Below are positions 1-64,000 of a DNA stretch of 64,000 nucleotides, piece by piece. The first letter of the stretch is position 1. Each line of letters starts with the position of its first letter. The notes under the pieces are model-generated. The model was not told where the DNA came from, searched no databases, and worked only from the letters and a program-made list of their open reading frames with translations. The translations under genes and the position numbers were made by a program. Source of the DNA: Candidatus Desulfovibrio trichonymphae (lineage in GTDB: Bacteria > Desulfobacterota > Desulfovibrionia > Desulfovibrionales > Desulfovibrionaceae); contig NZ_AP017368.1 in NCBI RefSeq assembly GCF_002355955.1, positions 1 to 64,000 of the forward strand, written 5' to 3'.

Positions 1-1413
1 ATGCAAGATCAATGGACAAAAATTTCTGAAAATCTCAAAAAAATGCTGGATTCCGGAACTTTTAAGGTTTGGATTGTCCCGTTACGTGTTGTCGTGCAAG
101 GGGATCGGCTTTGCATCGGCGCTCCCAACGCCTTTGTGGCGGACTGGCTGCGGCAGCGCATGCTGCTGCCCTTGCGGGAAGCTGCAGCGCCGGTGCTTGG
201 CCTTGCGCCCGAATCTGTGGATGTGCGCATTGAAGCCGCCGGACGGGACGCCGCGGCCGGGCAAGCCGTCTCTGGCGCCGGGAAACGCTGTCCGCCTGAG
301 GGCGGGTACGTCGGCGCGGTGCGCGCCGGGCTGCGGCAGATCTTACTGCCCCTGCCCGTTCCGGGAAGTCCTAGCAGGCCGGAGCAATGGCGATATTCCT
401 TTGACGATTTTGAAGTGGGGGTCAGCAACAGCGTTGCCGTTGCAGCCGCCCATGACGTCTGCAACAGCGCGGGCAGCGTCCGCACCCTTTTTGTGAATTC
501 CTCGTCCGGCCTCGGGAAAACCCATCTCTCCCACGCCGTGGGCAGGGCCATCAGTGAATCGCGTGGGAACGCGCGCGTGGGCTATCTGACGGCCGAGGAA
601 TTTGCGCGGCGTTTTGTCGCGGCCCTGCGCAGCCATGATGTGGAGTCTTTCAAGGCCCGTTTGCGCGATCTGGATGTTCTTTTGCTGGAAGACGTGCATT
701 TTTTTCAGGGTAAGGAAAAAATGCAGGACATGGCCTTGACCGTAGTCAAAAACATTGAGGCAAAAGGCGGGCGGACTATTTTTACCTCTTCGTTTTCACC
801 ACGCGAGCTGCAGCATATTGACAGTCAGCTTGTCTCGTATTTCTGCTCCGGCATTCTCACGAGGATGGATCGCCCCTCCAAAGAAATGCGTCGCCGTCTT
901 CTCGCGCGCAAGGCCAAAAGTTTTCAGGTGCTGCTGCCTGATGCCGTCTGTGATTTTTTGGCGTCGCGACTCAAGGGCGACATCCGCCAGTTGGAGTCCT
1001 GTCTGGAAAGCCTTATTTTTAAAGCCCGTCTGCTCAACTGCGGACTTGATCAGAAACTGGCGATGGAGGTGCTTGCCCAGTACGCCGGCGTGGAGTGCGG
1101 GCCGGCGGATATGGAGGCCATCATACGTCTTGTCTGTGAAAGTTATGGCCTAAGCGAAAATCAGCTCAACTCGCGTTCACGACGTCAAGAATGCGTGCTC
1201 GGCCGCAACACTATTTATTATCTGGCGCGCAAGCACACGGATCTTTCGCTTGAGGAAATAGGTGAAAAATTTAACCGTCGGCATTCCACGGTGATCAAGG
1301 GCATCACCTCTGTGGAGCGTGAAATTTCCAAAGAATCCACGTTGGGCCGTCAGATTGCGAAAGCCGTGCATCTTATCGAACGCAATGCCGGCCTTGGGGT
1401 CATACAGCCCTGA
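1..1413 (+). CDS. dnaA: Chromosomal replication initiator DnaA
   Basis: 470-residue AAA+ initiator that binds DnaA boxes and opens oriC. Domain I is the first ~80 residues. The AAA+ core has a Walker A at about residues 167-174 (SSSGLGKTHL) and a Walker B at about 227-234 (LLLEDVHFF). The C-terminal helix-turn-helix domain IV covers about 375-460 and contains LSLEEIGEKFNRRHSTVIKG. The first glycine of the usual GxxxxGKT loop is replaced by serine, although the key GKT is kept. Translation starts at base 1 of the window, so upstream signals and any oriC on that side cannot be seen. It converges with the tyrA-like gene, with only 9 bases between the stops. Identity is certain from the domain pattern. 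Confidence 0.97.
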   Translation: MQDQWTKISENLKKMLDSGTFKVWIVPLRVVVQGDRLCIGAPNAFVADWLRQRMLLPLREAAAPVLGLAPESVDVRIEAAGRDAAAGQAVSGAGKRCPPEGGYVGAVRAGLRQILLPLPVPGSPSRPEQWRYSFDDFEVGVSNSVAVAAAHDVCNSAGSVRTLFVNSSSGLGKTHLSHAVGRAISESRGNARVGYLTAEEFARRFVAALRSHDVESFKARLRDLDVLLLEDVHFFQGKEKMQDMALTVVKNIEAKGGRTIFTSSFSPRELQHIDSQLVSYFCSGILTRMDRPSKEMRRRLLARKAKSFQVLLPDAVCDFLASRLKGDIRQLESCLESLIFKARLLNCGLDQKLAMEVLAQYAGVECGPADMEAIIRLVCESYGLSENQLNSRSRRQECVLGRNTIYYLARKHTDLSLEEIGEKFNRRHSTVIKGITSVEREISKESTLGRQIAKAVHLIERNAGLGVIQP

Positions 1414-1422
1414 AACACCCGA

Positions 1423-2202
1423 TCATATTGTATCTGAGTCTATCCGCGCATCTTTCCACCACCACTGAGCTTTTTCACACAGCAGGTCAATATCGCCACT
1501 CGCGGCCAGATTGAACATCTGGCGATACTGGTGCACGGCTTCGTGGCTGTGGGGGTTGGCCTCAAACAATCCGGCAAAAAGTCTTGCGTCTTCCGTGAGC
1601 ATTTTTTTTGCCGCGTTGAGCCTGCGCCTGAATGAAGGCGTTACAAAGGGCAGCAGATCGTCTTTTTGTGCCAGCAGGGCGAAATAAGCCAGAGTCGTGA
1701 TGAAGTTCATACCCTGTATGCGGGCCATGGCTTGATCGTGCCGTTGCGCGGTTGTTTCAAAAACGCGGCAACCGATGGCGTCAAAAAAGCCGTTTAGAAG
1801 CGCAATATGTTTCGGCCCGGCATTGCGGCCGGGGGTGACGGCCACGGGCAGATCTTCGTCCACAGCGGACGTCGGTCCGAATAGTGGATGGGTTCCCACA
1901 ACCGGGCCTTGCCAGTGCCGCTCCATCTGCCGCATAGGCTGTTCTTTCACGGAAGTGATGTCGGCGAGCACAGCGTAGCGCGGCAAGTGACGGCATGCCC
2001 TTGTCAGGGTTGCTTCAAAAAAAGCGGCGGGCACGCAAATCAGGGCCATGTCAGCGTCCGCGCACGTTTTTTCAAGCATGTCCGGCGTAAGCGGCATATC
2101 CGCGCCTGCCGCGTCAAGTCCGGCGGCGACGGCCCTGTTGCAGAACATGGCGCCCATGCGTCCGCGCGAGCCGATGACGGCTGTCTTGCGTGGCGTTTTC
2201 AT
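1423..2202 (-). CDS. tyrA: Prephenate dehydrogenase (TyrA family)
   Basis: 259-residue NAD(P)-dependent dehydrogenase converting prephenate to 4-hydroxyphenylpyruvate in tyrosine synthesis. The N-terminal dinucleotide-binding loop is IGSRGRMGAMF, followed by the family motif VGTHPLFGPTS at about residues 100-110. A start at 2202 is preferred because its ATG overlaps the TGA of the upstream EPSP synthase as ATGA, the usual translational coupling; an upstream in-frame ATG at 2217 lies inside that gene. It is the last gene of the minus-strand aromatic operon, so it should share the leader-peptide control seen upstream of the first gene. Confidence 0.92.
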   Translation of the reverse strand: MKTPRKTAVIGSRGRMGAMFCNRAVAAGLDAAGADMPLTPDMLEKTCADADMALICVPAAFFEATLTRACRHLPRYAVLADITSVKEQPMRQMERHWQGPVVGTHPLFGPTSAVDEDLPVAVTPGRNAGPKHIALLNGFFDAIGCRVFETTAQRHDQAMARIQGMNFITTLAYFALLAQKDDLLPFVTPSFRRRLNAAKKMLTEDARLFAGLFEANPHSHEAVHQYRQMFNLAASGDIDLLCEKAQWWWKDARIDSDTI

Positions 2203-3590
2203 GCAATGCGGCTCCATAGCTTCCAGAAATCCGGAAAAGACTTGCGCACTACAGCGGGATCGTCAATGCGCGTCGCCATGTTCGTGTCTGACGCGCCGCA
2301 GCCGAGCAGAGCCAGCGACATGGCGATGCGGTGATCGTTGTGCGTTACCAGCGTCAGGCCGTCCACCAGACGCGGGCGCGTCGGGTGCAGACCATGGACG
2401 AGCAGACCGTCAGGCGCTTCCTCCACGCGCACGCCGGCCTTGCGCAGTTCTGTTGCCGGGGCCGTGATGCGGTCTGATTCCTTGAAACGCAGATGGGCGA
2501 CATTGCTGATACGCGTGGTTCCTTGAGCAAACGCGGCCAGCGCCGCCACTGTGGGCGCGAGATCCGGGCAGGAACTCATGTCCGCATCCATGCCGTGTAG
2601 CGTTGAAGGGTAAACGGTGACGGAGTGCCCTTCAACGGCAAGGCGCGCGCCCATGTTTTTAAGAATGTCCAAAAAGGCTCGATCTCCCTGCAGCGAGTCT
2701 GTGCGCAGTCCTTCCACCCGCACAGGCACATGTCCCAGCGCGCCAGCCGCCAGCAGATAGGAGGCGTTCGACCAGTCCCCCTCCACAGTGTAGCTGCCGG
2801 CTTTGTACACGCCGGGTTTCACGGTCACGCGCAGACAGCCGGGCTGCACGGCTTGTATGGCACGCCGCTTTGCATCGTCCGTGTCCTGCCATTGGGCTTC
2901 GGCATGGGGCCGTGTCTGCACACTGAAGCGTATGTTGAAATCCTCAAGACATTGCAGGGTCAGCCCCACATAGGGCCAAGATACAGCCTTGTGCCCGCCC
3001 GGTTCCAGCGTCAGCTGCGTGCGCGCAAGCGGCGCGGCGAGCAGCAGCCCGGAAAAATACTGGCTTGAAATGTCCATGCCTATTGTGACAAGACCGTTGC
3101 ACCGCGCCGGGTCAAGCCCTTGCGCTTCCAGCAGCAGCGGGGGGCAGCCCGGTGTTTGTTCAAAGCGTATGCGGGCGCCGAGGCGCGTCAAGGCGCCCGC
3201 CAGTTCCGCGATGGGGCGCTCGTGCATGCGCTGCGCGCCGTGGATGCGAAAAAATCCCCGTCCAGAGGCCAGCACGGCCGTAAGCAGGCGGCAGGTAGTG
3301 CCGGATTCATGCACATCACAGGCAAGCGGCGTGCCGTCCGCGCTGTTTCCGCGTGGCCCGGCGGCCATGCCCCTGACTTCCCATCCCGTTTTTTCTGGCA
3401 AGGCTCTCATCCCCGCGCCCGCAGCGCAAAGAATGTTACGGGTGCGCTCCAGGTCCTGACTTTCAAGGGCATTGCGCACACAGGAAACGCCGTGCGCCAG
3501 CGCCGCGCCGATCAGATACCGGTGCGACGCGGATTTGGAGGCCGGGGCCGTAACCGCAACAGCGTCGTCAGAACGCATTGTTTTTGTCAT
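2199..3590 (-). CDS. aroA: 3-phosphoshikimate 1-carboxyvinyltransferase (EPSP synthase)
   Basis: 463-residue enzyme joining shikimate 3-phosphate and phosphoenolpyruvate to 5-enolpyruvylshikimate 3-phosphate. The N-terminal substrate-binding motif is present as APASKSASHRYLIGAALA, and the C-terminal half has KESDRI and HNDHRIAMSLALLG, both family hallmarks. It overlaps the upstream pheA by four bases and the downstream tyrA by four bases, so these three genes are translationally coupled. Length is slightly above the usual ~430 residues but the domains are complete. Confidence 0.95.
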   Translation of the reverse strand: MTKTMRSDDAVAVTAPASKSASHRYLIGAALAHGVSCVRNALESQDLERTRNILCAAGAGMRALPEKTGWEVRGMAAGPRGNSADGTPLACDVHESGTTCRLLTAVLASGRGFFRIHGAQRMHERPIAELAGALTRLGARIRFEQTPGCPPLLLEAQGLDPARCNGLVTIGMDISSQYFSGLLLAAPLARTQLTLEPGGHKAVSWPYVGLTLQCLEDFNIRFSVQTRPHAEAQWQDTDDAKRRAIQAVQPGCLRVTVKPGVYKAGSYTVEGDWSNASYLLAAGALGHVPVRVEGLRTDSLQGDRAFLDILKNMGARLAVEGHSVTVYPSTLHGMDADMSSCPDLAPTVAALAAFAQGTTRISNVAHLRFKESDRITAPATELRKAGVRVEEAPDGLLVHGLHPTRPRLVDGLTLVTHNDHRIAMSLALLGCGASDTNMATRIDDPAVVRKSFPDFWKLWSRIA

Positions 3591-4807
3591 GGCGCATTGT
3601 CCCCGCAGTTGTCGTCGGACTTGTCTTTATCCGAATGCGGACGGTCAAGCTGTGGCCCTGTGGGGTAGGAGCCTAGGATGCGGAAGCTCGTGCAGACTTC
3701 GTGTAACTGTGCCAGCAGGCAGGCGTGCTGCGGGGCGGTAAGGTCGCTTTCCACATCCGCAAAAAAAACATAACGCCAGCAGTGGCCGCGCAGGGGGCGT
3801 GATTCGAGTTTGCGCATGTTGATGCCGTTTTTTGCCAGCAGTTCCAGCACGGCTGAAAGCGCACCGGCTTTGTCAGGCAGTGTGAACAGCACGGATGTTT
3901 TGTCCGCGCCGGCGCCGGCGGATGGACGGGGCACGGCCTGCCTCTGCTGCGCCGCTTTCGGCCCTATGATGACAAAGCGCGTCCAGTTGTCCTGTTCATC
4001 TTCAATGCTGCGGGCAAGGACGGCAAGGCCGGTTATGTCGGCAAGCTTGCCGTGACCTATGGCTGCCGCATTGTTTTGCGCCGCCGCGCGATGGGCTGCC
4101 GCGGCGGTAGACTCCACCGGCGCAAGACCGGCATTGGGCAAATGGGCGCGCAGCCAGCTTCCGCACTGGGCCAGCGGCTGCGGATGGGAATAGACAACGT
4201 CAATGGCGGCGATCGATCGGGCATTACTCAACAGGCAGTGTGAAATGCGTGAAAAAAGTTCCGCCTGAATAAAGACATCGTGCTTTAAAAAAAGGTCAAA
4301 GCTCACGCCCACCGTGCCTTGGAGCGAATTTTCCAGCGGCACGACGCCAAGCTCGCACCGACCGGATGTTATTTCTTCAAAAACTCGGGATATGTCGCCG
4401 CAGGGGTGAAAGCTGACCGCGTGTCCGAGATACTCCACGCCGGCAAAGTAAGAAAACGTTCCTTCAGGCCCGAGGTAGGCCACGTTTTGCGGCCGCTGCA
4501 ACACACGTGAGGAGGAGAATATCTCACGCCATATCGTCCTCAGATGTTCCTCCGGCAGCGGGCCTGTATTGCTGAGAACAAGGTTGTCCATCACTTCGCG
4601 TTCACGCAGGGGGTTGAAGATGATGCCTGGCACGCTCGCCTTGATGCGGCCGACTTTAATGCTCAGGGCCGAGCGGCGGTTGAAAAGCTTCAGCAGTGCC
4701 GCGTCCGTGGCGTCAATGGCCGCGCGGATAGCGGCAAGATGGTCTGTTGGAGTGCTGCTCCCCGCGGGGATATTGCTGTGCCGGTCGTGCGCGTTCGTGG
4801 CATTCAT
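3587..4807 (-). CDS. pheA: Bifunctional chorismate mutase / prephenate dehydratase
   Basis: 406-residue P-protein for phenylalanine synthesis. Residues ~15-100 form an AroQ chorismate mutase helical domain (LAAIRAAIDATDAALLKL). The prephenate dehydratase domain follows, beginning VAYLGPEGTFSYFA and including GVVPLENSLQGTVG. A C-terminal ACT regulatory domain (residues ~300-380) carries NGINMRKLESRP, the ESRP motif of phenylalanine feedback sites. The ATG at 4807 is chosen because an AGGAGG ribosome site lies just upstream and the longer frame would run into the preceding gene. It sits four bases after the DHQ synthase stop. Confidence 0.95.
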   Translation of the reverse strand: MNATNAHDRHSNIPAGSSTPTDHLAAIRAAIDATDAALLKLFNRRSALSIKVGRIKASVPGIIFNPLREREVMDNLVLSNTGPLPEEHLRTIWREIFSSSRVLQRPQNVAYLGPEGTFSYFAGVEYLGHAVSFHPCGDISRVFEEITSGRCELGVVPLENSLQGTVGVSFDLFLKHDVFIQAELFSRISHCLLSNARSIAAIDVVYSHPQPLAQCGSWLRAHLPNAGLAPVESTAAAAHRAAAQNNAAAIGHGKLADITGLAVLARSIEDEQDNWTRFVIIGPKAAQQRQAVPRPSAGAGADKTSVLFTLPDKAGALSAVLELLAKNGINMRKLESRPLRGHCWRYVFFADVESDLTAPQHACLLAQLHEVCTSFRILGSYPTGPQLDRPHSDKDKSDDNCGDNAP

Positions 4808-4811
4808 GCCG

Positions 4812-5795
4812 CTATGCCTCCTGAATGTCTTCACGCACCCGCATGCCGAAATGGCGGCCCGCCGCATCTGTGCGGCAAAGCACAAGGTCACCTTCTTTCA
4901 GGCTGACAACGCTTACAGGTGTACCGTCCGGGGCGGTAAGGCGTATGGTTTCGGCATTTTGCAAAAAAACGCCGCCTGTTCTGATGCCGTCTTCGGCCTC
5001 GGCTCTCGCTTCTATCAGCAGCATGGGCCGCACTTCAATTTTAACGCGGCCCACAGTGGACAGACGGGTTTCACCCCGCGCGTTGACAATGAGTATTTCC
5101 TGCCCGGCGACAAGCTCGCTCAGATAGGTGGTTTTATCGCCGGGTAGACGAATATAGGCGTGCACGGCGCCTGCGTTAACGCGAAAGGGGCGGGCGGCTA
5201 CATATTCGTTGTGCTCTGTTTCGGCGTGCACAAGAAAGGTAAAGGCACTGGAGTTGCCCGTCAGCATGCCTTCGCCGTGGCGCAACAACGAGAGCGTGTC
5301 CGCGCAGACGCGGTGCCCGAGGCCCGCCGGCGTGACGCCTGTTATCACGCAGGGCCCCAGCTTTTCCCTGCCTTGGAAGAGTTTGCACGCGGCTACAACC
5401 TCCTTGAGATCGGCCTCGGTCTCGGGCAAGACAACAACGCCGGTCACGCCGCGCTCCAGAATGCCGGACGCAAGGCGCGCTTCGTCAAGAGAGCCTGCCT
5501 CGGCGAACACCTGATTGCTCTGGGCCAGCAGATTTTCTACGGGAATGACTTCCCAGCCGCGCGCAAGGATGACGCGTTCACCCTTGCTCATGAGGGCCAG
5601 TGCGTTTTCTTCATCGCTTTTTGACTTGAGGGCGAGGAGCGTTGTTTCTTCCGCCGCCCAAACAGTGCAGCGGGCCAGCGCCGCTGTCTGCTCCACAACC
5701 CCGGATGGCACGATAAGACCGTCCACACCTGATTCCAGCGCCAGCGTCACTTGGTTTTTGCTGTAGGGAACACAGCGAAAATATATCTGCGGCAT
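4812..5795 (-). CDS. 3-dehydroquinate synthase II (archaeal-type AroB')
   Basis: 327-residue NAD-dependent enzyme that oxidatively deaminates and cyclises 2-amino-3,7-dideoxy-D-threo-hept-6-ulosonate to 3-dehydroquinate. It is unrelated to classical AroB. Family features visible are LPETEADLKEVVAAC in the first half and the C-terminal half rich in short strands (VNARGETRLSTVGRVKIEVRPML). The start at 5795 (MPQIYF) has GGGAGA upstream and lies one base after the ADH synthase stop. Pairing with ADH synthase immediately upstream confirms the alternative shikimate entry known from archaea and several deltaproteobacterial groups. Confidence 0.92.
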   Translation of the reverse strand: MPQIYFRCVPYSKNQVTLALESGVDGLIVPSGVVEQTAALARCTVWAAEETTLLALKSKSDEENALALMSKGERVILARGWEVIPVENLLAQSNQVFAEAGSLDEARLASGILERGVTGVVVLPETEADLKEVVAACKLFQGREKLGPCVITGVTPAGLGHRVCADTLSLLRHGEGMLTGNSSAFTFLVHAETEHNEYVAARPFRVNAGAVHAYIRLPGDKTTYLSELVAGQEILIVNARGETRLSTVGRVKIEVRPMLLIEARAEAEDGIRTGGVFLQNAETIRLTAPDGTPVSVVSLKEGDLVLCRTDAAGRHFGMRVREDIQEA

Positions 5796-5796
5796 G

Positions 5797-6594
5797 TTAT
5801 TCTCCCATTGTCGCGAGGGCGTCGTCCACGTCGGCGTCTTCATGCACGATGGCGCGCAAGGCCTTGATCAGGGCAACACGGCGGGGATGCTGAAAGACGT
5901 TGCGGCCTACGGATATGCCGGCGCCACCCGCCATGAGAGAATCGTGCACCATTTCCAGAATCTGCCGTGTGGAGTCCATGAGTTCTCCGCCCGCAATGAG
6001 CACAGGCACACAGCACGCAGCAATCACTTCGGAAAAGCTCTCCACATCGCCGGTGTAGGACACTTTGACAATATCCGCCCCGAGTTCCACGCCTACGCGT
6101 GCGCAGTGCGCCACAATTTCAGGAGCATAGCCGTTGTGTACCTGAGGGCCGCGTGCGTATATCATGGCGAGCAGCGGCATGCCCCAGCTGTCGCAGGCTT
6201 CCGCCACTTTGCCCATATCCGTGAGCATCAGACGCTCGTTAGGATCGCCCAGATTGACATGTACGGAAACGCAGTCCGCGCCCTGTTTAATGCCTTCCTC
6301 CACCGTGCCGACCAGCGTTTTTGTGTTGCCGGAGGGAGAAAGGGCCGTGGAGGCGGAAAGATGCACAATGAGGCCGATATCCTGGCCCGCGCTACGGTGG
6401 GAGCACCGCACAAGTCCCTTGTGCATGAGCACCGCATCCGCTCCGCCCAGCGCCATGTCGTTCACGGCTTGGCGCATGTCGATAAGGCCGTCCACCGCGC
6501 CTATGGTGACGCCGTGGTCCATGGGCACAATAATGGTGCGGCCGTTTTCACGGTTGATAATGCGTTCAAGACGTACTTTTTTGCCAAGATACAT
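5797..6594 (-). CDS. 2-amino-3,7-dideoxy-D-threo-hept-6-ulosonate (ADH) synthase
   Basis: 265-residue class I aldolase of the FbaB/DeoC-like fold, the first enzyme of the archaeal-type aromatic pathway. Visible signature regions are PMDHGVTIGAVDGLID near the N terminus, VSVHVNLGDPNE in the middle, and VKVSYTGDVESF with the Schiff-base lysine. The GGAGISVGRNVFQH phosphate-binding loop is near the end. It is the first structural gene of the aromatic operon. Its 5' leader carries an aromatic-rich leader peptide and terminator, so expression should respond to charging of Phe, Tyr and Trp tRNAs. Confidence 0.93.
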   Translation of the reverse strand: MYLGKKVRLERIINRENGRTIIVPMDHGVTIGAVDGLIDMRQAVNDMALGGADAVLMHKGLVRCSHRSAGQDIGLIVHLSASTALSPSGNTKTLVGTVEEGIKQGADCVSVHVNLGDPNERLMLTDMGKVAEACDSWGMPLLAMIYARGPQVHNGYAPEIVAHCARVGVELGADIVKVSYTGDVESFSEVIAACCVPVLIAGGELMDSTRQILEMVHDSLMAGGAGISVGRNVFQHPRRVALIKALRAIVHEDADVDDALATMGE

Positions 6595-6635
6595 GCGCCC
6601 CCCTTTTCTTATGCTTTGATCTTGCCGGATGCGCC

Positions 6636-6670
6636 AAAAAAAGGGCCGCAGGCAGACACGCCTGCGGCCC
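6636..6670 (-). terminator. Attenuator terminator of the aromatic operon
   Basis: On the minus strand GGGCCGCAGG and CCTGCGGCCC form a perfect 10-bp GC-rich stem around an 8-base loop (6653-6660), followed directly by seven T (6642-6636). It lies between the aromatic leader peptide and the first structural gene, about 40 bases before its start, where an attenuator terminator would be. Confidence 0.88.
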
Positions 6671-6694
6671 CTTGAACTTCAGCAATAACGGATG

Positions 6695-6796
6695 TCAGCG
6701 AAGTCCCCCACCACAGGCTTCGGTAAAGTACGCAAAATAATACCAGCTCAGGCCGGTGGCGTACGGGGAAGCAAAGATGGGGACAGTGTTGCGCAT
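6695..6796 (-). CDS. Aromatic operon leader peptide (33 aa, attenuator)
   Basis: A 33-codon open frame, ATG at 6796 and TGA at 6695-6697, with a GGAG ribosome site about ten bases upstream. The peptide holds the run SWYYFAYF plus a further Phe and Tyr: in total one Trp, four Tyr and three Phe. It ends 24 bases before a perfect 10-bp stem followed by seven T. This is the classic architecture of a trp/phe-type attenuator: ribosome stalling at aromatic codons would favour an antiterminator. Covering all three aromatic residues fits control of a common shikimate/Phe/Tyr operon. Function is inferred from architecture. Confidence 0.85.
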   Translation of the reverse strand: MRNTVPIFASPYATGLSWYYFAYFTEACGGGLR

Positions 6797-6823
6797 AATC
6801 AAGTTACTCCGTATCCAAAGTGT

Positions 6824-6852
6824 TGTCTAACTGTTGCGTGAAAATTTGTCAA
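6824..6852 (-). promoter_or_regulatory. Candidate sigma-70 promoter of the aromatic operon
   Basis: Perfect TTGACA at 6852-6847, a 17-base spacer and a weaker TAGACA at 6829-6824, read on the minus strand, about 30 bases upstream of the leader peptide start. Only pattern match; no transcription data. Confidence 0.55.
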
Positions 6853-6857
6853 CAGGA

Positions 6858-6876
6858 AATATTGAGAATCATTATT
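6858..6876. promoter_or_regulatory. Fur-box-like sequence
   Basis: AATATTGAGAATCATTATT matches the classical 19-base Fur consensus at 15 of 19 positions by eye. It lies directly upstream of the -35 box of the aromatic operon promoter and about 60 bases from an A/T-rich stretch on the other side. Iron control of the operon is only a possibility. Confidence 0.4.
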
Positions 6877-7278
6877 GCCCGGTTAAGCGACAAGAGATAA
6901 TAGAGTAAATTAATTATTATTTTTTATTTTTCGTCGTTGCGGATTCAGGAGTTCTTTCAAAGTCGAGTTACCAGGCAGATTGAGTTGGACAAGCTGGAAA
7001 AGCTGTTGGATGGAGGAGCTGAATTCGCAATTTTTGATACGCCAGAATTAGCTGTATGGTCCGGCAAATTTTGTCACACTCGGGCATCGGTCACACATAA
7101 CCATGCTGAAATTCCTTCCCGGAAAAAGTATGTGCGTCAGACGCAAATGCACGGGATGGGATGACAACTTTTTAACCTCGGCCCCGGCTGCCGAGTTTGT
7201 TTGATTTATTCGCTTGCCCTGCGTTTTCCTACAGTTCACTGCCGGCGGAGACAGCGGCCCTGCAAATATTTTTGCATT
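6877..7278. other. Intergenic region, no assigned gene
   Basis: AT-rich start, then a short open frame on the plus strand (6937-7164, 75 codons beginning RIQEFFQSRVTRQIELDKLEKLLDGG). It has a protein-like first half but no clear ribosome site and I do not recognise it; it may be a gene relic. At about 7171-7196 CTCGGC and GCCGAG form a small stem that could end the ffh transcript on the minus strand or a short plus-strand transcript. Confidence 0.4.
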
Positions 7279-8748
7279 TCACCGTTTATTTTTTTTTCGG
7301 CGTTCTTTCTTTTTCCTTTTATTCCCACCGGACGAGCGCCCCGTGGGCAGGGCATGCTCCATGCCCGGAAATCCGGGTATCATGCCGGTGGATGGCATTG
7401 CCCCGTGCGGCAAATTCGCCATGCCGGTCAGGCCGGCCTTGCTGGCCATCATGCATTTCATCATTCTGCGCATCTGCTCAAACTGTCGCACCATCTGATT
7501 GACCTGAGCCACGGTCACGCCGGCGCCTCCGGCTATGCGCACGCGGCGGCTGCCGTTCAGCATGTCGGGATTGCAGCGTTCGGCCATGGTCATGGAATTG
7601 ATAATCGCCTCCGTATGCGCCAGTTCCTTTTCCCGCATCGCGCCGCTGGCCTCGGCCAGTTTTTCCCGCAGCCCGCCGAGCCCCGGAATCATTTTTAAAA
7701 TGCCATCAAGCGAACCTAACTTTTTAATACGCCGCATCTGTGTGCGAAAATCCTCCAAATCAAACGTGGCCTTTTGCATCTTGCGGGCGAGCGCCTCGGC
7801 TTCTTCAGCATTAATGGCGGACTGGGCTTTTTCCACCAGCGTCAGTACATCACCCATACCAAGAATGCGTCCGGCAATTCGGTCAGGATGAAAAATATCC
7901 ATCTCAGACAGTTTTTCTCCGACACCCACAAACTTCACAGGCGTGCCCGTCACCGCGTGGATAGAAAGCGCCGCGCCGCAGCGCGCGTCGCCGTCCATCT
8001 TTGTCAGCACAACGCCTGTCAGGCCGAGACGCCCGTTAAAAGCCTCGGCCACCGTCACGGCGTCCTGACCGGTCATGGCGTCGGCCACAAAAAGAATTTC
8101 CTGCGGGCTGACAGCCGCCTTGATGGCGGAGAGCTCTTCCATCAGGGTTTCGTCCACATGCAGGCGACCGGCCGTATCCAGCAGCAGCACCGTGGCCTGA
8201 ATATCCTCGCCGCGGGCTTTTTCCATCGCGGCAAGCGCTATCTCCACGGGATTCATGTCTATGCTGGAGGGAAAAGAAGGTATGTCAAGCTGCTTTGCCA
8301 GCACCGCAAGCTGTTCGATGGCCGCCGGACGGTACACGTCCGCGGGCACGAGGTAAGGGCGCAATTTCTGCTTGCGCAGTAGGTTGGCAATTTTTGCAGC
8401 CGACGTTGTTTTGCCTGATCCCTGCAAACCAACGAGCATTATCACCGCGGGCTGACGGCCCTGCAGGTTGAGCCTTGCCGTTTCTCCGCCAAGCAGCGCG
8501 ACGAGCTCGCCATGAACAATTTTGACAACCTGCCGGGCAGGGTTGACGCCCTTGATCATCTCCTGCCCAAGGCATTGTTCACGCACGCGCTCCACAAAGT
8601 CCTTGACAACCATGAAATTGACGTCCGCTTCCAGCAGCGCAAGCCGCACTTCGCGCAGGCCGCCCTGTACGTTTTCTTCAACCAGGCGGCCGCCCCTGCC
8701 GAAGGAGCGGAATACGCCGGAAAGTCTGTCAGAGAGTCTCTCGAACAT
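7279..8748 (-). CDS. ffh: Signal recognition particle GTPase Ffh
   Basis: 489-residue SRP54 homologue that binds 4.5S RNA and signal sequences for co-translational membrane targeting. The N domain is residues 1-~90. The G domain has GLQGSGKTT, DTAGRLHVDE and TKMDGDARCG. The C-terminal M domain (~300-440) is methionine-rich and ends in a long lysine/arginine tail. The ATG at 8748 (MFERLSDRLSG) is the family start; an upstream in-frame TTG is not needed. The usual downstream neighbour rpsP is not present here. Confidence 0.96.
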   Translation of the reverse strand: MFERLSDRLSGVFRSFGRGGRLVEENVQGGLREVRLALLEADVNFMVVKDFVERVREQCLGQEMIKGVNPARQVVKIVHGELVALLGGETARLNLQGRQPAVIMLVGLQGSGKTTSAAKIANLLRKQKLRPYLVPADVYRPAAIEQLAVLAKQLDIPSFPSSIDMNPVEIALAAMEKARGEDIQATVLLLDTAGRLHVDETLMEELSAIKAAVSPQEILFVADAMTGQDAVTVAEAFNGRLGLTGVVLTKMDGDARCGAALSIHAVTGTPVKFVGVGEKLSEMDIFHPDRIAGRILGMGDVLTLVEKAQSAINAEEAEALARKMQKATFDLEDFRTQMRRIKKLGSLDGILKMIPGLGGLREKLAEASGAMREKELAHTEAIINSMTMAERCNPDMLNGSRRVRIAGGAGVTVAQVNQMVRQFEQMRRMMKCMMASKAGLTGMANLPHGAMPSTGMIPGFPGMEHALPTGRSSGGNKRKKKERRKKNKR

Positions 8749-8973
8749 CAAAACCCCGAATCAGCCCGTAATCCGTAATAGGCGCAACAACGATATTGCA
8801 GACAATTTTTGCAACACTTTCCGAACGACAGCACCTAGGAGAGGCGGCATTCATAGGCTGTTTGCGCCGCCGCGTCAAGTCGCGCGACGGCGAAAAAAAT
8901 GACAGGAGCCTGACGCAATGCGGTGCGCGTTCGTCTTCTGCGTCGGGGGAGACGTCAGGCATGTTGAAAGACT

Positions 8974-9621
8974 TCAGGGCAGCGCGGCATAATCTTCCGG
9001 GCTGTCTATGTCGCGAATGACGCCCTCGTCGCTGACGGGCAGGAACAGAAGATCTTCTCCGAGAGACGGCAGCAGCGTTCGCGCCCCGGCGTCTCCGCGC
9101 AGGGTGAAGAGAGCGGGGAAGAGAAGGGGGGAGAGAATAACGGGATTCCCGCGTTGTCCCTGATATGTGGGCACGGTGGCGGCATGGCGCCTGTTGCGGG
9201 CGCATGCTTCGCCGTGGGCGGAGTGTAGCAGGCGCAGGGTTTCCTCCCGCACAAGGGGCATGTCACCGAGCAGAATGAGCACGCCCCGTACCAGGTCGGC
9301 GCCCGGCATGTCCAGTAGTGCCCTAATGCCGCACTGAAGCGATGTGCTCTGCTCTTCCTGCCAGTCGGGATTGTGCGCCACGCGCAAGGGGAAAGGCGTA
9401 TCACGCGAAAAAGTGCTTTTCAGCGTCCGCCGCAGCGCCGGAGCCTGACACCCCGTCACAACAACAGCGAACTGCATACCCGGCGTATTGAGAATTTTTT
9501 CCAGCGCGTGAACGATGAGGGCCTTCCCCCTCCATGGCAGCAAAAGCTTGCCCCCGCCGAGGCGTGTGCCGGCACCTGCGGCGAGAATCAGGCCGGCCTG
9601 TCTGGAAGAAGCTTGCGGCAT
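8974..9621 (-). CDS. MobA/MocA-like nucleotidyltransferase
   Basis: 215-residue nucleotidyltransferase with the N-terminal signature LILAAGAGTRLGGGKLLLPW and the metal-binding GDMP (LILLGDMPLV). Close relatives (MocA, YgfJ) transfer CMP to molybdenum cofactor for xanthine-dehydrogenase-type hydroxylases. Its start overlaps the end of yqeC by 34 bases, and YqeC is itself linked to selenium-dependent molybdenum hydroxylases, which supports that role over MobA guanylylation. No molybdenum hydroxylase gene lies in this window. Confidence 0.85.
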   Translation of the reverse strand: MPQASSRQAGLILAAGAGTRLGGGKLLLPWRGKALIVHALEKILNTPGMQFAVVVTGCQAPALRRTLKSTFSRDTPFPLRVAHNPDWQEEQSTSLQCGIRALLDMPGADLVRGVLILLGDMPLVREETLRLLHSAHGEACARNRRHAATVPTYQGQRGNPVILSPLLFPALFTLRGDAGARTLLPSLGEDLLFLPVSDEGVIRDIDSPEDYAALP

Positions 9622-10376
9622 TTTGTCTGCTCCGTGCGGGCGGAACCCAGGTAGACGGCATGGAGGAAGGCGGCGTTGCGGGAGAAAACGGCTTCGGCCA
9701 AGGCGTCGCCCTTTTTAAGGGCGACGGGCAGATCGCTCTGATTGCAGAAAAGCAGACGCGCGGATGAATCCGGGCTGTTTTTGAACAAGCCTTCGGGATG
9801 GAGCACAAGTGTCGCCACGGCTTCAGGGCTTATGTGTTCGCCGGGGGCAAGACCCGTGACGGCGGTGAAGCGCTCCGTCCGGAACACCGTTTCCGGAGTA
9901 AAAGGCTGTGAAAGGCCGCACAGGCCGATGACGCCGATGACGACGTTTGTTTCTGCCGGAATAACCGGTTCGTGCGGGGCGGGCGCCTTCAGAGGCCTGC
10001 CGGCGGCGCCGTCCGCTTCAACAATGATCCAGATCCCTGCTCCGCGCCTGAATAAGGCGTCCACTTCAGCGCCGCTGTACCCGTAAACCTTGTGCGGATC
10101 GCCCCCAGGAGGGCAGGGTCGAGCGGCGAACAGAGCTCCTTCGCGGGGCATGGAGAGAACAGCGGGATCGGACGCAAACACCGCGCAAAGTTTTGCCGCG
10201 GGTTGCGGACGGTGCATTTTCGTGGTGGTGGTGCACAGCACCTTGTTTCTGGCTTTCGCTATGCCGGCGCCCAGGGCATAAAGCAGGGTCGTCTTCCCGC
10301 CGCCGCCGGTGAGGCAGACAATGCCGGGGCCGAGAGCTTCAAGCTCCTTTTGGAGAGAGACGGTTTCGCGGTGCAT
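9588..10376 (-). CDS. yqeC: YqeC-like selenium-dependent hydroxylase accessory protein
   Basis: 262-residue protein with an N-terminal P-loop (VCLTGGGGKTTLLYALG) followed by CTTTTKMHRP, and the central IVEADGAAGRPLKAP region typical of the YqeC family. The family is genetically linked to maturation of selenium-dependent molybdenum hydroxylases. It is followed and overlapped by the MocA-like gene, forming a two-gene unit. The ATG at 10376 has AAGGAAC upstream. A strong stem (CAGGCCGGG/CCCGGCCTG on the minus strand, about 10408-10433) lies in its leader, purpose unknown. Confidence 0.82.
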   Translation of the reverse strand: MHRETVSLQKELEALGPGIVCLTGGGGKTTLLYALGAGIAKARNKVLCTTTTKMHRPQPAAKLCAVFASDPAVLSMPREGALFAARPCPPGGDPHKVYGYSGAEVDALFRRGAGIWIIVEADGAAGRPLKAPAPHEPVIPAETNVVIGVIGLCGLSQPFTPETVFRTERFTAVTGLAPGEHISPEAVATLVLHPEGLFKNSPDSSARLLFCNQSDLPVALKKGDALAEAVFSRNAAFLHAVYLGSARTEQTKCRKLLPDRPA

Positions 10377-11023
10377 GTGAAGTTCCTTTCAATCAGCAAT
10401 AAACGCAGGCCGGGAGCAGCCCCGGCCTGACTGCGCGGTAGGGTCGACGACAAACAGCAATGCACTGAATCGAAACGCCTGCCGCCTTGTCATCAAGGGA
10501 TGAGGCGAAATGGCTTCTTCGGCGTGACTGTACCGGGCGGAAATACGCGAAATTTTGATTCTGGCAATACCTGCCCAGTCTGTGCACCGCACGCTAAACT
10601 TCAGCGAGACCGTATACGAAGGTTAACAACAGGCGGGGAAGATTTTATGACTCAGGCTGCTGACAAAGTCTCTGTTTTTACCCGACAGGGACTTTTTTTT
10701 ATGTCGTGCCCAGCTAAGTAGTCAAAAATCTGCTAAAAGCCAAGTATGCAAAGCGTTCAAGAATTTTAGAGGTCAAAATCTGACGAATTATCAGACTTTT
10801 TGCTGTCGATCCGGACGCTTTGCAAATTGACGAACTTGTTTTACCCCTTTTGGCAAATATTTCGGTACCAGGTCTGTTGCTGACAACATAAATTTTTTTG
10901 CAAATACCCAAGATATACGCTTGCAGTACAGCACCATAACAGGCTGTCCAATCTTAAAGGTGTTTTTCGTTTCCGCACGTACAGCGGCCTTGACGGCTTT
11001 TTATGTCCATTTGGACTTAATTT
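10377..11023. other. Intergenic region with unrecognised remnants
   Basis: No convincing complete gene. On the minus strand 10791-11000 is open for 69 codons and reads protein-like (TFKIGQPVMVLYCKR then VPKYLPKGVKQVRQFAKRP). It lacks a good start codon and ribosome site, so it is probably a fragment of an unknown gene. A stem-loop with T-run sits at 10665-10702 (separate entry). Confidence 0.4.
10665..10702 (+). terminator. Putative rho-independent terminator
   Basis: AAAGTCTCTGT (10665-10675) pairs with ACAGGGACTTT (10685-10695) including one G-U pair, followed by a run of T. No intact plus-strand gene lies upstream; it may end a lost gene. Confidence 0.6.
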
Positions 11024-11099
11024 TGGTGGGCCCACCAGGACTTGAACCTGGAACCAGCCGGTTATGAGCCGGAAGCTCTGCCAATTGAGCTATGGGCCC
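11024..11099 (-). tRNA. tRNA with CAU anticodon, probably tRNA-Ile2 (lysidine type)
   Basis: 76 bases including encoded CCA. The acceptor stem GGGCCCA pairs with TGGGCCC; the anticodon loop is CTCATAA and the T-loop TTCAAGT. CTCATAA is the loop typical of the AUA-reading tRNA-Ile whose C34 is modified by TilS, whereas elongator Met usually has TTCATAC; Met remains possible. Confidence 0.85.
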
Positions 11100-11794
11100 G
11101 GCAAGATGTTATTCTATACGCACACAAGCGCGGTGGTCAAGCCTTGCTCTCCCGATTTCTTTCAGGTATTTCAGTACGTCATATACATGGTCAAGAATGT
11201 GCGTCAGCGTCGGGATGCACTTGTCCCCCAATGCCTGCCGAGCAGATTCACGAAAAAGGCAGCGTGATTAGCGTTACAGTGGCGAGCAGCAATGTGTTCA
11301 ACCCTTGCCCGCCCGGCTGGCAAAAGGACTTCGGCGTGTTCCGTGACTTGCACAATCATAGTGAAAGCTGGGCACGGCCGGACGACCCTGCCCGCGCCGC
11401 ATTACGAAAGTTAAATGTGGCTATTTTTCTGATGTATTTCAAATTGTTATCTGCCACCCCCATTCCATTTGTGAGGTATTGCTGTATTTTTTTAGTGTCT
11501 ATACGCAACTGTTACACGATTTGCTGAAATACTTGATGAGGAAACAGGTGGGAGAGGCAATAGGGCACCTCATATCACCGAGGTATCCGGCGAACCTTGA
11601 CATGCTGCACAGAAAGACGGTTTACTATAAAAAAGCTTGGTCGCGTGGCTGGTGGAACGGGCCGGCAATCCAGTCAAACGGCTACCCAGCATGTATACTT
11701 AGAATAAGCAGGCTGTCCGACGGTCTAACCGCCCGCGATATGCGCGCTGCTTTGGAGCACGTCCACACAAGAGCGTTATGTGCAAGGAGAAGAT
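11100..11794. other. Long intergenic region upstream of the cobalamin genes
   Basis: About 700 bases with no supported gene. Open frames here lack ribosome sites and protein-like composition. I looked for a cobalamin riboswitch core ahead of cobB and did not recognise one. Confidence 0.5.
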
Positions 11795-11986
11795 ATGAAT
11801 TATTTGATTGTGGAAGGTTTTTCCGGGCCGACGCCCTTTATTTTTCCGCGTCGTCTGGGCCGCAATGACATGCGCGGGCAGCTGCCTTATGGGCAGATTT
11901 TTTTCGGCGGCAACGCCGAACTGGGCGTCAAGGCACGGCCGGAAGAAGATGCGGCGTTTATCGCACATGTCCTGCGCGTGCGCTGA
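11795..11986 (+). CDS. Small protein of unknown function upstream of cobB
   Basis: 63 codons, ATG at 11795 preceded by AAGGAGAAGAT, a strong ribosome site. The sequence (MNYLIVEGFSGPTPFIFPRR ... ending FIAHVLRVR) has no recognised domain and no membrane segment. Its stop lies ten bases before the cobB start, so the two are probably co-transcribed and translationally linked. It could be a genuine small partner or a remnant of a larger gene. Confidence 0.6.
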   Translation: MNYLIVEGFSGPTPFIFPRRLGRNDMRGQLPYGQIFFGGNAELGVKARPEEDAAFIAHVLRVR

Positions 11987-11996
11987 TAAGGGAGGG

Positions 11997-13547
11997 ATGG
12001 AAAGTACTGCGCCGGCGGGGGGCATCCCCGCGCTGCTTATCGGCGGGACAGCCAGCGGGGCCGGCAAAACAACAACGACGCTGGCTCTGCTTTGTGCTTT
12101 GAAAGCCAGGGGGTTTGCTGTTGCGGCGGCAAAAGCGGGGCCGGATTTTATTGACGCGGGTTTTCACGCGGCCGTAAGCGGAACTCCTGTCGCCAATCTG
12201 GATGTTTGGATGAGCCGAGGGGCAAAACCCGGCGTGGATCACCGCCGTGCTTCGGCTGGGCTTGTTCGTGTTGTTTCCCGAATTGACGCGTTGCGGCCTG
12301 ACATAATGATGGTGGAAGGCGCTATGGGCTTGTATGACGGAGCGGCAAACGGCATCGGATCCACGGCGCATCTGGCGGCTTTGCTTGATCTGCCTGTGTT
12401 GTTGTTGCTCAACGCCGGCGGGCTGGGGCAGTCTGTCGCCGCGCTGGCCGAAGGTTTTTTGCGCCACCGCCCGGCATGGAACAATGGGAGGGGTATCGCC
12501 TTCGCTGGCCTTGTGTGCACGCATGTCGGCGGCGAGAAACACAAAAAACTGCTGCGCTCCGCTCTGGCCGTTGTGGAACGTGAGATGCGGGTTCCCCTGA
12601 TCGGCCTGTTGCCACGCGCAGGCGCGCCGCGCTTGCAGTCACGCCATTTGGGACTTGTACAGGCATATGAAGCGGCGGCGTTGCCGAATCAAAAGGCTTT
12701 GGCCGACTGGCTGGAAATCCATTGTGATGTGGGCGCGTTGCTTAGGCGTATCGGCGTGCCGCAAAAGCGCAAAGCAGCGGGTGCGTGTGCCGCCCGCCAC
12801 CAAGATGCAGTTGCGGATGTTGTACAGGATTGTCCTGTGGCGCGCGGGCATGGTTCCGCAAGTCCACAATACTTTTTTGTTTCAGCCGCGCGGCGTGGTA
12901 CAATCCGCAGGAGGCGAAAAATAGGCATAGCGTGGGACGAGGCTTTCAGTTTTTGCTATGCGGATCTGCCGGCACTGCTTGCAGAACTCGGTGCAGAAAC
13001 AATTTTTTTTTCGCCGCTCAAGGACGTTGCGCCGCCGGAATGCGACGGGCTGTATTTCCCCGGCGGCTATCCTGAACTGCACGCGCGCGAACTGGCCGCC
13101 AATACGGCCATGTTCGCTGCGTTGCGGGCGCTGGCGGTCCGCAACCTGCCAGTGTACGGCGAGTGCGGGGGATATATATATCTCATGCGCGGTCTGCGCC
13201 ATGCAGATACAGACTACGCCATGGCTGGCCTTTTGCCCGTCCATTGCATTATGGACGGGCGAAAGGCCGCCCTGGGCTACCGCGCTGTGCTTGCTCATCC
13301 GGACTGGCTGCTTGCAGCGCGGTGCGGTCGACCGTTGTGGTCGCGCGGACATGAGTTTCACTACGGCCGTCTTGCCGATGCTGCGTTGCCGCCGGGCTGC
13401 GCCCCGCTGTGGCTGTTGTACGACAGCCAGAGTGTGCTCTTGGGGCAGGAAGGCTGCCGCTACGGGAGCGTTATCGGTTCATGGGTGCATTTGTGCCCCG
13501 AGGGCGCGCGGCGTTTCTGGCAAATATGGTTGCACGGAGAATTGTGA
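11997..13547 (+). CDS. cobB: Cobyrinate a,c-diamide synthase
   Basis: 516-residue ATP- and glutamine-dependent amidase adding two amide groups to the corrin ring. The N-terminal P-loop is GGTASGAGKTTTTLAL and the C-terminal class I glutaminase domain holds the nucleophile in VYGECGGYIYLM (about residue 390). The start at 11997 is chosen because GGGAGGG is adjacent and the P-loop begins 15 residues later; the longer frame overlaps the small upstream gene. It is somewhat longer than the usual ~460 residues, with extra sequence between the synthetase and glutaminase domains. CbiC follows nine bases on. Confidence 0.93.
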   Translation: MESTAPAGGIPALLIGGTASGAGKTTTTLALLCALKARGFAVAAAKAGPDFIDAGFHAAVSGTPVANLDVWMSRGAKPGVDHRRASAGLVRVVSRIDALRPDIMMVEGAMGLYDGAANGIGSTAHLAALLDLPVLLLLNAGGLGQSVAALAEGFLRHRPAWNNGRGIAFAGLVCTHVGGEKHKKLLRSALAVVEREMRVPLIGLLPRAGAPRLQSRHLGLVQAYEAAALPNQKALADWLEIHCDVGALLRRIGVPQKRKAAGACAARHQDAVADVVQDCPVARGHGSASPQYFFVSAARRGTIRRRRKIGIAWDEAFSFCYADLPALLAELGAETIFFSPLKDVAPPECDGLYFPGGYPELHARELAANTAMFAALRALAVRNLPVYGECGGYIYLMRGLRHADTDYAMAGLLPVHCIMDGRKAALGYRAVLAHPDWLLAARCGRPLWSRGHEFHYGRLADAALPPGCAPLWLLYDSQSVLLGQEGCRYGSVIGSWVHLCPEGARRFWQIWLHGEL

Positions 13548-13555
13548 CAAACGCA

Positions 13556-14209
13556 ATGCAACTCGATCCGGCAACGACGCCGGAAGAAATTGAAGCACGC
13601 TCTTGTGCGATTATTGATGCTGAAATTTCCGAACCGCGTCCTTTTTCCGGTCTGCTCTGGCCGGTGGCGCGACGTTGTGTCCACACGCTGGGCGACACTA
13701 CCATTGTTGCGGACTTGCGACTGAGCTCCCTAGGGCTTGCAGCCGGCGTAGCGGCGTTGTCCCGCGGGTGCACTGTCTACACAGACACGTGCATGGCCGC
13801 CGCCGGATTGCCCTTGCGCCGCATGCGGCCTCTCGGCGTTACCGTGACGCCGTTGATGGCCCTGCCGGATCTGGAAATCGTCGCCCGGCGGCGTGGCGTC
13901 ACAAAATCCCGCGCCGCGGTGGAGGTAATGGCAGAGAGGTTTGAAGGGCAGATTGTGGTTATCGGCAACGCGCCCACAGCCCTGATGGTCCTGATGGACG
14001 TGCTTGCGCAAGGCACGCCCGCACCCGCGCTGATTGTAGGCATGCCCGTGGGTTTTGTGAACGCGGCACAGTCAAAGGCACTGCTGAACAAAAGCCCATG
14101 GCCGCACTTTACCCTGCTCGGGCGCAAAGGCGGGTCAGCCGTGGCGGCCGCCTGCGTCAACGCCCTTGCGGAGATGGCTCTTGCGGGCATTCGTCCGCTG
14201 CAGCAGTAG
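13556..14209 (+). CDS. cbiC: Precorrin-8X / cobalt-precorrin-8 methylmutase
   Basis: 217-residue enzyme moving the C11 methyl to C12 to give (hydrogeno)cobyrinate. Recognisable blocks are DPATTPEEIEARSCAIIDAE, the central VYTDTCMAAAGL and VIGNAPTAL, and the C-terminal GRKGGSAVAAACVNAL. The ATG at 13556 fits the family N terminus and lies nine bases after the cobB stop. Product feeds directly into CobB, so the pair performs two consecutive corrin steps; other cobalamin genes must lie elsewhere or be lost. A GGAGA site is rather far upstream, hence the start is less certain than the gene. Confidence 0.92.
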   Translation: MQLDPATTPEEIEARSCAIIDAEISEPRPFSGLLWPVARRCVHTLGDTTIVADLRLSSLGLAAGVAALSRGCTVYTDTCMAAAGLPLRRMRPLGVTVTPLMALPDLEIVARRRGVTKSRAAVEVMAERFEGQIVVIGNAPTALMVLMDVLAQGTPAPALIVGMPVGFVNAAQSKALLNKSPWPHFTLLGRKGGSAVAAACVNALAEMALAGIRPLQQ

Positions 14210-14416
14210 CAATGTCGGCATTGCCGTTAAGGGGAAAATTTTTTGAAAGATGGAGACAGATATTGACAGATATAAAAAAACAACTATAACCTCAACACAA
14301 GACATGACGAAAACGGTCTGCCTTTTTTGTTCGCTATAACCAGACCTTGATTAGTACGAATGGAACCAATAAACCGCCATTCTGAACATCAAGGTCAATT
14401 TTTTTATGGGGAAATT

Positions 14417-15087
14417 ATGCGTAAGGTAGCTTTTTTTGTTGATGGGAATTTTATGTTCCGCCAAGTGTCTTTTTCAAGTCCTTTTTTTCGACGGAAATGG
14501 CATACGGGAATATTGTAAGCGGCACATAAAGACCAACGAAGAGATATACCGTATTTTTTACTATGACGCACCACCGCTTGACAGGATAAGTCAAACTCCC
14601 TTTGGGGAGACGAGGGACATGGGGGATACAGCAACTGCAACCCGTATGAAAAAATTGCTTGAGTCTATACGCGAAACTCCTGAAATGGCGCTTCGCCTCG
14701 GAAAAGTGGCATGGCAAAACGACTGGCAGCTTAAAGAGGCGGTGCTGAAAAAAACTCGTGGAGACAAAAAATGCTTCAACCTTGAATGACAATGATTTTT
14801 ACCCGAGCATAAGACAAAAGGCCGTCGATATGAAAATCGGCCTTGATATCGCTACAATTACATATAAGAAGCTGGCTGATCGGATTGTACTTATTGCTGG
14901 CGATTTTGATTTTACCCCTGCCGCAAAACTCGCCAGAACAGAGGGAATGCATGTCTCTGACCCTTTTGGTAAAAAAGTGCCTGATGATCTGCTTGAGCAT
15001 ATTATTGATGTGATGTGTACACATTTAGACCCTGATAAACCTGAGGACGTAAAAGCCGTCCCAAAAACATTTTTTTGTTCCATGTAA
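14417..15087 (+). pseudogene. NYN/PIN-fold nuclease pseudogene (frameshifted)
   Basis: Three successive frames together rebuild one NYN-domain protein. First is MRKVAFFVDGNFMFR from 14417; then KTNEEIYRIFYYDAPPLD to about 14785; then QKAVDMKIGLDIATI, IVLIAGDFDFTPAAKLARTEG and VPDDLLEHI to 15087. The conserved DGN and GD-x-DF acidic motifs of this RNase-like fold are visible but in different frames, so at least two frameshifts break the gene. The likely original role was RNA cleavage; it is not functional as written. It opens the AT-rich island that ends at tRNA-Ala. Confidence 0.8.
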
Positions 15088-15436
15088 AAAGGCATTAATT
15101 CCTTGCTATTCATCTGATTAAATCCGACAGACCGATTAATTTTTCAGTGGCATATTAAGGCGGGCGTTTGGTGTGCAATGACGGCACGGTGACATCCTGA
15201 TCCCCTGTCTCTCTAGCGGGGGCTTTTTCTTTGTGGGGGCTATAAGTGGCCTCCCCTATGTGGTAGCAAGGTGGTACAGGAGTGGTACTGGTGACACTGT
15301 GCGCAAAAAACGGCTTGCGGTGAATTTACGCACCGCAGCCGGTCTAGGTAGTCTGCTTATTGTAAGCATAACATATTGATTTATAAGTAAATATCATTGA
15401 TGTCCTGTTGAAGCGCACAGCCATGGAACAACCTTG
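15088..15436. other. Intergenic region within AT-rich island
   Basis: No gene recognised. Two stem-loops are visible: CCCC/GGGG followed by a T-rich run near 15201-15232, and TGCGGTG/CACCGCA near 15317-15336. The first could be a plus-strand terminator for the decayed NYN gene. Confidence 0.4.
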
Positions 15437-15808
15437 CGTTTACGCCGCATCGGCTACCGGGATCCAGAAAACGGCAAGCACTATGAGTTCTTGACCAATC
15501 ACTTCCGTCTTGTGTCCAAAACCATCGTGGATATTTACAAAGAGCGCTAGCAGATTGAGATTTTTTTCAGGGAAATCAAACAAAATCTGTCTATCAAAAG
15601 TTTTGTCGGTAACTCTGAAAACTCCGTCCTCATCCAGATTTATACAGCCCTTACGGTTTATCTGCTCTTGGCTTACCAGAAATTTTGCAGCCGCCTCGGG
15701 CTTTCAATCCAGCAGCTTTTTCAACTCATCCAGTTTAATCTCCTCGGAAATGCCTCTCTGGATGAACTTCTGAATCCTCGGCGACGAAAAATCAAAAATG
15801 ACAATTAA
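15437..15808 (+). mobile_element. IS4-family transposase C-terminal relic
   Basis: About 124 codons, in frame from 15437 to the TAA at 15806, encode the C-terminal part of an IS4-type DDE transposase: IVDIYKER then QIEIFFREIKQNLSIKSF, LIQIYTALTVYLLLAYQKF and LDELLNPRRR. In the YREN-like block the expected Trp after KER is a TAG stop (15548-15550), so one nonsense change adds to the loss of the N-terminal half. No terminal inverted repeats could be identified. Confidence 0.85.
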
Positions 15809-16227
15809 TTTAGCCTATTATCACAGAAAACTTAACCGGACAGCAATGAGTAAATATATATAAATATTTTTGCAAAAATCCCTAAAATAGACCCGCTATT
15901 AAGAGCGGCTGGCAAAAGACGGCAAGACACCGATTTAGACAATACTCTGACTTGCGATTGCGTCCTCTGTCCAGTTATAGCGGAAGATACAGGGATTTTC
16001 CAGCAGGACTGTTTTCTCAATTATGTGGAAAACTCCGAAGAAGACGGGAGCGATTGACGCTATCGTGAAAATTCATACTGGCAAGCAATGTCTGTGGATA
16101 GCCATAGACCTATTTGCCGCTTGTTAGGGTAGAACCCTCTCAATCCTGCGGAGTTAAGCCCGCTTTGCCGTCTGCTGCGCCGCTTCGCGGCTAAGAATAT
16201 TTTATCTAGCAGCAAAAATTGAAAGTA
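15809..16227. other. Intergenic region, possible gene tail
   Basis: No complete gene. A plus-strand stretch ending at about 16058 is open for ~50 codons (TDLDNTLTCDCVLCPVIAED, ending ENSEEDGSD) and reads protein-like, perhaps the tail of a lost gene. GCCGC/GCGGC near 16180 forms a small hairpin. Confidence 0.35.
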
Positions 16228-16983
16228 TTAATTTTTGACTGTCGAATCTTTACGAAAAACAAAAAGGTATTCGTGCGCGAGAAGCAGAAAATTATATTTC
16301 ACGCTATTCGTTTTCCAATAGCCTGTTGCTTTGCAGTTATGTTGCTTCTTGATGATAATTTCTTTGGCTGTAAATCCCGCAGTCTCAAAAATTTTCATCA
16401 CGTCAAAACTCATCGGAGTAACACAGCCTTTTTTGCGAGTATCGCCCATTAAAATAGCGCAAAATTTTCCCGGCTTCAGTACACGAAAGTACTCTGCCGC
16501 GACTGAATTCATTTCTTCAAGAAATTGCTTGACCGGGAAGCGTGATAAATCATAGTCAATATCTTCGCTGTAATGGATTATATCGGCATAAGGTGGATGA
16601 GTGCAAATAAAATCAACACTCTCGTTTGGAACAAAACCAAGTTGCCGAGCATCGCCCTGCTTGGTGTAAACCTGTCCGGCGTTTTCGTACTCAAACGCCG
16701 TTTTCTCGCAACAACGCTCAAGTGCGGCTGGATTGACGTCCACGCCGAGTACATTACGATTGAGTAGTTTTGCCTCGACTAAAGTCGTTCCACCACCCGC
16801 AAATTGGTCAAGCACAAAATCGCCCTCTTGCGAATAACGCAAGAGCAAATTGCGTGGTATGTAAGGCGACCAGTTCCCACGCCATTTTGCATCGTGTGTT
16901 GCCCAGGTGCCGCGCTCAGGGAAAGACCAAACCGTAGTCATTTCAAGTTCAAAATTATCCGGTTCCCATTTCGTGATCTTCAT
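16228..16983 (-). CDS. DNA methyltransferase (N4-C/N6-A type), intact
   Basis: 251-residue S-adenosylmethionine-dependent DNA methyltransferase. AdoMet motif I is VLDQFAGGGTTLVEA at about residues 57-70, and the catalytic motif IV is THPPYADIIHY at about 129-139 (variant of TSPPY). This suggests an exocyclic amino-methyltransferase of the beta/gamma arrangement. Its ATG overlaps the stop of the DpnII-like endonuclease as ATGA, so it is the last gene of the R-M operon. In DpnII systems a second methyltransferase (DpnA) has this role. It is the only gene of the locus without visible damage. Confidence 0.85.
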   Translation of the reverse strand: MKITKWEPDNFELEMTTVWSFPERGTWATHDAKWRGNWSPYIPRNLLLRYSQEGDFVLDQFAGGGTTLVEAKLLNRNVLGVDVNPAALERCCEKTAFEYENAGQVYTKQGDARQLGFVPNESVDFICTHPPYADIIHYSEDIDYDLSRFPVKQFLEEMNSVAAEYFRVLKPGKFCAILMGDTRKKGCVTPMSFDVMKIFETAGFTAKEIIIKKQHNCKATGYWKTNSVKYNFLLLAHEYLFVFRKDSTVKN

Positions 16984-17824
16984 ATAAATATTCGGCTCAT
17001 CACACCGCTTTCAAGATCGTCGATGTTGTAACTATGCTCCATAACGTCAAAAGTTTCTTTAAGATTGTGACGTGCGTCGCGCCACCCTTGCCCATCTGTG
17101 AACCACACAAACGCAAAGCCTTGGATGTCGCGGGATTCAATCGCAATCGTCTTATAACTCCGTGCCGTTTCGTTCAGCTTAGAACCAGAACTACTGTAAA
17201 AATTTGTTTCGATTCCGTAAATGCAAGCCGCCGTTTTCACAACAAAATCAAAGCGTTTTACAGTCTTGCCCTCGTTGCTCAAAGCCGAAAGACTGATACC
17301 CCATTTTGCTTCAATATCGCTGATTCGTATTTCCTTGAAATAAGTATCGTCTTTTACGAACCCGTACTTTTGCAAGTACGATTCCACTAAGTTCTCCATA
17401 AGATGACCGCCGCGATTCTTGCGTCCGTTGCTGTCAAGTCCGGTCTCAATGCCAGTTGCGTAATCAACAAGACTGCTCAGTACGCGCTGCTTAAGTAAAT
17501 CGAACAATCCCGTCTTACGCATAAACATCTTGTAGTTGTCAACGGTGTAGTTCATCTCGCGGGAATGAGAATCGAAATTCGTCATCGCCGTCAATCGCAT
17601 ATATCTCGCTCTCACGCACGGCAAGCAATAGCGGAACGCACTTAAGGCACTCTGGATATTTTGTAATCAAACTCTCAAATTCGTTTTCAACATTCGTTGA
17701 GCCGAGTAGCGAATTGAGGATATTCAGCTCAACCTTAATCGCGTCCACGTTACGGTGGACTTTCTCAAAATCAACGTAATATCCATTTAAATCCGATGAA
17801 CCAGTTTGTAAAATTACGCGTCAT
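16980..17824 (-). pseudogene. DpnII-family type II restriction endonuclease, frameshifted
   Basis: Pieces in three frames rebuild a ~281-codon DpnII-like enzyme (R.DpnII is 288). They are MTRNFTNWF from an ATG at 17824 with AGGAGGATACC upstream; YYVDFEKVHRNVDAIKVELN to about 17560; then EMNYTVDNYKMFMRKTG to the end. The second part keeps the catalytic region (KRFDFVVKT, GIETNFYSSSGSKLNETARS). Two single-base-type frameshifts, near 17790 and near 17560, break it. It would have cut unmethylated GATC. The start overlaps the upstream gene by 11 bases and the stop overlaps the methyltransferase by 4. Confidence 0.9.
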
Positions 17825-18905
17825 TGGCGGTATCCTCCTGTGCAAGTATAGATTGCTCTTTGTTGAGGACGATCTCCAGTCTTGACTCGAAATATTCTTT
17901 ATGAAGGACTCTTTTATACTGCATAATTTGCTGCATATAGTTCCAATATCCAAAGTGATTACAAAGAGCCTCAACATCTTCGCTGTCAATTCTTTCAAGA
18001 TCCCGCGCATTGTTTCGGGTGTTCAATATATTCCGAAGAACTAAAAATGGCATTAAGGTGTTCGGTTTTTGTCGAGAGGGCCAATATTTTTTCTTGTATG
18101 CCAATAGCCCGATTTGGCGGATAATGGAAAATATGTTTGTAGAGTCCCTTAATTGGTCACCTGAATTGGCAAAATCAAGAAATTCACGTAATGAAGTTAG
18201 CGCGGTATTTCGTTTTTGCCACGCTTCTTTTTCGAGTTGTCAAACTCTCTGAAGCGAGATCATAGGGAAACACAACAAATACACAGAGTCTACGTTGTCC
18301 TGATCTGCTCCAGACGAGTTCTCCCTATTGACTTGATTTGTATATGGTCTGTTTGACATTTTAATGCTGAAAATATTTGAGCCAAATGAAACGTTAAAAT
18401 CTGTATTCCCTCTTGTTAATGACGTTTGATAAAAGCTCTCATCGCGATAATAGACATTCAAAAGATATAATGTCGATAAAGCCTTGAGCAGATTTTCTAT
18501 GTTTGCGCTGGATAGTGCGTCCTTTCGATTATGCTTCACTGCTTGATAACCTTTTTGCCAGACCGTATCATCTTTGTGAGCATTTTTTAACGGATGCAAA
18601 ATTCTGTTTTTGTCATTTTTGCAGTATATATCTGATGCGGATGACAGCACATGCTCAAGCACCATTGCTGATCCAGCAACTTATCCGCTTTCGTCTTTGG
18701 GTTTTATATCTCTGCCTTCTTGCGAATACAACTCTTTTGCAAGGGATTCAACTTCAACAACACAACGCAACAGCAACTCAGCAATTTTTACTGAATATAC
18801 ATTGAGTTGCCTATCGTCAAAGTGTATCTCATTGGCGAGTGAAAGAGCTTCTCGTTCAAGATTCTGATATACAGGCCAATATAAATTTACTAAATTTATT
18901 ATTGA
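17814..18905 (-). pseudogene. Unknown protein of the R-M locus with two in-frame stops
   Basis: One frame runs for about 360 codons, directly after the dam-like gene, to the TAA at 17814. It is interrupted only by TAA at 18681-18683 and TGA at 18240-18242. The three segments join without any shift: YWPVYQNLEREALSLANE ..., then MVLEHVLSSASDIYCKNDKN ..., then QLEKEAWQKRNTALTSLREF to ILAQEDTANDA. It is hydrophilic with no membrane segment, and I do not recognise the family. No standard start codon follows the dam stop in this frame. Position inside a DpnII-like operon suggests an R-M accessory or defence role, now lost unless the stops are read through. Confidence 0.75.
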
Positions 18906-19710
18906 TTATAACCTCGCAATCAGCAACTCTCTCACACACCCGCGTGAACTGCCGAGCGAGTTAATTGCGCGCGGCGCATTAATACGCGTAATTTTATATC
19001 TTGAATAAATTCTGTCAAAGAAATCGTTATGTTCGTCGATGTTTTTTGGGTCAGAATTGCTCGCAACCACCCATGCACCGAGTTCGGTCATCTCATCAAT
19101 AAAGCGTGCCAATTCTATCTGTTCTGCGTCGCCGAAGCCATCACAAGAATAGGCAGTGAAATTTGCCGTTGCTGTTAACGGACGGTATGGCGGGTCGAAA
19201 TAGACGAATGTACTTGTATCGATAATTCGCGCGACAACTTATAGTCACAGCAGATGATTTGCACGTTTTGCAGCTTGTCCGATACGGCGCGCAGATTATT
19301 TTCGTCGCAGATTGTCGGATGATTATAACTACCCTGCGGGACATTATATCCACCCTTACGATTCACACGGTACAGACCGTTGAAGCAAGTGCGATTTAGA
19401 AATAAGAACAACGCGGCGAGTTCGGCAGATGCGCTCTGCTCGGCTTTCAGCGCGTTGAAACTGTCGCGGTTGCGATAATAAATTGTCTTGCGTGTGTCGG
19501 TATCTGCTGTCAAATATTCGTTTTCAAGCATTTGCAGCACGTCTATCAGATCGCTAACGCCATCGCGTATGATCTTTATGTGAGTATCAACTCTCGGTTT
19601 ATATCGCTAAGATAGATATCTGAGAACGAATAACTCGCTAAAATATCAAACAGCACCGCTCCGCCGTCGACAAACAGTGCGCCGCCGCTGCTTTTGCTGT
19701 ATATACGTCC
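18906..19710 (-). pseudogene. DpnM/Dam-like N6-adenine methyltransferase, degraded
   Basis: D12-class adenine methyltransferase fragments in several frames. LFVDGGAVLFDILASY resembles the EPFVGGGAVLF motif, followed by SDIYLSDINRELI. Then come LFLFLNRTCFNGLYRVN and GGYNVPQGSYNHP, and after a frameshift near 19230 TFVYFDPPYRPLTATANFTA with catalytic DPPY, to the stop at 18906. The expected N-terminal WAGGKxQLL motif was not found. This would have methylated GATC and protected against the DpnII-like enzyme. With both genes broken, loss of toxicity and protection appear to have gone together. Confidence 0.85.
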
Positions 19711-19942
19711 ATATATCAACCTCAAAATCGCGAACAATATCAATATTAATATTCACGAACGGTTCCCCAATGGGGAGTTGGGCGGTTACAACAGAGGCAA
19801 AAATTTGTAAAGAAAATTTTTTATTGTCCCCCTTTGGGAGGGTTAAAACCCCCAGCTTCAGCACGAATTTGGTACAAGTTGCGGCATGGGCAACTATCAA
19901 CACGGAGTACATGACGTTTTTTCAATCCACCTGCATTTGGTT

Positions 19943-20018
19943 TGGTGGAGAAGAAGGGATTTGAACCCTCGACCCCCGCCTTGCGAAGGCGATGCTCTCC
20001 CAGCTGAGCTACTTCCCC
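19943..20018 (-). tRNA. tRNA-Ala (CGC)
   Basis: 76 bases with encoded CCA. The acceptor GGGGAAG pairs with CTTCTCC, the anticodon loop is TTCGCAA giving CGC, and the T-loop is TTCAAAT. Its 3' end faces the AT-rich island with the R-M relics, the usual side for integration, but I found no duplicated 3' end at the far border. Confidence 0.9.
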
Positions 20019-20245
20019 ACAATCGTAACCAATATGGTTTTTCTATTTAGACAAAACAGGTTTGTCTGTCAAACGTCGGCATCTGTTCCGTGACGTTATG
20101 AAAGTCATTATCGATTTGTAATAGCTATCTTTATTTTATTTGCCACTATGAAACGGCGGGGGATAAAATGCGGTTCGTGGCTGCCACAATGCACGCGTCC
20201 ACGATACGTTAGGTTAGATAATGTCTTTTTGTTCATGCGTTGTTG

Positions 20246-21373
20246 TTATGAGGTCATGTCGGCCGTAGAGTCTTCCCAGTCTTTCAGCACGGTCTGGTAG
20301 CCGATGCCGGCGAGTGCCGTCGTCATTTCCTTCACGCCGCGGTGGTCGGCTATCTCAAACTGGCCTGGATTGCGGCTGTCTTTTGTGGCACGACCGCCCA
20401 CCGCCGTGGACACCCCGGCGGAAACGCGCGTGACGCCGAGCGGCACCAGATGGTCGCGCATGAACGCGTTTTCACGCGTAGAGCATGTGATGCCGACTCT
20501 CGGCAAAAAACACCGCGTGGCCACAACATACTGCACAAAATGTCGGTCATCCACGATGTGTCGTGTGGCGAACTCACCCTCGTGCGGACAGATGCGCGGC
20601 ACAGATACACCCACCTCTACGCCGGGGAAACGGCGTTGCAGCCACCAGGCGTGCAGGCCGACGGCGAAGGCGTCCTGTTCAAAGTTTTCCAGGCCGAGCA
20701 GCGCGCCTATGCCGAGAGAATACATGCCGGCGCGCGCCGCTCGTTCCGGCGCAGCCAGGCGAAATGCGTAGTCGCGCTTGGGCCCGGCCGGATGCAGCCA
20801 GTCGTAGAGGCCGGGGGTGTAGGTCTCCTGAAACATGGTCATGCAGTCCACGCCCGCAGCCGACATCAGGGCGTACTCCTCTTCCGTCATGGCGTAGACT
20901 TCAATGCCGATGGACGCGAAACGCGGTTTGATGCGCCGCACGACATCGGCGATGTATTCGGGCGAGGAAACCTTGCGCGCGTCGCCCGTGAGCAGCAGAA
21001 TGTGCTGCATGCCCATGTCCGCTATCACACCGGCTTCGGCTTCGGCCTCGTGCACGGTCAGATGGCGTCGGGGCTGTTTGTTCCTGGCGTTGAAGCCGCA
21101 GTAGCGGCACTGGTTTGTGCAGATGTCTGAAATATAGAGCGGTGAAAAAAGTTGCACAGCCCGTCCGAAGTAACGCAGCGTCAGTTCGTGCGCCCTGCGG
21201 GCCATGTTTTCCAGATACGGCGCGGCCGCCGGCGAGAGCAGCGTCAAAAAATCTTCCGGCTGCAGAATTTCTTTGTCAAGCACTGACAACACAGATTGCG
21301 GCGTGGCCTCGGCCGCGCCGTCGGCCCGCCGCGCGGCGGGCCATGTCTGCAAAAACTCCTGAAACGATTCCAC
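20246..21373 (-). CDS. thiH: 2-iminoacetate synthase (tyrosine lyase)
   Basis: 375-residue radical SAM enzyme that cleaves tyrosine to dehydroglycine (2-iminoacetate) and p-cresol for the thiazole ring of thiamine. The cluster motif is CTNQCRYCGF, followed by LLLTGDARKVSS, and the C-terminal region has SAGVSTAVGGRATKDSRNPGQFEIADHR as in ThiH. GTG at 21373 is chosen because GGGGCGGAG lies just upstream and the longer frame begins in AT-rich sequence without a ribosome site. It stands alone; thiG, thiS and thiF are not adjacent, and no TPP riboswitch was recognised. Confidence 0.93.
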   Translation of the reverse strand: MESFQEFLQTWPAARRADGAAEATPQSVLSVLDKEILQPEDFLTLLSPAAAPYLENMARRAHELTLRYFGRAVQLFSPLYISDICTNQCRYCGFNARNKQPRRHLTVHEAEAEAGVIADMGMQHILLLTGDARKVSSPEYIADVVRRIKPRFASIGIEVYAMTEEEYALMSAAGVDCMTMFQETYTPGLYDWLHPAGPKRDYAFRLAAPERAARAGMYSLGIGALLGLENFEQDAFAVGLHAWWLQRRFPGVEVGVSVPRICPHEGEFATRHIVDDRHFVQYVVATRCFLPRVGITCSTRENAFMRDHLVPLGVTRVSAGVSTAVGGRATKDSRNPGQFEIADHRGVKEMTTALAGIGYQTVLKDWEDSTADMTS

Positions 21374-21785
21374 AACTCCGCCCCTGTTACAACCACATGC
21401 AATATTACAACAAATATAAATGGATATAATCTTCAAGGATGCCGCCAGTCAACATAACGCAGCGGCCCGACTAGGGCAATCGAACGCGGGATGGACCCGC
21501 CCTGGCCATTAAACCAGCGGAGTGATTTTACGCCCATACCAATGCGAATCGGGGTTTGATAAACTACGGCCGGACCGTCTATGGGAAAACCCGGCTGAGG
21601 GCAAAATTTTCAAGATCGGTTGATTGGGCGGCATAGCGCGGATTATATCATGGCACCGGGAAATTCCCTGAAAAGATGCCCAATACATGGAGAGCATTCG
21701 ATACCGTCAGTGGTCTACGCATGCCCTGAAATTTCCCCGTCAGGGCTTGTCAAGACAATCGTGTTGGTATACACAAAATTTTCGT
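21374..21785. other. Intergenic region between thiH and tRNA-Leu
   Basis: No gene. It contains one copy of an ~88-base dispersed repeat (21620-21708, separate entry) and a GC-rich stem GCGGG/CCCGC near 21485-21502. A partly tRNA-like stretch at 21450-21530 does not fold as a tRNA. Confidence 0.5.
21620..21708 (+). repeat. Dispersed ~88-bp repeat, copy A
   Basis: Aligned by eye with the reverse complement of 45440-45527, about 80% identical with one single-base indel. The shared core AATTCCCTGAAAAGATGCC is exact. Both copies lie in intergenic DNA close to disrupted genes. In the opposite strand both encode a similar short peptide (MLSMYWASFQGISRCH here), so it may be a relic of a small gene, a miniature element or an RNA. 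Confidence 0.75.
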
Positions 21786-21871
21786 GCCGAGGTGGTGGAA
21801 CTGGTAGACACGCTATCTTGAGGGGGTAGTGGATTATATCCGTGCGGGTTCGAGTCCCGCCTTCGGCACCA
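21786..21871 (+). tRNA. tRNA-Leu (GAG)
   Basis: 86 bases with encoded CCA and a class II variable arm. The acceptor GCCGAGG pairs with CTTCGGC (one G-T pair), the anticodon stem CTATC/GGTAG encloses TTGAGGG (anticodon GAG), and the T-loop is TTCGAGT. An integrase relic begins 160 bases downstream, making this the attachment target of a former integrated element. Confidence 0.95.
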
Positions 21872-22033
21872 TCAGGAAATCCAAAGAAGTACGAGAAAGC
21901 CCGCTAAGGCAAGAGCCAAGCGGACTTTCCGCTTTTTGAGCTTCCGGTAACGTCCGGTAAGGTGCGTTGACTTGCCCCTTCTTTGGGGGCAAAGCTAGGG
22001 GCAAGCAAACATTGTTGCCAAGGAGATGCCCCC

Positions 22034-22400
22034 ATGCCCCTGACCGATAAGCAAATCAGTTAAGCAAATCAGTGCCTTGAAGCAAGAAGCCAAATCCAGA
22101 AAGTTTTTTGACGGCGGAGGCATGTATCTGGAGATCGCCCCAGGCGGCGGAAAACTGTGGCGGCTCAAGTACCGGGTGAATGGCGTGGAGAAGCGCATCA
22201 GCCTAGGTGCGTATCCGGAAGTCTCCCTGAAGGAGGCCGGTGACAAGGCGCACGAACTGCGCAAGACCGTGCATGAGGGTCTTGATCCTTCGGTGGAGCG
22301 CCGCCGCGCTAAGGCCAGAGCGAAGCGATCCTTTGAAGATGTGGCGCGGGAATGGTTTGACAGTGGATTGTGGACGGAATTTTTCTTTTCTGACGAATAA
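22034..22400 (+). pseudogene. P4-type tyrosine integrase, N-terminal relic
   Basis: ATG at 22034 with AAGGAG upstream gives MPLTDKQIS and then stops. A 13-base tandem duplication TAAGCAAATCAGT (22048-22060 and 22061-22073) caused this; removing one copy restores the frame to ALKQEAKSRKFFDGGGMYLE, YRVNGVEKRISLGAYPEVSL and SFEDVAREWFD. This is the DUF4102 arm-binding domain of integrases that use tRNA 3' ends. The catalytic C-terminal two thirds are absent, so the gene is both truncated and frameshifted. Confidence 0.92.
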
Positions 22401-22409
22401 TTACAACTT

Positions 22410-22652
22410 ATGGCCGGTTCAGAGCAGCTAGCCAGGGAAAAAACGCTACCAAAAACACCGGACGGTATTTTATGCCTCCTGCGCGAAAAGCAATCGCTGA
22501 CGGCAACAGCAATGGCCGAATCTCTGGGCAAGTCACGTAGCGCCATCTTACGGGCTATCCGGAAATTATGCGAAGAAGGACGCTTGCGTCATGTAGGCCC
22601 GAAAAAAGGCGGGCATTGGGAGGTCACGGAGCATGACGGCAAAACCGAATAA
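22410..22652 (+). pseudogene. Winged-helix domain fragment
   Basis: 80-codon frame with a winged helix-turn-helix: DGILCLLREKQSLTATAMAE, SRSAILRAIRKLCEEGRLRH and KKGGHWEV. This pattern is common at the C termini of Schlafen/AlbA-type ATP-binding proteins and Fic proteins. It follows the integrase relic in the same frame after its stop and lacks a ribosome site, so it is probably the tail of a deleted cargo gene. A small stand-alone regulator cannot be excluded. Confidence 0.6.
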
Positions 22653-22924
22653 CATAATCTTGCCAGCCTGCGAGGCCGGAAAAAACTGTACCGTTTATTC
22701 ATCCATTTTTCCAAATCTGTTTGGTCTTGTTTACAGACCAGAACTATCGCCTTGGAGAGGAGAACCCGAACGACCTGGCACCTTATCGGGCGGCAATGGA
22801 CAAAAATATTGTTAATTCAACGATCTAACTCCATGTAGAATTATTTTGGGGGCATCTTTGGGGGCAATGCAGGAAAATTATTGGCAATAAAATCTAATAA
22901 TAGCAATGGTTATAGGCTATATAT

Positions 22925-22937
22925 GAGTCTCGCCTTC
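22925..22937 (+). repeat. Candidate att site remnant (partial tRNA-Leu 3' end)
   Basis: GAGTCTCGCCTTC repeats the T-arm/acceptor part of tRNA-Leu (21852-21864, GAGTCCCGCCTTC) with one mismatch. It is followed immediately by a terminator-like stem, as expected if an element inserted at the tRNA 3' end displaced the original downstream terminator. CTTTGGGGGCAA also occurs near both ends of the interval (21981 and 22856). Confidence 0.5.
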
Positions 22938-22945
22938 TTCCAAAC

Positions 22946-22986
22946 AAGGCCGTTAATGTTCAAAAAGCATTGACGGCCTTGGCTTT
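22946..22986 (+). terminator. Stem-loop terminator after the att remnant
   Basis: AAGGCCGTTAATG (22946-22958) pairs with CATTGACGGCCTT (22968-22980) with one G-U pair, then GGCTTTTAT. Probably the original tRNA-Leu terminator, now separated from the tRNA by the element relic. Confidence 0.65.
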
Positions 22987-23095
22987 TATATCATCTTATA
23001 GTTCATTCACGTCTTTTATTGTTCGCTGACTGCCGCTTGCTTTTATTGTGTCTGAAGGTTTGAACGCCTTAAACCGGATACATGATGGTGCCATC

Positions 23096-23287
23096 ATGGC
23101 GACAAAAGTGCTTACTGACAAGACGATCCAGAACTGGAAGCCTAGGGGGGACAAGCCTTCAAGTTTTCCATAGGCGGGGCTGTATATTGTCATAACGCCA
23201 ACAGGCGGCAAGCTCTGGTGTTACAATTCAATTCACTCCAGACAGTCCTTTGGAAAGCACTCCAGATACGATCAAAAACTGGTCTAA
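23096..23287 (+). pseudogene. Second P4-type integrase relic (in-frame stop)
   Basis: ATG at 23096 gives MATKVLTDKTIQNWKPRG, the typical integrase N terminus. An in-frame TAG at 23171-23173 follows, and the same frame then continues AGLYIVITPTGGKLWCYN to the TAA at 23285. Only the first ~60 codons of the arm-binding domain remain. It is distinct in sequence from the relic at 22034, so two elements appear to have used this site in succession. Confidence 0.82.
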
Positions 23288-23384
23288 AGAAAATGAATAT
23301 TAAATTCTGACGCGAAGACAGCAAGGCAGAAAAAAGACAAAATAAAGCGGCGTACCAACAACGGTAGCCCGTCTGCCGCCAGCG

Positions 23385-23627
23385 TCAATCAGGGCAAGAC
23401 TGACTCTCGTCATCAGGCAAAAGGCGGGCTTCCCACCCTTGTTGATAGTACAAACAGGTGCCCGGGTTCCAGGCACTGGCGGTACTGTGGTTGTAATTTG
23501 CCATCACAGGCCAGCAAGTGAACGGCGCCAATGCCTCCGCAAAGGAAACGGCTTCAACAATCCGCTCGCTGCTTTTTTTCAATGAAGCATTGGGTCCTTC
23601 AATATACCATATCTGATAGCGAGGCAT
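23385..23627 (-). CDS. Small hypothetical protein (80 aa)
   Basis: ATG at 23627 with GAGGAG five bases upstream. The product MPRYQIWYIEGPNASLKKSS ... is hydrophilic, contains several aromatic residues and two cysteines, and has no membrane segment or recognised domain. A strong ribosome site and protein-like composition argue that it is real. It lies between integrase relics and the transporter pair, so it may be element cargo. Confidence 0.6.
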   Translation of the reverse strand: MPRYQIWYIEGPNASLKKSSERIVEAVSFAEALAPFTCWPVMANYNHSTASAWNPGTCLYYQQGWEARLLPDDESQSCPD

Positions 23628-23769
23628 ACTGTCTCCTCAAACAGATTATCAATTCCTGCAATAAGCCCTGTCGTTAATGCAACAATTCTGCCGCAACACA
23701 AACGCGGCGGCCGGATGAGAATCTTCTCTTCAGGCCGCCGACGCTGCACGATACGATTCAATCAGTCAA

Positions 23770-23934
23770 TCAGTGTACGCCCGGCAACAGGAATTTGCTG
23801 ACCACAAAAAGCAACACCAGCAACGTTACACCCAGACCGAGACTCCATTTAACGAGGCTGATTTCCGCCGGCTCCAACGGTTCATATTCCATTTTCTGAA
23901 TTTCTTCATGAAATTTGACTTCATTTTCGCCCAT
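23770..23934 (-). CDS. Small single-pass membrane protein, partner of the YeiH-type transporter
   Basis: 54 codons, ATG at 23934 with AAGGAGG upstream, starting 28 bases after the transporter stop. The N-terminal half is acidic and soluble (MGENEVKFHEEIQKMEYEPL). Residues ~28-50 form one membrane helix (SLGLGVTLLVLLFVVSKFLL) and only a few residues follow. Close co-transcription suggests an accessory subunit of the transporter; the function is inferred only from position. Confidence 0.75.
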   Translation of the reverse strand: MGENEVKFHEEIQKMEYEPLEPAEISLVKWSLGLGVTLLVLLFVVSKFLLPGVH

Positions 23935-23961
23935 AATTTTTCCTCCTTAAGAAAAACATCG

Positions 23962-25398
23962 TCAGTTCAGCAGCGGCGGGGTCATGCCGTGGAAGAACAG
24001 CCACGAAATGAACAGGCCAACCCAAATGATGAAACCGAACAGGCACACGATATACACAATGGCCAAACGCCCGATGCCTTCCTCCAGCAGCTTGCGGAAG
24101 TTGGAAACCATGCCGATGGTGAAGAAGGTCAGCAGAAAGAAAATCGTCCGAAAACCGTTGAGTGTGCCTGCCAGACTCTTGCCGATTGCGTGCAGGTTCG
24201 GCGACTGAAGGCAGATAAACAGCAGGATGAGGAAGGTGATCAAATAGCCGAGCACAAAACGCGGGAATCGCGCCCACACGTCGGTCCACCCCATGGTGCG
24301 ATCTCCGCCGGATTTGTCAAACTTGGCCGTCCAAAGCCATGCCAGCAACAGTGACCACACGCCGATAAACACATCAATAAAAATTTTCACCGTGGTGGTG
24401 ACCATCAAAACCCAACCCGGCGCCCATTTAACGCCTGCAGCAGCGGCCTTGGCCAAAATAAGCGATTCGGTAATCTGGCCGCTGGCAATAGCGCCGCCGT
24501 CTGACTTGACCGCTAAGCCCATCCAGCCTCCGGCCACCATGGGCTCGCCGGCCAGAAAATATTGCGCGACAAAAGGCAATACCAGCATTTCAATGCAGGT
24601 AAACACGACCACCAGCGAAGAAACCATGATGGGCACCACGGGGCGGGAACGAATGGCCGCGCCGGTGGCAATGGCAGCCGACACACCGCAAATGGAAATG
24701 CCGGACGCGAGAGGTGCCGCCCATTCCTTGTTGAATTTAAAATAGTTACGGGCCACATAATACACAACGGCCCAATAAATCAAATAGGCTTCCACAATAG
24801 CGCACAAACCCCGGAAAATGACATGCCCGGCAAAACCGGCGGCGTCAGCGGCCTTTACCCCAAGTTCGGCGCCCATGATGACAATAGCTATTTTGACGAA
24901 AAGTTCCGGGCGGCAGGCGTCACGCAGGTTGTCCGCCAAGCCGGGCGCGAAATTGCTTATCAGAATGCCCGTCACCAGAGCGATGATCAGGCCCGCTTCC
25001 GTGCTCAAACCCATTGCCCAGGGGATGCCGAACTTAGCGATCTGATTGGGGGAGGCAGCTATATACGCGTTCGCGCCCAGCATGTAGCAAAGAAACGCGA
25101 CAAAAAACACTACGGTAAACGCACCGATGAAGCGGCCGACATTGCCGCCGAGCAGCTTTATGCCGCAGCTCAAAATTGTGGTGAGCACGGCATACGTCAC
25201 CAACGCCGATGCCCAGCCGGGCATCAGTCCTTTGGCCGCGGGCGCCCAAGCCTTCAAGGGATTGTCCACCCATATGCCGGTTTTCACAACCCAGCCCAAC
25301 AGGTCGAGATTGCCGACCTTGAACAGCGCCAGCAAAAAGATGACGCTTCCGATGAGCAAAGCAACTTTATCCTCATTAAATGTTGATTTTGTAGACAT
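23962..25398 (-). CDS. YeiH-family putative sulfate exporter
   Basis: 478-residue polytopic membrane protein with about eleven predicted helices, belonging to the UPF0324/YeiH family annotated as putative sulfate exporters. Recognisable blocks are KIAIVIMGAELGVKAAD, ISICGVSAAIATGAAI and the C-terminal FFLLTFFTIGMVSNFRKLLEEG. It is longer than the usual ~340 residues, with an extra N-terminal helix pair and a middle insertion. The substrate is not established for the family; sulfate or sulfite/sulfonate handling would suit a sulfate reducer. The small membrane protein follows in the same operon. Confidence 0.85.
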   Translation of the reverse strand: MSTKSTFNEDKVALLIGSVIFLLALFKVGNLDLLGWVVKTGIWVDNPLKAWAPAAKGLMPGWASALVTYAVLTTILSCGIKLLGGNVGRFIGAFTVVFFVAFLCYMLGANAYIAASPNQIAKFGIPWAMGLSTEAGLIIALVTGILISNFAPGLADNLRDACRPELFVKIAIVIMGAELGVKAADAAGFAGHVIFRGLCAIVEAYLIYWAVVYYVARNYFKFNKEWAAPLASGISICGVSAAIATGAAIRSRPVVPIMVSSLVVVFTCIEMLVLPFVAQYFLAGEPMVAGGWMGLAVKSDGGAIASGQITESLILAKAAAAGVKWAPGWVLMVTTTVKIFIDVFIGVWSLLLAWLWTAKFDKSGGDRTMGWTDVWARFPRFVLGYLITFLILLFICLQSPNLHAIGKSLAGTLNGFRTIFFLLTFFTIGMVSNFRKLLEEGIGRLAIVYIVCLFGFIIWVGLFISWLFFHGMTPPLLN

Positions 25399-25545
25399 AT
25401 ACCCTCCCTAGTTTTCAAAGCCGTTCACACGGCTCTTGCCCAACACGGAAGAATTGTCCATACCGTTCCTCATCCTCATCCTCTTTATGCCCGCCTTTAC
25501 CACATAGATAACAATACTTGCCCGCCGATGGCAATACCGCATGCA

Positions 25546-25573
25546 TGAAAAAAGGGGGCATCAATGCCCCCTT
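25546..25573 (-). terminator. Terminator of the porin gene
   Basis: On the minus strand AAGGGGGCA and TGCCCCCTT form a 9-bp stem with a four-base loop, followed by T residues, about 30 bases after the porin stop. Confidence 0.85.
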
Positions 25574-25603
25574 CGGTTTATGCTGTTTTGCGCTTCGTGT
25601 TTT

Positions 25604-27166
25604 TTAGAAGCTGTACACGAAGTTCAGGTTGATGTTCCACGGGTCGCGCACCTGATCGCTCGCGCCGTTCATATGGCTGTTGCCCCACACCGAAGAACTC
25701 TGGTCAAGGATGGTGGCGATGTAGGAGGCGTCCATATAGATCTTGAAGTTTTCATACATCTGGTATTCGGTGGTCAGACCGATCTCGACCGCGCCGTCCT
25801 GCGTGGTCAGGTACAGCGGATCCAGACCGGCGGCCGGGCCGCCGATGGGGCCACTGACCCTGGTAGAGGAGGCATTATACAGACCGCCGTGTGTGCCGGT
25901 CATGTATTTTTTGGCCATGGTCGTGTTGTTGGTGCCGCCGATGTAGTTTAGACGCAGGGTGTGCTTCAGGTCTTCCACAAAGCTCACGTTCTTCAGGCGG
26001 GCGCCGATGCCCCAGGTGCCTGTCATATTGGTGCTGAGCACGCGGTCGCGCTCGCCGATCAGCGGGTTGCCGTTAAAGGCGAAGCTGGCGAAGCCGTTGT
26101 TGTTGTTGGAGTTGGAGAAGCTCGGCATGCGCTCGGACCCGTTGCTCGGGTCGTTGTCGTCGCCGGAAGCGTACCAGCCGTACAGGCCGGGAATGCCCCA
26201 ATCCAGCTTGTATTCAAAGAGCAGGGATGCCAGCCAGCCCTTGCGGTCATAATGGCCGTCGTCATAGGCTACGGAACCGTAGTTGAAATCCCACGCGATG
26301 CGGAAGGGGTCAAACGTGGTCACTTCGCCGGTCAGGCCCGCCCACCAGGCGTCGCCGTAGGAGTCCAGGCGTTTGGTAACGGCTGTGCCGTCCTTGTGCA
26401 AGGCGCCGAAGGCGGGAAGCATGCCCGGCACGATATACCCAGAGGACGCGAGTTTGCTGAGTTTGGTGAGGTCGCCGATAGTGGCGTTGGGGCCGATGGC
26501 CGTGTACATGCCCCAGGGGGTCACTTTCACGCCGTCAAAGGTCAGCGGCAGAATCAGGGCAACGGTGTCCACATTGTCCATGTAGTTTGTGCGGTAGGAG
26601 CTGATGGATGTGTAGTATGTGGAGTTGTAGTTGTCGTTGAAAGGACGCGCCCACAGGGCGGTCAGCGCCGCGTTGTCGTTAAACTTGTAGCTGAGCACAA
26701 TACCGGCCACGTCGTCGTTGAACACATTTGAACCTGTGGTGAAGCTCGGCAGGGCCATGCCCTGTATGCCCATGCGCACCTTCAGGTCAGTCTCCGGCAC
26801 AACCCAGTCCAGATAGGCGTTTTTCAGGGCGATGCGGTCAGTCTGGTCCGCGCCCAGCGCGCCGCCCGTGTCGTGTCGGCCCCAGGTGTTGTTTATTTCG
26901 AAAAAGACCGTGCCGGAAAGGGATTCAGAAGCAACCGCGTCCAACTGCAAGCGCACCCGCTGCCGGGCTTCGAATTCATCTTCACCTGAGCCGATGCCGT
27001 TGCGGGCGTAACCCGTCTGACCGTTGCCGCCGGTGAAGCCGCCGTTCTGACCATAGTCAAACGCCATGATCCACAGCCCCTTGGCTTTGAAGTCAATGGC
27101 GCTTGCACCTGCGGACATGCCGAACACAAGACCGGCAGCCAACAAAAGTGTAGCTAATTTTTTCAT
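25604..27166 (-). CDS. Outer membrane homotrimeric porin
   Basis: 520-residue beta-barrel protein. The signal peptide MKKLATLLLAAGLVFGMSAG ... ends with ASA at about residue 23. The mature part begins IDFKAKGLWIMAFDYG and shows alternating beta-strand segments throughout, ending in the C-terminal phenylalanine (NLNFVYSF) needed for outer membrane insertion. It matches the abundant major porin type of Desulfovibrio. A terminator follows and a pair of direct repeats lies upstream, consistent with strong, regulated, monocistronic expression. Confidence 0.9.
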   Translation of the reverse strand: MKKLATLLLAAGLVFGMSAGASAIDFKAKGLWIMAFDYGQNGGFTGGNGQTGYARNGIGSGEDEFEARQRVRLQLDAVASESLSGTVFFEINNTWGRHDTGGALGADQTDRIALKNAYLDWVVPETDLKVRMGIQGMALPSFTTGSNVFNDDVAGIVLSYKFNDNAALTALWARPFNDNYNSTYYTSISSYRTNYMDNVDTVALILPLTFDGVKVTPWGMYTAIGPNATIGDLTKLSKLASSGYIVPGMLPAFGALHKDGTAVTKRLDSYGDAWWAGLTGEVTTFDPFRIAWDFNYGSVAYDDGHYDRKGWLASLLFEYKLDWGIPGLYGWYASGDDNDPSNGSERMPSFSNSNNNNGFASFAFNGNPLIGERDRVLSTNMTGTWGIGARLKNVSFVEDLKHTLRLNYIGGTNNTTMAKKYMTGTHGGLYNASSTRVSGPIGGPAAGLDPLYLTTQDGAVEIGLTTEYQMYENFKIYMDASYIATILDQSSSVWGNSHMNGASDQVRDPWNINLNFVYSF

Positions 27167-27239
27167 AATGTACCTTCCTTAAAATAAGGTGATGTCCGTT
27201 TGTGAAGTCAAAATATACAATGTTTCTTCACAATGCAAG

Positions 27240-27277
27240 CTTTTCGTACAAAAATTTTTATTCTTTTCGTACAAAAA
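27240..27277. promoter_or_regulatory. Tandem operator-like repeats upstream of the porin
   Basis: CTTTTCGTACAAAAA occurs exactly twice (27240-27254 and 27263-27277), repeat period 23 bases, about 75-110 bases upstream of the porin start. Two-turn spacing on one helix face suggests a binding site for a regulator. Confidence 0.6.
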
Positions 27278-27442
27278 AAGCAAGAAATTTTTAATTATGT
27301 AAAATTAATTAGGTTATAATTTTTAACGGCGAAAAATTTTATCCCGCGCCCGGCACGCTGCAGCCCCCGTCAATAACAAGGGCGGCCTCTTCCCTAGTCA
27401 TGGCAATAGCGCCGCCAAAATGCCGTTCAGGCAGGCAATGTC

Positions 27443-27718
27443 CTATTTGATGGCGTCTTTCAGACCCTTGCCTGGGGTAAATTTGGCAACTTTACCAGCA
27501 GGAATGGTAATTTCTTTGCCCGTGCGGGGGTTGCGGCCCTTACGTGCGGCCCGCGTCACAACTTTGAAGCTGCCGAAACCGGTAAAGGTGACTGAATCAC
27601 CGGCGGCCAGAGTCTCGCGTACTGAGGCAATCACGGCGTCCAGGGCTTCCTCAGCCTTGGCTTTTGAGGACAGGCCAGCTTTGGCGCGGATTTTGTCAAC
27701 AAGCTCAGCTTTTGTCAT
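27443..27718 (-). CDS. hupB: DNA-binding protein HU
   Basis: 91-residue nucleoid protein. [20 protein letters not shown] starts the helical dimerisation part. [22 protein letters not shown] and [19 protein letters not shown] form the beta arms that bend DNA. ATG at 27718 with GGAGAGC upstream is the family start; the frame extends further upstream but that part has no HU similarity. Single-gene unit. Confidence 0.96.
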
Positions 27719-28084
27719 TTTTGCTCTCCGTATAGAATTTTCGGGTTTCCCCATTGTGGTGCCGTGCGGGACCGTATACACCCTTGTTGCCGCTTTTCTG
27801 AAAGACCTTGTGCGAGTCACCCTTGATTGCGTCGTGTGGTCACAACAAAAAAGTTGCCGTCCCCGGGAACTCCAGGAACAAAATCGACCACAACAAACAG
27901 GGGTTACAACGACACAGCTCCCATGCACCAGTCATTGCTTTCTAAAGGAATGCCGGGCGACGTGTCAATAAAAAAAGAGACACAAAGATAAAATTTGGCG
28001 TATTTTTTTCATTGCATCACAATGGGCCGGCAAGCGCACTGTTCCGGGCATCAGGACGGCTGCAAAAGCAACATTTTGTTTTTG

Positions 28085-28927
28085 TTACAAATCAATAAGA
28101 TCTACCTCATCCGGCTTCAAGGGACGTCCCAGAAACAAACTTCCGGTGCGGGCAAAACGGGCGCAATTATCTGTTGTCAAAAAACGGCTGACGCCGGTAT
28201 GGCCGGCGTTTCGCAGCAAAGCGCGCCTGGTCAGTTCTTCCTTTACGCACTGCGCTGTTGTGGCCGCTGAGTCAATGATGCGCACATGCGGCCCTACAAC
28301 GCGCTGCAGGGCGTGCAGCAGCAGGGGAAAATGCGTGCAGCCCAACAACAGCGTGTCCGGCCTCGGGGTCGTAACGGCCGTCGTAACGGCCGGTGTAAAA
28401 ACGTGCTTCAAATAGTGTCGGGCGATGCCCTCGACAATGGCTCCCTTCATCCAGCCCTCTTCGGCGAGGGGGACAAACAGCGTGCAGGCCTGCCCCAGCA
28501 CGCGCGCTTCCGGACGAATACGTGCAATAGCCTGTTGATAGGCGCCTCCGGCAATAGTGGCTTCTGTGGCGATAACCACAATCTGTCCGTTGCGGCTCGC
28601 GCCGGCGGCGGCCATGGCGCCCGGCTCCACAACACCCAGCACCGGCAGCGGGGCAAAATGGTCGCGAATTGTGGGCAGTGCGGTCGCTGTCGCGGTATTG
28701 CAGGCTACAACCAGCATTTTAACGCCCATATCCACCAGTTTGCCCGCCGCCTTGAGGGTATACCGAATGATGGTGTCACACCCCTTGGTGCCGTAAGGCA
28801 GACGGGCTGTATCCCCCAAGTAGATCATATCCTCGGCCGGCAAACATTCTGCCAGAGCCTTAAGCACAGTCAAACCGCCCATGCCCGAGTCAAACAGGGC
28901 GACAGGCAGCAGGGAAGGGTTATGCAT
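28085..28927 (-). CDS. murI: Glutamate racemase
   Basis: 280-residue enzyme making D-glutamate for peptidoglycan. N-terminal VALFDSGMGGLTVLKAL, first catalytic cysteine in VVACNTATATALP, second in LLLGCTHFPLLL. ATG at 28927 is preferred for its GGGGG ribosome-like site; another in-frame ATG at 28951 has none. Complete, standard length, no operon partner. Confidence 0.95.
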   Translation of the reverse strand: MHNPSLLPVALFDSGMGGLTVLKALAECLPAEDMIYLGDTARLPYGTKGCDTIIRYTLKAAGKLVDMGVKMLVVACNTATATALPTIRDHFAPLPVLGVVEPGAMAAAGASRNGQIVVIATEATIAGGAYQQAIARIRPEARVLGQACTLFVPLAEEGWMKGAIVEGIARHYLKHVFTPAVTTAVTTPRPDTLLLGCTHFPLLLHALQRVVGPHVRIIDSAATTAQCVKEELTRRALLRNAGHTGVSRFLTTDNCARFARTGSLFLGRPLKPDEVDLIDL

Positions 28928-29062
28928 AGCCCCCAGGCAGTCATATTGCATGAATAGTTATTATAATAGTTATGTGTTTTTATTCGTCGCGGTGAAGCTG
29001 CTGCGCATGAAAAAATATACAGATAAAATGCTTGGATCGCACAGTGTATGGATTGTAATATT

Positions 29063-30004
29063 TTACAAAGTTTGCCCCAAATACCGTGCCGCTGTAAAGA
29101 GTAAAATGCCGGCGAGCAGATATTTCAACACACGCGCCGGAACATATTTCTGACAGCGTGCGCCCATGTACATGCCCATCATGCCGCCAAGACCCAGCAA
29201 AAGACCCATCCGCCAGTCCGGCGCCACAGCAATGCCGGGGTATAACGGCGCCAGCAGAGAGTAAAAATTCACGCCCGCCACAGACGTCAAAAATGTGGCA
29301 AAAAGTGTGGCGCCGGCAACGGCATAAACGGGCAAACCAAACAGGGAAACCAGAAAGGGAGCCATAATCGCTCCGCCGCCGATGCCGTAAACCCCGCCTA
29401 CAAGCCCCACCACAAGACTGAGCAGGGCAAGTCTCCGGCATGGGACGGCAAATTCTTGATTCTGAAAATCAAATATAAATGTACGGCTGTTCCAAACGAG
29501 CCTTGTGCAGGCGTTGCTCTGCACTGCCGTTTCCACGCCGTTTTTTTGTCCGGCGTAAAAGCTGCGTTCGACATGCTGCGCATTGGTTTCGGCAATGGAA
29601 GCGTGTTCTTTGCCGCGCAGATCCCACAGCATTTTACCGCCGACATACAGGAGCACAAGGCCTGTAAAAATCTTGAAACGGGCGGGATCCGGCAGCCAGT
29701 TGATGCGGATGAAAGCCCCGGCGAACACGCCCGGCAGAGTGCCGATGGCCACGGTGGCCGTCAGCGGCCAGACAAGCCGTCCTTCGCGCCAATAACGCCA
29801 CACGCCCGCAGGGCAGGACAGAACGTTGAAAAACTGATTGGTGGCGCTGACGCTCGGATTGGTGTAGCCGAGAAAGCTCATCTGAAAAGGCAACAAAAGA
29901 AAGGCGCCGGAAACGCCGCCCATGGAAGTCACAAAGGAAACGCCAATGGCCACGCAAAAGGGGAAAAAAGGGTGGCATTCAATACCGGCTGTGGGGAAAT
30001 ACAT
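29063..30004 (-). CDS. TSUP/TauE-SafE family anion permease
   Basis: 313-residue membrane protein with two four-helix repeats. Each half opens with the family glycine-rich motif: SFVTSMGGVSGAFLLLPFQM in the first, GLVGGVYGIGGGAIMAPFLV in the second. A hydrophilic stretch of about 80 residues separates them. ATG at 30004 is chosen for the AGGAGG just upstream; the longer frame runs through the operator palindrome. Family members export sulfite, sulfonate-derived or other organosulfur anions. Divergent from hisH, with a perfect palindrome between the genes. Confidence 0.88.
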   Translation of the reverse strand: MYFPTAGIECHPFFPFCVAIGVSFVTSMGGVSGAFLLLPFQMSFLGYTNPSVSATNQFFNVLSCPAGVWRYWREGRLVWPLTATVAIGTLPGVFAGAFIRINWLPDPARFKIFTGLVLLYVGGKMLWDLRGKEHASIAETNAQHVERSFYAGQKNGVETAVQSNACTRLVWNSRTFIFDFQNQEFAVPCRRLALLSLVVGLVGGVYGIGGGAIMAPFLVSLFGLPVYAVAGATLFATFLTSVAGVNFYSLLAPLYPGIAVAPDWRMGLLLGLGGMMGMYMGARCQKYVPARVLKYLLAGILLFTAARYLGQTL

Positions 30005-30052
30005 GGAAACCTCCTGGTTAGGCACAACGCCGGGTGATTCGACCGGCAGTAT

Positions 30053-30086
30053 AATCATCACGGTTTGTATCATAACCGTGATGATT
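30053..30086. promoter_or_regulatory. Perfect 13-bp palindrome, probable operator of the TSUP gene
   Basis: AATCATCACGGTT (30053-30065) and AACCGTGATGATT (30074-30086) are exact inverted copies separated by eight bases. There is no T-run on either side, so a terminator is unlikely. It lies 49 bases upstream of the TSUP start in the divergent intergenic space before hisH, the position of a dimeric regulator site. Confidence 0.65.
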
Positions 30087-30216
30087 GTGTTTGTCATCTG
30101 TAAAGAAACACGCTCCACAATATTATGTCAGCCATAATTTTGTTGCGTAACAAGGCGTTTTCAGATAGCGTGCCTATTCTGGTCGGTTACAGAACTTTAT
30201 TGCGACGAGGGCAGTG

Positions 30217-30855
30217 ATGCTGGCCATTTTGGACTACGAGGCGGGCAATCAGACGAGCGTATGCCGGGCGCTGGAACACCTTGGTATACCCTGTGCCGTC
30301 ACGGCGGACACGGCCGTGCTTGACAGCGCGAACGGCATTGTCTTCCCCGGTGTCGGCGCCGCAGGTCAGGCTATGGGCGCTCTCGCCGCCGGGCTGGATG
30401 CGTCCCTGCGTCTGGCTGTGCAAACAGGCAAACCGCTTTTGGGCATCTGCCTCGGCTGCCAGATACTGCTGGAATACAGCGAAGAAAACAACGCAAGGAC
30501 ATTGGGCCTTGTGCCGGGTGCCTGCCGCCGTTTTGCAGACAATATGCAGCAGGAGGACGGCTCGCCCGCTCCGGTGCCGCACATGGGCTGGAACAGCCTG
30601 CGCGTTCGAACAGAAAGCCTTCTGCTTGCGGGAATCTCGCCGGAGGCGGAATTTTATTTTGTGCACAGCTATTATGTGGCGCCTGACCCCACTTTTGTGA
30701 TCGCCACAACCGTCTACGGGCGTGAGTTCTGTTCCTGCTACGGCCGCGACGGTCTGTGGGCAGTGCAGTTTCATCCGGAAAAAAGCGGCCGGCCCGGCCT
30801 CATCCTGCTGCGCAATTTTTACAACTATTGCCGGGAGGCGCGCCGTGCTCAGTAA
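30217..30855 (+). CDS. hisH: Imidazole glycerol phosphate synthase, glutaminase subunit
   Basis: 212-residue class I glutamine amidotransferase supplying ammonia to HisF. Nucleophile cysteine in [16 protein letters not shown], histidine and glutamate in [13 protein letters not shown] at 30217 has GAGG upstream. It overlaps hisF by 11 bases. Related HisH/HisF pairs sometimes amidate surface sugars, but the short complete sequences and absence of sugar genes nearby favour histidine synthesis; no other his genes are close. Confidence 0.9.
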
Positions 30856-31624
30856 ACGCGTGATCCCCTGCCTTGACGTGCGGGAAGGCCGACTGACAAA
30901 AGGTATAAAATTTTCCGGAAATGAAAACATCGGCGACCCGGTGAAAAGCGCGCGCCGCTATTATGAAGAAGGTGCCGACGAAATCGTTTTTTATGACATC
31001 ACAGCTTCCGCAGAGGCGCGCGGCATTTTTCTGGATGTGGTGGAGCGCGTGGCTGAACAGATTTTCATCCCATTTACCGTCGGTGGCGGCATTTCCGATG
31101 TGGCGCAGATGCGCGACGTTCTTCTGGCCGGAGCAGAAAAGGTTTCTGTCAATTCTGCGGCTGTGCAAAATCCCGGCATTATCAGCGAAGGAGCAGAGGC
31201 TTTCGGCTCTCAGGCCATTGTGGTGGGCATGGACGTGCTGGCCGTGCCGGTGAGCGCAGACATCCCTTCCGGCTTTGAAATTGTGATCCACGGCGGGCGA
31301 AAACGCATGGGCATTGACGCGCTTGCCTGGGCAAAGCGCTGCCAGGATCTGGGCGCGGGAGAACTCTGCGTCAACTCCATTGACGCGGACGGCACAAAAG
31401 ACGGCTACGAACTCACGCTGACAAAAGCCGTCGTGCAGGCTGTGTCCATCCCGGTCATCGCATCAGGCGGCGCGGGCGAGCCGCGGCACATGTACGAAGC
31501 AGTCAGCCGGGGCGGCGCGGCGGCGGCGCTTATTGCCTCCATTGTGCACTACGGAACATACACTATCCGGGACTGCAAGGAGTATATGGCAAACCGGGGC
31601 GCAAAAGTGCGATTGACATGGTAG
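30845..31624 (+). CDS. hisF: Imidazole glycerol phosphate synthase, cyclase subunit
   Basis: 259-residue (beta-alpha)8 barrel that cyclises PRFAR with ammonia from HisH. The first catalytic aspartate is in [12 protein letters not shown] and the second in [11 protein letters not shown]; the phosphate loops are FTVGGGISD and [13 protein letters not shown] start at 30845 within the end of hisH, preceded by GGGAGG. Sequence between 18 and 45 ([20 protein letters not shown]) differs from the enterobacterial form but is normal for this family. Confidence 0.92.
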
Positions 31625-31794
31625 GATACCGCTGTGATGATTTTTGATGTTTTTGTTAAACAAGAACAATGGATTACCGGAATCAAGTCATTGAAAAAAT
31701 AAATCTCTCCGGATCTCACGGCACTGGACTTTACCCAAAAAATATGCATATACTTTATAAAATATTATTTTGATGCCATAGTAAGGAGGGCAAC

Positions 31795-31908
31795 ATGGCT
31801 CACAAAAAAATTGAACGCAAAAAAGAACTGGATCGCCGTCGTCAGCGCCGCAACGACCGTCTGAAGCAACGCGCGCGGGCGACAAAAGCCGGCACAGGGC
31901 ATAAGTGA
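31795..31908 (+). CDS. Small highly basic protein (37 aa)
   Basis: ATG at 31795 with TAAGGAGG upstream and a T/A-rich promoter-like stretch (TATAAAATATT) about 30 bases before it. Product begins MAHKKIERKKELDRRRQRRN and is about half lysine plus arginine, so it may bind nucleic acid or the ribosome. Too short to assign to a family. Confidence 0.7.
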   Translation: MAHKKIERKKELDRRRQRRNDRLKQRARATKAGTGHK

Positions 31909-32171
31909 ATACTCCATCTGCTAAAGCAGCCTCAATTAGCGGCTAAAGCCGGCGACATCGGCTTCGCCGATACAGACCTGTGAATTTCACAGCCATTGCA
32001 AAACGAAAGTTTTTTTACCTGATCTATACTTTGTTTGGCGCCTCAGCCCAAGAAAAAATGCTGAAGCTGCCGCTTGAAGACGAGATTTTTGACCATCCCA
32101 AAAAGTGGGATAATAAATATAATCATTACAAAACACAGGGCGTGTTCTGCCCCTGACTCGAAGTGATTGTC

Positions 32172-32609
32172 ATGCCTATTTACGAATACCTTTGTCCCCA
32201 GTGCCGTCATCTTTTTGAGGAATGGACAAAATCGGCGCAGGACAGCGCGCCGGAACCCTGCCCGCGTTGCGGCGCTTCCGCGCCCAGGGTCATCTCCCAG
32301 ACGTCCTTTGTGCTCAAAGGTGACGGCTGGTATGTGAGTGACTACGGATACCGAAAAGGCGTCAAGGAAGACGGTGATGTTGCGGCCGAACCGACGGAAT
32401 CTGCGGAAAAAAGCCGGAGTCAGGCTGACGCGACAGAGGCGGCAACTGCCGTCGATACCGATGCGGCACAGGCAAAACCGGTACAGGCCAAGGATGCCGA
32501 CACTCAGGCAAAGCCGAAAAGGACTTCCCCGCCCCCAGCCGCTCCGGCCCGGAAAGACGCTGTCGCAACGCCACGGAACAGCGGAATAAGGGGACAAGAG
32601 AACGCATGA
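32172..32609 (+). CDS. FmdB-family zinc ribbon protein
   Basis: 145 residues. The N terminus MPIYEYLCPQCRHLFEEW and the second knuckle PCPRCGASAPRVIS form the CxxC...CxxC zinc ribbon of the FmdB family, followed by the usual LKGDGWYVSDYG. The C-terminal half is a low-complexity Ala/Glu/Pro/Lys tail (residues ~75-145). It overlaps purB by four bases (ATGA), so the two are co-translated. The biochemical role of the family is not well defined. Confidence 0.88.
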   Translation: MPIYEYLCPQCRHLFEEWTKSAQDSAPEPCPRCGASAPRVISQTSFVLKGDGWYVSDYGYRKGVKEDGDVAAEPTESAEKSRSQADATEAATAVDTDAAQAKPVQAKDADTQAKPKRTSPPPAAPARKDAVATPRNSGIRGQENA

Positions 32610-33928
32610 TCGAACGTTACACGCGATCGGAAATGGGACGCATCTGGACCCTGGAAAATCGTTACCGTGCCTGGCTTGCGGTGGAGCTGGCCGTTTGCGA
32701 GGCATGGCGCGATGCCGGACGCATTCCGGACGAAGCCATGTCCGTCATACGCGCACGGGCTGATGTTGATGTGCAGCGCATACAGGCTATTGAAGAGACA
32801 ACACGCCACGATGTGATAGCTTTTCTGACAAGTCTGGAAGAAAAAGTGGGTGACGATGCCCGTTTTATCCATCTTGGCTGCACGTCGTCCGATATTGTGG
32901 ATACGGCAAACGCCCTGCTGCTTGTTGAAGCGGGAGAGCTGATTCTCACCGACCTTGATACCTTGCTGGAGGCACTGGAAACCCTCGCTCGCCGCCATAA
33001 GGGCGCGCTCTGCATGGGCCGTACGCACGGCATACACGCATATCCCACGAGTTTTGGCCTTAAACTGGCCGGTTTTTATGCGGAATTTTCCCGCCATCGC
33101 GCTCGCGTCAATTCCGCGACGGAAAACGTGCGCGTGGGCAAAATTTCCGGAGCCGTCGGCACATACGCCTTCCTTTCGCCGGAACTGGAGCACAATGCTC
33201 TTTCGCGTCTCAAGCTCAAGGCGGACGAGCACTCCACACAGATTATCCAGCGCGACCGCTACGCGCACTTTTTCTCCGCGCTCGCGATTATGGCAGGCGG
33301 TGTGGAGCGGCTGTGCGTGGAACTGCGGCATTTGCAGTGCACGGAAATGATGGAAGTGGAAGAGGGTTTTGCCAGAGGCCAGAAGGGATCATCCGCCATG
33401 CCGCACAAAAAAAATCCCATCTCGGCAGAAAACATGAGCGGCCTTGCGCGTCTCATGCGTTCCAACGCTCTGGCCGCCATGGAAAACCAGCCGCTTTGGC
33501 ATGAAAGAGACATCAGCCATTCTTCCGTTGAACGCGTTATCATGCCCGATTCCACAATTCTTGCCGATTATGTGTTGACACGTCTGACCGATCTTTTGCG
33601 CGGCCTTGTCGTCAAACCTGACCGCATGCGCGAAAACATGGCAAAATCTTTCGGCCTGTACCATTCGCAGCGCGTGCTCACCGCCCTCATTGACGCGGGG
33701 CTGTCCCGGCAAAAAGCTTATGAAACCGTGCAGCGGCTTGCCATGAAAAGCTGGGAGACCCGCCGCTCCTTCCCTGAACTGGCGCTGGCCGACGCGGAAA
33801 TACGCGCATGCCTGAACGAAGCGGCGCTTGCGGCCCTGTTTGATGAAACGTACTGTCTGCAACATGAAGACGCTGTTTTTGCGCGTGTGTTTGCACAGCT
33901 CGCACAACCAGAACATTTTTATGAATGA
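32606..33928 (+). CDS. purB: Adenylosuccinate lyase
   Basis: 440-residue fumarase/aspartase-superfamily enzyme acting twice in purine synthesis (SAICAR and adenylosuccinate cleavage). The signature GSSAMPHKKNP is at about residue 263. HLGCTSSDIVDTA and MGRTHGIHAYPTSFG carry the active-site histidines. Overlaps the FmdB-like gene upstream and pyrE downstream. Both of its reactions release fumarate, a possible acceptor for the fumarate reductase found later in the window. Confidence 0.96.
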   Translation: MIERYTRSEMGRIWTLENRYRAWLAVELAVCEAWRDAGRIPDEAMSVIRARADVDVQRIQAIEETTRHDVIAFLTSLEEKVGDDARFIHLGCTSSDIVDTANALLLVEAGELILTDLDTLLEALETLARRHKGALCMGRTHGIHAYPTSFGLKLAGFYAEFSRHRARVNSATENVRVGKISGAVGTYAFLSPELEHNALSRLKLKADEHSTQIIQRDRYAHFFSALAIMAGGVERLCVELRHLQCTEMMEVEEGFARGQKGSSAMPHKKNPISAENMSGLARLMRSNALAAMENQPLWHERDISHSSVERVIMPDSTILADYVLTRLTDLLRGLVVKPDRMRENMAKSFGLYHSQRVLTALIDAGLSRQKAYETVQRLAMKSWETRRSFPELALADAEIRACLNEAALAALFDETYCLQHEDAVFARVFAQLAQPEHFYE

Positions 33929-34481
33929 TCATAAACGACGCTTGGCAAAACTTCTGGTGGAAAAATCCTATCGTGATGGCAATTTTGTTCTGGCCTCCGG
34001 CCGCAGAAGCGATTATTATTTCGACTGCAGGGTCACGGCCCTTCACGCCGAAGGCTCAAGGCTTATCGGACTTTTGTTCAACGACCTGCTCAAAAACGTT
34101 GACATCAAGGGCGTAGGAGGAATGACCATGGGCGCGGATCCGTTGATTTCGGCCGTCACTGTCCTCTCCTGCGGCACAGGGCGTTTGCTGCACGGCCTTC
34201 TGGTGCGCAAAGAAGCCAAGGGGCACGGCACAAACCAGTTTGTGGAGGGGCTCGGCAATTTCAGCGCGGGCGACGCCGTCGCCATGCTGGAAGATGTGGT
34301 CACCACCGGCGCGTCATTGCTCAAAGCCTGCGACAGAGTGCGCGAGGCCGGGCTTGCCGTTACTGCCGTTTGCGCCATTCTTGACAGGGAGGAAGGGGGA
34401 CGTGAAAAGCTTGAAGCGGCGGGATATAACCTGCTTGCGCTTTTCACACGCAGGGAACTGCTGAAGCTGGCTTCTGAGTAA
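33921..34481 (+). CDS. pyrE: Orotate phosphoribosyltransferase
   Basis: 186-residue type I PRTase converting orotate and PRPP to OMP. The PRPP loop is VAMLEDVVTTGASLL and the N-terminal part has FVLASGRRSDYYFDCR. ATG at 33921 overlaps the end of purB by eight bases. The last gene of the fmdB-purB-pyrE unit. Confidence 0.94.
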   Translation: MNDHKRRLAKLLVEKSYRDGNFVLASGRRSDYYFDCRVTALHAEGSRLIGLLFNDLLKNVDIKGVGGMTMGADPLISAVTVLSCGTGRLLHGLLVRKEAKGHGTNQFVEGLGNFSAGDAVAMLEDVVTTGASLLKACDRVREAGLAVTAVCAILDREEGGREKLEAAGYNLLALFTRRELLKLASE

Positions 34482-34532
34482 AATCGTGCTCAGCCGAATC
34501 TGTGTACAGACAGTCTGTTGTTTTTCGTCCGT

Positions 34533-34573
34533 AAGATTGTTGACTTCGCCCGAAACAAAATAGGGAATGCCGC
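34533..34573 (+). repeat. 41-bp perfect inverted repeat, left arm
   Basis: Exact reverse complement of 34747-34787 (41 of 41), separated by 173 bases. The right arm is inside the reading frame of the reductase pseudogene (encoding AAFPILFRAKSTIL-type region, in frame GGCGIPYFVSGEVNNL), so the left arm is an inverted copy of coding sequence placed upstream of the start codon. Confidence 0.95.
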
Positions 34574-34616
34574 TGGCGCGGCCGTTATTCTTCTTCACCG
34601 GACGAACGGGGAGAAC

Positions 34617-36319
34617 ATGCCTGAAAATATTTTGATTGTCGGTGGCGTCGCCCTCGGCCCCAAGGCCGCCTGCCGCTGCAAGCGTCTGAATCCCGACGCA
34701 AATGTGATCATTGTGGACGAAAACGTCCACCTTTCTTATGGCGGCTGCGGCATTCCCTATTTTGTTTCGGGCGAAGTCAACAATCTTGACGATCTGCGTG
34801 CCACTCCCTACCACGCCGTGCGCGATCCTGAATTTTTTCGCAGAATGAAGGGCGTGACCGTGCGCACCCAAACGCGCTCGCTCGCCTATTGACCGTGCGG
34901 CCAAAACCCTGCTTGTCGAAGACCTTGTCAGCGGCAGGGAACAAACCCTGCCTTATGACAAGTTGCTGCTCGCCACAGGCGCAAGCCCGCGCATTCCTCC
35001 GGTGGAAGGGCGCGAACTCTCCAACGTGCTTTCCCTCACAAGGCTGGAAGCGGCGGCAGCCATACGCTCGGCCTGTCAGGAGGGCAGGGTCGGCGCGCTG
35101 TCATTGTGGGCGGCGGATTTATCGGCCTTGAAGCGGCTGTGGCGCTGGCCGACATGTGGGGCGTGAAGGTAAGCGTTGTGGAAATGACGAATCAGTTACT
35201 GCCGGGGGCGCTTTCCGCTTCTTGCGCGCGCATGGCTGCCCATGACTGTACAAGCCATAACGTGGATGTTTTCACTTCTGAAAAAGTGCTCCGTCTCACA
35301 GGCAAAGACGGCGCGGTACAGGGTGTTGTTACCGACAAGCGGGAACTGGCGGCGGATTTCGTTATTTTTGCGGCTGGATTTCTGCCCAACAGCGAGCTGG
35401 CCAGAACGGCCGATCTGCCTGTTACCGCGTTCGGTGCGATTGTAGTGGATGAATATATGCGCACTGCAGATCCTGACGTATACGCAGGCGGCGGCTGCGC
35501 CTCCATTAAAAATATCATTACAGGCAAAATGGGATATCTGCCGCTGGCAGCATGGCCAACCGCCAGGGACGCGTCATCGGCACCAATCTGGCCGGCGGCA
35601 CGGCCACATTTCCCGGCTATGTGGGAACTTGGGCTATCAAACTCTTTGATCTCTCCTTCTGTGGTGCCGGTCTTACCGCAGAACGCGTCGCAGCAGAGGG
35701 CTTTGACGCGCTGGGCGTCGGCGTCGAGCAGCTTGACCGCGCTCATTTTTATCCGGAAAAGAACATGATGGGCCTGGAACTCGTGCTTGAAAGAAGCACA
35801 GAACGCGTTCTGGGCATACAGGGCGCGGGACCGGCCGGTGACGCCCTAAAAGCGCGGGTGGACGCCGTAGCCGGCGTTCTGCAGTACGCCAAACCCACGG
35901 CCGCCGATATTTCCAATCTGGCGCCTACGCGCCGCCTTTTGCAGCCGCCATGGACATTGTCAATGTGGCGGGCAATGTCGCTGAAAACGTGCTGGCCGGG
36001 CGCTTTACGCCTGTCACCGGCGAAGCGTTTATGGAGCTGTGGCAAAAGCGTGACAAAAACAAGGTCTTTTTTATAGATTCACGCCCCGCCGCCGGGCGCG
36101 CCGTTGAGGCGAGTCACCCGGACTGGCATTCCATCCCCCTTGAGGAAACTTGCGGCCAGAATTGCGGAAGTGCCGCGGGACCGGCCTGTGGCGCTTATAT
36201 GCAATACAGGGCTGCGCGCGTATGACAGCGTGCTCATTCTGGCCCGCAACGGCATTACAGACGTGGTCAACGCCATGGGCGGCATGCAGTCTGTGCGCAA
36301 GATGGGTCTGAAATCGTAA
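34617..36319 (+). pseudogene. CoA-disulfide / NADH persulfide reductase with rhodanese domain, multiply frameshifted
   Basis: Six segments in alternating frames rebuild a ~565-residue flavoprotein. It starts with MPENILIVGGVALGPKAA and SYGGCGIPYFVSG (redox cysteine). Then come YDKLLLATGASPRIPPVEG, GGGFIGLEAAVALADMWGVK, VDEYMRTADPDVYAGG and the dimerisation domain FGGYVGT-like stretch. It ends in a rhodanese domain with catalytic cysteine ALICNTGLRAYDS. Frame changes occur near 34888, 35100, 35550, 35930 and 36150. Relatives reduce CoA disulfides and persulfides with NADH, a sulfur role that this organism appears to have abandoned. A GGGGAG site precedes the ATG at 34617. Confidence 0.92.
34747..34787 (-). 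repeat. 41-bp perfect inverted repeat, right arm
   Basis: Partner of 34533-34573. It covers codons for GCGIPYFVSGEVNN of the reductase, including the catalytic cysteine region, so this arm is the native copy and the left arm the secondary one. Confidence 0.95.
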
Positions 36320-36534
36320 ATGCGCCGGAACCGCCAAAAATCGAGCCTGAGCCGGTAAGTTCCGTAGGCGCGGTATGCTCAAAGCCAAACCCAATGCCGA
36401 GCTGTCGCGTCTCATTGTAAAAAATTTAGCCATATCTCCTTGACAGCTTTGGGCTGCATAGACTAGATAATATCTTTCAGTGCGGTTACTTTATCAGTTG
36501 CCGCAAACATCCTGATGCGGAACAAGCGTTCCAA

Positions 36535-36568
36535 CGGGGTGGCCTGGAGCAGGCCCCCCCCTTTTTTT
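36535..36568 (+). terminator. Terminator-like stem in the rimP leader
   Basis: GGCCTG and CAGGCC around a three-base loop, flanked by GGGG and CCCC that can extend the stem, followed by seven T. It ends 18 bases before the rimP start, so it may act as an attenuator of the rimP-nusA-infB operon or end an upstream transcript. Confidence 0.65.
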
Positions 36569-36586
36569 GTATTTCAGGCACAGCAG

Positions 36587-37201
36587 ATGATTGAAAACAC
36601 TATTAAAGAGACTGTTATCCGACTGGCAGAACCTGTTGTTGACTCCTTGGGACTTGTGCTGTGGGGAGTGGAAATACAGCGCGCAGGACGCATGATTGTG
36701 CGGCTCTATGTGGATACTCATCCGGAACTGAGGCAAACACAAGGTGTTGACGCATCTCCCAGCATAGATCAGTGTGAAGAAATTTCGCGCCACCTTGGCT
36801 TGGCCTTGGAAGTGGAAGATCTTATTGCTGCGGCGTATACACTGGAAGTGTCCACTCCCGGGCTCATGCGCGTCTTTTTTGATCTTGAACAATTGCGTCC
36901 ATATCTTGGCGACATAATGGAAGTAAAATTGCATATGCCCATTACATTGGGACAACACAACGATACAGACGTCGCTTGCGCGCACCGCCGTCTCTGGCGC
37001 GGAAGGCTTGCCGCAGTCCAAGACGATTTTTTTGTGCTGGAACCTGTTACAGTAACCGCTGAAGGCGACGTATACCCTGAAACACTTCCGCCTGTATCTT
37101 TGCCGTGGGCAACTGTACGCAGTGTAAACCGCATGCATATTTTTCGCCGGCCTGTCAAACCGGGAAAGGCACGAGCAGAAAACACGCCGCCATTCAATTA
37201 A
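36587..37201 (+). CDS. rimP: Ribosome maturation factor RimP
   Basis: 204 residues, 30S subunit assembly factor. The N-terminal domain includes VVDSLGLVLWGVEIQRAGR and the central YTLEVSTPGLMRVFF (variant of YxLEVSSPGL...R). The C-terminal SH3-like domain follows from about residue 100 and is longer than average, with extra sequence around 120-170. ATG at 36587 chosen for family N terminus; the frame extends into the terminator-like leader. First gene of the nusA-infB operon. Confidence 0.93.
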   Translation: MIENTIKETVIRLAEPVVDSLGLVLWGVEIQRAGRMIVRLYVDTHPELRQTQGVDASPSIDQCEEISRHLGLALEVEDLIAAAYTLEVSTPGLMRVFFDLEQLRPYLGDIMEVKLHMPITLGQHNDTDVACAHRRLWRGRLAAVQDDFFVLEPVTVTAEGDVYPETLPPVSLPWATVRSVNRMHIFRRPVKPGKARAENTPPFN

Positions 37202-37293
37202 CCGGCGATGTAGTTCAAAAACAGAAGGCAACCCAACCCATAATTATAAACAGACAATGCTGATACAGTTACATACGTCAGTCGGAGGCACAC

Positions 37294-38637
37294 ATGAATC
37301 TTGAACTCAAAAAGGCCATTGAGCAGATCAGCAAAGACAAGGGCCTTGACCGCGACATGCTTATTGACACGCTGGAAGACGCGGTCCGCACTTCTGTGTT
37401 GCGCCGCTTTAGTGATGAGACAGATGTTGAAGTGACCTATAACGACGAAACCGGCGACATTGAGGTGTTCCAATTTAAAATTGTTGTCTCTGATGGTAAT
37501 GTGGAAAACACAGATACGCAAATATCCTTGACGGAAGCGCGCAGTCACGATCCCAGTGTTCAGCTTGACGACGAAGTGGGTTTTCGCGTCAAAGTGGCGG
37601 ATCTTGGCCGGATTGCGGCACAGTCGGCCAAGCAGGTCATTATTCAACGTATGCGTGACGCAGAGCAGGAAATTATTTATGAAGAATACAAGGATCGTAT
37701 TGGCGAAATTGTCTCCGGCATAGTCCAGCGCCGTGACAAAGGCGGTTGGATTATAAACCTTGGCCGTACAGAAGCCATTTTACCCCGTGAAGACCAAATC
37801 CCTAGGGAACATTATAAACGAGGCGACCGGGTTCAGGCGCTCATCATTGATGTGCGCAAGGAGGGTCGAGGGCCACAGGTTGTCATATCCCGCGTACACC
37901 GCGACTATATGGCGGCGCTCTTCCGTCGTGAAGTTCCGGAAGTCGATGAGGGCATTGTTCAGATTATAGGTGTGGCACGTGACCCCGGCTCCCGCGCGAA
38001 GGTTGCTGTGCTTTCTCGTGAACGGGATGTGGACCCTGTAGGCGCCTGCGTTGGCGTACGTGGTTCGCGCATACAGAATATCGTGCAGGAATTGCACGGA
38101 GAACGCATTGATATTGTGATCTGGAGTCCGGATATCGCCACCTACGCCCGCAACTCCCTTGCTCCGGCACTGGTCTTACGCATTGTTGTGGACGAAGAAG
38201 AAAATCTTCTCGAAATTATTGTACCCGACGACCAGCTCACCAACGCCATTGGCCGCAAAGGCCAAAATGTCAAACTGGCGGCACGTCTTTTAGGGTGGAA
38301 AGTAGATATATTTACCGAGCGCCGCTACAACGAGGCCAATGCCATCGGCCACGGCCTTGAACAGGTGGCCAGCGTAGCTGAGGTTTCTATTGAGGCACTG
38401 CTGTCGGCAGGGTATTCTTCACTGGACAGGCTGCGTGATGCCGATGATGAAGAACTTGCAGAAAAGCTGTCTATCAGTTCTGCGCGCATAGCGGATTTGC
38501 GTTCTGCCATTAACTTTCTCGCGCCGGTCGTAGAAGAATCGCCGAAACCCTCGTCCGTGCATCATCCCGCTGGTGTCGTGCAGTCTGCGGAACAGGACAA
38601 AACAACGGCTGAGCGCCTTGACAATGCCGGTGAATAG
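37294..38637 (+). CDS. nusA: Transcription termination/antitermination factor NusA
   Basis: 447 residues binding RNA polymerase and RNA. N-terminal domain residues 1-~125, S1 domain ~130-200 (ILPREDQIPREHYKRGDRVQ), then two KH domains with GACVGVRGSRIQNIV and NAIGRKGQNVKLAARLLGW. A single helical C-terminal repeat and an acidic-poor tail follow. CGGAGG lies upstream of the ATG. It overlaps ylxR by 14 bases. Confidence 0.96.
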   Translation: MNLELKKAIEQISKDKGLDRDMLIDTLEDAVRTSVLRRFSDETDVEVTYNDETGDIEVFQFKIVVSDGNVENTDTQISLTEARSHDPSVQLDDEVGFRVKVADLGRIAAQSAKQVIIQRMRDAEQEIIYEEYKDRIGEIVSGIVQRRDKGGWIINLGRTEAILPREDQIPREHYKRGDRVQALIIDVRKEGRGPQVVISRVHRDYMAALFRREVPEVDEGIVQIIGVARDPGSRAKVAVLSRERDVDPVGACVGVRGSRIQNIVQELHGERIDIVIWSPDIATYARNSLAPALVLRIVVDEEENLLEIIVPDDQLTNAIGRKGQNVKLAARLLGWKVDIFTERRYNEANAIGHGLEQVASVAEVSIEALLSAGYSSLDRLRDADDEELAEKLSISSARIADLRSAINFLAPVVEESPKPSSVHHPAGVVQSAEQDKTTAERLDNAGE

Positions 38638-38899
38638 CCACACAGCGCAAAAGGGCTGGCCGGCATTTGAGGGGCCTGTACGCATGTGCGTTATTTGTCG
38701 GCGGCGTTTTCCTAAAGCCGTTTTAACGCGACATACGATGATGGCTCAAGGCAATTTGATTATTGACTCAGAAAAAATCAGATTCGGCAGAGGATTGTAT
38801 CTATGCTCCGATCCCTGCTGCATGGTAAAATTTGCACAATACATGCCCTGTACTAAGCGTAGGGGGGACAAGTATGCCCGAAGAAAAGATCAAAATTAA
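38624..38899 (+). CDS. ylxR: YlxR-family RNA-binding protein (DUF448)
   Basis: 91 residues with the family motifs [19 protein letters not shown] and [12 protein letters not shown]. The structure is a small RNA-binding fold normally encoded between nusA and infB, as here. ATG at 38624 lies inside the end of nusA, and the stop lies 26 bases inside infB, giving a tightly overlapping set. Confidence 0.92.
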
Positions 38900-41834
38900 G
38901 GACATCGCTGCCGAGCTTGAGGTGCAGCCAAAGGACATGCTGCGTGCCCTACGCAAGCTTGGCCTGCCTGCCAAGAGCACTGCCAGCTCCATTTCTCTGG
39001 ATGATGCGACACGCGTACGCGATCATTTCACCGTCCAAAAACAGCAGGATGTCGAACGTACGGAAATTCAGCGTGATATCATTGTGCGGCGCCGTCGCGC
39101 ACGGCAAAGCTCTTCAGCATCTGACCACCAGCGCATGGTGCCTGACCAGACGCCTGAGCCTGTTATAGACAAAGCGGATGCTTCTGCCGGATCATCCGGA
39201 TCCGAAAAGCAAGCGGCGTCCGCCCCCCTACATGTTGCCGACAAAACAGAGATGTCGGACACGACGCACACAATGGAAGGAGATATCCCAATCGTCGGCA
39301 ATGTTCCCGCCGCGGAAGAAACACCTCCTGCCGCTTCTGTTGACGAGGTTGCCGCTACGGAGCAAAAACCAACTCAACGTGACCTATCAAGAACTAAAAA
39401 GTCTGTCAGTCAGACAAGTCCCGCACGCGTTGTCAGCAGACCGGACGACGACACGCCTGACGTTGTGGAAACGCAGAGTTCTGATACGGACAAATCTGAA
39501 CAGTCTCATTTTGTCGCTGCAGAGCCAAATGGAAAAATCTCAAAAACTTCACGTCTGACGCGCCCGGATGCGTCTGCAGTGCCGGACGGCTCTTCAGCGC
39601 CCACGTTGTCTTCACGTCCGGCAGAGATGAGAGCAAAGGACTCCGGCGCTGATGGTGAGCATGATGCCAACGCCCTCAGAGCGAAGCTTATTTCGCGTCC
39701 TGCTCCATCCTCGCAGGAACATTCTGTGTCGCGTCCGGCCGGCGGACGACCTGCCGCCGTCGGTGCGCACGAATCAGGGCCACGTCCGGACGGACAACGC
39801 GGCCCGCGGTCCGCACGCATGCTGGCAAACTCCGTTCCCGGCGGCTCCCGTTCCGCGCCAATGGGTCAACAGACGCCTGCCTCCCCAATGGACACACGTG
39901 ATGGCCAAAGCAAGAAAAAACGCCTTAAAGGACGCCGCACAGTTGATTTTCAGCAAGACGCTTTTGGCCGCCGTCAGGATGATGACGATTCTCCCCGCCT
40001 GAACAGGGGCAAAGGACGGCGTAAAAATAGTAAACTTGAGCAACAGACAGTACAGCAAACGCAGCCCCTGAAAGCTGCAAAACGCAAAATTCGTATTACA
40101 GAAGCCATTCGTGTTGCGGATATGGCGCACCAAATGGGTCTCAAGGGCAATGAAATCATCAAGGTACTCTTCGGACTTGGCGTCATGGCCACGATCAATC
40201 AGTCCCTGGATATTGACACCGCCACGCTCGTAGCGGCTGAGTTCAGCTATGAAGTTGAAAAAATTGGATTCTCTGAAGATGATTACCTGTTCAATCAGGC
40301 AGAAGACAGGCCAGAAAGTTTGAAACCACGCCCCCCTATAGTCACTATCATGGGGCATGTGGACCACGGCAAAACATCTCTGCTGGACGCCATACGCAGA
40401 TCCAATATCACGAGCGGCGAAGCCGGCGGCATTACACAGCACATCGGCGCGTACCACGTCAAGACAAAACGCGGCGAAGTCGTTTTTCTGGACACACCGG
40501 GGCATGAGGCATTTACGGCAATGCGCGCACGCGGCGCTCAGATCACTGATTTGGTTATTCTGGTTGTGGCTGCTGACGATGGCGTTATGGAACAGACGCG
40601 CGAAGCCATTAATCATTCCAGAGCGGCGAATGTGCCGATCATGGTGGCTGTCAACAAAATGGACAAGTCTGATGCAGACCCTGACCGGGTGCTGCGTGAA
40701 CTGTCGGAACTTGGACTTCAGCCAGAGGACTGGGGTGGCGATACCATCGTTGCGAAGGTTTCGGCAAAAACACGTCAAGGTCTTGACGAACTGTTGGAAA
40801 TGGTTGCCCTGCAATCGGAACTTATGGAACTTAAAGCCAATCCGGACAAAGCAGCCCATGGTCATATCGTGGAGGCAAGGCTGGACAAAGGGCGCGGGCC
40901 CATTGCAACGCTGCTGATTCAGGCAGGAACACTCAAACAGGGTGACAGTTTTGTCTGTGGCCACTTTTCCGGCCGCGTGCGCGCACTGATGAACGATCAG
41001 GGTAAAAAAGTCAAAGAAGCTGGACCATCCCTGCCTGTGGAAGTCCAAGGCTTTGAAGGCGTTCCTGAAGCAGGCGAAGAATTTTTTGTCATGAGTGACG
41101 AAAAAGTGGCCCGACGTATTGCAGACACCCGCGCGGCAAAACAACGTGAGCGTGCTCTGGCATCCGAATCCCGAATCACGCTGGAAACCTTCCTCTCCAG
41201 CAGCGCTTCGGCTCAGAAAACGCTGACTCTTAACCTTGTCATCAAAGCTGATGTGCAGGGCAGTCTGGAAGCTATTGCCGAAGCACTCAACAAGCAGAGC
41301 ACTGAGAAAATGCGGCTTCATATTATGCATGGAGGCGCAGGCGCTATTACAGAGTCTGATATTTTGCTGGCTTCCGCCTCACAAGCCATTATTATTGGTT
41401 TCAACGTACGACCCACGGCAAAAATTAAAGATATTGCAGAGCATGAAAATGTGGACATACGTTTCTACAATATTATTTATAAACTCGTGGATGATATCAG
41501 GAGTGCCATGACGGGCATGCTGGCGCCGGTGCAGCGTGAAGTATATCTGGGACAGGCCGCTGTGCGCAAAATCTACAGTGTGCCGAAGGTCGGCATTATT
41601 GCCGGCTCCTATGTGGAAGACGGCAAAATTGTCCGCCATGCCGGCGCGCGTCTGTTGCGCGATGGTGTTGTCATCTACACAGGCAAAATTGACTCTCTTA
41701 AGCGATTCAAGGATGACGCCAGGGAAGTAGTTAAAGGCAATGAATGCGGCGTTGGTCTTGAAAGCTTTAACGACATTAAAGATGGTGATATTATTGAGGC
41801 ATTTGAGACGATAGAGGAAGCGGCGACGCTGTAG
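38874..41834 (+). CDS. infB: Translation initiation factor IF-2
   Basis: 986 residues. The short N-terminal IF2_N module ([21 protein letters not shown]) is followed by ~330 residues of low-complexity linker rich in Ser, Ala, Pro and Arg. A second IF2_N module follows, then the GTPase domain with G1 [10 protein letters not shown]3 DTPGHEAF and G4 NKMDKSDAD, then domains II-IV ending [16 protein letters not shown] at 38874 has AGGGGGGAC upstream. It is intact although the next gene is decayed. Confidence 0.97.
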
Positions 41835-41919
41835 ACAAAGAACGGCAGCTGCTCACATGGAATCACTGTGTCGATGCTGCAAAATACTCTTGCGGACTTT
41901 TGCGGTGTCAATTCAACAA

Positions 41920-42198
41920 TGATCCGCTCACACGCATATTATTTATGACCAGCTGATGGCGGTTTGGCTGTGGAATTCAGCCTTGACGGCAACAAGCTCA
42001 AGGCAAAACGTCAGCTGACCAACAATCTGAAGCAAAAAATACGCAACAGATTCAATGCCGCCATCGTTGAGGCTGAAATTGAAGAAAGTCTGACGCTCGC
42101 AAACTGGCCATTGTCTCTATTTCCACAGCGAAGCTCATTTATCAAGCCGTATGGACAAGTGCGTGATGATGGCAGCGCATGGAAGCACCATCCCTAAA
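41920..42198 (+). pseudogene. DUF503 (YlxP-like) pseudogene
   Basis: GLAVEFSLDGNKLKAKRQLT and NNLKQKIRNRFNAAIVEAEI match the DUF503 family that commonly sits between infB and rbfA. The beginning is not in frame with a start codon. The end continues only across frame changes (KLAIVSISTAKLIYQ in one frame, MDKCVMMAAHGS in another), so at least two shifts are present. The next expected gene, rbfA, is absent: nrnA begins at once. Confidence 0.82.
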
Positions 42199-42200
42199 AA

Positions 42201-43262
42201 ATGGTGGACAGTCAGAAATTTATGCTGCGGACTGAACTGACTCCTGTGCCGTTTCAAAACGGCGCTTCCAATATTGCTGCCGCCCTGGAAAAAGTAAACC
42301 ATGTTGTCGTTGCCAGTCACATTAATCCGGACGGAGACGCAGCAGGTTCCTTGGCCGCGGCGGGACTGATTTTACGTGCCATGGGCAAAGATTTCATGCT
42401 GTACAGCAGCACCGGGCTGCCGCAATATCTCGCGTTTTTCCCAATGCCCGGCACAATTTATACAGACCTTAAACGGCCGCCGTTCACGCCGCAGGGTGCC
42501 CTGCTGCTCGACTGCGGTGAACCGCATCGTTTGGGAGGAGAGCTGGCCGATATTCTGCCAAAGCTTGCCGGCATTAATGTTGATCATCATCCTGGCGACG
42601 GGATGGGATCTTTTGCCAACTGGATCATGCCCACGGCGGCCGCAACGACGCAACTTATGGCTTATGTTGCGACAAACGCCGGTCTGCAGCTTGCAGGCGA
42701 GCTTGCGGACGCGATTGCGCTGGGTATCATCACAGATACAGGCGGCTTCCGGCACGGCAATACCGATGCAAACGTGTACTTATTAACAGCCCGTCTGCTG
42801 CAAAACGGCTGCAACCTGACTCGTCTGCGTGATTTGCTGGAAAACAACTGGACCATAGGGCACATGCGCCTATGGGCAAGGCTGATGTCCCGTGCACGCC
42901 TGGCGCGAAACGGCAGCATCGCCTTTTGCCGCGTTATGCTGCAGGACTTGCGTGAATGCCAGTCGCTTCCAGAGGATACGGAAGGCTTTGCGGAACATTT
43001 GCGGCGGCTGCGCGGCGTCAAGGTGGCCGCACTGTTACGTGAAGACGAGCCGCGTCTCTACAAATTCAGCCTGCGTTCAAACGCAAACACAGACGTACGA
43101 TCCGTCGCCGCGCGTTTAGGCGGCGGCGGGCACACCAACGCGGCAGGCGGCATTCTGCAGTTACTGCCTGATCATGCTGAAAATGTCCTGCTGACTGCCG
43201 TAAGCTGTCAACTGGACAAAGAAGAAAATCCGGCAGCCCTTTCTGAAATACAAGCGATCTGA
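42201..43262 (+). CDS. nrnA: DHH-family phosphoesterase (NrnA-like oligoribonuclease/pAp phosphatase)
   Basis: 353 residues. VVVASHINPDGDAAGSLAAAG carries the first metal-binding aspartates, NVDHHPGDG is the DHH motif, and the DHHA1 domain ends in GGGGHTNAAGGIL. Family members degrade nanoRNAs and 3'-phosphoadenosine 5'-phosphate, relevant in sulfate metabolism where pAp forms. The gene starts directly after the DUF503 relic; either ATG 42201 or ATG 42222 could be used, and neither has a strong ribosome site. In relatives it lies between rbfA and truB. Confidence 0.9.
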   Translation: MVDSQKFMLRTELTPVPFQNGASNIAAALEKVNHVVVASHINPDGDAAGSLAAAGLILRAMGKDFMLYSSTGLPQYLAFFPMPGTIYTDLKRPPFTPQGALLLDCGEPHRLGGELADILPKLAGINVDHHPGDGMGSFANWIMPTAAATTQLMAYVATNAGLQLAGELADAIALGIITDTGGFRHGNTDANVYLLTARLLQNGCNLTRLRDLLENNWTIGHMRLWARLMSRARLARNGSIAFCRVMLQDLRECQSLPEDTEGFAEHLRRLRGVKVAALLREDEPRLYKFSLRSNANTDVRSVAARLGGGGHTNAAGGILQLLPDHAENVLLTAVSCQLDKEENPAALSEIQAI

Positions 43263-43263
43263 T

Positions 43264-45210
43264 TTATTCTCCGCTTCTGCTTCTCTGATATTCAGCAATC
43301 ACCTTTTCAGCGACAGGGTGCGGAGCTTCTTCATAATGGGCAAATTCCATCGTAAAAAAGCCTTGGCCTCCTGTCATGGATCGCAAATCAGGAGCAAAGC
43401 GCAACACTTCACTCATGGGAACATGCGCTTTGATTTCTGTAAGGCCACTCTGAGAATCAGAACCAAGCACCTTGCCCCGCCGCGAAGAAAGATCCCCAAT
43501 CACATCGCCCATGCTGCCATCCGGTACGGAGACGGTCAACAGCACAATGGGCTCCAGCAATACAGGCTTAAGTCCTTCCATAGCCTTTTTAAACGCCAAA
43601 GAACCAGCCACTTTGAAAGCCATTTCTGAAGAATCTACAGTATGGTAGCTGCCGTCAAATACCCTGACGTGAAAATCAACCACCTGACAACCGGCTAAGA
43701 AACCGCCTCAATCCAGCAGTCGCCGAACTGACCACGCCCGCCGGACTGTTTTTTATGCCGCCCCTGAACCTGACATTTGCCGCGGACTGTTTCACGGTAA
43801 GGCACTTTGGGCGTTTTGAGCACAATGTCAACCTTGAAGCGACGTTTTGCCTTTTCCACCGAAAGTTCAATATGCAACTGTCCCATGCCCGAAAGCAGTA
43901 TCTCTCCGGTTTCCTCGTCACGAGCGAGCTTCAGGGTAATGTCCTCGTCCAGCAGACGCTGAATTGTGGTATATACCTTGTCTTCCTCCCCCTTTTTCTT
44001 GGGGGCAAGTGCATATGTGATCAATTGTGGCGGCAGTTTTGGAATGGGCTGCGCAAAGGGCGCCTTTTCGTCACAAAGCGTGTCGCCGGAGCGGGTATTT
44101 TTGAGTTTTGCCACTGCTACGATTGCGCCGGGATAGACGGTGTCCTTGCAGGGCGTCTGACTTTTGCCCACCAGATACCACAGATTGCCAAGCCGTTCAT
44201 TTTCTTCGCTGCGCATATTGCGCAGAACCACATCACCAGAAATTGTGCCGGAAAGCAGCCGCAAAATGGAAAATTGCCTTGAAAAAGGGTCAGCCAGTGT
44301 CTTGACAACAAAGTAGGCGATCGGGCCATCCGGCACGACGCTACGTTCATTGTTCGCCATATCCGTGAGGGCGGGGCGGTCAAGCGGCGAAGGCAAAAGC
44401 GCCTCCACGGCGTCAAGAATGGCCTTGCCTCCTTTGTTTTCCAACGCGGAGCATACAAGCACCGGCGTCAGTTCACCGCTCAGCACACCTGCACGCAGGC
44501 CGGCATGCAGGTCCGACAAACTGAGGCTGCCTTCTTCAAGGTATTTTTCCATCAGCGTTTCATCACTTTCCGCAATATTTTCAACGGTTACATCGCGCAA
44601 AAGATTCACGTTGTCCGTTAATTCATCGGGAATCTCAGCTTCGGCAACGCCGTCTTCTGTAAACATTTGAGCTTTGCCGCCGGGCACATCCGCCACACCC
44701 GCGAAAACATCACCTTGGCATATGGGCAAATGCAGGGCTACGGTTTTCACTCCGAGAGCCGCCAAGCCGTCAAATGCCATCTGAAAATCAGCCCGGTCAC
44801 GATCCAGCTTATTTATCACGATCATGACAGGCAGATTCTCCGCGCGAACCATACTCCAAAATTTTTTTGTCAGGGGGCGCACACCATCCACAGCATCCAG
44901 CAAAAAAAGTACGCTGTCCACCCCTTTCAGCAAGCATGCAATATCCCCTGTAAAATTGTCGTCACCAGGAATATCCAAACAAAAAGTGACGGTTTTTGTT
45001 CCAAAGGCAAGTCGCGCAGGCCGGCTGAACAGAACCGCGACGCCGCACTTCTTCCGGTTCGTAGTCAAGGCTTGTCGTGCCGTCTTCAATGGCGTCCATG
45101 CGGGTGATAACCCCTGTGTTGAACAAAAGCATCTCGGCCAGCGAAGTTTTGCCGCAGCCGCCGGTACCGACGAGAGCAAAAGTGCGTTGCATCTCCAGAG
45201 GAGTGGACAT
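43264..45210 (-). pseudogene. Elongation factor G paralogue, frameshifted and internally deleted
   Basis: ATG at 45210 gives MSTPLEMQRTFALVGTGGCG then KTSLAEMLLFNTGV, an EF-G2-type G1 motif. A single-base shift near 44985 breaks the frame before DIPGDDNFTGDIACLLKGVD and VINKLDRDRAD. The second segment runs through domains II-III to RGQFGDCWIE and stops near 43696. The last segment resumes at LAGCQVVDFHVRVFDGSYHT and ends at 43264. About 35 residues of domain IV are missing at that junction, so a deletion is present besides the frameshifts. It is a non-canonical EF-G copy; the housekeeping fusA must be elsewhere. Confidence 0.92.
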
Positions 45211-45710
45211 AGTTTCCCCTTCACGAATAGTTTGACTGCGCAGACATCGCGTCGCGAATCTGGTGAATAAATACACAAAGAAGCGCGACAGCTACTTAAA
45301 GAGCACGGCACAAACTTGACAGATTTATATTTTCCGGCGGTGATTACGTTTTGCCGATATACAGGCTTAACAAAAAAAAGGAAGAGGCAATTTTCAGTCA
45401 TGTACAGACACGCCCCCCAGGTCAAGGGTTTTTTGAACGGACGGTATTGGATGCTATCCATATATTCGGCATCTTTTCAGGGAATTTTCCGGTGTCATGG
45501 TGTATCCGCGCTGTGAGTTCCAATCAATGAGAAGAAATCTGGCGGCATAGGCTCTACTTCATGAATACCTTTTTAGAAAATCTCTTGACAATTTTTAAAA
45601 AATTGACAATAATTAAAAAATGTATTACCGATTTCAATAATTATGATGGAGTTAGCTCTGTTTCGGAATCGGCGCTTATGGAAGGGAAAAAGCACTTCAG
45701 GAGGTTTGTC
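45211..45710. other. Intergenic region between EF-G relic and outer membrane protein
   Basis: No gene supported. Contains copy B of the dispersed repeat (45440-45527) and an AT-rich stretch with TTGACA (45588-45593) and further T/A runs that may be the promoter of the beta-barrel gene. Confidence 0.5.
45440..45527 (-). repeat. Dispersed ~88-bp repeat, copy B
   Basis: Reverse-complement partner of 21620-21708, about 80% identical by eye. The plus-strand reading here gives MLSIYSASFQGIFRCHG, similar to the peptide encoded opposite copy A. Confidence 0.75.
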
Positions 45711-46382
45711 ATGAAACGCAGTATTGCCGTTCTGGCGTTTGTTTTTACATTTTTGTCGTCCGGTCTCGCCGCGGCGGAAGGCAGCGGGATGTATCTGGCA
45801 CCCAAGTTTCTGATGTCCATGCAGAGCACAGGCTCAATGAACCGCTCTTCCGTCTTTGCAGGTTCCGGTATTGACGGGTACAGCCAGTTCACGCTGGGCG
45901 GCGCGCTTGCCGCAGGGTATGATTTCTGGCCGCAGCAGATGTTGCCCATCCGCGCGGAAATTGAATTTGCCCTGCGCGGAAACAGCGAAAAAACCTGGAG
46001 CGGCGGCGTGGTGGACGATATCAAGGGTATTTGGAACAATTCTACCCTGTTTGCCAATTTGTTCTGGGATTTGCACAACGACAGCCCCTTTACGCCCTAT
46101 GTCGGCGCGGGTTTGGGCTTGGCGTTCAACTACACAGGCTATGATGCCACGGCCAACGGCGGTAAGGTTTCGGTGGACGATCGTTTCACAAATTTCGCCT
46201 GGAATGTCGGGGCGGGAGTAGCATACAGCTTCAACGACAACTTTGTGGTTGACGCCGCCTATCGTTTTGTGGGCCTTGGGTACAATGAAGTCAGCATACA
46301 TGATGTTAATGGTCAAAAGTATGAGATAGGCAATTCGCCGTACAACAATGAGTTCATGGTCGGCTTGCGCTTTATGTTCTGA
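45711..46382 (+). CDS. Outer membrane beta-barrel protein (opacity/OmpW-like)
   Basis: 223 residues. Signal peptide MKRSIAVLAFVFTFLSSGLA cleaved after AAAEG at about residue 23. Mature part is an eight-stranded-type barrel with alternating strands (PYVGAGLGLAFNYTGY, NVGAGVAYSFNDNFVVDAAY) and a terminal phenylalanine (GLRFMF). CAGGAGG lies upstream of the ATG. The role is structural or adhesive; the exact family within OMP_b-brl is not certain. It splits the usual nrnA-truB neighbourhood together with the EF-G relic. Confidence 0.85.
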   Translation: MKRSIAVLAFVFTFLSSGLAAAEGSGMYLAPKFLMSMQSTGSMNRSSVFAGSGIDGYSQFTLGGALAAGYDFWPQQMLPIRAEIEFALRGNSEKTWSGGVVDDIKGIWNNSTLFANLFWDLHNDSPFTPYVGAGLGLAFNYTGYDATANGGKVSVDDRFTNFAWNVGAGVAYSFNDNFVVDAAYRFVGLGYNEVSIHDVNGQKYEIGNSPYNNEFMVGLRFMF

Positions 46383-46400
46383 GATCTTTTTTGCCTTTTT

Positions 46401-46446
46401 GACAGGAATAAAAAGCCCGCCTGACCGCGGGCTTTTTATTCCTGTC
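46401..46446. terminator. Bidirectional terminator with 20-bp arms
   Basis: Perfect inverted repeat with arms 46401-46420 and 46427-46446 around CTGACC. Each arm contains AAAAAGCCCGC or its complement, so it has a GC stem flanked by A and T runs on both strands. It ends the beta-barrel transcript 19 bases after its stop. Confidence 0.93.
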
Positions 46447-46492
46447 AGGTTTTGACTTGCTGTCGTTTTGCTGATATTGAATCTGCTTGCGT

Positions 46493-47434
46493 ATGACTGG
46501 AGCAGACATTCCGCCTATTGGGCATAACCGGACGACTGCGCCGCAGCTGCACGGCGTGCTTGTGGTGAACAAGCCTTCCGGACCGACATCCGGCCGCTGC
46601 CTTGCGGCAATTAAACGTTTGGGGCAGAAAAAAATCGGCCATGCGGGCACGCTGGATCCCTTGGCCGGGGGCGTGCTGCTGGTGCTGCTGGGGCAGGCCA
46701 CCAAGCTTTCTTCCCATCTGCTGGCGGGCGGGGGCAAGGTGTACAGCGGCACAGTGCGTCTCGGGCAGACGACAGACACCTGGGACAGTCAGGGCAGAAT
46801 CATTGCTGAAGCCCCATGGGAAAAGGTCAGCCCTGAGGCTGTGCGGCGGGAGATCGCTTTGTGGCGGGAGATGCGCAAGCAGCTTGTGCCGCCTTACTCA
46901 GCTGCAAAGCACGAGGGGCAGCCTTTATACAGGCTGGCCCGCAAGGGCCGCGATGTGCCGCAAAAGGTCAAACGCATGGAAATTTCACAGGCGGACACGC
47001 TTGATGTGAGCCTGCCGTTTGTGCGCTTTCGTGTCGCCTGCCGTTCCGGCGCCTATATACGCTCCCTGGCCCACAGCTTGGGGACGCGACTTGGTTGCGG
47101 AGCCGTGCTCACGGAACTGACCCGGGAGTATAGCCACCCCTTCGGTCTTGATGCTGCCCGCAGTCTGCGGGACATTGTGGCTGAACCAGCTCTGCTGGCC
47201 ACAAGCCTGCGGTCAATTGTCGATGCCCTGCCCGGCTGGACAAGAGTGGAACTCACGCCTGACGAGGCTTGGCGGGTGCGCAACGGGATGCCCGTCTTCC
47301 GCGTGTCGGCAAAAAGGCCGACGGAGGAGGATGAATACGCGCTCCTGCTTTACAGAGGAGAGGCGTTTGCGCTGGCAAGGCGCGGAGCAGACGTGGCGCA
47401 CTGCTGGACCGTGTTGCGGGGGCTTTGGAACTAA
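46493..47434 (+). CDS. truB: tRNA pseudouridine-55 synthase
   Basis: 313 residues modifying U55 in the T-loop of tRNAs. [15 protein letters not shown] is the N-terminal signature and the catalytic aspartate is in [31 protein letters not shown] is the RNA-binding KIRS-like block; a C-terminal PUA-like domain follows. ATG at 46493. rpsO follows 25 bases on. Confidence 0.95.
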
Positions 47435-47459
47435 CTTCATCCTGTTAAGGAGAATCGCT

Positions 47460-47729
47460 GTGGTTATGGATGTGGAACAGAAAAAATCGCTTATTGCGGC
47501 CTACGCCAAGCATGAGGGCGATACCGGATCGTCTGAGGTTCAGGTGGCCCTGCTCACGGCGCGCATTGAAGGTTTAACCGGGCATTTCAAGGTGCACAAA
47601 AAAGATTTCCATTCCCGCACCGGACTGCTCAAGCTGGTGGGACAGCGCCGTAACATTCTGAATTACCTGAGAAAGAAAGATATTCAGCGCTACCGCTCGC
47701 TTATCGAAAAACTGGGATTGCGCAAATAA
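47460..47729 (+). CDS. rpsO: 30S ribosomal protein S15
   Basis: 89 residues, [37 protein letters not shown] and [19 protein letters not shown] at 47460 is chosen because AAGGAG lies at proper distance and gives the standard 89-residue length; an ATG at 47466 is the alternative. Followed by a strong terminator before pnp. Confidence 0.96.
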
Positions 47730-47743
47730 GAAGAATGCGTATT

Positions 47744-47782
47744 GCGGCAAGGGGGGATTTCCCCCCTTGCCGCGTTTTGTTC
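47744..47782 (+). terminator. Terminator between rpsO and pnp
   Basis: GCGGCAAGGGGGG (47744-47756) and its exact complement (47761-47773) with a four-base loop, then GTTTTGTTC. In many bacteria this region is also the RNase III/PNPase control hairpin of pnp. Confidence 0.88.
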
Positions 47783-47895
47783 TATGCACGGTCCGCAAGG
47801 ATCTTAACTCGCGAGGGGAAGGGGGATCCGGAAAAATCAGGCAATTTTTTGCCCGCTTTTGCCGGAATCCCCTTCGCACAAGCAAAGGATTCAAT

Positions 47896-50130
47896 ATGTT
47901 GCAGGATATTTTCAAACCGAACCGTGTTGTCGCGGAAATCGGCGGCAAGGAAGTGATTTTTGAAAGCGGCCGCATGGCCAATCAGGCGCACGGAGCAGTG
48001 TGGATGCAGTGTGGCGGGACGGTTGTGCTCGTCACGGTATGTTCACAGCCGCTTGAGTTTGACAAGGGATTTTTTCCGCTTACTGTGGAGTATTCCGAAA
48101 AAATGTATGCGGCCGGGCGTATCCCCGGCAGCTTTTTTCGCAGGGAGATCGGCAGGCCTTCCGAGAGAGAGACGCTCGTCTCCCGTCTTATAGACAGACC
48201 CATTCGTCCGCTTTTTCCAAAAGGGTTGAACGAGGATGTTCAGGTGCTGGCGAGCGTGATTTCCGCTGATCAGGCAAATGAATCCGATGTGCTGGCCCTG
48301 ACCGGCGCTTCCGCTGCTCTTATGGTTTCTCCCCTACCTTTTGAAGGACCGGTGGCCGGTGGTCGCATTGGGCTGCTCAACGGGCAGTTTGTGCTGAATC
48401 CTTCCTTTGAACAGCAGGAGCAGAGCGATCTAAACATTATTTTTGCGGCCTCGCGCCACGCGCTTACCATGGTGGAAGGCGACGCTCGTTTTTTGTCTGA
48501 AGATGTGATTATTGAAGCGCTGGAATGGGGCCGTAAGGAAATTCAGCCTTTGGTTGACGCCCAGCATAAACTGTGCGAACTCTGCGGCAAGGGGAAAATG
48601 CCGTTTACCCAGCCGAAGGCAGACAGCGCCTTTGTGGCGCGTGTGCATGACCTTGCGAAAGATGCCGGCATTGAACAGGCATTGCTTTTGCCTGACAAGC
48701 TGCCGCGCAAGGATGCCCGCAAGACTGTAAAAATGCGGGTTATGGAAGCATTGAAGGCTGACGCTGCAGTTGCCGGGAATGTCGAGGCGCTCAAGTCTGT
48801 GGCGGATATTGTGGGCGATCTGGAAAAAAAACTGGTGCGGGCGCGCATTGTCAATGAAGGCACGCGGCTTGACGGGCGAGACGTGAAAAGCGTACGACCC
48901 ATACAGATACAGACAGGCGTTTTGCCCAGGGCGCACGGTTCTGCCCTGTTCTGCCGCGGTGAAACAAAATCTCTTGTTATAACAACACTTGGTTCGACAA
49001 CAGACGAGCAGCGCATGGATTCGCTCACCGGCGATGTGACCAAGCGCTTTATGCTGCACTACAATTTCCCTCCCTATTGCGTCGGCGAGGTGAAGCCTGT
49101 GCGTGTCTCGCGTCGTGAAATAGGTCACGGCGCGCTCGCGGAAAAATCACTGCGGCCTGTTCTGCCGCCTGACACGGATTTTCCTTTTACCCTGCGCATT
49201 GTGGCGGAAACGATGGAGTCCAATGGCTCATCCTCCATGGCTGCCGTGTGCGGCGGGTCGCTTTCGCTGATGGACGCGGGCGTTCCTGTCAGCGCGCCTG
49301 TGGCCGGCGTGGCTATGGGCCTGATCAAGGAGGGTGACAAGTTTATTGTGCTCACGGACATTCTTGGAGAAGAAGACGCCCTGGGCGACATGGATTTTAA
49401 AATCGCGGGCACTGCAGACGGCGTTACCGGCGTGCAGATGGATATTAAGATCGTCGGGCTGACAACGGACATCATGCGCGTTGCCATGCAACAGGCGCGT
49501 GAAGCCCGTGTGCATATTCTTGGCGAGATGGCCAGAGCGCTGGCCGCACCGCGGAAAGCACTTTCGCGTTTTGCGCCACAACATGCTGAAATTCTTGTGA
49601 ATCCTGATATTATCCGTTTGATTATCGGCCCCGGCGGCAAGAACATCAAGGCCATCACAGCGGCGACCGGCGCGTCCGTAGACATTGAGGATTCCGGCCG
49701 CGTTTCCATTTTTGCGCCAACGGCGGAGGCATTGGAAAAGGCTCGCGAAATGGTGGCCTATTATGATCAGCGGCCGGAACTGGGTAAAAATTATACGGCC
49801 AAGGTGCGCAAGGTTCTGGAGATAGGGGCTATAGTGGAAGTGCTGCCCAACGTGGAGGCGCTTGTGCATGTTTCCCAGCTTGATGTGAGCCGTGTGGAGC
49901 AGCCCGGCGATGTTGCGCGGCTTGGTGAAGACATGCTTGTGAAGGTCATTGAAATCAACGGCGACCGCATTCGTGCGAGCCGCAAGGCTGTGCTGCTGGA
50001 AGAGCAGGGCCGCCCGTGGTCCCCTGAAGAAACCGCGCGCCAGCCGCGTTTTGACCGTGGCGAGCGGGGGGGGGCAGACAGGCACGACCGCGGCGGCCGT
50101 GACAGGCGTGGACGCAACGACCGGAGCTGA
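47896..50130 (+). CDS. pnp: Polyribonucleotide nucleotidyltransferase
   Basis: 744 residues, phosphorolytic 3'-5' RNase of the degradosome. Two RNase PH domains are visible, the second with MDFKIAGTADGVTGVQMDIK. A KH domain (LIIGPGGKNIKAITAATGA) and an S1 domain (IGAIVEVLPNVEALVHVSQL) follow, with a short Arg/Gly/Asp-rich tail. ATG at 47896 with AAGGA upstream; an in-frame extension upstream runs through the terminator stem and is not used. Confidence 0.96.
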   Translation: MLQDIFKPNRVVAEIGGKEVIFESGRMANQAHGAVWMQCGGTVVLVTVCSQPLEFDKGFFPLTVEYSEKMYAAGRIPGSFFRREIGRPSERETLVSRLIDRPIRPLFPKGLNEDVQVLASVISADQANESDVLALTGASAALMVSPLPFEGPVAGGRIGLLNGQFVLNPSFEQQEQSDLNIIFAASRHALTMVEGDARFLSEDVIIEALEWGRKEIQPLVDAQHKLCELCGKGKMPFTQPKADSAFVARVHDLAKDAGIEQALLLPDKLPRKDARKTVKMRVMEALKADAAVAGNVEALKSVADIVGDLEKKLVRARIVNEGTRLDGRDVKSVRPIQIQTGVLPRAHGSALFCRGETKSLVITTLGSTTDEQRMDSLTGDVTKRFMLHYNFPPYCVGEVKPVRVSRREIGHGALAEKSLRPVLPPDTDFPFTLRIVAETMESNGSSSMAAVCGGSLSLMDAGVPVSAPVAGVAMGLIKEGDKFIVLTDILGEEDALGDMDFKIAGTADGVTGVQMDIKIVGLTTDIMRVAMQQAREARVHILGEMARALAAPRKALSRFAPQHAEILVNPDIIRLIIGPGGKNIKAITAATGASVDIEDSGRVSIFAPTAEALEKAREMVAYYDQRPELGKNYTAKVRKVLEIGAIVEVLPNVEALVHVSQLDVSRVEQPGDVARLGEDMLVKVIEINGDRIRASRKAVLLEEQGRPWSPEETARQPRFDRGERGGADRHDRGGRDRRGRNDRS

Positions 50131-50222
50131 AGCGGCGGGGGGAGATCATCCATGCAGAAAAAAAGAGACTGTGCCCTGCGGCTTCGAAGGCAAAAATCAG
50201 GGATGACACACTTCCGCAGGCT

Positions 50223-51176
50223 GTGGCGGCTGACACGGCCGCAACACAGGACGGGCTTGTGCAAACAGCGGTTGCGGACAGGACGGATCACGCTGTGAAC
50301 ACACCCACGCCGGAAGAATCGGCCGCCATGCTCAAAGGCAAAAACCGTCTTCATTTTGAGGGGTTGGGCGACGTATGGGCCCTACTCAGCGGGCAGAATC
50401 CGTCGGTGATCATGTCGCAAATAATCGGCACTGTGCTGCATGATGGCGGTACCCGGCCGGCTTGGCAGTGGAAGCGCGGCGGCAGGGAAAATGTATTCAT
50501 GGCCTGGCCGCAGGATCAGCCCATACGCGCCGGCGTGCTGATGAGCGGAGAGGAGGGGGGGAAACTCTCTCCTGCGACGGCCGTCCCTCTGTTGGATGGG
50601 CTGCCCAACGACCTGACTGTGGAAGGCGTTCACCTTTGGCAGCACGGCCTTGGGGCCAATGTTTCTGTCAATATGATAGACGGTGAAAATCCCCTGTGGT
50701 TTTTTAATCCCCTTTACGGTCGGGACAGTGAGGATCTCACGCCGGGCGTCACGCACACATTTTTGTTGGCAGGTTTGGCTTACAGGGTGCACAGGGCGCT
50801 GCTTGACGAGATAACCATCACCCATGGGCCGCGCTATGCGGCGTATGCCGCCTCATGGCTGGCTGAAAATCCCGGCAGAAGCCGTCTGGACGTGCCGCAT
50901 CTCAAGGTGAATGTGGCAGGCCGTCGGCTGATTATGCCGGGCCGTAATTTTTGTGAATATCAGGTGCGCGCCGTTGTGGAGGAAGTACAGGAGTGCATGC
51001 TTGAAAAGATGCCGGTCAAGCTGTTGTATCTGAGTTTTCCATTTGACAATAGAGAAGCCTTGCGTCTGCCCGTGTATGCCTCGCAAGCTGTCCTGGGTGA
51101 TTTTGCGCCGGCGACGGGTCAGGAAGTGGATGCCTATCTGTGGCTGCAGGGGCGTATTATTGATATTGGCGGATGA
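50223..51176 (+). CDS. Conserved hypothetical protein downstream of pnp
   Basis: About 317 residues, no membrane segments, globular composition. Notable stretches are MLKGKNRLHFEGLGDVWALL, HLWQHGLGANVSVNMIDGEN, PLWFFNPLYGRD and GRNFCEYQVRAVVEEVQECM. I do not recognise a named domain. The start is uncertain: GTG at 50223 has no ribosome site. The frame is open further upstream, and an ATG at 50152 with GGGGAGA would join it if the seven-A run after ATGCAG were eight A. Lies in the same direction as pnp and converges with prfA. Confidence 0.75.
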   Translation: MAADTAATQDGLVQTAVADRTDHAVNTPTPEESAAMLKGKNRLHFEGLGDVWALLSGQNPSVIMSQIIGTVLHDGGTRPAWQWKRGGRENVFMAWPQDQPIRAGVLMSGEEGGKLSPATAVPLLDGLPNDLTVEGVHLWQHGLGANVSVNMIDGENPLWFFNPLYGRDSEDLTPGVTHTFLLAGLAYRVHRALLDEITITHGPRYAAYAASWLAENPGRSRLDVPHLKVNVAGRRLIMPGRNFCEYQVRAVVEEVQECMLEKMPVKLLYLSFPFDNREALRLPVYASQAVLGDFAPATGQEVDAYLWLQGRIIDIGG

Positions 51177-51185
51177 GTGTTGTTG

Positions 51186-52253
51186 CTATCCGGCCTGAGT
51201 TCTCATCGCCTCGGCCTGGGCAGCCGTAGCCAGGGCTTCCACAAGCGGCGTCAACTCGCCTGCCATAATGCGGTCGAGCGAATACAGCGTTAAATTGATG
51301 CGGTGATCAGTGCAGCGGCCTTGCGGGAAATTGTAGGTGCGTATGCGTTCCGAGCGGTCGCCGGAACCTACCTGCGCCTTGCGGTCCGCCGACATTTCGG
51401 AGCTCTGTTTGTCACGTTCGGCGGCCAGAATGCGTGAGAGCAGCACCTTCATGGCGCGGGCCTTGTTTTTGTGTTGCGAGCGTTCGTCCTGGCAGGTGAC
51501 CACTGTGCCGGTGGGAATATGGGTTATGCGCACAGCGGATTCCGTTTTGTTCACATGCTGCCCGCCGGCGCCTGAGGCGCGGTAAATATCTATGCGCAAA
51601 TCGTCCGGTTTCAGATCCACATCTACTTCAACTGCTTCCGGCAAAACCGCGACCGTGGCCGCAGATGTGTGGATGCGGCCTTGGGCTTCCGTTGTCGGCA
51701 CGCGCTGCACCCTGTGTGTTCCCGCTTCAAATTTAAGGTGGCTGTATACTTTTTCTCCAGAGATAAGGCAGATAACTTCTTTGAAACCGCCTGATTCGGA
51801 AGGCGATTCGCTCATAATTTCAACTTTCCAGCCCCTGAGTTCCGCATAGCGGCAATACATGCGAAAGAGGTCCGCCGCAAAGAGGGCCGCCTCGTCACCG
51901 CCTGTGCCTGCCCGAATTTCAAGGATAGTGTTCTTTTCGTCCAAAGGGTCAGTGGGCAGCAGGGCCACTTTGATATCCATTTCTATCCGCGGCAGGTCTT
52001 CTTCGGCCTTGCGCAATTCCTCCTGCGCGAGAGTCCTGATTTCAGGGTCGGCGTCATGCAGCAGAGGCCGCATTTTCGACATTTCCTGATGCACTTCTTT
52101 GTGCCGTCGAAAAAGCGTCACCACGTCGCGCAGATCCGCATGAGCCTTTGCCAGTTTGCGGTAGTGATCCTGATCATTGAAAACATCGGGCCCGGCCAAA
52201 GCCTCCTCCAGTTCCATATATTTTTTTTCCAAGCTTTCCAGTTTGGCGAACAT
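51186..52253 (-). CDS. prfA: Peptide chain release factor 1
   Basis: 355 residues recognising UAA and UAG. The peptidyl-tRNA hydrolysis motif is in [20 protein letters not shown]; the codon-recognition loop [14 protein letters not shown] corresponds to the PxT motif of RF1. Full length. It lies 20 bases after the yqhQ-like stop in a rpmE - yqhQ-like - prfA arrangement, common in many bacteria. Confidence 0.96.
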
Positions 52254-52273
52254 ACGTATCTTCGGCGAAATTG

Positions 52274-53260
52274 TCAGCGTAGTGTGCTGTAGGGCGCTGT
52301 ATGGATATTCTCTTCGGCTTCGGGCCCAAGCGCCTCGCGCAGTGCCACCAGCGCCACGTCCAGCTGCCGCATGTCCGGTTCATAGGTGGTGAGTTTTTGC
52401 AGGGTCAGGCCCGGCGTGCGCAGAACAGCCGCCTGCATGCCCTCGGGCAGGCGTGCCGCGTAGCGTATCAGCTCATAGGCGATTGCGCTGATGGGAATGA
52501 CAAGCAGCAGTTTGAAGACGACAGTCAGGCAGTGCTTCAACCAGATATTCTGAGGCGATACAAGGACAAGCAGCAAGGGAACCAGCAGCGTGTGCAGGAG
52601 TATCGAAAGACAGATCACAAAGAGCAGAAATGTGGTGCCGCAACGAGGATGCAGGCGGCTTTGTTGCGCCGCCTGCGTTACGTTGACTTCGCCCCCGGCC
52701 TCGTAGGCGTGTATGCTTTTGTGCTCAGCCCCGTGGTACTGGAAAACGCGGCGTATGTCAGACATGCAGGAGATAAGCTTGATATAGGCCATAAAAATGG
52801 CGCATTTAAAAAAACCGTCCCAAAAATGAAAGCTGACGCCCTCCACATCGCCGCCAAGATGAAGCCAAAGCATCAACAGGGAAAGAAGGTGCGGCGCCAC
52901 GACAAAAAGGCCGACAGCCATAATGAGCGCAAGTGCAATCGTCAGCGCGAGTTGCAGGGTGGTGAGTCGCGTATCTTCAGCCTGCGCGGCGGATTCCGCA
53001 GAGAGGTTCAGCGCGTGTATCCCGTTGACCAGCGTTTCCAGCAAGATGGGAAAGCCGCGCAGAAAGGGTTTTTTCAGCAGGGGCCGGCAGGTCATGGAAA
53101 ACCAGGGCAGCCGTCTGGCGATGATATTGCCGTCCGGCAGGCGCACAGCCAAGGCATAAACACCGCCGTTGCGCATCATCACGCCTTCCATAACGGCCTG
53201 ACCGCCAATGGGGGAGACTGACGCAAAAGGTGCGACGCCCGGCAACAGGAATTGCCGCAA
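52274..53260 (-). CDS. DUF1385 (YqhQ-like) membrane protein
   Basis: About 328 residues. The family signature is [18 protein letters not shown] near the N terminus and the central [15 protein letters not shown] with [14 protein letters not shown]. Five or so membrane helices lie between residues ~100 and 270. The start is uncertain: the frame is open back to 53410 but overlaps rpmE, and a TTG at 53260 is the first candidate after the rpmE stop without a clear ribosome site. Members commonly lie between rpmE and prfA; function unknown. Confidence 0.85.
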
Positions 53261-53294
53261 GCCATTTGGTAAAACATGTTTACCCGTAGCGCGC

Positions 53295-53507
53295 TTAGTT
53301 TTGTTCAAATTTGGCGTACTTTTTGCGGAAACGGTCAATGCGGCCTGCTGTGTCCAAGAAACGCTGCTTGCCTGTAAAAAAGGGATGACAGGCAGAGCAG
53401 ACTTCCACATGCACCTGTTCTCCCTTGGTGGAGAGCACCTGTTCCGAGTGGCCGCAGGCGCAGGTGATGGTGGCGGTGTATACTTTGGGATGGATGTCTT
53501 TTTTCAT
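53295..53507 (-). CDS. rpmE: 50S ribosomal protein L31 (zinc-binding type)
   Basis: 70 residues, [20 protein letters not shown] with cysteines at ~16 and 18 and [20 protein letters not shown] with CxxC, so the zinc-containing C+ form. GGAACGAAC precedes the ATG. First gene of the rpmE/yqhQ-like/prfA cluster. Confidence 0.96.
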
Positions 53508-53665
53508 GTTCGTTCCTTGTCGATACTGTCGCCGCGCGACATGCCCGTCAGGCCGTTGCCGTTGCGTCCGGCGCTGTGAAGGGCATTATCTTTAATCTTT
53601 TTGTATGTTTTGACAAGCGCGATTTTTTGTTCCTGTCCGGCACGGCAAGCGGTATTTGAGGCGGG

Positions 53666-54718
53666 TCAGGCATCATTGTCAGCGAGTTTCTGTTTGCGCA
53701 CAAGGGCTTCGCGGCGTTCACGTGCGAGTGCGCGCAAGTCGGCCACACGATCGCTCTCGTCCATAATTTCGCTGCCCAGAATTTCTTCCAGAACGTCTTC
53801 TAGGGACACAACGCCGGCAAGTCCGCCGTATTCGTCCAGCACAGCAAAAAGATGCACTCTGGCCTTGAGCAGGTCACTGAGAAGCACATCCAGCGTTTGT
53901 TTCTCCAGGATAAAATGTATGGGACACATGATTTCCGAGAGTTTTGCGTCCGTTTTGCAGCTTTGGAGGCAACGGGTCAGCGTGCGGCGTTCCACAACGC
54001 CAAGCAGGTCTTCGTTGTCTTCGCCATGGACGGGAATGCGGCTGAAATGCCAGATGCGCTGATCGTTATAAGCGTCTTCCACAGTGATGTCATCGGGCAG
54101 GGAAAAAACCACCGTGCGCGGAGTCATGATTTCGTACACATGCTTTTGATCAAGGGCAAGCACGTTACGTATAAAGAGTTCTTCATACGCCTTGATCTGC
54201 CCCGCCTGACGGGAGAGGCTTGTCACGGCGCAGATGTCGTCTTCGGAAATGGCGGGTCCGGCCGATGGAGGGGATATGAGCCTTGTCAGTCTGCCGGAAA
54301 GCCAGATGATCGGCGCGAACAGTGTTACGGTTACAGCGAGCGGACGGGCCAGCAATCCTGCCAGGGGTGTTGCGTACGCAACACCCAGCGTTTTCGGCAC
54401 GATTTCGCCAAAAGCTAAAATGAGCAGCGTGAAGGTGAACGCGAAAACAGGCATGTGCTCAGCGCCGAATGCCGCTACAAAGGCCGCGCCGGCCACAGTG
54501 GCGCCGGCGGTGTTGGCCGTTGTGTTCAAGGTCAGTATGGCGGCGATGGGCTTGCTTATGGCGTTGCGCAAGCGGTAGAGGGTTTCTCCGGCGGCGTGGC
54601 CTGCCCGTCGCATACGCTCTATGGCGGACCAAGGCACGGCATACAGCGCCGCCTCTGTGAGTGAGCAGGTAAAAGATATGGCGACAGCGAGGCCGACGGC
54701 CAAGGCAAGAACGAGCAT
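53666..54718 (-). CDS. CNNM/DUF21 membrane protein with CBS pair
   Basis: 350 residues. The N-terminal DUF21 domain has three or four helices (ISFTCSLTEAALYAVPWSAI, FTLLILAFGEIVPKTLG). A CBS pair follows at about 190-310 (VYEIMTPRTVVFSLP, LFAVLDEYGGLAGVVSLEDV). The C-terminal CorC/HlyC domain usual in hemolysin-like proteins is absent. The family is linked to Mg2+/Co2+ efflux or resistance. Substrate is not clear from sequence. Confidence 0.88.
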   Translation of the reverse strand: MLVLALAVGLAVAISFTCSLTEAALYAVPWSAIERMRRAGHAAGETLYRLRNAISKPIAAILTLNTTANTAGATVAGAAFVAAFGAEHMPVFAFTFTLLILAFGEIVPKTLGVAYATPLAGLLARPLAVTVTLFAPIIWLSGRLTRLISPPSAGPAISEDDICAVTSLSRQAGQIKAYEELFIRNVLALDQKHVYEIMTPRTVVFSLPDDITVEDAYNDQRIWHFSRIPVHGEDNEDLLGVVERRTLTRCLQSCKTDAKLSEIMCPIHFILEKQTLDVLLSDLLKARVHLFAVLDEYGGLAGVVSLEDVLEEILGSEIMDESDRVADLRALARERREALVRKQKLADNDA

Positions 54719-54986
54719 GGTTAAATCACCCTGTACTGTTTGTTGTGCGTCACCATGTTATATTGGGAAGCGGCGGTGTCAATAATTTTAAAAGATGCAA
54801 AGAGGTTTCTAAAATATTATATGATAAATCAATATGTTATATATTACATACACAATATGGCTTTTTACTTGCGTCTTGTCTTTTAACCATACCTTACAGT
54901 TTTTTGGGCTGTGCTTACCACAGATACAGCTGGGGCATGTAGGGCATAATACCTTGGCCGGTGCCTGGGCTTTGTCCGGCGCGGAT

Positions 54987-56405
54987 TTATGCGGTCGTCG
55001 CTGTTGATTCTGTGGTCGCTTCCGCATCAATATGGCGCAGCAGTTCTGCTGTCTTGTCTTCCAGCAGGGCGCGGTCAGCGCGCGTTTCCACATTCAGTCG
55101 CAAAATCGGCTCGGTGTTGGATATGCGCAGATTAAAGCGCCAGTCGGCAAATTCCAGATTGACGCCGTCCAGATGGTCTTCATGCAGTGCCGCATCCGCA
55201 TAGCGTTTGCGGATTTTATGCATCAGGCCTTTCGCGTCCGCAACGCGGCGGTTGATTTCACCGCTGCAGGGCCAGGCGGCTATGCGTTTCGCCACGAGCC
55301 CGGAAAGCGGCTCGCCCGTGCGGGAGAGCAAAGCGGCTATAAGCAGCCAAGGCAGCATTCCGGAATCGCAAAAGGCAAAGTCGCGGAAGTAGTGGTGCGC
55401 ACTCAGTTCTCCACCGTAAATCGCATTTTCCGCGCGCATTTTTTCCTTGATGAAGGCATGGCCAGTTTTGCCCATGACGGGCTTGCCTCCGGCTGCCAGC
55501 ACAATTTCTTGCGTGTTCCAGTAAACTCGTGGGTCGTGGACAATTTTTCCGCCGGGATACTGTCGCAGTAATTCTTGCGCCAGAATGCCTATGCAATAAC
55601 AGCCTTCAATAAAGTTGCCGTCGCCGTCGTATAAAAAACAGCGGTCAAAGTCCCCGTCAAAGGCAATGCCCATATCCGCGCCGGCTTCGCGTACGGCTTT
55701 TGCCATGCCATCGCGTTTTTCAGGTAAAAGCGGATTGGGCACGCCGTTCGGAAAACGGCCGTCCGGTTCCATCTGGCGAAATACAAAATCAAAGGGCAGC
55801 GCCGCTGCAAACTCGGCCAGCATCAGGCCAGCACAGCCGTTGCCCGCATCAGCCACGATTTTTAAGGCTTTGCCATGCGGCATGCATAACGCAGCACCGC
55901 TATACTCCACAAGCCAGTGCACGTACTCGGAGCGCCAGGATGTATTGTCCATCCGGTGTGCTATTGTGGTCGGGGGGGGGTAATCAGGTTCTTGCGCTGC
56001 AAGCAGGGCCGACACGGCTGTTTTAAGCTTTCCAAGACCGGAATCGGCGCTCACGGGAACTGCCCCGGCGCGCACCAGCTTGAAGCCGTTTTCGTCCGCC
56101 GGGTTATGGCTGCCTGTGGTCATGATGCCACCGTCAAAACCATGCTTCGCAGCGGCATAATAAATTTCTTCCGTACCGCACAGGCCAATGTCTGTCACGC
56201 GAGCACCTGCTGTAAGCAGCCCCTTGGCCAGAGCGCAGCTCAGAGATGGACTCGAAAGCCGCGCGTCTCGTCCAATAACAACATTGCGCGCGGGCAGGGT
56301 TTGCGCAAAGGCGAGGCCCAGAGCATGGGCGACAGGCGCGTCAAGCGTGTCAGGCACGCGGCCGCGTATGTCATAGGCCTTGAAGCAGGAAAGGTCATAT
56401 TGCAT
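54987..56405 (-). CDS. manB: Phosphomannomutase / phosphoglucomutase
   Basis: 472-residue alpha-D-phosphohexomutase. The catalytic phosphoserine is in IMTTGSHNPADENGFKLV, the metal-binding loop is IAFDGDFDRCFLYD, the sugar-binding loop is YGGELSAHHYFRDF and the phosphate-binding loop NLRISNTEPILRLN. It provides mannose-1-phosphate or glucose-1-phosphate for LPS and exopolysaccharide. Complete, alone in its unit. Confidence 0.93.
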   Translation of the reverse strand: MQYDLSCFKAYDIRGRVPDTLDAPVAHALGLAFAQTLPARNVVIGRDARLSSPSLSCALAKGLLTAGARVTDIGLCGTEEIYYAAAKHGFDGGIMTTGSHNPADENGFKLVRAGAVPVSADSGLGKLKTAVSALLAAQEPDYPPPTTIAHRMDNTSWRSEYVHWLVEYSGAALCMPHGKALKIVADAGNGCAGLMLAEFAAALPFDFVFRQMEPDGRFPNGVPNPLLPEKRDGMAKAVREAGADMGIAFDGDFDRCFLYDGDGNFIEGCYCIGILAQELLRQYPGGKIVHDPRVYWNTQEIVLAAGGKPVMGKTGHAFIKEKMRAENAIYGGELSAHHYFRDFAFCDSGMLPWLLIAALLSRTGEPLSGLVAKRIAAWPCSGEINRRVADAKGLMHKIRKRYADAALHEDHLDGVNLEFADWRFNLRISNTEPILRLNVETRADRALLEDKTAELLRHIDAEATTESTATTA

Positions 56406-56677
56406 GCAGGGAACAGCCGGATTGATGTGAGTAGAGCAACTCCCGTCCTAAGGAAGCGTCATAAGTCTTTGGGGCGATGCGGCATCCTGTACGGACGAAT
56501 TTGAGGAATATATAACAATCGGCCTTTCGCATATCGCCGCTGACGATGAGTCAATAACATAATGCTATTTTAAATGGTTATAAAACACAATACATATATT
56601 TCCGTGTTGAAAATGTTACAGGAAAACAGAGATTTTTTTCAGTTGACATACCTTGTTAAATCGTTTTTCAGGCTCGG

Positions 56678-57103
56678 CTAGGTAAATTTTACTCTCTTTG
56701 GTGACTTTGATGGAGTTTTCGTCCGTCTTTCCCAAAGTTTCATATCCTGCATCTTTTGTTTACGCATACGCTGGAGCGATTTTGCTATGAGAGAAGTTTT
56801 CGGCTTGATTCCGTATTTTTTTTTATACTCTGTCGGTGTGAGGCCATGCGATGAAAGATGTCGGGCGGTCAGCATTTTGAAACTTTTGTCGCACTCAAGG
56901 CAGGTAACGGATTTTCCTTTAATGCTTTTCTGGGCTGTCGCGGGGTCAATCTGGATTGTTTCAGGCAAGTTGTCTCCGGTGGCAATGTTGCGGATGCCGG
57001 TCGCGAGCGTTTTGACCATTGCCACAAGTTCATCTTCAGCCATGACCCGCACGGATGCTTGGGCTTTGACTATTTTCAACGCTTCAGACAGATAATCTTC
57101 CAT
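56678..57103 (-). CDS. MucR/Ros-family zinc-finger transcriptional regulator
   Basis: 141 residues. The N-terminal MEDYLSEALKIVKAQASVRV oligomerisation region is followed by the zinc finger CLECDKSFKMLTARHLSSHG (CxxC...HxxxH) and LTPTEYKKKYGIKP, a MucR hallmark. The tail is lysine/arginine-rich. ATG at 57103 with AAGGAAAAC upstream fits the family start better than the longer frame. MucR proteins silence AT-rich horizontally acquired DNA in some bacteria; the autotransporter relic next to it is such a region. Confidence 0.9.
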   Translation of the reverse strand: MEDYLSEALKIVKAQASVRVMAEDELVAMVKTLATGIRNIATGDNLPETIQIDPATAQKSIKGKSVTCLECDKSFKMLTARHLSSHGLTPTEYKKKYGIKPKTSLIAKSLQRMRKQKMQDMKLWERRTKTPSKSPKRVKFT

Positions 57104-57342
57104 TTTGTTTTCCTTCAATTTGTGTTGGAGAAAGGTTTTCTTTTTGAAATTTTTGTAATTTTTAGTATAATCAATCCATTTGGTCAAGCAGAGTTTTCGG
57201 TAATGAAGTTATCCACAAATAATCTTAATATATTACCCAAGAATTTGTTAAAAATAGTAAATGCAGAAATCTAGGGCTACCGCTCTTGACAGCCACCGCG
57301 TTTTGTGTGTAAAAGAAGCAACTACTTCACCGGACTGTTTTT

Positions 57343-58422
57343 TTGCATTGTCCGGCTTTGGTTTTCTTATTTGGTGCCGTTAAGAACAATATATTCAGCG
57401 ACAATACGGTAACAACCTCCAAAATAATTCGTGGTGGTGGGATAGTTGGAGTTTACATTGATCGCCTGCCAAGTGCCGATGGGACATATATAGGAGATAT
57501 TACAGATAACATATTCAGCGGTAATACGATCACTGCTCTTGGAGCTTATGGTGGTGGTATTGTTGGTGCTGATACAAGCAGCACAATAGGCGATATTGTC
57601 AATAATGTTTTCGATAACAATACTGTAATTACCATGGGCACAATTTGGACAGGTGGTATTGTTGGTGCTTTAAATCAGAGTACTATTGGCGATATTATTG
57701 ATTGTACGTTCACCAACAATGTTATTTCTGCTGTAGATATTAATGGCGGTATTGTTGGTACTTTAACAAGTACAATAGGCGATATCAGTGGCAGTATATT
57801 TGCTGATAATACAATTACAGCAAGAGGTAATATACGTGCCGGAATACTGTATCTTGAACATAGTTTGACAGTCACTGATAGTCAGTTTACAGATAATATA
57901 TTTACTTCTTTGCAGACGTATGATTCGGGTCGTGTATACGGTGGTGCCATTACACTGGATACCGGCACCGACACCGCCGCTGATTCTGAGGCGTTGTCCT
58001 TAACTATAGTTGCAACTGCCGGCAACACAACGATTTTCCGGAACAACGAGATTAATGATATTGATGGAAAACGGACCAATTCCATCTCTATCCAACCGAC
58101 AACCGCAACCCATAGCAATGCTGACGCGACTCTTGTCATTTCCCCATTCTCGGGTGGTGTTGTATATTTGTATGACCCCATCTATGTGAAACAGGACAAC
58201 GGTGCGGCCTTCGAATATGAATTTGACGGCAAGGCAAGAGCGTCTGTATGGGGCTATGATCTCAAGGCTGCGAAGTTCGAAGGAGAAACGGGCATTGGTG
58301 AAGCGGGTTTGGTTTTTAAACCTTCCAGCAAATCTCCGTGGCTCGTTGATCTCGGCGTGCAGGGCTATGTCGGCAAACGCGAAGGCGTGAGCGGTTCCCT
58401 CCGCGTGGGACTGGAATTCTAG
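57343..58422 (+). pseudogene. Autotransporter-like relic: beta-helix repeats plus barrel end
   Basis: A 359-codon frame lacking a signal peptide; the first codon is TTG without a ribosome site. Residues ~10-185 consist of repeats of about 27 residues built on the pattern GDI-x-x-N-x-F-x-x-NT ... GGGIVG, typical of right-handed beta-helix passengers. The last ~60 residues (YDLKAAKFEGETGIGEAGLV to SGSLRVGLEF) match only the end of an autotransporter barrel, with the terminal phenylalanine. Most of the 12-strand barrel and the N terminus are missing, so it looks like a remnant joined by deletion. Confidence 0.72.
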
Positions 58423-58692
58423 AGAAGTTTAACTTTGACATGATCCGAAAAAATGCTGGACTATGGTTAGCATATCAAAACTATCGGCAACCGGATCCGC
58501 CGGTATAAACGCGATGCTCAACTTGAACCTAGGCAAACGGGAGCATTAACTAGTTGTGGGAACAGCTTTAAGCTGGCGTTTTGCTCAAATCGACTCGGAC
58601 ATAGGGCTGCCTTCCGAAGCTTGTTTGCAAGGCCCGTGCGCTTCGCGTCAAGGCAGGGTCCGACAATCAGGAAGCGCGTCGTTGGGATTGGA

Positions 58693-59439
58693 TTATTGAC
58701 CTGTTGCGGCAGCCTCGTCCACAATCCAGATCAGATCTCCTACAACGGGCCGCACCATCTGGGCCGGCAGTGTGGGTTCGGCCAGCAGGTCGAGCGCCTT
58801 TGACAGCACGCTGTGTTTGTCCTTGCCATTGACAAGAAACATGCAGCAGCGGGCGTTGTTGATGACGGGCAGAGTCAGCGTCAGGCGGTCTGCCTTGCGT
58901 TCAGGGACATACTGGTCAATGACGAGGCGTTTTTTTTCGGCCAGAGCCGGAGACTTGGGAAAGATGGAGCCGGTGTGACCGTCATCGCCCATACCCAGCA
59001 GCATGAAGTCGAAACGCGGCAGTTCCTGCTGCGCCAGATTGAAGTCGTTGTGGATTTGCTCTTCGTATCTGACGGCTGCCTGAACCGGGTCTTCATCGCC
59101 GCGCATCCGAAAAAAATGTGTGGCAGGCACATGGGTTAAAAGTTCACGTCGTACTAGACCGTAGTTGCTTTCAGGGTGTTCCGGCCCCACACAGCGTTCG
59201 TCTACCCAGAAAAAGGTCATTTTGCCCCAGGGCAGATGGTCAACCCAGTCGTTTGCGACAAGCAGCCTGAACAGGGGAATGGGAGTTTGCCCGCCGGACA
59301 GGGCGATTTTGAATACGCCGCGTTCAGCCACGGCTTCCTCGCAGGCTGCGGCTAGTATGTGGGCGGCGCGTTCAGCCATGGCGGCGGGGTCTTTATGAAT
59401 ATACACTGAGAGATGGATGGAACGGCTGCGGCCTTGCAT
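58693..59439 (-). CDS. pgl: 6-phosphogluconolactonase
   Basis: 248 residues, DevB/SOL family. ALSGGQTPIPLFRLL in the N-terminal half, FFWVDERCVGPEHPESNYGL and MLLGMGDDGHTGSIFP are the family motifs. It hydrolyses 6-phosphogluconolactone in the oxidative pentose phosphate route. zwf and gnd are not adjacent. ATG at 59439 with AAGGAG upstream. Confidence 0.94.
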   Translation of the reverse strand: MQGRSRSIHLSVYIHKDPAAMAERAAHILAAACEEAVAERGVFKIALSGGQTPIPLFRLLVANDWVDHLPWGKMTFFWVDERCVGPEHPESNYGLVRRELLTHVPATHFFRMRGDEDPVQAAVRYEEQIHNDFNLAQQELPRFDFMLLGMGDDGHTGSIFPKSPALAEKKRLVIDQYVPERKADRLTLTLPVINNARCCMFLVNGKDKHSVLSKALDLLAEPTLPAQMVRPVVGDLIWIVDEAAATGQ

Positions 59440-59617
59440 ACATGGCTCCTTGCATTGAGGATGGCATGGCCAGTTATGGCACAGATATTCAGAGTAGAAA
59501 AGCTGTTTTTGATGCCATGTTGCTGTGGGGCATGCCCAGCAGCGCGAGGTTCACATTCGCCGGGAGAAAGAATAGTTGATTTTCTAGACCATTTCAAGAG
59601 TCAACTGCTTTAATTTA

Positions 59618-59658
59618 TATTCTTTATGTGGGGCGCCCGGCGCCCCACATAAAGAATA
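59618..59658. terminator. Bidirectional terminator after frdD
   Basis: Perfect 19-bp inverted repeat, arms 59618-59636 and 59640-59658 around CCG, with the GC core GTGGGGCGC and AT-rich outer parts. It starts right after the frdD stop (59662) on the minus strand. Confidence 0.92.
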
Positions 59659-59661
59659 TTG

Positions 59662-60015
59662 TCAAAGGCGGCAGGCGAAAGCGCCGTACAGAGCGAGCAC
59701 GGTTATAAGCAGCGCCGCCCCGTAGCAGACCAGCGGCAACTTCGACCAGTGCACCTTGAGATCATGCAGGGTGTGCACGAGACGATGCAGGCCGCTCCAG
59801 GCCGTCAACGCAATAAAGACAGCCAAGAAAAGACGGCCGATGAACGTGTCGAGAAAACGGTAAAAGACACCAGGCGTCGTTCCCTCGCCGAGATAGGGGT
59901 AAAGGATAAGCAGAGACAGAATAAGCGCAGGCGCGCAGACAGCGCCGAATGTTCCCCCTGCGCCGAACAGGGCCCAGAAGATGGGTTCATTGCTTCGTTT
60001 GATGTTGTCGTACAT
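59662..60015 (-). CDS. frdD: Fumarate reductase membrane subunit D
   Basis: 117 residues with three membrane helices, starting MYDNIKRSNEPIFWALFGAG. KRSxEPxFWxLFGAGG, SFIGR-like DTFIGRLFLAVFI and GLHRLVHTLHDLKVH strongly resemble enterobacterial FrdD. With FrdC it anchors the catalytic dimer and binds menaquinol without heme. ATG at 60015, 11 bases after frdC; GGAGG upstream. Confidence 0.92.
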   Translation of the reverse strand: MYDNIKRSNEPIFWALFGAGGTFGAVCAPALILSLLILYPYLGEGTTPGVFYRFLDTFIGRLFLAVFIALTAWSGLHRLVHTLHDLKVHWSKLPLVCYGAALLITVLALYGAFACRL

Positions 60016-60026
60016 GGTTCCTCCGC

Positions 60027-60386
60027 CTATAGCAGCGACAGCGCCAGAACGAGAACGCTGAAGGCTATGGTTGCTGTTTGCAGACCTTTTATCAGAAAAT
60101 CCAGTCTGGCTGCCGGCAGGTTGAGCGCCTTGGGAGTCAGCTCGAACCATGTCTTGCTGTGCAGAAGGGACGCCAGCAGGGCTGCCAGATTCAACAGATA
60201 GATAATCGGATTCTTGATCACGGTAGTGAAGGAAGCCGGCGCGAACAAGAAAAGAAGCAGGAGCAGGCTTATCCATATGCTGAACACACAAGTCCCTTCG
60301 CGTAGCATGTAAAAGCGATAGAAGGGATTTTTTTTCCACCACCAGCAATCCATTTCTCGTATATAGGGTTTGCGCTTAGTCGACAT
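60027..60386 (-). CDS. frdC: Fumarate reductase membrane subunit C
   Basis: 119 residues, three helices. The N terminus [20 protein letters not shown] followed by [12 protein letters not shown] is nearly the enterobacterial FrdC signature, and [16 protein letters not shown] is the conserved segment after helix two. ATG overlaps the end of frdB by 11 bases. Confidence 0.94.
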
Positions 60387-61137
60387 GAAATGCCTCCTTG
60401 TTTTTCTTGCAGTGGAGGACAGAACTCACAAAATTCAGAGCGCCCGCAACCTTGCATTGCTGGAGTGCCGCCGCCGGATCGACATGCTTGGGGCAGACCT
60501 CGGAACAATAGCCCACAAGCGTGCAGGCCCAGACCCCATTTTCGCTGTTTATATCCCGCATACGGTCGGCTTGTCCGCGGTCCCGGCTGTCAAGATTGTA
60601 ACGGTGTCCGAGCGTAATGGCGCCCGGCCCGTAGAAAGCGGGGTTAAGCCCGAATTGCGGGCAGGCGGCATAGCACAGCCCGCAATTGATGCACAGGGCA
60701 AACTGATGATAGCGGGACATTTCTTCCGGAGTCTGCATATTGGGGCCGTCTTTCGGCTGACGGCTGTTGCCGATGATATACGGTTTGAGCGCTTGTATAT
60801 ATTCCAGAAAATGCGTGAGATCAACAACCAGGTCACGTTCCACAGGAAAGTTGGCCAAAGGTTCGACAGTTGCGCCGTCGGGGTAGTGTCTCAAGAAAGT
60901 CTTGCAGGCCAGTTTGGGCACGCCGTTGATCATCACGCCGCATGAGCCGCATATGGCCATGCGGCAGGAACTGCGAAAAGACAAATCAGAGCAGACGTTA
61001 TCCTTGAGATATTGCAGAGCGTCCAGAAACGACGTTTGATCATCCCATGGCACTCCATAGGGAACAAAATGAGGCGTGCTGTCGTGTTCCGGCTCGTAAC
61101 GCAGAATCTTGAGCAGCATTTTTTTCGCATCAGCCAT
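60376..61137 (-). CDS. frdB: Fumarate reductase iron-sulfur subunit
   Basis: 253 residues. The [2Fe-2S] cysteines lie in [20 protein letters not shown]. The [4Fe-4S] and [3Fe-4S] ligands lie in [18 protein letters not shown] and [18 protein letters not shown]. These blocks are close to enterobacterial FrdB. ATG at 61137 overlaps the frdA stop by eight bases; the longer upstream frame is a shadow of frdA. Confidence 0.96.
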
Positions 61138-62926
61138 TGCCCTTCTCCTTGTTTTGCTTGTCCTGAGAAGCGCCTTCCGCGCCATACACGCGCTTGGCCG
61201 GCGGCAGCTTGGTGATGTTGACAGGGCCGTATTCAATGCGCGGCGCAGAACCCTTTTTATAATAAGCGAGCGAATGTTTGAGGAAATTTTTGTCGTCGCG
61301 CGTCTTGCAGCTTTCGTCCAGACGCTGGTGAGCGCCGCGCGATTCCTTGCGCTGCATGGCGGAATGGGCCATGCCCTCGGCCACATCCAGACCGTAACCT
61401 ATTTCAATCAGATTCAGCACGTCCGTGTTGAACACGGCGCTCGAATCAACAATGCCCACTTTTTTGATGCGGTCCTGCAACTCAGCGAGCTTGTTGATGG
61501 TTTTTTGCATAAGTTCTTCAGAGCGGTAAATGCCACAGCCGTCTTCCATGGCAAGACCCATTTCGTCGCGGATAACGGACCATTTTTCCTTGCCTTTCTG
61601 CCGCAGCAGGCCAGCGAAGCTCTTCTCCACATCCTTTGCCTGTGCGTCCAAAGCGGCGGCATTGCTTTTCACGCCTTCTCTGGAACGCATTACGGCGCCC
61701 TGCCCTGCAAGCGCGCCGAAAACCAGTATCTCTGCCAGCGAATTGGAACCGAGGCGATTGGCGCCGTGCATGCCCACCGAAGAGCATTCGCCCGCGGCGA
61801 ACAATCCCTTGATAGAAGATTCACATTGTTGGTTGGTCGCTATGCCGCCCATAGTGTAGTGTGCCGTCGGACGCACTGGGATGGGGGCGTCAATGGGGTC
61901 AATGCCCATATATTCAATAGCCAGTTCACGAATCATGGGCAGGCGTTCCAGAATTTTTTCTCTGCCCAGATGGCGGATGTCCAACAGGGAGTAATCGCCC
62001 TGCGGGGAATGCACCATACGGCCGGCGCGCCATTCATGCCAGAATGCCTGGGAGACCTTATCGCGGGGGCCGAGTTCCATGAACTTGGGTTTCGGCTGCC
62101 CGAGCGGCGTTTCCGGCCCAAGGCCGTAATCCTGCAAATAGCGGTATCCGTCCTTGTTCAGCAGCACGCCGCCTTCACCGCGGCTTGCCTCGGTAATCAG
62201 AATGCCGGAACCGGGCAGCCCCGTGGGGTGGTACTGCACAAATTCCATATCGCGCAGGGCGACGCCGTGGCGATAGGCAATGCCCATGCCCTCGCCGGTG
62301 ACGACACTTGCGTTTGTGTTGTATCTGTAGACCCGCCCCGCCCCGCCGGTGGCGAACACCACAGCGCCGGCGCGCACCTGCACAAGTTCCCCTTCAAGCA
62401 TATTGAGCACGACAACGCCGGCGACGCGGCCGTCGTCCACCAGAATATCCAGCACAAAGTGCTCGTCCAGACGGCGTATCTGCGGATATTTCAGGGAAGT
62501 CTGAAACAGGGTGTGCAGAATGTGAAAACCGGTTTTGTCCGCCGCGAACCAAGTGCGGGCCACTTTCATGCCGCCGAAATTGCGCACGTTGATACTGCCG
62601 TCCGGTTTGCGGCTCCAGGGGCATCCCCACTGCTCCAGTTGAATCATCTCGTGCGGACACTGCTGGACAAAGTATTCCACCACATCCTGATCACAAAGCC
62701 AGTCGCCGCCTGAAACCGTGTCATTGAAATGCAGTTCCAGGGAATCGGTCTCCTGCCTGACGGCCGCTGAACCTCCTTCCGCCGCCACTGTATGACTGCG
62801 CATTGGATAGACTTTTGAAATCAGCGCAACAGTGAAGTCGGGATTATTCTTTGCCGCCTCAATGGCGGCACGAATGCCGGCGCCGCCGGCGCCCACAATA
62901 GCTATATCGACAGTAATGGTTTGCAC
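61130..62926 (-). CDS. frdA: Fumarate reductase flavoprotein subunit
   Basis: 598 residues. N-terminal FAD-binding [19 protein letters not shown], the covalent-FAD histidine in [19 protein letters not shown], substrate region [17 protein letters not shown] and catalytic arginine in [13 protein letters not shown]. It catalyses fumarate to succinate in anaerobic respiration. GTG at 62926 is chosen because GGAGG is eight bases upstream and it gives [15 protein letters not shown], aligning with enterobacterial FrdA; a TTG at 62932 is too close to the ribosome site. First gene of frdABCD. Confidence 0.95.
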
Positions 62927-62959
62927 TCTCAAAACCTCCAGAAAAAAAAGGTTGAGAAA

Positions 62960-64000
62960 TCAGACTGAAACAAAAGGGTTTGGGCCAATAATGTCCTCCT
63001 TCTTATTTGCTTCACCGTCCACCGGCAGGGCCAGCGAACCGTCAGGCAGATAGGCCCACGACGCGTCCGTACCATACTTTGCAATAACGGCATCCACTGC
63101 CGCCTGCACGTTAGCGATTTTTTTTGTCCATATAAACGAGCTTTCATCCGCAGTCAGCGAAGACACCAGATACACTTCCTTTTCATTGGCAACCTTGGCA
63201 AAGCCATAAGCCTTGTGCCCGCCCAGCACAAAGTCGGCCTTGATTGCCCGCATGACTTTCGCCGGTTCCCAGCGACGGCGAATCCATTCTTCAAAAACGT
63301 CTTCTCCAAAGCCGTCCGGGCATTCAGCTGCGAGGATAATGGCCCCGTCTGAGCGGGTGATACGGTCGGCGTGGTCCAGCGCCTTCTGGGCCTGATACAC
63401 GTTGATGTCGCGCGGGCGCCCGCCGGCACAGGTGACGGCTATATCCACCTGCCTGTCAAAAGGAGCTTCATACATGGAAGCGGAAACGTCAACAGCCTTG
63501 CGCCATGCCGCATGCACCTCGCCCGCCGCGACAAAGACGACTTCCTTTGCTTCGTTCGTGACCACGTTCAGGATAAAATCTACCCCCACCTGTTGGGCCG
63601 CCTCAATCATCTCGTTGCTCACCGGGTTTTTGTCTATGGGGGGCAAGGCATCCATGATTTCCACCATGCGCGCATGGTTTTTTTCCACCGTGCCCTTGGC
63701 GGCGAGCCCCGGCAGAATGGATTTGCGGCCGCCGGAATATCCTGCAAAATAGTGGGGCATGACCACGCCCAAGGTGATGAGAAAATCGGCCTCAACAGCC
63801 ATGCGGTTCACAATGAACTCATAGCCTGATTTAAAAACGCTCAGTTTGACAAGGTTGGCTTCGTCGAAAGCGTTATGATTGATTATTTTAAAACGGCGCG
63901 TGATTTCCTCGCCATAGACCTCAAGGTTCTGTGCGTCGGTATGCGGCGCGTGGATACCGGTGGCGATGAGCAATGTAACCTGCTCATCCTTGATGCTGGC
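62960..64000 (-). CDS. larA: Nickel-dependent lactate racemase (LarA), 5' end outside window
   Basis: At least 346 codons; the frame is open to the window edge, so the N terminus lies beyond 64000. GIHAPHT and VVMPHYFAGYSGGRKSILPG carry the histidines and the lysine that bind the nickel-pincer cofactor in LarA. VTCAGGRPRDINVYQAQKAL and VYLVSSLTADES are typical of the C-terminal domain. It interconverts D- and L-lactate or acts on related 2-hydroxyacids. It ends 34 bases before the frdA start, so lactate use and fumarate respiration may be co-transcribed. Confidence 0.92.
   Translation of the reverse strand, partial: ASIKDEQVTLLIATGIHAPHTDAQNLEVYGEEITRRFKIINHNAFDEANLVKLSVFKSGYEFIVNRMAVEADFLITLGVVMPHYFAGYSGGRKSILPGLAAKGTVEKNHARMVEIMDALPPIDKNPVSNEMIEAAQQVGVDFILNVVTNEAKEVVFVAAGEVHAAWRKAVDVSASMYEAPFDRQVDIAVTCAGGRPRDINVYQAQKALDHADRITRSDGAIILAAECPDGFGEDVFEEWIRRRWEPAKVMRAIKADFVLGGHKAYGFAKVANEKEVYLVSSLTADESSFIWTKKIANVQAAVDAVIAKYGTDASWAYLPDGSLALPVDGEANKKEDIIGPNPFVSV

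Follow-up and report, generated by a model that had tools for sequence, protein, structure and literature searches.

The region at 6852-6636 on the minus strand of the window (the whole 64,000-nucleotide stretch analysed here, from 'Candidatus Desulfovibrio trichonymphae') precedes an aromatic amino acid operon, and we posit that it is a ribosome-mediated transcription attenuator whose leader peptide is rich in all three aromatic amino acids. From sequence comparison, we estimate the probability of this reading at roughly 0.88. The steps of such a system can be followed in the sequence: a leader ORF, a cluster of aromatic codons, a tail complementary to the terminator arm, a terminator, and the operon for ADH synthase, DHQ synthase II, pheA, aroA and tyrA. 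The region displays three traits by which leader-peptide attenuators are recognized: clustered codons for the end products in a short translatable ORF, an intrinsic terminator between this ORF and the first structural gene, and an antiterminator that shares the 5' arm of the terminator and depends on the ribosome, as judged by covariation, geometry and masked folding. The source genome consists of one contig of 1,410,056 bp, and a complete genome of 1.4 Mb retaining all amino acid pathways has been described for strain Rs-N31 (PMC7608387). The features of the window are listed below.

6847-6852, minus strand: TTGACA, -35-like box of the putative leader promoter (sequence and conservation)
6829-6824, minus strand: TAGACA, weak -10-like element with a 3/6 match, 17 nt past TTGACA (sequence)
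6807-6810, minus strand: GGAG, Shine-Dalgarno-like, 14 nt 5' of the leader ATG (sequence and conservation)
6695-6796, minus strand: leader ORF of 33 codons, MRNTVPIFASPYATGLSWYYFAYFTEACGGGLR, from the ATG at 6796 to the stop codon ending at 6695 (ORF and homologous leaders in 136 distinct relatives)
6725-6745, minus strand: codons 18-24, W-Y-Y-F-A-Y-F, the aromatic cluster in which the ribosome is proposed to stall (aromatic character kept by position, F, Y and W being exchanged)
6709-6718, minus strand: putative antiterminator 5' strand (the tail) GCCTGTGGTG, inside the leader ORF (9/10 bases pair with 6669-6660; covariation in relatives)
6701-6706, minus strand: 5' strand GGACTT of the antiterminator inner helix, pairing with 6679-6674 (covarying pairs)
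6674-6679, minus strand: 3' strand AAGTTC of the antiterminator inner helix (covarying pairs)
6660-6670, minus strand: terminator 5' arm GGGCCGCAGGC, common to terminator and antiterminator (sequence, fold, relatives)
6636-6653, minus strand: terminator 3' arm GCCTGCGGCCC with a run of seven T at 6642-6636 (sequence, fold)
5797-6594, minus strand: ADH synthase, of the DeoC/LacD aldolase family, which opens the operon (Pfam PF01791)
4812-5795, minus strand: 3-dehydroquinate synthase II (DHQS II; Pfam PF01959)
3587-4807, minus strand: pheA, chorismate mutase, prephenate dehydratase and ACT (CM_2+PDT+ACT; Pfam), start codon approximate
2199-3590, minus strand: aroA, EPSP synthase (Pfam PF00275)
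1423-2217, minus strand: tyrA, prephenate dehydrogenase (PDH_N; Pfam PF02153), C-terminus ending in AQWWWKDARIDSDTI

Most parts of the leader that had been proposed in a sequence-only reading were recovered. Recounting gave the same 33-codon ORF with a ribosome site and eight aromatic codons (W1, Y4, F3; 8/33), and both the 24 nt between its stop codon and the terminator and the seven T were confirmed on the minus strand. The terminator (6670-6643, GGGCCGCAGGC-gtgtct-GCCTGCGGCCC) has a perfect stem as described, but of 11 bp instead of 10, with a loop of 6 before the T7 run; 48 nt separate its end, T run counted, from the ADH synthase ATG at 6594. A 1:2 protector hairpin, which would favour termination when the leader is untranslated, is predicted in the minimum-energy fold of the window. 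Of the proposed promoter, the TTGACA box holds, with TTGAC found ahead of the leader in 125/136 relatives compared with about 10 in shuffled sequences, while the -10 element is weak and a simple promoter scan did not list the box in the window. A Shine-Dalgarno core precedes the leader in 55/136 relatives, compared with about 18 in shuffles. The Pfam domains agree with the operon as first named. Convergent with tyrA, at the start of the window, which is also contig base 1, lies a dnaA-like gene (1-1413, plus strand; Bac_DnaA, DnaA_N, Bac_DnaA_C).

In order to follow the leader across relatives, the DNA preceding ADH synthase homologues was collected from 61 related genomes, 80 named loci and a phylum sample of 297 genomes, 91 of which contain the ADH synthase gene. 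A leader rich in F, Y and W together with a strong terminator was found in 150/223 real regions, some of which duplicate each other, and in 0/669 dinucleotide shuffles. Removal of duplicates left 136 distinct pairs of leader and terminator upstream of ADH synthase in Desulfobacterota. The ORF search picked aromatic-rich frames and the aromatic counts are thus conditioned on selection, whereas position and pairing are unselected; all statistics on the relatives were computed without correction for phylogeny. Aromatic density by itself is not unique, with 7/475 small ATG frames in the window reaching 5 aromatics per 10 residues.

Leaving aside the first set of relatives, the leader and terminator were present in no fewer than 44/76 genomes of the phylum sample and in no fewer than 19/33 family-level groups; the system is not limited to Desulfovibrionaceae or to close kin of the sulfate reducers. 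One family group (f33) possesses ADH synthase and showed no such leader in 9/9 genomes (G087, G124, G159, G213, G237, G261, G284, G324, G344), which is apparently a case of attenuator loss or replacement. Second copies of the ADH synthase gene are often without a leader. The same leader and terminator occur on a contig labelled Candidatus Sumerlaeota (L124), where ADH synthase is 62% identical to the query; this contig may be mis-binned or transferred. Scanning the relatives for additional copies by motif pattern returned many chance and partly palindromic matches in the G+C-rich genomes, and we make no claim of a regulon.

Outside the aromatic cluster the leader peptides diverge widely. Conservation of the aromatic codons in relatives had been named in advance as decisive for the proposal, and among the 136 distinct pairs F, Y and W interchange at fixed positions. 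Counted from the tail, codon positions -9 to -3 are aromatic in 76-94% of leaders at six of the seven positions and in 64% at position -5, and the three residues are mixed within single columns (for example F44 Y18 W20 at one position). Where a codon departs from the consensus of its column, it is still aromatic in 70% of cases, compared with 22% expected among single-base neighbours. All three residues are present in 109/136 leaders. Since F, Y and W are exchanged within single positions, the cluster is most likely a general sensor of Phe, Tyr and Trp together, and we infer sensing of all three from this pattern.

The same attenuator might instead answer to one or two amino acids, such as Phe, with the other aromatic codons neutral or tuning the response, which we regard as possible and rather unlikely. 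F is the commonest residue of the clusters (F499, Y411, W123) and some leaders contain no W. There is also a precedent in Corynebacterium glutamicum, where the AroR leader upstream of aroF carries Phe-Tyr-Phe and responds to Phe, with Tyr being without effect (Neshat et al. 2014, reviewed in PMC11802643; PMC4046766), so that not every aromatic codon in a leader need be sensed. Against a narrower response stand the interchange at fixed positions and the distribution of W, which is found in the leader of 15/15 operons continuing into trpE and of 10/20 without trp genes in reach (Fisher p 0.0016, uncorrected for kinship), as would be expected if W counts. Since W accompanies the trp genes, the codon content of the leader tracks the genes that it would control, and this association supports the notion that each type of aromatic codon may be read. 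In three loci of Pseudodesulfovibrio/Humidesulfovibrio (L089, L091, L107), ADH synthase is without neighbouring shikimate genes, and the leaders contain Phe codons, few Tyr and no Trp (FFFFFSFYF, FFFFFSF).

The second point named in advance, a structure competing with the terminator, is found in a ten-base tail near the end of the ORF. In Desulfovibrionales the tail reads GCCTGYGGYC and is complementary to the terminator 5' arm GGCCGCRGGC, with complete pairing (10/10) in 68/89 sequences; the window has lost one pair (9/10), whose counterpart is intact in the fully paired near sister L002. The tail starts exactly 6 nt past the last aromatic codon in 63/87 sequences and is followed by the stop codon after 11 or 14 nt in 64/87. 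Duplexes of each tail with its own arm average -20.5 kcal/mol, compared with -17.2 (sd 0.23) for randomly reassigned arms, and own pairs surpass permuted ones overall as well as inside each sequence class. Tail and arm occur in three sequence solutions (GCCTGYGG/CCGCAGGC, CTGCGCC/GGCGCAG and TCTGCCCAC/GTGGGCAGA), the latter two in other parts of the phylum, where both partners have changed and the match is kept. A clean double change is seen in Fundidesulfovibrio agrisoli (L084), which combines GCCAGCGG with CCGCTGGC. Across 25 sequences, 96% of the cells in the antiterminator helix are paired, five pairs have changed on both sides and none of 500 shuffles was as good; sliding the partner by one column lowers the pairing below 50%. 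The inner helix, which spans the stop codon, covaries too. For the window, the strand GTACGCCACCGGCCTG ranked above the tail as best-energy duplex and was rejected as the antiterminator strand, which was set by homology to the tail of the relatives instead.

Three loci (L119, L042, L128) keep the nucleotides of the tail in a different reading frame (compare L142), and the constraint on the tail would accordingly act on the RNA and not on the peptide. This observation, the match of the tail to the terminator arm and the dissimilarity of the peptides apart from their aromatic residues render it very improbable that the leader ORF serves to produce a working small peptide, such as one of the membrane, and that the terminator is incidental, an explanation that could account for the conserved ORF, its start codon and, in part, its Shine-Dalgarno sequence.

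According to the attenuator model, scarcity of charged tRNA-Phe, -Tyr or -Trp would stall the ribosome in the cluster and leave the tail free to pair with the terminator 5' arm as the arm emerges. This pairing, aided by the inner helix across the stop codon, would block the terminator and allow transcription of the operon. With plentiful charged tRNAs, the ribosome would reach the stop codon, cover most of the tail and let the terminator form.

Folding with a ribosome footprint, and with RNA polymerase placed just beyond the terminator 5' arm, is consistent with this sequence of events. The median pairing of the 5' arm with upstream RNA was 0.90 for a stall in the middle of the cluster and 0.21 for a ribosome at the stop codon; with shuffled spacers the mid-cluster stall gave 0.59. 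In the window the contrast is weaker (0.82 at the stall vs 0.57 at the stop codon, the latter value not being low), and stalls at W18 or Y19 result in the same predicted antiterminator with its inner helix. Given the one missing pair and this smaller difference, the attenuator of this symbiont may be slightly weakened. Equilibrium folding of the full-length leader with a stalled ribosome was discarded as a criterion for switching. In most sequences the terminator prevails over the antiterminator (exceptions in 33/136, the window not among them), a result of little weight, since attenuation is decided co-transcriptionally. A full-length terminator that is more stable at equilibrium is usual for attenuators, where timing decides, and the model therefore presupposes that the steps follow one another during transcription as they usually do in attenuators.

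Some relatives appear to carry a second attenuator within the operon. In fused aro-trp operons, such as that of L072 (ADH synthase, DHQS II, pheA, aroA, tyrA, trpE, trpG, trpD, trpC, PLP enzyme), the last codons of tyrA are WWW or WWWW; a terminator lies within about 50-80 nt of them, ahead of trpE. These tyrA ends occur in 19/19 loci with the terminator and 2/13 without it (hand count; several loci are close relatives), and a stretch 13-20 nt past the W codons is complementary to the arm of the tyrA-trpE terminator (median z -2.4). The junctions lie at L068-L110 (for example, L072 14980-15090). The 3' end of tyrA is thus a probable leader of an internal Trp attenuator in the fused operons. 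In the window, the TyrA end AQWWWKDARIDSDTI keeps WWW, no terminator follows and the trp genes are gone; by comparison with the fused operons, this C-terminus is a putative relic of such a leader. The genus of the window has its trp genes elsewhere, with their own Trp-codon leader (MGWWWRSLLRRGGVRV and similar) and terminator. In the genome of the window itself, the separate trpE leader (L147, at about 690 kb) has lost Trp codons and the terminator remains (cf. L259): the leader reads ...SAWRRVNICKGDVRQ, where the nearest sister has ...SAWRWRVNICKGDVRQ and free-living relatives have GWWWR. We lean towards an ancestral two-tier system in Desulfobacterota, in which a Phe/Tyr/Trp attenuator at the front would control the whole aro(-trp) operon. 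Where the operon is fused, the WWW/WWWW end of tyrA would act as the leader peptide for a further attenuator, specific to Trp, before trpE; once the trp genes had moved away, this second leader would have become a separate short ORF (GWWWR...).

A terminator between a promoter and the first gene is also compatible with a riboswitch, a T-box or a protein-controlled attenuator accompanied by a coincidental ORF. We consider this highly unlikely, as the ORF, the aromatic codons and the tail are conserved and an aptamer is not, and no Rfam family, T-box included, reached its threshold in the window or the relatives; Trp_leader, the other amino acid leaders and T-box were all below threshold in the window and 12 related loci. 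Spot_42, ftsZ-DE and a frameshift site gave low scores, well short of their thresholds, and these matches are due to the terminator hairpin. Being absent from Rfam, the leaders represent unannotated RNAs. Hardly any weight falls on the idea that the terminator merely ends transcription of an ffh-like gene (signal recognition particle GTPase, named by inspection) that lies upstream on the same strand and ends at 7279, since about 600 nt, with the conserved TTGACA box and then the leader, separate the terminator from ffh, and the position of the terminator before ADH synthase is retained in 136 relatives.

The proposed mechanism is classical leader-peptide attenuation. With trpL and pheL of Escherichia coli it shares a short ORF with codons for products of the pathway, a terminator before the first gene and a competing tail pairing. 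Those leaders sense one amino acid each, whereas the cluster in Desulfobacterota mixes Phe, Tyr and Trp and would control the common pathway along with pheA and tyrA, and in many relatives the trp genes. In the E. coli trp leader about 15 nt separate the Trp codons from the antiterminator strand, unlike in Desulfobacterota, where the offset is about 6 nt. That attenuators usually sense one or two amino acids, as first argued, is true with exceptions. The ilvGMEDA attenuator of E. coli combines codons for Ile, Val and Leu in one leader for a branched pathway; it resembles the present case in joining three related amino acids and differs in being branched-chain, with another operon and sequence. 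AroR, a further case with more than one amino acid (PMC11802643), likewise has an aromatic-codon leader before an early gene of the shikimate pathway. It belongs to Actinobacteria and DAHP synthase, contains three codons without Trp and responds to Phe only, whereas the leaders of Desulfobacterota precede ADH synthase, carry clusters of 6-15 residues, usually with all three aromatics, and extend across the phylum. The T-box of aromatic operons in Firmicutes also attenuates in response to uncharged tRNA, but binds the tRNA directly without translation, and neither the leader of the window nor the related loci match it. A search of the open literature returned no paper describing such control by leader peptides for this operon or, in Desulfo* organisms, for aromatic operons in general. 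The three-amino-acid cluster, its phylum-wide spread and the target operon appear undescribed there.

A phylum that includes many sulfate reducers would gain a concrete regulatory mechanism for aromatic amino acid synthesis via the archaeal-type ADH synthase route. The attenuator would be the aromatic counterpart of the three-amino-acid ilvGMEDA system, with a natural experiment in which W goes with trp. If the variant at the end of tyrA is true, the 3' end of an enzyme gene would double as a leader peptide.
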